21,753 bases of DNA. It comes from a virus. This document shows positions 1-21,753 of the stretch, in pieces. A model generated the notes under the pieces. The model had not been told where the DNA came from, made no database searches, and saw only the letters and a program-made list of their open reading frames with translations. Each line of letters opens with the position of its first letter. Within the stretch, counting starts at the first letter, position 1. The stretch lies in IMG/VR virus record IMGVR_UViG_3300035703_000434, positions 1-21,753 of that record. One strand, written 5' to 3'. Made by a program: the position numbers and the translations under genes.

Positions 1-3000
1 TAGTTAACTTTTCTTCTGATTTTATATTTGCCAATATATTTTCTTGTTGTGATTTTATATTTTCAGACTTGTTTTTATTTTGTTTTTCTCTTTGTTGATA
101 TTTTTCTTGTATTGTTGATAGAATTTTCACATTTAAACTTTGTAAAAAATTATCTATTTTAGGTAATGCAAAAACAGATTGTCTTGTTCCTTCAAATGTG
201 GTGTTAAATTCACCTTGAGATATATTATGTTGGATACTTGTTATCATATATGGTCCTGAAAACATTGGAACGTTTCTCAAATTGAAATACATCATAGGTT
301 GTATAAGTGCGCAACCTAACATTTCAACACTACATTTGTAACTTCTATTTTTGTAAATATTATATAATGAAACGGATTGTGTTGTGGTTCTTCTATTTTT
401 TTGTGAATTCGCCATTTGATTTAACATTTCTAAAGATTCCGAAGTTGGTTTACCGACATCTTGGGAAACATTAAAACTTCTAAAGACCTGTTGATTTTGT
501 CTTCCAAAATCAATATTAAATCCAACAACTTTATTAGATTTATCCCAATCAACTTTACTTGTTTGATTTTCAATCAAAGGATTATCACTAGCACGTCTAA
601 GATCAAATGCGTCGTCTCGATATTTAAAATCAGGATTATCTTTCATTTCAGGATATTGACTACCAGGATTTGTGTAATAACATAAAAATTTTGGTGAACT
701 TTCTCGATAGTCCACATTTAAGAAAGTCCCAAATAATGTATTAGCAAAGTCCAACGTTCCCTCAGGTCTTGGTGTTGGGTTTTTTTGCGCATCCTGAACA
801 TTATAGAAATTAACAAATGACGGTAACATAAAGTGTTGGAAATTGTTTTGGACTAAAATTGTTGTGACCATGTCCAAAAGTGTGTTTTTATAATTTCCGC
901 CTTGTATTAGATCTTGTATTTCAAAAATATCAACCAATATCTTATCCCCCAAATCTCGACTGGCTCTATCAACTAACATAACATCCTCAAAAAGAGTCTT
1001 ATTACTTAAATCAAAACCAGAAATCCAAGTATCGTTTAACGCCTTAAAAGTATCCCAAAGTTCAGTTCTTGTTTGTTCTGTATAACCGGCTTCTAATGGT
1101 GCACGATTATTTTCATTAGCTGCGGTTAAAATTATATTTGGTAGTTGTTTTCTAACATAAGGTAACATTGTGTTTATCACATTATTAATATATGTTTCTG
1201 ATTGAGTAAAATAATTATCCATCAAAGAATAAAACTTATTATAATTTAAAGAATTATCTTTTAATTTTTCACTAGCGTATATTTTAATAAGTGGTGCGAA
1301 CTCTTTAACATTTTTTTCATTAAACGATACATTTAAATCTATAAAAAAATCTGTTATATATGATCCGCTATTTTTATATTCCAATTCGGGTATTGACGAT
1401 TCACCAACATAAAATAATAAGGCTTTCCAAGTTTCGGGATTTTGTTGTTGTGATCCTTGTAATGAAACTTGTGGTGGTAAATTACCAAAAACATATGGAC
1501 TATAAATTATAGGGTCTTCAATAAATCTAGTTGAGAATGTTAAAAATAGTCTTCTATTAAAATTCGAAGGATTTCCATGTTTAAATACAACATCATAATT
1601 CATTAAAGATGTTAAAAGTTTTTGAAAGTTATCATTTTGGCTTTGTATTATACTTTCCAATTTTGTTTCAGGAGAACTACCGATAGGGACTCCAACTTTC
1701 AACAATTCCCTCATAAAGTAATGGAAGTTTTTAAATCCTTTGTCTGATTCTAAAGACGTTGTTCCATCGGGATTTGTTTCATTATTTGTTGATTCTATTT
1801 CATATGTTTTATTTTCAGGTAAGGTATCGACATAATCATAAACAGATCTACTATAGTTTAAAAACTCAGATTCAAAATAATCTAATGTTTTTATATCAAA
1901 TGTTGTAAACAACTCTTCAAAATTAGTATAGTCTTGATCGTCACCTGAAATAGAAAAATTTTGTTGGTCTTTTTGTTCGTTTAATATTGTTTTTAAATAA
2001 GTTTCTGGATTGTTTTTCTTTAATTTACTATTATCAAACCAACCATATTGTGGTATGTTCCAAAATAATCTAACACTACCATTAAATAACGATGGGTTAT
2101 TAGATAATTCAACTTTCATAGTTCCGTTTTTAAAAGCTTCATCTTTTGCTTGATTAATATTAGACCCAAAAGAAGGAACCACATAATAAAAATTAGAATC
2201 TGTAATTTGTCTTATAACCGTAGACCAAGGACTAACCCTCATAGATCTTTGTAAATTACTTGTATCAAATCCTTGATTTTCAAAAATTGTCGAGTTGGTT
2301 GTATTAAGTAAAACTAGTTTACCATTATTAATTAAATTTTGTATTTGTTGAGATCCAATTCCTTGGATATATGCCCCTTGAACGACAAATGGTGATTGTG
2401 TTGGTGGCTGGACTGTTGATATATTATATAAACCAATTCCTCCGGTTACTCCCGATATTTGTGAAAGTATTTTAATATCACCATTAAGATTTAGTCCATT
2501 TAAAATAGACCCCGAAACTAAAACATTACTATCAATATCTAAAACTTGTAATGGTGGGTTTAATACTTTATAGTTGAATGTTTCGGCAGAAATACTACTT
2601 ACCTCAAATATTGATGTTGTCCCTGTTGAAGCACTAAATACACTTGTAATAGTAATGGTAGAAATTGATGTCGGTCCTTCTAAGATATTACCGACTTGAA
2701 TTGGTATAGAATTGTTGTTAGTTATATCGGCAAACGAACCTAAAACAAAATTCAAATTATTAAATGATGCATTAAAATTTAAAGGTGTTGTATATGTTCC
2801 AGTTCCACCTGAAACTCCACTTGTTTGTGATACTAACTGAATATTTGTATTTAATTGTGGGATAAAAATAGAATCAGGAACTTTTATATAATCTTTAGAT
2901 ATGGAATTAATTGTAATTCCAGTTCCTGTGGTGGAACAAGTCCCAGTAACAACATATGTAGAACATGTTCCCGTCAATTCTTTACTAATAACATTACCCT

Positions 3001-6000
3001 GAACTTGTGTTTTACCGCTAAAAATTTTCAAACCTTGTAGAAAAACACTAAAATCGTCAACTAATTGTGGATAAAATCCGGTGTTAATGTCGGTAAAAGG
3101 TTGTGATCCTGTTGTATCATCTAAGACCAAATTTCTTTGTGTTCCATCAATAGTTAAATTATACGATAAAGTTGTTGCCGAATTTACAGGATCCCAATTT
3201 TCTTTATAATTAAAATCAGTCCAAACCTCATCTAAAATATCAACGTTAGTTTCTTTATATATTTTATATCGATGCCAAATAGAACCATATTTTAAAATCC
3301 AAGCGTAAGGTATTTTATGAACGGCCCCAAACTTTTTAAAAGTTGATAGGATATAACTTAAGTCAGTTGTTGATTCACCATTTTTAGACACATATTTTTC
3401 TCTAAGTGTTGCTAGTGGTAAACTATTAAGAAATAAATATGCAGCTAACTTATATGGATATGGATCATTTTGTTTATATCTATAGTTAAATACACCTTTT
3501 TGAATTGCGTTAATAAAATATGGGGTATTCAACATTGAGGTTGTTTGGTTATCGGTTAGATAATTAGTGTAATTCTTGTAGAACAAATTACCTTCGGTTA
3601 TAACTTGATCTTTTAATTGTCTATTTTGATAAAAAGTTTTAAGGTTAGTGGTCTCTAAAGTTGTATTTAGATTACTATAATTAAAGTGTGTTATTGGTCT
3701 TTTGGTTGTATCATTATCATCAATATCAAAATTAGTTATTGTCTTGTGGATATCATTATACTCCAAAACTTGTTTAGTATCGAATGCTTCGTTTGCATTA
3801 TTTAAACTTTTACCATTCGCCAAATTATCCCTATCCCATTTCAAATCAATAATTGGGTATGTATCACCAAAAACGAATTCATTATTTGATGAAGATAATG
3901 TCATGTAATTTTCTAAATTAACTAAATCTTTATTATTAACTAAAGAAACACTAGGTTGTGATTTCGTGGATAATAAAATATCAGAATTAAATAATACACT
4001 TGGATTGTTAACATCATTTTTAATATACGGAGTTGTAAATTCACCTCTAATAAATGATTGCCAACTATCACCTTGACCTTCATTTGATATGTGTCGTAAA
4101 AATGGTAAATAATTTGTCCCATCCAACAAATATTCTTTAATCGTTTTTGCCAAAAATGGATTATCATTACCCAAACTTTTTAAAATATTTGTCCCTTCAT
4201 TACCTGATTCAACTTCATAAATTGCCGAATTATAACCAGACGGTCTATTGAATAATGAATAATACGAGTTTAACATAAGTCTTTCGTATATTTCGAAAAA
4301 ATATTTGGTTTCTTCTTTATTTTGAAAAACTTCATTTGAAACGGGAAAATCGATTGCATTTAAAGAAAGTCTTAAAGGCTGTTGATCTGATTGATCGGAT
4401 TCTGCACCACGAGCATTAGCGTCAGTTTGTCTTTGAGTAAAACCTTTTATAAATTGTTCCACAAATTCAACTTCAGGCCAAATTTCAGGGTTATAAGATC
4501 TATATGAACTGGCAACTGTTTGTGACCCAGGGTATATTATTTCAAACCTTTCTTTTCCGTCATCACCTGTGGTTTCTTGTATAACTTGTGGCCACGGATA
4601 AATTGGTTCATTATTTTGTGTTGAGGATGTTATGTCAGCACTTGGTGCTGTTGATGAGTTACCAAATATTGCCGCTCGTCTATATGGATTTTCCCTTTGA
4701 TCCCACGCTTTTTTATGGACTTCATCCATCAGTCTTAAAAATGCTTCACCTTGACAATAAAAAATTGCTAAAATATTTCTAATAGATGGTGAGAATCCTA
4801 AACCTTTATCCCCTTTTTGACTAAACTTTGTTGCTAAATTCTCAGTAATTTGTTGTTCAACTTGAGTTCTAATTTTTGAAGCTTCTTTACCAATTTGATC
4901 TGTGGTGTCCATAAAAGACTTTTGACCTTCAAAAAAATAATAAGTTTCATTAACACCATTAAATGTTGATTGGAAATTAGTTAGAAATGTAACATAAGCC
5001 AAATCTGTTTTTGTCAATGCCGATTGCGGTGTATTTGGTGGTGATATATTTCCTTTTGGTGCGTTTTCTTGAGCACTAAATGTTTTTACACTATCAATAT
5101 CGTTCAAAGTTAGACCTGAAATTTGACAAGTCTTCAAATTGATATTTATCGGTATTTGTGTTTTAATTGTTTTATTACCAACAGTATAACTTCCATTAGT
5201 TCCGTAAATACCGTTTTCATTCAACTTTGTGTTGAATTTTTTTATAATTGAATCTAATTCTGTTGTTAGATCTTGTTTTTTTTGACTATCACTTAACGTT
5301 TTTTTAAACGTGTAAACTTTTTGTCCACTTTTTAATATGATAGGGTTTTTCACATCCATATATTTGTTAAACCACGAACTTACACTAGTAAAAACTTCTT
5401 TTTGATAATCAATTAAATTATTGGTGTATTCGGTCATTGTGGTTAACGCACCCATATTTTCCTTGGCGTAAGTATCTAAAACATCTTTAATGAATACTTG
5501 TAATCTATAATTAAGTTGGTTTAATGTTATTTCAGGAAAATCATCAGGTATTAAACCTTTAGATTTATAATCTGAATATATTTCTTTCATTTTTTGATAT
5601 CCTCTACTAACGATTGTTGGGCTTTGTAATGTATTTTCATTAGTATTTGTTCCTTGTTCGGTTGTTACAGTATTTTGTGATACAACATTATTATACATAT
5701 GAGGAACCGCCATTAAATTAGCAAAACTAACAGATGATAATAATGTATATTTATATCCTAAAAATTTTAACGTTACTGAATAATTACCTGTTGTATTTTC
5801 AAATTTTGAGGTAAACGATTGTAACATTATTGGTAATTTTACAGCCTTTCCATAATAACCTTTAATTGTTAAAGTAAATTGAGGATATGGTAATTGGAAA
5901 AAAGCGGAATATGGAGAACTATTTCCCCCTTCAAAAAGAGCTCGTCCTTTAACATCCTCAAGTTGGACCACTATTGTCGGTAAAAAATTTGTATCATAAC

Positions 6001-6451
6001 TAATTTGGATATTTTTAATACCTAATAAACCGTTGTCTACCGCACCAGGTTGTCCATTTGATAACGTATTTTGTGTTATATAATAGTCATTCGAGTCGTT
6101 AGGATTTTTTACGGCTTTTAAATTTGGTTGATTAACACCTTTACCTTGTAAAGTATCTTTACCTGTTAACTCATCAGACCAAGAAGTATTTAAGAATTTT
6201 TTATTTCCAGGATTTAAAAAATTAATCTTAGCAACAGATATAGTCCTTTGAGAATCATTCATTGCAGATCCAACCGCCAATTTCGTTCTAGGTAAAACAT
6301 TACATTCTAAATTCGCATAAATAACTAAGTCTTCTTGTTTTACAAGTCGTTCTTTAACATTACCAAATTCATCAATAACACTATTGGGATCAATTAAAGT
6401 AATGTTATCGTAATCAAATTCTACAAGAATATTTTCTTGGTTACCTGCCAT
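1..6451 (-). CDS. Giant baseplate/hub-like tail protein, 3' end beyond window
   Basis: One reading frame stays open from an ATG at 6451 to the left edge, giving at least 2150 residues with no stop, so the C-terminus is missing. The start overlaps the stop of the upstream gp53-like gene by 11 nt, which suggests translational coupling. The N-terminal 250 residues look like a beta-rich phage structural domain (PQFTLTIKGYYGK near residue 195). Around residues 550-590 is a helical stretch (SIRNILAIFYCQGEAFLRLM), and near 625 a YPWPQV segment. Residues ~1155-1350 form a Gly/Ser/Thr-rich insertion with two related units, SQTSGVSGGTGTY and SQISGVTGGIGLY. Residues ~2030-2085 (KCSVEMLGCALIQPMMYFNL, then FSGPYMITSIQH and FNTTFEG) resemble the beta-barrel domain of gp27/late-control-D-type hub proteins. 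The last visible ~50 residues are Lys/Glu/Gln-rich and probably coiled coil. Position, size and the hub-like domain indicate a baseplate component, perhaps fusing hub and wedge functions. The exact T4 equivalent is uncertain. Confidence 0.85.
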   Translation of the reverse strand, partial: MAGNQENILVEFDYDNITLIDPNSVIDEFGNVKERLVKQEDLVIYANLECNVLPRTKLAVGSAMNDSQRTISVAKINFLNPGNKKFLNTSWSDELTGKDTLQGKGVNQPNLKAVKNPNDSNDYYITQNTLSNGQPGAVDNGLLGIKNIQISYDTNFLPTIVVQLEDVKGRALFEGGNSSPYSAFFQLPYPQFTLTIKGYYGKAVKLPIMLQSFTSKFENTTGNYSVTLKFLGYKYTLLSSVSFANLMAVPHMYNNVVSQNTVTTEQGTNTNENTLQSPTIVSRGYQKMKEIYSDYKSKGLIPDDFPEITLNQLNYRLQVFIKDVLDTYAKENMGALTTMTEYTNNLIDYQKEVFTSVSSWFNKYMDVKNPIILKSGQKVYTFKKTLSDSQKKQDLTTELDSIIKKFNTKLNENGIYGTNGSYTVGNKTIKTQIPININLKTCQISGLTLNDIDSVKTFSAQENAPKGNISPPNTPQSALTKTDLAYVTFLTNFQSTFNGVNETYYFFEGQKSFMDTTDQIGKEASKIRTQVEQQITENLATKFSQKGDKGLGFSPSIRNILAIFYCQGEAFLRLMDEVHKKAWDQRENPYRRAAIFGNSSTAPSADITSSTQNNEPIYPWPQVIQETTGDDGKERFEIIYPGSQTVASSYRSYNPEIWPEVEFVEQFIKGFTQRQTDANARGAESDQSDQQPLRLSLNAIDFPVSNEVFQNKEETKYFFEIYERLMLNSYYSLFNRPSGYNSAIYEVESGNEGTNILKSLGNDNPFLAKTIKEYLLDGTNYLPFLRHISNEGQGDSWQSFIRGEFTTPYIKNDVNNPSVLFNSDILLSTKSQPSVSLVNNKDLVNLENYMTLSSSNNEFVFGDTYPIIDLKWDRDNLANGKSLNNANEAFDTKQVLEYNDIHKTITNFDIDDNDTTKRPITHFNYSNLNTTLETTNLKTFYQNRQLKDQVITEGNLFYKNYTNYLTDNQTTSMLNTPYFINAIQKGVFNYRYKQNDPYPYKLAAYLFLNSLPLATLREKYVSKNGESTTDLSYILSTFKKFGAVHKIPYAWILKYGSIWHRYKIYKETNVDILDEVWTDFNYKENWDPVNSATTLSYNLTIDGTQRNLVLDDTTGSQPFTDINTGFYPQLVDDFSVFLQGLKIFSGKTQVQGNVISKELTGTCSTYVVTGTCSTTGTGITINSISKDYIKVPDSIFIPQLNTNIQLVSQTSGVSGGTGTYTTPLNFNASFNNLNFVLGSFADITNNNSIPIQVGNILEGPTSISTITITSVFSASTGTTSIFEVSSISAETFNYKVLNPPLQVLDIDSNVLVSGSILNGLNLNGDIKILSQISGVTGGIGLYNISTVQPPTQSPFVVQGAYIQGIGSQQIQNLINNGKLVLLNTTNSTIFENQGFDTSNLQRSMRVSPWSTVIRQITDSNFYYVVPSFGSNINQAKDEAFKNGTMKVELSNNPSLFNGSVRLFWNIPQYGWFDNSKLKKNNPETYLKTILNEQKDQQNFSISGDDQDYTNFEELFTTFDIKTLDYFESEFLNYSRSVYDYVDTLPENKTYEIESTNNETNPDGTTSLESDKGFKNFHYFMRELLKVGVPIGSSPETKLESIIQSQNDNFQKLLTSLMNYDVVFKHGNPSNFNRRLFLTFSTRFIEDPIIYSPYVFGNLPPQVSLQGSQQQNPETWKALLFYVGESSIPELEYKNSGSYITDFFIDLNVSFNEKNVKEFAPLIKIYASEKLKDNSLNYNKFYSLMDNYFTQSETYINNVINTMLPYVRKQLPNIILTAANENNRAPLEAGYTEQTRTELWDTFKALNDTWISGFDLSNKTLFEDVMLVDRASRDLGDKILVDIFEIQDLIQGGNYKNTLLDMVTTILVQNNFQHFMLPSFVNFYNVQDAQKNPTPRPEGTLDFANTLFGTFLNVDYRESSPKFLCYYTNPGSQYPEMKDNPDFKYRDDAFDLRRASDNPLIENQTSKVDWDKSNKVVGFNIDFGRQNQQVFRSFNVSQDVGKPTSESLEMLNQMANSQKNRRTTTQSVSLYNIYKNRSYKCSVEMLGCALIQPMMYFNLRNVPMFSGPYMITSIQHNISQGEFNTTFEGTRQSVFALPKIDNFLQSLNVKILSTIQEKYQQREKQNKNKSENIKSQQENILANIKSEEKLT

Positions 6452-6764
6452 AATAGAAGAAGTAGTTTTCGTAGGTGTTTTTATAGTCCTGTAATGAAGC
6501 TACTAAAGGATATGGAATTGTCAATACTGCACCATCAGGTATTGAAAATTCACTACCCGAATATTGTGGATTAGCGGCCTGTATTAACCATCCAAAATAT
6601 GGGGTTCCATAGAATTGTTGAGATATTTTATCAAGTCTAGATTGACCAACTTTATAAATAAAATTTTTATCTGTGGTTTTAGTTGGTAATTGAATATAAG
6701 GAACCACAGTTTGTTGTCCGTTAAGTAAAAAATCAGTATATCTATTCCAGTATTGAAGTGCCAT
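6441..6764 (-). CDS. LysM-like baseplate wedge protein (T4 gp53-like)
   Basis: A 107-aa protein. The central part (residues ~36-88) has a LysM-like pattern: YKVGQSRLDKISQQFYGTPY, then GWLIQAANP and a closing IPDGAVLTIPYP. This variant, with RLD-IS-FYGTP-W-I-AN, is typical of gp53-type wedge proteins of T4-like phages. T4 gp53 is longer (about 196 aa) with the LysM-like fold toward its end, so this is a minimal version. In such phages the domain is structural, joining wedges in the baseplate, and need not bind peptidoglycan. It starts 1 nt after the stop of the 1686-aa gene, and its own stop lies inside the start of the giant gene, so the three are probably translated together. No signal peptide or membrane segment is seen. 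Confidence 0.85.
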   Translation of the reverse strand: MALQYWNRYTDFLLNGQQTVVPYIQLPTKTTDKNFIYKVGQSRLDKISQQFYGTPYFGWLIQAANPQYSGSEFSIPDGAVLTIPYPLVASLQDYKNTYENYFFYYGR

Positions 6765-6765
6765 A

Positions 6766-9700
6766 TTAATTAAGTGTTACTTTTCCGTTGAAGGTATCTT
6801 TCTTATCGTTTAGATTGTTATTAGAATAAAGGTTTTTTATTCTTTTTGTTTTATCGTTAACGTCGTTTGTAACGTTTGTATTATAATTACATTTTTTAAC
6901 CGTATTGTCGGGTATTTTCCATGTTGTTGCCTGAACATATCGTTCATCACCAGATACATTATTAAAGAATTTTTTTGTATATTCTTGAAAATTTTGACAA
7001 AGGTTTTTGAAGTTTTCACATGATATTTTTAATTGTTCAACCAAATTGATGTCTTGTTTTATTTCGGGACCTTCTGTTATAATATTTTGAAACTGAGTAA
7101 ATTTATCTGGTGTTAAAAATATGGGTGTCATATAATTTGCAAATCTGTTATATGAACAAATACCCCAAAAAGTATCAAACTCGCAATTATTGTTATTACT
7201 AACGGTTGATTGTTTTTCGTAATATAAATCTTTTGTAACATTATTTGTTAATAATAAATTATTATAATCATCAATCGTATTTTTCAAACTTGTGGTGTAA
7301 ACACCAAAAATTGACTCGGAACTTGTAATATTAAAAAATGTATCCCCACTCAAATCATATAATTTTGGTTCATTAGTTTGTAATAGTTCACCGTCTAAAC
7401 CTGATGAAACAACATCAAGTTGTCTAAAAATAAAATTTAACTCATTTTCGATAGTCACCAAACTTGATGTATCATTTGTTAATTTATTTAACATTTCCTC
7501 TTGCTGAACGTTTACTATAGATTTTAATTTTTCTTCCAACTCTCTTCTTTGTTTATTAGTCATACTTGATTTTACATAATCAGGTAATGACTTGTAAATT
7601 GGATTATCGTTACTTTCTATATCTTTTAAAATTTCACCTTTTAATTGTTCGATTAATTTTTGATATTGATTACTTTTACCGTAAATTTCAATTTCTTTTT
7701 TCTGTGGTGTAAATTCACTAATTTCTCCTTTTATATAATCTCTATTTTTTAACGCTATTTGCGACGCTCCATATGAATATGTGTTATTTAATTTTTCAAG
7801 TGTTTCAAAATATGATTTAAAATACTCCTGAATTTTAGATTGTAATGATTCATATAAAACACTATAATCCATTTCAGTATCACTAACTATTTGTCCTATG
7901 GTTGATCCTCCTTTTTTTGGTTGGACGCTGTTAATTTGAGCTTGTTGCTGTTGTGATATAGGCGGAAGTCCTCCTGTTATTTGTTCAACAACGTATTTGT
8001 CTAATTTACTAGTGTCTTCTGTTGCGGTTGCTCTTTCATCGTATATTTCAGTATTTGCGTAATAATTAAATGATAATGCGGTTTGTAATTCATCAACAGG
8101 GCCTTTTAAACCCATACCACCAATAATGTTAAACCCTAAACTAACTTCCACCATCATGGGTTGTAATCCTATTCCTTCAGGATTTATATCAAAATTTGCT
8201 TTATCGTATGATAATGTTAATGATGTCGGAACCGCTTTTGTGTGATAAAAGTCACCAACACGAATTACTAAAATTGGAGGCGCTCCAAATGAAGTATTTA
8301 ATGCGTCGTTATATTTTGGTCGACCATCAGGTCCTATAACAGGAATTGTCTGACCAGGTCTAGTACATTGATTTAAAAATGTTAATCTAGCATTTAAACC
8401 TTCTGGTGTCATGGAATGAAACGTTGGGTCAAAATACTTAATTCTATCTTTAATGCTATCATAAACCATCGGATCGGTTTCTTTGATTACTTCAAAATAA
8501 TCACATTCGGTAAATAAACTTCTTAGTATTTTTTTACTTATACCTTCTTTAATTTTTTGTTCAATAGTAATTTTTGGTTCAGGTTTAATACTTTGTGTGA
8601 CTTGTGTTAAAACATCTTGTGAGTTATTAACAACAGTTCCATTATCACCAGGATTTTCATCGGTTACTGGTTTATCAGGTGGTGGGATTGTTGCTTCAAT
8701 TTTTTGAATTGCAACTCGTCTACACGCCATGGCAGGTATACTATACCACTGAGCTTCATTAGGAGTTGTGGTATCAGGTATTTTAACACCATTAGCGGTC
8801 ACCGCAAAACTATTAACATTACAATTAATACTCGCATTTAAAACATCCCCACCTTGAGCATTAGTAACACTAATATCATTTGTTTCTGTAGTTGCCGTAG
8901 CTAAACTTACTGTTTTTGGTATTGCCGTTATTTCCCCTTGAGGATTTGGGATTATTTTAAACTTATCACCGTGTTGTTCAATTGTTGATCCATCTGAAAG
9001 TTTTTGTCTTAAAAACCATTTTGTGACAGAATCAATTCTTCTTTCAGATAATTTTTGATTATAAGATTCTGTTTGTGGTGCAGATGCAGAACCAATCATG
9101 GTTATGGTGATTGATCCCTTTTGTTTTATTAAAACATCATCAATTTGTTTTAATAATTCACTTTGTATTTGATTAAAGTTTCCTTCGATAACTTCACTAA
9201 AAAAATTATTAATTCCTGATGCGGAAAATATTGATCCGTCTGAATTAACAAATTGAGGTGCCTTCTGTAGATAAACATTTTCTAACCCAATATATTGATT
9301 ATAATAAGTGTCAAATGGAAACTGTGCTGTTCCACCATTTTTATTTTCTCCAGGTTTAGTTCCGTTAGGCCCACCAGGGACATCATTTTCAAAATAAAAA
9401 CCTAAACCTTCATACTTTGACCAATTATAATCAGGTGGTGGATTTTCAGCCTTAGTTTCTCCATCATTTGTTGTATTCGGAAGTTTATTAGCACCTGTAA
9501 CACTTTCTGTGGTTGTTGCTGCCGGGTTGGATGGAATACTTTCTAAAACTTGTATTTGTTCTTCAGATGTTAATCTAGGGTTATTTAATATCTCTTGATA
9601 CGTAAAAAGTTCATTAGGACTTAGATTATTAAATTTTGTTGCCAATTCATATATATCATATTTAACACAACCCGCGAAAAAGGAATCAACAACACTTTGT

Positions 9701-11826
9701 ATTCTTTCTTTAGAAATCCCTTTAAGTTGTTTTTCGATTACAGTATTCATAACCGATGGATGGTCAACCAAAATGGTAAAACTTAAAGTTCCTGCTCGTG
9801 ATGAATTTTTATATGTATAAATTGGTTCTGGTCTACCTAAAAATTCGGTTGGGGTAAAGCTAACTGATGGTGTATCACTATATTTGAGATTATATGGTGG
9901 GAACCACATTATTCGACCTCCATTAGGACCTCTTTCACACACGGGTAATTCATCATAGGTGAATCCTGGTTTGTCAGAAGTTCTCCATGCCAAATTTTCT
10001 ATTGATAACATATATTTTTTGACTTTACCGTCAACTATGTTGGTAGATCCTGGTGTTCTTAAAGGTGCAATATTTAAATTATATGTTTTATCAAAAACTG
10101 AATATTCGAATCTCCTTCCTTCCGTAGTAATACCATCGGTTTTTTGTAAGTCAGCATATGTGTAATATGGTGTATCTTTTTGAAATACTCTACAATATTC
10201 AATACCAGCCTGAGTTCCGTCTGTTTGATCAACATATGAAAGAACTCTAGATCCTTTTGTTAACTCCTTATATCCGTCATTAAAAACTTTTGAAACTTGG
10301 TTTATTGCGTTTCCTACATGTTTTAATCTTGTTTGTCCTTGAACTAAATCGGCTGAATTTACTAATTGTTGTGTAACATCTAATATAGATCCAGGTTTAA
10401 AATCTATGTCGGTTGATTGGTATTGTAAGTAATCGGCAGATATTTGATTAAATTCATCATCTAATGAACCCGTTCCTCCACCTGGAGTTGCCTTAAATCC
10501 GGCGTTTGGTTTATATTTAGGTGAGGTCCAAACTAATTGTCCTGATGTCCCTCCACCATCACTATACGATTTACCAGCTAAACCAAATTTAATTGATTCT
10601 ATATTACCTTCATATAGAACCCCCAATTCTTGTGGTCCATAAACAATAGTTGCTTGTTGTTCTCCAAACTGATTAACAGGAACTTGATTAGGTGGTGAAT
10701 CAATTTGACTAGGTTCGGCGTTTGGACTTCCAACGTAGTATTGACCACTTGCAGGAGAGTCTTGACCAACAAGAGCATTGCCTAAAGTAGCTAAACCTTG
10801 TATAAATCCAATATTATACGAAGGTCGATATTGATTATAGTTAAGTGCCGCAAATAAAACTGACCTGGTTCCGTTTCCTGTATTTGCAACAAATATTTCG
10901 GAAGGATTTCTAGTTTTATTTAATATTGGTGATAATAAACCACCTGTTAAATTATTTACAGTATTTAACGCATTACTAGTTTGTTGTGGATTGGTATATA
11001 GATTATTTTCCTCAAAATAATCACCCGGTATAAACGAAACAGGAAAATAAGTACCAGTTAATCTATTCGCCAATGCAACAGTGGCCAAAGCCGGATTTTC
11101 AGGGACAGTAATTCTCCAATCTCTAATAAAAAATGGTTGTTGTCCTGTCGCTAAAAGAGACGCAGAAAAAGGATCGGTTATTGTGTCTAAATTAATTGAT
11201 CCAACAGTCGCTTGATTAATTTCTTGTGCAATCCTTTCATTAAAAGCAAACTTCAATTGTGACGCACCAATCTGAGCTAAAAATGTATCTTGTGATAAAG
11301 GTCCATTTGATCCGGTTGGGTCATCTTGAAATACAATATTGAAAGTGGGGTATGAAGAAAAATTAAAATATCCAGGATCCCAATATGGTTGATAAATATT
11401 TTGTATTGACGATAAGTCAGTAATTATTACTAAATCTTTATACCCACCAGTAGGTCCCCATTTATTTGTAACATACGCAGATTCAATATAAAATTCATTA
11501 ATAATATCTAAATTTGTTTCTGACTTAGGGTAATAAGGTCCTTGATTTGGATTTAATACTGGTGTTACGTTAACACCTATTGGGTTACCAAATCCACCCT
11601 CAGGTCCAAATTCATTTAAGGGGTATAGATCGTTAGCGAATAAATTCGTAGAAACTAAGTTGTTCGGTGAATCAACAACATTATACACCGAAAGATTGGT
11701 TTCATAATTTATTGGGTTTTCAGGTGAGGTATAAGAACCGGGCACATTATATGGGGGTAAATTTCTTACCAAAAGTTGTTTTCTAAAACTCTCTGAATTA
11801 CCAAATGACAAAAAGCTTTCGGCCAT
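6766..11826 (-). CDS. 1686-aa baseplate/tube-cap protein with OmpA-like segment
   Basis: A large structural protein. Residues ~1-630 are Asn/Pro/Tyr-rich and unrecognised. Residues ~635-700 (IMWFPPYNLKY, then PEPIYTYKNSSRAGTLSFTI) resemble domains of tube-associated baseplate proteins. Residues ~900-945 hold an OmpA-like core: ITITMIGSASAPQ followed by YNQKLSERRIDSV, matching the family pattern N-x2-LS-x2-R-x3-V. The Asp that normally binds diaminopimelate in this family is Ser here. Residues ~1180-1240 (VIRVGDFYH, then SLTLSYDKANFDINPEGIGL) parallel the C-terminal part of T4 gp48 (SIRFDKTPNG...). Residues ~1330-1500 are charged and likely helical or coiled coil; the tail contains several Cys. 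It lies between the tape measure and the gp53-like gene, where T4-like phages encode hub and tube-cap proteins. I infer a gp48/gp54-like function expanded by fusion. The leader is A-rich (six or more A before ATG) with no Shine-Dalgarno. Confidence 0.85.
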   Translation of the reverse strand: MAESFLSFGNSESFRKQLLVRNLPPYNVPGSYTSPENPINYETNLSVYNVVDSPNNLVSTNLFANDLYPLNEFGPEGGFGNPIGVNVTPVLNPNQGPYYPKSETNLDIINEFYIESAYVTNKWGPTGGYKDLVIITDLSSIQNIYQPYWDPGYFNFSSYPTFNIVFQDDPTGSNGPLSQDTFLAQIGASQLKFAFNERIAQEINQATVGSINLDTITDPFSASLLATGQQPFFIRDWRITVPENPALATVALANRLTGTYFPVSFIPGDYFEENNLYTNPQQTSNALNTVNNLTGGLLSPILNKTRNPSEIFVANTGNGTRSVLFAALNYNQYRPSYNIGFIQGLATLGNALVGQDSPASGQYYVGSPNAEPSQIDSPPNQVPVNQFGEQQATIVYGPQELGVLYEGNIESIKFGLAGKSYSDGGGTSGQLVWTSPKYKPNAGFKATPGGGTGSLDDEFNQISADYLQYQSTDIDFKPGSILDVTQQLVNSADLVQGQTRLKHVGNAINQVSKVFNDGYKELTKGSRVLSYVDQTDGTQAGIEYCRVFQKDTPYYTYADLQKTDGITTEGRRFEYSVFDKTYNLNIAPLRTPGSTNIVDGKVKKYMLSIENLAWRTSDKPGFTYDELPVCERGPNGGRIMWFPPYNLKYSDTPSVSFTPTEFLGRPEPIYTYKNSSRAGTLSFTILVDHPSVMNTVIEKQLKGISKERIQSVVDSFFAGCVKYDIYELATKFNNLSPNELFTYQEILNNPRLTSEEQIQVLESIPSNPAATTTESVTGANKLPNTTNDGETKAENPPPDYNWSKYEGLGFYFENDVPGGPNGTKPGENKNGGTAQFPFDTYYNQYIGLENVYLQKAPQFVNSDGSIFSASGINNFFSEVIEGNFNQIQSELLKQIDDVLIKQKGSITITMIGSASAPQTESYNQKLSERRIDSVTKWFLRQKLSDGSTIEQHGDKFKIIPNPQGEITAIPKTVSLATATTETNDISVTNAQGGDVLNASINCNVNSFAVTANGVKIPDTTTPNEAQWYSIPAMACRRVAIQKIEATIPPPDKPVTDENPGDNGTVVNNSQDVLTQVTQSIKPEPKITIEQKIKEGISKKILRSLFTECDYFEVIKETDPMVYDSIKDRIKYFDPTFHSMTPEGLNARLTFLNQCTRPGQTIPVIGPDGRPKYNDALNTSFGAPPILVIRVGDFYHTKAVPTSLTLSYDKANFDINPEGIGLQPMMVEVSLGFNIIGGMGLKGPVDELQTALSFNYYANTEIYDERATATEDTSKLDKYVVEQITGGLPPISQQQQAQINSVQPKKGGSTIGQIVSDTEMDYSVLYESLQSKIQEYFKSYFETLEKLNNTYSYGASQIALKNRDYIKGEISEFTPQKKEIEIYGKSNQYQKLIEQLKGEILKDIESNDNPIYKSLPDYVKSSMTNKQRRELEEKLKSIVNVQQEEMLNKLTNDTSSLVTIENELNFIFRQLDVVSSGLDGELLQTNEPKLYDLSGDTFFNITSSESIFGVYTTSLKNTIDDYNNLLLTNNVTKDLYYEKQSTVSNNNNCEFDTFWGICSYNRFANYMTPIFLTPDKFTQFQNIITEGPEIKQDINLVEQLKISCENFKNLCQNFQEYTKKFFNNVSGDERYVQATTWKIPDNTVKKCNYNTNVTNDVNDKTKRIKNLYSNNNLNDKKDTFNGKVTLN

Positions 11827-11836
11827 GTTTTTTTAT

Positions 11837-11844
11837 TATAAATA
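11837..11844 (-). promoter_or_regulatory. TATTTATA octamer before the 1686-aa gene
   Basis: Minus-strand TATTTATA lies 10 nt before the ATG at 11826. It sits in a 13-mer (TATTTATAATAAA read on the minus strand) that recurs exactly upstream of the tail tube gene (15156-15168). It could be a late promoter element, but the short distance would give an almost leaderless transcript, so a role as an A/T-rich translation leader is equally possible. Confidence 0.3.
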
Positions 11845-11876
11845 GATAATAATAGTATTTTTTATAAAATCTATTA

Positions 11877-13631
11877 TTAAGGTATTTTTGCTCCGACTGT
11901 AGCACTAGGTTGATTTGATCCACTAGATATTCTTTTAAAATTTTCTAACCATACAGGATCGTTTAATTTTTGATTCCATATTCTATCCCAAGATTCAGCA
12001 CTCAAATCTTTTGTATTTTCATCACCATTAACTTTAACTTCACTTTTTATATTAAAATCAACAACAGATTTAGTTTCTTTTGGTGTTTCGTATGCTTGTT
12101 TAAAATTTTGACCTATTTTATTAACAACATCTTCAAAATATTTCTGAGTTGATACAATCATTTTCTCTTCTAAGGCGACTAAATTTTTACCAAATTGATC
12201 CATCGCCATTTTTTGACCTTCTTTATCACCAGAAATTCCTTTTGTTATATAATCCTCGAATTGTTGGGTTAATGAACTCACATCCGACCTAACCCCTTTT
12301 GTTGTGAATCGTTCACCAGCTTCTTTTGAAATTATTTTTTGTGAGTCCATCATCGCCTTAAACAATTTTTCCACGGGAGCTGAAGTAGCTCTACCTAAGG
12401 CTGCCGAAGCTCTAACTCCATTAATACCGGAATTTATTTGTTGTAATTCGGTTAATTGATCGTAAGCCAATTCTTCAACACTTTTTGAACTTTCTTCTTG
12501 TGAAACTTTTAATTTGTCAATATCTTCCGGTGTTAGTTGATCAACTTGTTTTAAAACAACTTCACCTGTCTTTTCATCTTTTATATTTATTGTTGCAACA
12601 CCATCTTTAATTTGAGCCATCGATGCTATTAATTCTTTGGTTTCCTTACTTTCAGAAGCAAAATCAGGTAATTTAAGTTGTGATAGTTTTCTATCAAAAT
12701 CAGCAGCCTTAATTGACATAGATGCAAATTCATCGGCATCCATTTTTAATTCTTTTGCAATTTCTCTTAATCTTCGTTTACCACCTGGCATTATTTCCAT
12801 TTTACCAGTTTCTTCATTGAATTTGGTAAATTGTTTAGATAGTTCAACCATTTGATTTTGTAATTCTTCAGGATTGTTTTGCGCCAAATCCATAGCTCTT
12901 AGAGGATCTAATAACTCACTTGATGTTACTCCTAATCTTTGGAGTGCTGATGACATTTCGATTGCCCTTTCAGGACTCATTAAATCTTCCGCTAAGGCAA
13001 AGGTTTTAGCCATATCAACACCCAATCTTTGTGATTGAACTGCCATTTTAGTTAATCCACCAACACCGTTTTCAAAATTGAATAGGTTCATTTGTTTGAG
13101 TTGTCCTGAAACTTTTCCTGCAACACCACTAACTGATACACCCACACTTTTAGCATAATTAACAACATCTTTCATTTGATCACTAACATCATAAATTGAA
13201 ACTCCAACTTCCCTGAAATTTGCCGCCAAATCTTTTACTTGAACTCCCGTTATTTTACTTGTTGCGGCCAAATCAACAATAGCTTCTTGACCAATAGACG
13301 CTGCGGTTCCCATAGCACTCATAGCCTCTGTTGTTGTTTTTAAAGCTTCGTCTTGAGAAATACCCATTTTTGTTAATTCAGGTATTGTATCGGCAATTAA
13401 ATTTTTGAATTCACCCATTCTTTGTTTGGTTAAACCAAACGAGTTTTGAACTGATGTTGCCTGTTCATCTAAAAATTTTAAGGGTTCTCCGTCAAACATG
13501 TTAAATGCTTGAGAGGCAGCTTTACCAATTTCACCAATTGTTTCTAAAGCTCCGAGTGGATTTATTTTCCATTCTGTAACAACATCTTTAGGTAAATATG
13601 ATCCTTTATCAGTTGTAGTATCATCTGTCAT
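11877..13631 (-). CDS. Tail tape measure protein (T4 gp29-like)
   Basis: A 584-aa protein, nearly the length of T4 gp29 (590 aa). It is rich in Ala, Lys, Glu, Gln and Met with few aromatic residues, and appears mostly alpha-helical, as tape measures are. The region at ~100-260 has the Ala/Gly/Val-rich helical pattern common in them (for example GTAASIGQEAIVDLAATSK). The C-terminal third is Lys/Glu-rich (QKYFEDVVNKIGQNFKQAYE) and ends in Gly/Ser/Pro. It sets tail length and occupies the tube lumen; in T4 it also belongs to the hub assembly. It follows the gp26-like gene and its shifted extension, and precedes the baseplate genes by 50 nt, the canonical place for a tape measure. The start is the first ATG, with an AT-rich leader and no Shine-Dalgarno. 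A helical structural protein of another kind is possible but less likely. Confidence 0.8.
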   Translation of the reverse strand: MTDDTTTDKGSYLPKDVVTEWKINPLGALETIGEIGKAASQAFNMFDGEPLKFLDEQATSVQNSFGLTKQRMGEFKNLIADTIPELTKMGISQDEALKTTTEAMSAMGTAASIGQEAIVDLAATSKITGVQVKDLAANFREVGVSIYDVSDQMKDVVNYAKSVGVSVSGVAGKVSGQLKQMNLFNFENGVGGLTKMAVQSQRLGVDMAKTFALAEDLMSPERAIEMSSALQRLGVTSSELLDPLRAMDLAQNNPEELQNQMVELSKQFTKFNEETGKMEIMPGGKRRLREIAKELKMDADEFASMSIKAADFDRKLSQLKLPDFASESKETKELIASMAQIKDGVATINIKDEKTGEVVLKQVDQLTPEDIDKLKVSQEESSKSVEELAYDQLTELQQINSGINGVRASAALGRATSAPVEKLFKAMMDSQKIISKEAGERFTTKGVRSDVSSLTQQFEDYITKGISGDKEGQKMAMDQFGKNLVALEEKMIVSTQKYFEDVVNKIGQNFKQAYETPKETKSVVDFNIKSEVKVNGDENTKDLSAESWDRIWNQKLNDPVWLENFKRISSGSNQPSATVGAKIP

Positions 13632-13646
13632 AATTTATTATATAGA

Positions 13647-13654
13647 AATAAATA
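13647..13654 (-). promoter_or_regulatory. TATTTATT octamer before the tape measure gene
   Basis: Minus-strand TATTTATT ends 15 nt before the ATG at 13631. It differs in one base from the octamer shared by the sheath and tube genes. No terminator separates it from the upstream gp26-like gene, so it may be an internal promoter or simply AT-rich leader. Confidence 0.25.
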
Positions 13655-13662
13655 TTTTTTTT

Positions 13663-13822
13663 TTAGTTTTTTTCTTTCTCCTCAATAAACTTATCGATGA
13701 TATATTTTCGAACATAGGTAGGCATATTCATAAACTCACTATACTGAGTTCTGAATATTTTAGAGAAATAATAAAATTCGTCTAAAATGATTTTTCTATA
13801 TTGATAAGAAAGGCCGAAAAAA
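13663..13822 (-). CDS. Frameshifted C-terminal extension of the gp26-like protein
   Basis: An open frame overlaps the last codons of the gp26-like gene, displaced by +1 (equivalently -2), and ends at a TAA at 13663, 31 nt before the tape measure ATG. From the shift site it encodes about 52 residues beginning GLSYQYRKIILDEFYYFSKI and ending KFIEEKEKN. The stretch EFMNMPTYVRKYIIDKF looks like real protein: amphipathic, aromatic- and charge-patterned. A MPTYERR-like motif recurs, as far as I recall, in small ORFs beside gp26-type genes of T4-like phages. It has no convincing start of its own. The only upstream in-frame candidate is a TTG at 13845; the first ATG would leave about 20 residues. Translation by ribosomal frameshifting from the gene above is therefore the best explanation. 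Alternatives are an independent TTG-started 60-aa protein or a degraded remnant. Confidence 0.55.
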
Positions 13823-14563
13823 CTCCACCCCAAAGGTAATGTCAACCATTACTCTTTCTCCTGACGGGGCTATTACTTCTTTTGTTAAATCTAGTTTAGG
13901 TTCATTATCTAATACAAATCTTCGAATGAATTTAGAATCTGCAATTGGCATACTTTCAATAAAAGTGGCAATTTTAATTCTATCAGTATCTCCATTTAAC
14001 GAAACTATTTGTTTATTTAATCTTGACGTTACTACAGGACTTGCGGATTGGATTGGGTAATTTCTAACTTCTTGTTCTAAACTGACTCTATCCCCCAACG
14101 TCATCATTTTTAAAACAACTTCATTTTTAGACATAGGTAGTTTTACTGTGAACATACCATCTTCATTAGGTTTTTGATTAGTTTTTCGAATGTTCAATTC
14201 GTCTAACATTATTTTTGCGGAAAATTGTTGTTCGGTTACCGGATCTTTAACTCCAATTGTGTATTCAGGACCAAAAGATGTGTTTCTTAAAAATAATAAT
14301 ACGGCCTCAACATCACCATCAGTTAATTCATCGGCTCTTAAATCTTTTTCATAAATTTTTCTACGTAATAATGGTAAGACTATTGACTCATTAACAGACA
14401 ATTTGGGGTCAAAATTTGCTAAAAGATTTTCATCCTGTGCAGTCAAATACCCTACTTTTATTGATTTCTTTTTAGATTTGTAAAATATACCTCCACTTGG
14501 TAATTGTATTACGTCATGGGGTAAATTAAAGTTCATCTGTTCATAGTTATTATTAGTGTCCAT
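13796..14563 (-). CDS. T4 gp26-like baseplate/tail assembly protein
   Basis: A 255-aa protein. Its N-terminus has the signature of the T4 baseplate protein family (Pfam PF12322, T4 gp26): DVIQLPSGGIFY, then IKVGYLTAQDENLL (residues ~18-50), where LPS-G-YK/P, followed by a 'T-x-x-D/E-E-x-LL' segment, is diagnostic. The middle (residues ~75-190) has a second conserved-looking block with TDGDVEAVLLFLRNTSFGPEY and VKDPVTEQQF. The C-terminal part ends VEFFRPFLSI before TAG. In T4, gp26 is needed for hub assembly and is scarce or absent in the virion, so a chaperone-like role is plausible. Its place between tube and tape measure, with an overlapping second frame, is that of the G/GT tail-assembly chaperones. 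The ATG follows an A-rich leader with no Shine-Dalgarno, downstream of the terminator at 14583-14620. The family call is confident; the chaperone role is inference. Confidence 0.85.
   Translation of the reverse strand: MDTNNNYEQMNFNLPHDVIQLPSGGIFYKSKKKSIKVGYLTAQDENLLANFDPKLSVNESIVLPLLRRKIYEKDLRADELTDGDVEAVLLFLRNTSFGPEYTIGVKDPVTEQQFSAKIMLDELNIRKTNQKPNEDGMFTVKLPMSKNEVVLKMMTLGDRVSLEQEVRNYPIQSASPVVTSRLNKQIVSLNGDTDRIKIATFIESMPIADSKFIRRFVLDNEPKLDLTKEVIAPSGERVMVDITFGVEFFRPFLSI
13814..13822 (-). other. Candidate programmed +1 (or -2) frameshift site
   Basis: On the minus strand the gp26-like frame reads TTT TTT CGG. A Phe-tRNA on the second TTT can slip +1 onto TTC, keeping perfect pairing, while CGG, an Arg codon expected to be rare in AT-rich DNA, would slow the A site. 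A -2 slip within the T run reaches the same frame with one more Phe. A -1 slip meets a stop after about 12 codons, so it is not favoured. The site is 7 codons before the zero-frame TAG (13796-13798). Confidence 0.45.
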
Positions 14564-14582
14564 ATTTTTTTAATTTAAAAAT

Positions 14583-14620
14583 AAAAAAAAACCTCCACTT
14601 GTAAATAGTGAAGGTTTTTC
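14583..14620 (-). terminator. Intrinsic terminator after the tail tube gene
   Basis: An inverted repeat pairs 14590-14599 with 14607-14616: 10 bp with one C/A mismatch and a 7-nt loop, extended by A-T pairs. On the minus strand it is followed by a run of nine T. It lies 18 nt past the tube stop. Flanking A and T runs on both sides could make it work in either direction. Confidence 0.85.
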
Positions 14621-14637
14621 TTTGAATTATGAAAAAA

Positions 14638-15126
14638 TTAATAAACTAAAATACATCTATCGACAACTAAATTTGTGGTTATTGTTGATAAACCAGGTGA
14701 TGCATATGATAGCGATCCACCATTATATCCATCTAAAAATGCTCCTTGTAAAATCCATTTCTCAATAACAACTCCCGTTGGGTCTAACATTTCTAAATCC
14801 ACATTCTTTTTATAACCTGCGGCGTAACCCATACGACCTGTTACAGATTCAGCACATAATCTTATCCACTCCATAATTGCCTGAGTTGCTGACGGACCAA
14901 TAGGGTCCAAAAATGTAACCGCAATTTTACCCCAAGTAAAATCTGTGGCGACATTTGTGTTGGTGTTCAAGAATTTTATAGCCGCACTATTAACTGTTAA
15001 AGTTGGTCTTGCAGTTGTTTGAACAAACCATTCGTTAATTCCTAATGAACTTGGGAATCTTAAAATCCACCTATGATTTTGTTTTGGCTCATAGGGAATC
15101 GGCATTTTCATTAATAAATCAGCCAT
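14638..15126 (-). CDS. Tail tube protein (T4 gp19-like)
   Basis: A 162-aa protein, one residue shorter than T4 gp19 (163 aa). It begins with a short lead (MADLLMKMPIPYEPKQNHRW) and then the beta-strand pattern of T4-type tube proteins: WILRFPSSLGINEWFVQTTA near residue 20, a DFTWGKIAVTFLDPIGPSA strand and turn near 63-80, then the helix IMEWIRLC and a C-terminal GGSLSYASPG region. Hexameric rings of this protein stack on the tape measure and form the inner channel that carries DNA. The gene stands alone between its own octamer-containing upstream region and a strong terminator, suggesting a separate abundant transcript. In T4 the tube gene directly follows the sheath gene; here a HAD-fold gene intervenes. 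Confidence 0.9.
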   Translation of the reverse strand: MADLLMKMPIPYEPKQNHRWILRFPSSLGINEWFVQTTARPTLTVNSAAIKFLNTNTNVATDFTWGKIAVTFLDPIGPSATQAIMEWIRLCAESVTGRMGYAAGYKKNVDLEMLDPTGVVIEKWILQGAFLDGYNGGSLSYASPGLSTITTNLVVDRCILVY

Positions 15127-15160
15127 ATTTTCTTTTTTTAATTTTTTTTATTTTGTTTAT

Positions 15161-15168
15161 TATAAATA
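15161..15168 (-). promoter_or_regulatory. TATTTATA octamer 34 nt before the tube ATG
   Basis: Minus-strand TATTTATA with 34 nt between it and the ATG at 15126. The same octamer stands at the same distance before the sheath ATG (19520-19527). The 112-nt gap after the HAD gene gives room for a promoter. The octamer is the reverse complement of the T4 late element TATAAATA and also partly fits the Bacteroidota -7 element TAnnTTTG. Candidate late promoter; no -33 element is assigned. Confidence 0.45.
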
Positions 15169-15222
15169 TACTCTACTTGTATTTTTTTCTATTTACTTTC
15201 GGTTTTTTAAAAATATATTCAT

Positions 15223-15240
15223 AACTAGACCGGACTAGTT
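15223..15240. repeat. Near-perfect 18-nt palindrome at the HAD gene stop
   Basis: The sequence AACTAG-ACCGGA-CTAGTT is a dyad with a single mismatched position per arm. It carries two CTAG tetramers around a central CCGG and overlaps the TAA of the HAD gene. On the minus strand a TTTTT run follows 9 nt later, so it might act as a weak terminator; a protein-binding site upstream of the tube promoter is another option. Confidence 0.4.
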
Positions 15241-16069
15241 ATTCATATGATGTTTTTCCTTCTTTACTAGTATGATAAATTTTTAAGTCATCTTTATTTG
15301 TAAAATGTTTTCTCATCGTTTGAACATTTCTTAAATCGTCATCTGAAAATCCAACATAAGGTATAAAATAGTTACTTATCTTATTTTTCATAAATGCCTT
15401 TTCTTGAAGTTGTTTTGATAAGTTTTGGACATACATCATAAATTCTTTCATTGCAAGAACTTTTAATTCTTCAGGGTTAGCAGCAGATCCTTCACCAAAA
15501 CTAACCGGATGGAAACGACACATATCTAAATAAACTCTAATTAGTTCATCGTCAGTTAATTCGTCTTCATCGGCCAACTCTCTATATTTTTTTAAGTTTT
15601 TAACAATTTCTTTTTTATTAAGTCCGTGTTTGTTTGAGTTGATTAAATTATAGACCGCTCTTTTAAGAACCGATGGTGTATGACCTCTTGCGGTAATAAT
15701 TGCAAAAATTGAACCGTTATTAACAGCCTCAACAAAATCGTTCCAAGCGGGTCCTATCGGTGCTTTCATTGAATCAACTAAGAATTTTTTATCACCGGTA
15801 ACTCTGAAGTCTCTAAAAGCTTCATCATCAAAACCAACAATAGTATGTCCTTTGTATTCGAAAGGGTCAACTCCAATTTCTGTTCTATATTCCGCAAAAT
15901 CTTCAGTAGACATACCAACACTTTTTCCATTATCATCCTTTAAATAAATTTCAGTTGGCATATACATAAGATTATCATCCCAATCAAACGCATAATATTT
16001 CATACTTGGTTTTAATTGTTCTTGAAAAATCTCCGTAATTATTTCTTTTACAATTTTTTTATAATTCAT
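15239..16069 (-). CDS. HAD-superfamily phosphatase-like protein
   Basis: A 276-aa protein. The N-terminal 20 residues (MNYKKIVKEIITEIFQEQL) form an amphipathic helix outside the catalytic fold. HAD motif I is AFDWDDNL with Asp29 as the expected nucleophile and Asp31 as the general acid (DxDxN rather than the commoner DxDxT). Motif II is AIITARG with Thr126. Motif IV is GFSDDDLRNV with Asp243-Asp245 as metal ligands. A Lys near 228-230 could be motif III. A cap-like insertion lies between motifs I and II, and a further helical region with VSFGEGSAANPEEL is at ~190-210. All core catalytic residues appear present, so a Mg-dependent phosphohydrolase is likely. The substrate is unknown: nucleotide, polynucleotide end, or phosphoprotein are possible. 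It lies between sheath and tube genes, downstream of the sheath terminator, with an AT-rich leader. T4 has no HAD gene at this place. Confidence 0.8.
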   Translation of the reverse strand: MNYKKIVKEIITEIFQEQLKPSMKYYAFDWDDNLMYMPTEIYLKDDNGKSVGMSTEDFAEYRTEIGVDPFEYKGHTIVGFDDEAFRDFRVTGDKKFLVDSMKAPIGPAWNDFVEAVNNGSIFAIITARGHTPSVLKRAVYNLINSNKHGLNKKEIVKNLKKYRELADEDELTDDELIRVYLDMCRFHPVSFGEGSAANPEELKVLAMKEFMMYVQNLSKQLQEKAFMKNKISNYFIPYVGFSDDDLRNVQTMRKHFTNKDDLKIYHTSKEGKTSYE

Positions 16070-16090
16070 ATTAATAAATATTATAATAAT

Positions 16091-16125
16091 AAAAAAAGGG
16101 AGATTTTAACCTCCCTTTTCTTTTT
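16091..16125 (-). terminator. Intrinsic terminator after the sheath gene
   Basis: A perfect 9-bp inverted repeat (16094-16102 with 16111-16119: AAAAGGGAG / CTCCCTTTT) with an 8-nt loop. A T run follows on the minus strand, and a T run on the plus strand makes it potentially bidirectional. It lies about 20 nt past the sheath stop and before the HAD start. Confidence 0.9.
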
Positions 16126-16137
16126 GTTTAAACCAAC

Positions 16138-19100
16138 TTATATATTTTCAAATGATGCTCCCGTTGGTGTGATATAGAACGTGATGTCTATGAATTCAAG
16201 AGCTCTTGTAGGTTTGATATAAATCTTACCTGTCAATTGGTTTCTATCTAAATCCTCAGGATCAGATGAAACGGTTACTCTAAAGTCATATAAACCACGG
16301 TCTCTTCTAATTGAATCTAAGATTGGGTTAACCGCATTTAAGAAGTCTTGTCTAACTTGTGCGTCGTTTTGTTCAAACAATAATCTCACCGATACTGCCG
16401 AAATCAATTTACGAGCTTGTAATAACAATCTTCTAACGTTGATTCTATCAAGAGCCGATTCTCTTACTTGTAAAGTTTTATTACCCCAAATTACGGTTCC
16501 CACATCAGAGAATGTTGCAATTGGGTTAATTCTACCAACATAAAGAATATCTCTATCTTCTTGAGTCAACTTCTTACGAGCCTTGATACAGTTAACAATA
16601 CCACGAGTGTAACCCGCCGCAGCGAACCATGGGAATGCGATGTTATCTGTCAACGCTAAGTTTCTTGTTACCTCAGCTGTCGGTGGGATGTAGATTTGTG
16701 TATTATTAACACTATCTCTTGTCAATACCCACGGATAGTAAGTTGCGGTATAGTTAGAGTCGATTCCTGTATTTTCTAAGTTATCAACCGCCTCAGTTGG
16801 GTAGATAAATCCATCAATACCGGTTGTAGTTGGTAAGAATAAATCATAATCAGGTGTAGTTGTGATATACAATGAGTCAGCTCTGTTGAACTCGATCATC
16901 TGAACCGCATCTTCCACTAAGTTACTATTATTAACATAATCAATACCCGGTGTAACAAATACATTGATGTTTGTAGCTTCAGGGTTAGCGAATGTTTGTT
17001 GTCCTAATAGATACGCATAATAGTCGGTGTTTGCGAAGTTCTCAGTTCCATCACCTAATGCGATTTCTTTAAACGCTCCCCAACCAACTGCCTGTGGATA
17101 TCTTGATGAAGGACAAGCCCCATTTAAGAACCCTCTTCTACCAATTTGGAATTCATCACCGTTTGTTCTATATTCTCTGTAGATATCCCAACCATCAAAT
17201 CCACCTTGAACTAGTAACGTAAATTTACGTGCGAATAATCGATAGTAAGGACTTGTTGGGAATTCAGGTTCTGTTGTGAATGTAGCATTACCCGTTACAA
17301 ATCTTGGTTGACCACTTGTTGAGAACTCAGGTCCGATTGTTAAACCACTTGCGTTTTGATCCATGTGGAAACCAGCCGATCTAAAGTTAAAATCAAGACC
17401 TTCTAAATCGCAAGAGTTAAGAGGATTTCTTTTTCCGTAATATTCGAAGAAGTTTGGATCCCAACCTAATGAGTTAGAAATACCTAAATAAGTTCTTCTT
17501 ACATTATCTCCTGGGCTTATTAATGAATTATCATTACCTGATGATAGACCAAATGGTGGATTATAAATAACTTCACCAGGGAAGTCATATTTACCTTTAA
17601 TAATTGGGAATGGTGATTGTGCTCCTGCGTAATTTCTAAAATTAAATCCATTAAATCCACAAGGAAGTGCATCTATTGGTGCGTCCTCAGACATTTCAAC
17701 CATAACATAACGAGATCTTAGCTCGTATTCACCATCTAAAGTTCCAATTTTATTTGCGATGTAGTTGTTTTGTCCTGGATCCATTGAACAGTTTGTAAAC
17801 TTCTCAATAACCACAGGGTTAGCATCTGTATCAAAATAGTCACGAATTAATACATCAAAAGTTAAATTGTTATATGTTTGATTAACAATTGATATTTTAA
17901 CTAAAGTATTTGCTCCGTCACCATCTGAAATTGTGTAGAATCTAAATAAGTCATACACTTTATTACCTCTAAGTTCTGACACCACGAAAGGTGATGATGG
18001 TGTTTGCCATCTATCTAAATACCAACCAATTGAGTTAGGATCACCACTTTGTGCCGAATCTAATGCGATTAGGTTAGGGTTAAGACCTCTAATATATCCT
18101 TTTCTCCAAGCGAAGTTTAAGAATGATTGGAAGTTTTCTTCTGCGAATACTGGAACTTCTAATCTTGGTTTTTGGAAGTTTGTAACCCCAAATACTTTTG
18201 TCCAATATTCAGCATCATTTTGTGTAAATGATGTTTCAAATGTGTAAGGTGTTCCGAATCTATCAACAACATTAACACCAAAAGTTGCGTATGGGTTTTT
18301 AAGAACTGCAGAATATTGACCAGTCATATCTAAAGTAACATCAGATGTTCCTGTTACAGAATATCTTGGGTTTTCGGCATTTGTATAAGTTGCTAAACCT
18401 CTTGATCTTAAAGTTCCAACAACAACATTATCATAGTCAACATATGATGTTCCTGTGTAATAATAAATCTTACCAACAATAGTTCCTGAATAACAATCGA
18501 TATTAACAGGAGTTGGTGTTGGTGTTGGTGATGTAAATGGAACAGGAGACACACAAGGAGCCTGTGAAGGAGTTGGTGTAGGTGTTGACGAAGGTGCAAT
18601 TGTTGTTGTTGTGGTCACAACAAATGGAGTCAATCCTGATACGTATGTGAAGAAAGAGTATCCTGAATAGTTTGTATTTCCAGTATTAGAAAACAAAGCA
18701 TAATACCAAGAATCATTCAAAGGAGAACTTAAACTAGTGTCGTCTAAAGAAACTGATGGAACATCAAATACATTAGTTTCTCCTGTATATCCAGCTCCAC
18801 TTAATGTTAAATAATCGTTTGTTGCGATCGAACCAAAATATGCAATTTGCTCATCTTCCGCAATTGATGGGTTATTTGATGTTATAATTCCAAAAATTAA
18901 ATTTCTAATTTGAGAATCCAATGTTGAAGTGTCCCCATTAAATTCTTCATATTGTTCGTTTAATATAGTTTGGATTTCCGCAGGGAAATCAACAGAATAA
19001 CCGATTGTTGATGTTGAGTTTGTGCATGCGGTAAAAGGAACTGTAAATGACAATTCTTTTGGTGTAACACAAACAGTTTCACAAGTTGCGGTTAAAGTTT

Positions 19101-19485
19101 GAGAGCTTAAACACCAAACACCAATAGTTGATGGGTCAACGTTAGCCACAGTTGCTACAGACCATGATGGACCTGCATCATATCCTGATAAACCAAGAAT
19201 TCTAGTTACGAATAACTGATTAGATTGTTGAAGGTATGCCTTGGCGATATACGACGCCTCATACTTCGGGATTTGAGTATTTACGAATTTTTCAGGAGAT
19301 GTTCCCCCAAATACCGTTTGAAACTCGTCAAAGTTTGTGATAAAAATAGGTTCAAATGCTGGACCTATCAAAGTTTCACCCACAATACCTAATGTTGTTA
19401 CACCTACACTTTGAGCGACAAAGCTTAAGTCAACTTCAGAAGTATATACACCGGGTGAAACAAAAACCTTACTGTTAGTTGCCAT
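16138..19485 (-). CDS. Tail sheath protein, enlarged (T4 gp18-like)
   Basis: An 1115-aa protein, against 659 aa for T4 gp18. The N-terminus carries the sheath signature: FVSPGVYTSEVDLSF, then GPAFEPIFITNFDEFQTVFG (residues ~42-61) and YIAKAYLQQSNQLFVTRILG (~79-98). The C-terminal ~200 residues are classical sheath core: GIVNCIKARKKLTQEDRDIL, ARKLISAVSVRLLFEQND and a final beta strand LEFIDITFYI, which in other contractile tails joins neighbouring subunits. Extra mass lies between the ends: a Cys-containing stretch (residues ~127-165, four Cys), a Thr/Pro-rich linker (~288-330) and further beta-rich sequence. These insertions are probably surface domains. The protein contracts to drive the tube into the cell. 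The gene has an octamer-containing upstream region and its own terminator. The start is the first ATG and agrees with the family's N-terminus. Confidence 0.93.
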   Translation of the reverse strand: MATNSKVFVSPGVYTSEVDLSFVAQSVGVTTLGIVGETLIGPAFEPIFITNFDEFQTVFGGTSPEKFVNTQIPKYEASYIAKAYLQQSNQLFVTRILGLSGYDAGPSWSVATVANVDPSTIGVWCLSSQTLTATCETVCVTPKELSFTVPFTACTNSTSTIGYSVDFPAEIQTILNEQYEEFNGDTSTLDSQIRNLIFGIITSNNPSIAEDEQIAYFGSIATNDYLTLSGAGYTGETNVFDVPSVSLDDTSLSSPLNDSWYYALFSNTGNTNYSGYSFFTYVSGLTPFVVTTTTTIAPSSTPTPTPSQAPCVSPVPFTSPTPTPTPVNIDCYSGTIVGKIYYYTGTSYVDYDNVVVGTLRSRGLATYTNAENPRYSVTGTSDVTLDMTGQYSAVLKNPYATFGVNVVDRFGTPYTFETSFTQNDAEYWTKVFGVTNFQKPRLEVPVFAEENFQSFLNFAWRKGYIRGLNPNLIALDSAQSGDPNSIGWYLDRWQTPSSPFVVSELRGNKVYDLFRFYTISDGDGANTLVKISIVNQTYNNLTFDVLIRDYFDTDANPVVIEKFTNCSMDPGQNNYIANKIGTLDGEYELRSRYVMVEMSEDAPIDALPCGFNGFNFRNYAGAQSPFPIIKGKYDFPGEVIYNPPFGLSSGNDNSLISPGDNVRRTYLGISNSLGWDPNFFEYYGKRNPLNSCDLEGLDFNFRSAGFHMDQNASGLTIGPEFSTSGQPRFVTGNATFTTEPEFPTSPYYRLFARKFTLLVQGGFDGWDIYREYRTNGDEFQIGRRGFLNGACPSSRYPQAVGWGAFKEIALGDGTENFANTDYYAYLLGQQTFANPEATNINVFVTPGIDYVNNSNLVEDAVQMIEFNRADSLYITTTPDYDLFLPTTTGIDGFIYPTEAVDNLENTGIDSNYTATYYPWVLTRDSVNNTQIYIPPTAEVTRNLALTDNIAFPWFAAAGYTRGIVNCIKARKKLTQEDRDILYVGRINPIATFSDVGTVIWGNKTLQVRESALDRINVRRLLLQARKLISAVSVRLLFEQNDAQVRQDFLNAVNPILDSIRRDRGLYDFRVTVSSDPEDLDRNQLTGKIYIKPTRALEFIDITFYITPTGASFENI
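18509..18615 (-). repeat. Thr/Pro-rich coding repeat in the sheath gene
   Basis: Two nearly identical 19-nt units (18509-18527 and 18569-18587, one mismatch) lie exactly 60 nt apart. They encode alternating Thr-Pro runs (TPTPTP), next to a run of five Thr codons at the other end. The stretch encodes a flexible linker inside the sheath protein and is prone to slippage or recombination. Nearby Cys codons flank the two runs. Confidence 0.75.
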
Positions 19486-19519
19486 GTTGTAAAATACTTT
19501 TTAAATTATTTATTTTTTC

Positions 19520-19527
19520 TATAAATA
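19520..19527 (-). promoter_or_regulatory. TATTTATA octamer 34 nt before the sheath ATG
   Basis: Minus-strand TATTTATA with 34 nt to the ATG at 19485, the same motif and spacing as at the tube gene. It lies in the 122-nt gap between the sheath start and the divergent plus-strand regulator start, so it is the best placed sheath promoter element. Read on the plus strand it is TATAAATA and could equally serve the regulator. Confidence 0.45.
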
Positions 19528-19564
19528 CTTTGAAAAAATTCAAAAACTTTACAATAAAAAAACT

Positions 19565-19574
19565 ATTTATAAAT
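19565..19574. promoter_or_regulatory. Palindrome ATTTATAAAT, possible operator
   Basis: A perfect 10-bp dyad 33 nt before the ATG of the ribbon-helix-helix gene and about 80 nt before the divergent sheath ATG. It includes TATAAATA on the minus strand. Ribbon-helix-helix dimers bind short symmetrical sites, so autoregulation or sheath control from here is plausible. In AT-rich DNA such a dyad can also occur by chance. Confidence 0.3.
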
Positions 19575-19607
19575 TGGTATGATTTTATTCTGCCTTTTTT
19601 CTACTCT

Positions 19608-19772
19608 ATGGATAAAGAAGTTAAAAAGATAAAAAATTTAAAAATTGATGTTGATGTCCATAACATTCTGAAAAAATATTGCGACAAACGAGGTATTAAA
19701 ATGTATAAGTTTTTAGAAAACTTGATATTGGAAAAATGCAAAGAAAAGAAAGATATATACGGAGAGAATTAA
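19608..19772 (+). CDS. Small ribbon-helix-helix (Arc/CopG-like) regulator
   Basis: A 54-aa protein. Residues ~8-16 (IKNLKIDVD) form the DNA-binding beta strand, followed by two helices (VHNILKKYCDKRG and KMYKFLENLILEKCK), the beta-alpha-alpha layout of Arc/MetJ/CopG proteins; the 'D-V-D-x-H-x-x-L-K-x-x-C-x-x-R-G' spacing fits well. Such proteins bind DNA as dimers and usually repress. I chose the ATG at 19608. The frame is open back to 19479, but that extension is Phe/Ile/Lys-rich, would overlap the sheath start region and does not fit the fold. There is no Shine-Dalgarno. It is the only plus-strand gene inside the tail cluster, divergent from the sheath gene and convergent with the gp15-like gene, whose stop codon overlaps its own. 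The target is unknown; the intergenic palindrome at 19565 is a candidate. Confidence 0.75.
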   Translation: MDKEVKKIKNLKIDVDVHNILKKYCDKRGIKMYKFLENLILEKCKEKKDIYGEN

Positions 19773-20806
19773 ATTAAACTCTGAGTAAACGTTACAGAAG
19801 GTTCTTGTCCTGTTAAACCAACGGTTATATCAATTCTTAATTCATCACCATTATTAATTTGTATAAGTTCTAAATCATCGCCAACATATTGATTATTAAT
19901 AAACACAGAAAACGATGTAATATTAGTTGTTTGTTGTAAGAACAAATTACAAGTATAAACAAAAAGTTTTTCTTCAGTTGTTGCACTATTTGGGTATGTA
20001 AATATGATTGATTCTAATTCAGGAGGTTGTTCTTTTCTTTGTGGTCTTTTTTTAGGTTTTTGATCAACTTCGAACATTTGAAATGTTCTTGAAAGTGCGG
20101 GATAAACCTCAAACTTGGATTCATCAATTAAAAATCCATTCATTGTGAATTCATATTTATGAATGTAATATTTTCTAGTTTCTAAATCCATAACCGATTC
20201 ATCGGAAAATGAATCATTTATTATTGGAATATAATGTCCGTTAATTATCTGATACGCTTCATATGAATTAAAAAGTTCCATAACTCTTTGGTTCATAGTA
20301 TTAACTTCTCTCATTCTATTACATACCAAAGCAACCGTGTATTTTATATCCACAGGTATTGGTTGAGGTATTTTATAAATGTTAGCACCCTTTCTATTTC
20401 CGTCCCAAGTTGGGACTTCCATATAATAATACATTCTATTATTGGGTATATTATATCTTCTTTTATCATTTAACTTAACATCAGGGTTTCTGATTACGGT
20501 TAAAAATGGTGGTTCTAAGTTCTTATCTATATTTTGAAAGTCCCAAGTTTCAACAAATTGAGACCAATTTTGTGTTGTAATTAAAATATCAACTACGGGT
20601 ATTTTTTTTCCTTCAGAAACAATATTGAATTTTTCTTTTACAAAATCTAAAAATCCTCTATCTAAATCTGCATGTAATAATGACTTAGGTAAATAAGTTC
20701 CGTCCTTTGTAATCATATCCTTTATTTCTTCTCTTCGTGGAAGAAGAGTTTTAGGGTAATTCAAAGGTATTGTTGGTTTTACTGGTCCTCTTTTAGGTAA
20801 TCCCAT
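19769..20806 (-). CDS. Tail sheath stabiliser/terminator (T4 gp15-like)
   Basis: A 345-aa protein; T4 gp15 is 272 aa. The pattern of gp15 is visible: an N-terminal lead, a strand KKIPVVDILITTQNWSQFVE near residue 65, then PPFLTVIRNPDV, a block near 150-185 with PVDIKYTVALVCNRMREVNT followed by a helix and IINGHYIPI, and a final YIHKYEFTMNGFLIDE strand. This mirrors T4 gp15 (IKMIYELSIFTRYEDDMFQI, then FQPHF and WSLTFEVNGW). gp15 forms the hexamer that caps sheath and tube and joins the tail to the neck. After residue ~245 comes a Lys/Pro linker and a ~90-residue beta-rich C-terminal extension absent from T4. The gene follows the gp14-like neck gene by 25 nt, as 14-15 do in T4. The stop overlaps that of the convergent regulator gene. 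Confidence 0.7.
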   Translation of the reverse strand: MGLPKRGPVKPTIPLNYPKTLLPRREEIKDMITKDGTYLPKSLLHADLDRGFLDFVKEKFNIVSEGKKIPVVDILITTQNWSQFVETWDFQNIDKNLEPPFLTVIRNPDVKLNDKRRYNIPNNRMYYYMEVPTWDGNRKGANIYKIPQPIPVDIKYTVALVCNRMREVNTMNQRVMELFNSYEAYQIINGHYIPIINDSFSDESVMDLETRKYYIHKYEFTMNGFLIDESKFEVYPALSRTFQMFEVDQKPKKRPQRKEQPPELESIIFTYPNSATTEEKLFVYTCNLFLQQTTNITSFSVFINNQYVGDDLELIQINNGDELRIDITVGLTGQEPSVTFTQSLI

Positions 20807-20831
20807 TATTTTTTTAATAATCTATTTTATT

Positions 20832-21344
20832 TTATAATCCTCTAAACTCATTTGGTCCGACAGGGGCCGCAATTATAGTCCTATAAAACGGTTTATATCC
20901 TTTATACGTGTGTTTGATGTCTGAAACTACACGACCATCATTTACAACCGTATAATAACGAACAAAATTTTCAGTATCATAATAACCGACATAATCACCA
21001 AAATCTATGTCAATTTGTAAATCTTCTAATGTTTTTAAATAAACTGACATCGTTATATTTCCTGGCTCCACTTGATCCATTTTGGTCGATCCAATCATTT
21101 TATTTGTTGGAGCGGCAATTGCTACGTAAGCATTAAACTCAACAGGAGGTAAGAATTTTATTCCGTCCTCAACAACTTCACCATAGACATCATCGGTTTT
21201 AATTTTGTTTCTATCTATTTTGTATAAAACACAAGTGTAGTTCATATCTCCGATCAACCACTCTTGACCCATACCGATTTCCAATTCAAAATCACGATCT
21301 CCAAAAAATTTACCTAACCTTGTTATAGGAACATTACTTTTCAT
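20832..21344 (-). CDS. Neck protein (T4 gp14-like), tentative
   Basis: A 170-aa protein, shorter than T4 gp14 (256 aa). Features parallel to gp14 are an early hydrophobic YTCVLYKI strand, then DDVYGEVVEDGIKFLPPVEF and AYVAI, a VEPGNITMSVYLKTLEDL segment (compare the gp14 strand DEVTLSIN), and IDIDFGDYVGYYDTENFVRY, like the EGDLIYFPMDNSLFEI part of gp14. The C-terminus (YKGYKPFYRTIIAAPVGPNE) fits the gp14 phrase EPYDPFYQLG. gp14 joins the connector to the tail. The identification rests on these weak resemblances and on its position directly before the gp15-like gene. It is first in the minus-strand block here and divergent from the plus-strand gene at the right edge. The ATG has a CAAA-type leader with no Shine-Dalgarno. 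Confidence 0.5.
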   Translation of the reverse strand: MKSNVPITRLGKFFGDRDFELEIGMGQEWLIGDMNYTCVLYKIDRNKIKTDDVYGEVVEDGIKFLPPVEFNAYVAIAAPTNKMIGSTKMDQVEPGNITMSVYLKTLEDLQIDIDFGDYVGYYDTENFVRYYTVVNDGRVVSDIKHTYKGYKPFYRTIIAAPVGPNEFRGL

Positions 21345-21401
21345 TTGGGTGTTTTATTGATAAATATTTATTTTATTGTTATTTTTAGTAAAAGACTTGA
21401 A
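21345..21401. promoter_or_regulatory. Divergent promoter region, neck gene / right-edge gene
   Basis: A 57-nt AT-rich gap between divergent starts. Plus strand: TTG at 21357-21359 and TATTTTTA at 21380-21387, separated by 20 nt, resemble the Bacteroidota -33/-7 pair (TTG and TAnnTTTG, last base A instead of G). Minus strand: TATTTATC (21359-21366) lies 14 nt before the neck ATG, a relative of the octamer at sheath and tube. Both are sequence-match inferences. Confidence 0.35.
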
Positions 21402-21753
21402 TTGGATAATATATCGTCTTTAGTTGAACACAAAGCGCTCGAACTACTTGATTCTTATAGTGGTGCAAATAACTACATACTTTTTTTAAAACAGAAAAAA
21501 GAAACCTCCAAAAAGTTTTACCCCACCCGAGCTCAAGCGGATTATATAGTGAATTACTTTGAAACAACACCAAAGGTTGCAAGAAAGTGGGTTGATTTAG
21601 ATACATACTTTTCTAAAAAGTTTGCAGAAGAAAAATATTTGTTAGAAACTCCTTCACAAATTTATATAGAAAAGTTATTGGTAGAAAAAGAAAAATCATA
21701 TCATATTTGGGGAAAGTTTTTTGAAAAAGACCAATTGTCCGAATTTTGGGTTC
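21402..21753 (+). CDS. Unrecognised protein, N-terminal 117 residues only
   Basis: A plus-strand frame is open from a TTG at 21402 to the right edge. The protein begins (M)DNISSLVEHKALELLDSY and continues with Lys/Glu/aromatic-rich helical sequence, including KKFYPTRAQADYIVNYFE, VARKWVDLDTYFSKKF and SYHIWGKFFEKDQLSEFW. The regular amphipathic pattern shows that it is a true gene. No ATG occurs in frame upstream, and no in-frame ATG is seen in the part present, so TTG is the likeliest start; an upstream ATT or a longer protein cannot be excluded. I cannot name it with confidence. The phrase order recalls the region before the helicase core of some phage SNF2/DEAD-type helicases, but no helicase motif lies within the window. 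The opposite orientation to the tail genes suggests a different temporal class. Confidence 0.7.
   Translation, partial: MDNISSLVEHKALELLDSYSGANNYILFLKQKKETSKKFYPTRAQADYIVNYFETTPKVARKWVDLDTYFSKKFAEEKYLLETPSQIYIEKLLVEKEKSYHIWGKFFEKDQLSEFWV

Follow-up and report, generated by a model that had tools for sequence, protein, structure and literature searches.

A predicted +1 frameshift at UUU_UUU_CGG and a probable gp26-type tail-assembly chaperone pair in T4-type contractile phages

The gp26-type locus of an IMG/VR virus record of 21,753 bases (the whole stretch analyzed, referred to here as the window) very probably encodes the two tail-assembly chaperones (TAC) of a T4-type contractile phage, the long form being generated by +1 frameshifting (estimated probability about 0.88). 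This reading draws on homology, overlap, conservation of frame and site, purifying selection and the lack of a conserved start, all taken from the sequence. From these features we infer the shift itself and its efficiency: most ribosomes would complete the gp26-like gene and release the short form TAC-N, whereas the extreme rarity of CGG in the phage would cause a minority to stall at UUU_UUU_CGG. The P-site Phe-tRNA would then slip +1 onto UUC (or UUU) ahead of the rare CGG, giving rise to the long form TAC-NC. If the analogy with lambda G/GT holds, the N domain would coat the tape measure, tail-tube subunits would be brought in by the C domain, and both forms would be missing from the finished tail.

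The gp26-type locus and its overlapping reading frame

The structural genes are located on the minus strand of the window (Table 1). The gp26-like protein is similar to PF12322 (E=2.6e-9; 37.5 bits, above the curated Pfam cut-off of 24.5) and to phrog_150 (E=1.4e-13). Its gene lies between the tube gene (phrog_4542) and a 584-aa ORF in the tape-measure position, for which neither a significant Pfam or PHROG match nor a BLASTP match to the immuto tape measure was found. The order sheath, tube, TAC, second ORF (ORF2) and tape measure candidate was found again in other phages. In the same region, a 276-aa ORF between tube and sheath (15239-16069, minus strand) begins with an HAD-phosphatase-like motif (FDWDDNL) and is without significant Pfam or PHROG match. 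The recognized sheath domains are confined to approximately residues 836-1113 of the 1,115-aa sheath protein; the long stretch before them includes a T/P-rich linker. A 1,686-aa baseplate-region protein (6766-11826, minus strand) contains an OmpA-like stretch (GSASA...NQKLSERRIDSVTKWF), recognized by eye only, and the Pfam search of the window also returned a DUF7132 match below the cut-off (E 0.0017).

Table 1. Features of the chaperone locus and neighboring tail genes in the window
Feature	Position	Strand	Evidence
Tail sheath protein (contractile tail)	16138..19485	-	PF17482 E=3.6e-9; phrog_23 E=2.3e-54
gp19-like tail tube protein, adjacent to and upstream of the chaperone gene	14638..15126	-	phrog_4542 E=3.3e-20
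TAC-N ('G-like') short form, gp26-type, 255 aa	13796..14563	-	PF12322 / phrog_150
Predicted long form TAC-NC ('GT-like'), 299 aa, ...GVEFF/GLSYQYRK...	13663..14563	-	inferred, +1 fusion
Conserved element TTT GGG GTG GAG directly upstream of the site	13823..13834	-	GGG 84/84
Shift site TTT_TTT_CGG_C (UUU_UUU_CGG)	13813..13822	-	TTTTTTCG in 84/84
TAC-C ('T-like') extension after +1 shift, 50 residues GLSYQYRK...EEKEKN, then TAA	13663..13815	-	
Zero-frame stop TAG, end of short form	13796..13798	-	
Presumed tape measure protein, 584 aa	11877..13631	-	position only, between chaperone locus and baseplate genes

ORF2, open in the +1 frame from 13848 to 13663, shares 53 nt with the 3' part of the gp26-like gene and terminates 31 nt upstream of the tape measure candidate, which bears out both the coordinates and the frame proposed in the original prediction. 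The length of approximately 52 codons given there applies to a real ORF, of which 50 residues are counted from the shift. Conservation was analyzed in 84 loci, i.e. the window and 83 IMG/VR relatives (3 close loci and 80 from an alignment query). In all 84, the +1 ORF runs uninterrupted from within the last part of gp26 to about 45 codons beyond the stop; in one of them (L066) ORF2 is cut by the contig end. Beyond the gp26 stop, the 61 distinct sequences contain no stops in the +1 frame, compared to means of 5.5 in frame 0 and 3.75 in -1. The median dN/dS of this part of ORF2 is about 0.37 (0.29 for gp26 itself), by which measure the extension is under purifying selection. The window ORF2 also matches that of the immuto clade in a profile comparison (E=2e-8). 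The second ORF overlaps the 3' end of the gp26-like gene in another frame and has no conserved start of its own. The comparison with relatives called for by the original prediction found overlap, relative frame and slippery T run all conserved, and no relative in the window or immuto clade had ORF2 in another frame or with a conserved own start.

Public annotations make ORF2 a separate short hypothetical gene, with the start placed arbitrarily, in SP-15, immuto, BRock, Mel-JY01, IC12 and phiAS5 (gene calls L090:4734-4853, L088:4875-4985, L091:4758-4940, L086:4740-4976, L094:4720-4860 and L096:4762-4884), and it is unannotated altogether in LIS04 and pSt2308.

Shift site and distribution among phages

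In the stretch TTT TTT CGG (13822-13814), CGG is the first of seven sense codons, ending with ATA, that precede the TAG stop, a position close to the predicted one. The surrounding nucleotides are nearly frozen as TTY-GGG-GTN-GAN-TTT-TTT-CGN-CCN, with the protein reading F-G-V-E/D-F-F-R-P in the 84 loci. GGG, TTT TTT and CGN are present in 84/84, CGG in 78/84 and CCT in 83/84. In the rest of gp26 of this clade, CGG accounts for 2/579 Arg codons and GGG for 59/658 Gly codons. In a tally of 6,859 codons from ten predicted genes, neither CGG nor an in-frame TTT_CGN occurred in the window outside this site, a rarity that refers to the phage's own genes. All 84 loci combine an in-frame UUU_CGN with a +1 ORF downstream, and all have the slippery TTTTTTCGN in the overlap, where synonymous change is suppressed: at codons for invariant amino acids, codon diversity is 0.36 of expectation at the site versus 0.87 in the gene body.

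GGGGT is found upstream of the shift site throughout the tallied clade. The element containing it, TTT GGG GTG GAG, might stimulate the shift by rRNA pairing or pausing, and the rare CGG would likewise be stimulatory. If the hosts are Bacteroidota, whose ribosomes mostly skip Shine-Dalgarno (SD) pairing, the role of GGGGT is unexplained. A conserved downstream RNA structure was not found (mean z -0.44 in 12 sequences); two single sequences, the window and L012, fold well downstream of the site, the fold not being conserved.

ORF2 is located in the +1 frame in twelve distant phage genomes, mostly at UUU_C or UUU_U: Microcystis phage Mel-JY01, Flavobacterium phage immuto, uncultured LR756508, SagM-GXN1, Listeria phage LIS04, Bacillus phage SP-15, the Streptomyces phages BRock, LuckySocke, pSt2308 and GiJojo, Rhodothermus phage RM378 and Pseudomonas phage QdP_Psa3. 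The immuto clade has the +1 arrangement in all 79 testable IMG/VR loci, with the sites TTT_TTT_TGG (40), TTT_CTT_TGG (34), TTT_CTA_TGG (4) and TTT_CTT_TAC (1). A query with SP-15 recovered only SP-15 itself from IMG/VR, and bacterial genomes yielded only two weak relatives, both +1, one of them in a Flavobacteriales MAG.

In a cyanophage-type group (Sf-FS3 and 80 IMG/VR relatives), ORF2 occupies the -1 frame in 80/80 loci, the site being U_UUU_UUC, and GGAGGG is positioned nine bases upstream of this site in 67/80. Such an upstream SD-like layout is known as a -1 stimulator in dnaX. In each of the 80 loci of this group (L182-L261), the -1 frame moreover contains an ATG no more than 12 codons from the shift site; ORF2 could therefore arise there both as a fusion and as a free 'gp51'. 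The -1 frame was likewise found in Rhizobium phages IC12 and RL38J1, Aeromonas phage phiAS5, Pseudomonas phage Cygsa01 and Agrobacterium phage Atu_ph07. The N-domain tree places a -1/two-gene group apart from a mainly +1 group (four label changes versus a shuffled mean of 16), with long deep branches at which false joins are possible. In the 595 kb phage LR756511 (L278:2238), ORF2 follows a TAATG stop/start overlap and no slippery site is evident near the gp26 stop; this phage may have switched to coupled initiation.

Relation to T4 gp26 and gp51

T4 gp26 (208 aa) is covered by PF12322 end to end. T4 gp51 (249 aa) contains the same family at residues 1-201 (E=3.9e-52), followed by approximately 48 further residues, which match the profile of cyanophage ORF2 (E=4e-11; none of 30 column shuffles scored as high). 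Since gp51 consists of PF12322 plus a C-domain, T4 keeps the short form (26) and an in-frame long form (51) as two genes. Cyanophage ORF2 in turn matches immuto ORF2 (profile match, E=2e-6). Direct profile comparisons of the window ORF2 were not significant, either with the T4 gp51 C-terminus (E=0.32) or with cyanophage ORF2; homology of the window ORF2 to the gp51 extension is supported solely through the profile chain gp51-cyanophage-immuto-window. Cyanophage gp51 was described as missing the first ~200 residues (Sullivan et al. 2010, PMC3037559), as expected if gp51 there is the frameshifted domain only.

The AlphaFold models of the gp26-like protein (pLDDT 88) and of a T4-type gp51 (pLDDT 86) have their helix/strand order in common. 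In the gp51 model, the final hairpin and one short helix lead straight into the three helices of the C-domain, and in the window gene the predicted frameshift falls at the point matching the start of this domain. The gp26-like model resembles the predicted gp26 proteins of SP-15 (TM 0.79) and Aeromonas phage 25 (E=3.5e-5). Neither model had a match below E 0.001 in the PDB, so that no solved chaperone was matched.

Tail-assembly chaperones of T4-like phages were identified by Vladimirov, Gautam & Davidson 2022 (Virology 566:9-15), as cited in PMC10885494 and PMC12846349; according to the latter, that study reported poly-T -1 sites in the TAC-N genes of T4-like phages. The original prediction had suggested the PF12322 (gp26) family as the chaperone pair of this lineage, which agrees with the conserved overlap, frame and site, and had linked the T4 hub-assembly factors to the G/GT system, a link that is supported by the profile chain and was already published.

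Direction of the shift, alternatives and comparison with known systems

Shifts of +1 and of -2 lead into the same frame. The original prediction of a programmed +1/-2 frameshift was correct with regard to the frame; the direction is better read as +1. Frameshifts of -2 are reported for phage Mu and arteriviruses, and the same fusion could in principle be reached if the P-site Phe-tRNA moved back two bases on the six-U run, yielding ...EFFFGLS with the junction peptide VEFFFGLSYQYR instead of VEFFGLSYQYR. The six U's of the window clade permit re-pairing after either shift. At BRock CUG_UUU_CGC, SagM-GXN1 UUC_UUU_CGU, immuto UUU_CUU_UGG and QdP_Psa3 UUC_UUU_CCC, however, re-pairing is possible after +1 but not after -2, which favors +1. 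Moreover, CG is retained in an otherwise unused codon, a requirement of the +1 slip, and the shift at influenza A UUU_CGU was determined as +1 by mass spectrometry (PMC3498833), where it is explained by a preference of Phe-tRNA for UUC over UUU ahead of a disfavored CGN codon. A -2 shift is therefore improbable. The favored reading of the window site is a +1 shift, either from P-site UUU to UUC or from the first UUU to UUU, with the same predicted product.

It is slightly less probable still that ORF2 is a separate small protein with its own start (TTG or a late ATG), produced e.g. by translational coupling and not as a fusion. In 80/83 loci a TTG precedes the shift by six codons, the cyanophage-type clade has its ATG near the ORF2 start in 80/80, and public annotations list ORF2 as its own gene. 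The TTG, however, is a by-product of the conserved TTTGGGG and is replaced by TCG in three relatives that retain ORF2, and an ATG column conserved across the clade loci was not found, in line with the predicted lack of a good start. In addition, a separate protein leaves the invariant TTTTTTCGN unexplained, and T4 encodes the fusion in frame. Transcriptional slippage, by which RNA polymerase would add or drop bases in the T run and both proteins would arise from mixed mRNAs, is more doubtful again: the six-T run exists, but BRock, pSt2308, GiJojo, LuckySocke and SagM have only TTT followed by C, which is too short, and selection for CGN is not accounted for. A sequencing or assembly indel in one continuous gene, or a pseudogene, was ruled out for practical purposes, since the identical frame break occurs in 84/84 independent clade contigs and in isolate genomes.

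The +1 fusion shares features with several known systems. With T4 gp26/gp51 (TAC-N/TAC-NC), the window has the PF12322 N-domain in common, by profile chain also the C-domain, and the occurrence of short and long forms. They differ in that the window would shift +1 at UUU_UUU_CGG, while poly-T -1 sites are attributed to T4-like TAC-N genes in PMC12846349 and T4 itself has two genes. The order of tube, chaperone, overlapping C-domain ORF and tape measure (candidate in the window) is also that of lambda gpG/gpGT and other siphophage chaperones, and in lambda the long form is likewise produced by frameshifting near the 3' end. The lambda shift is -1, compared to the +1 read here, and the window protein had no fold match to solved structures. 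A P-site UUU followed by CGN with a +1 downstream frame is found in influenza A PA-X (UCC_UUU_CGU), amalgaviruses and others (PMC3498833, PMC5009743). These sites and the window are alike in the disfavored A-site codon and in having no obvious RNA structure; the former belong to RNA viruses of eukaryotes, whereas the window derives from a dsDNA phage and has a conserved GGGGT directly upstream.

The +1 frameshift of prfB (RF2) occurs at CUU_UGA with an upstream SD-like element. Both prfB and the window reading involve a +1 slip before a slow A site and a G-rich element a few bases upstream, and the immuto clade has CUU_UGG. In prfB the A site holds a stop codon; the phage sites have a sense codon (CGG/UGG) and are not known to be autoregulatory.

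Earlier publications cover the chaperone role of gp26/gp51 as well as -1 frameshifting among T4-like phages. The +1 version at influenza-like UUU_C(G) sites, its constraint and its breadth appear to be new, as far as Vladimirov 2022 is represented in the papers citing it; such a class of +1 shift sites was predicted by Firth et al. 2012 (PMC3498833). Taken broadly, T4-type contractile phages that infect members of several bacterial phyla probably form a class in which the long chaperone arises when Phe-tRNA slips +1 on UUU_C or UUU_U before a disfavored codon, the bacterial equivalent of the PA-X type site of influenza. Sister lineages would instead slip -1 on U_UUU_UUC with the help of an SD-like element, and T4 has two genes. 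A large and for the most part uncultured group of contractile phages would thereby join those with a lambda-type chaperone switch, and one protein pair would be reached by three routes, i.e. +1 shift, -1 shift and two genes. The annotation of T-like domains, which at present are either overlooked or entered as short hypothetical genes, would also be corrected. Assays of the natural site would be simple and could be used to test UUU_C slippage on bacterial ribosomes.
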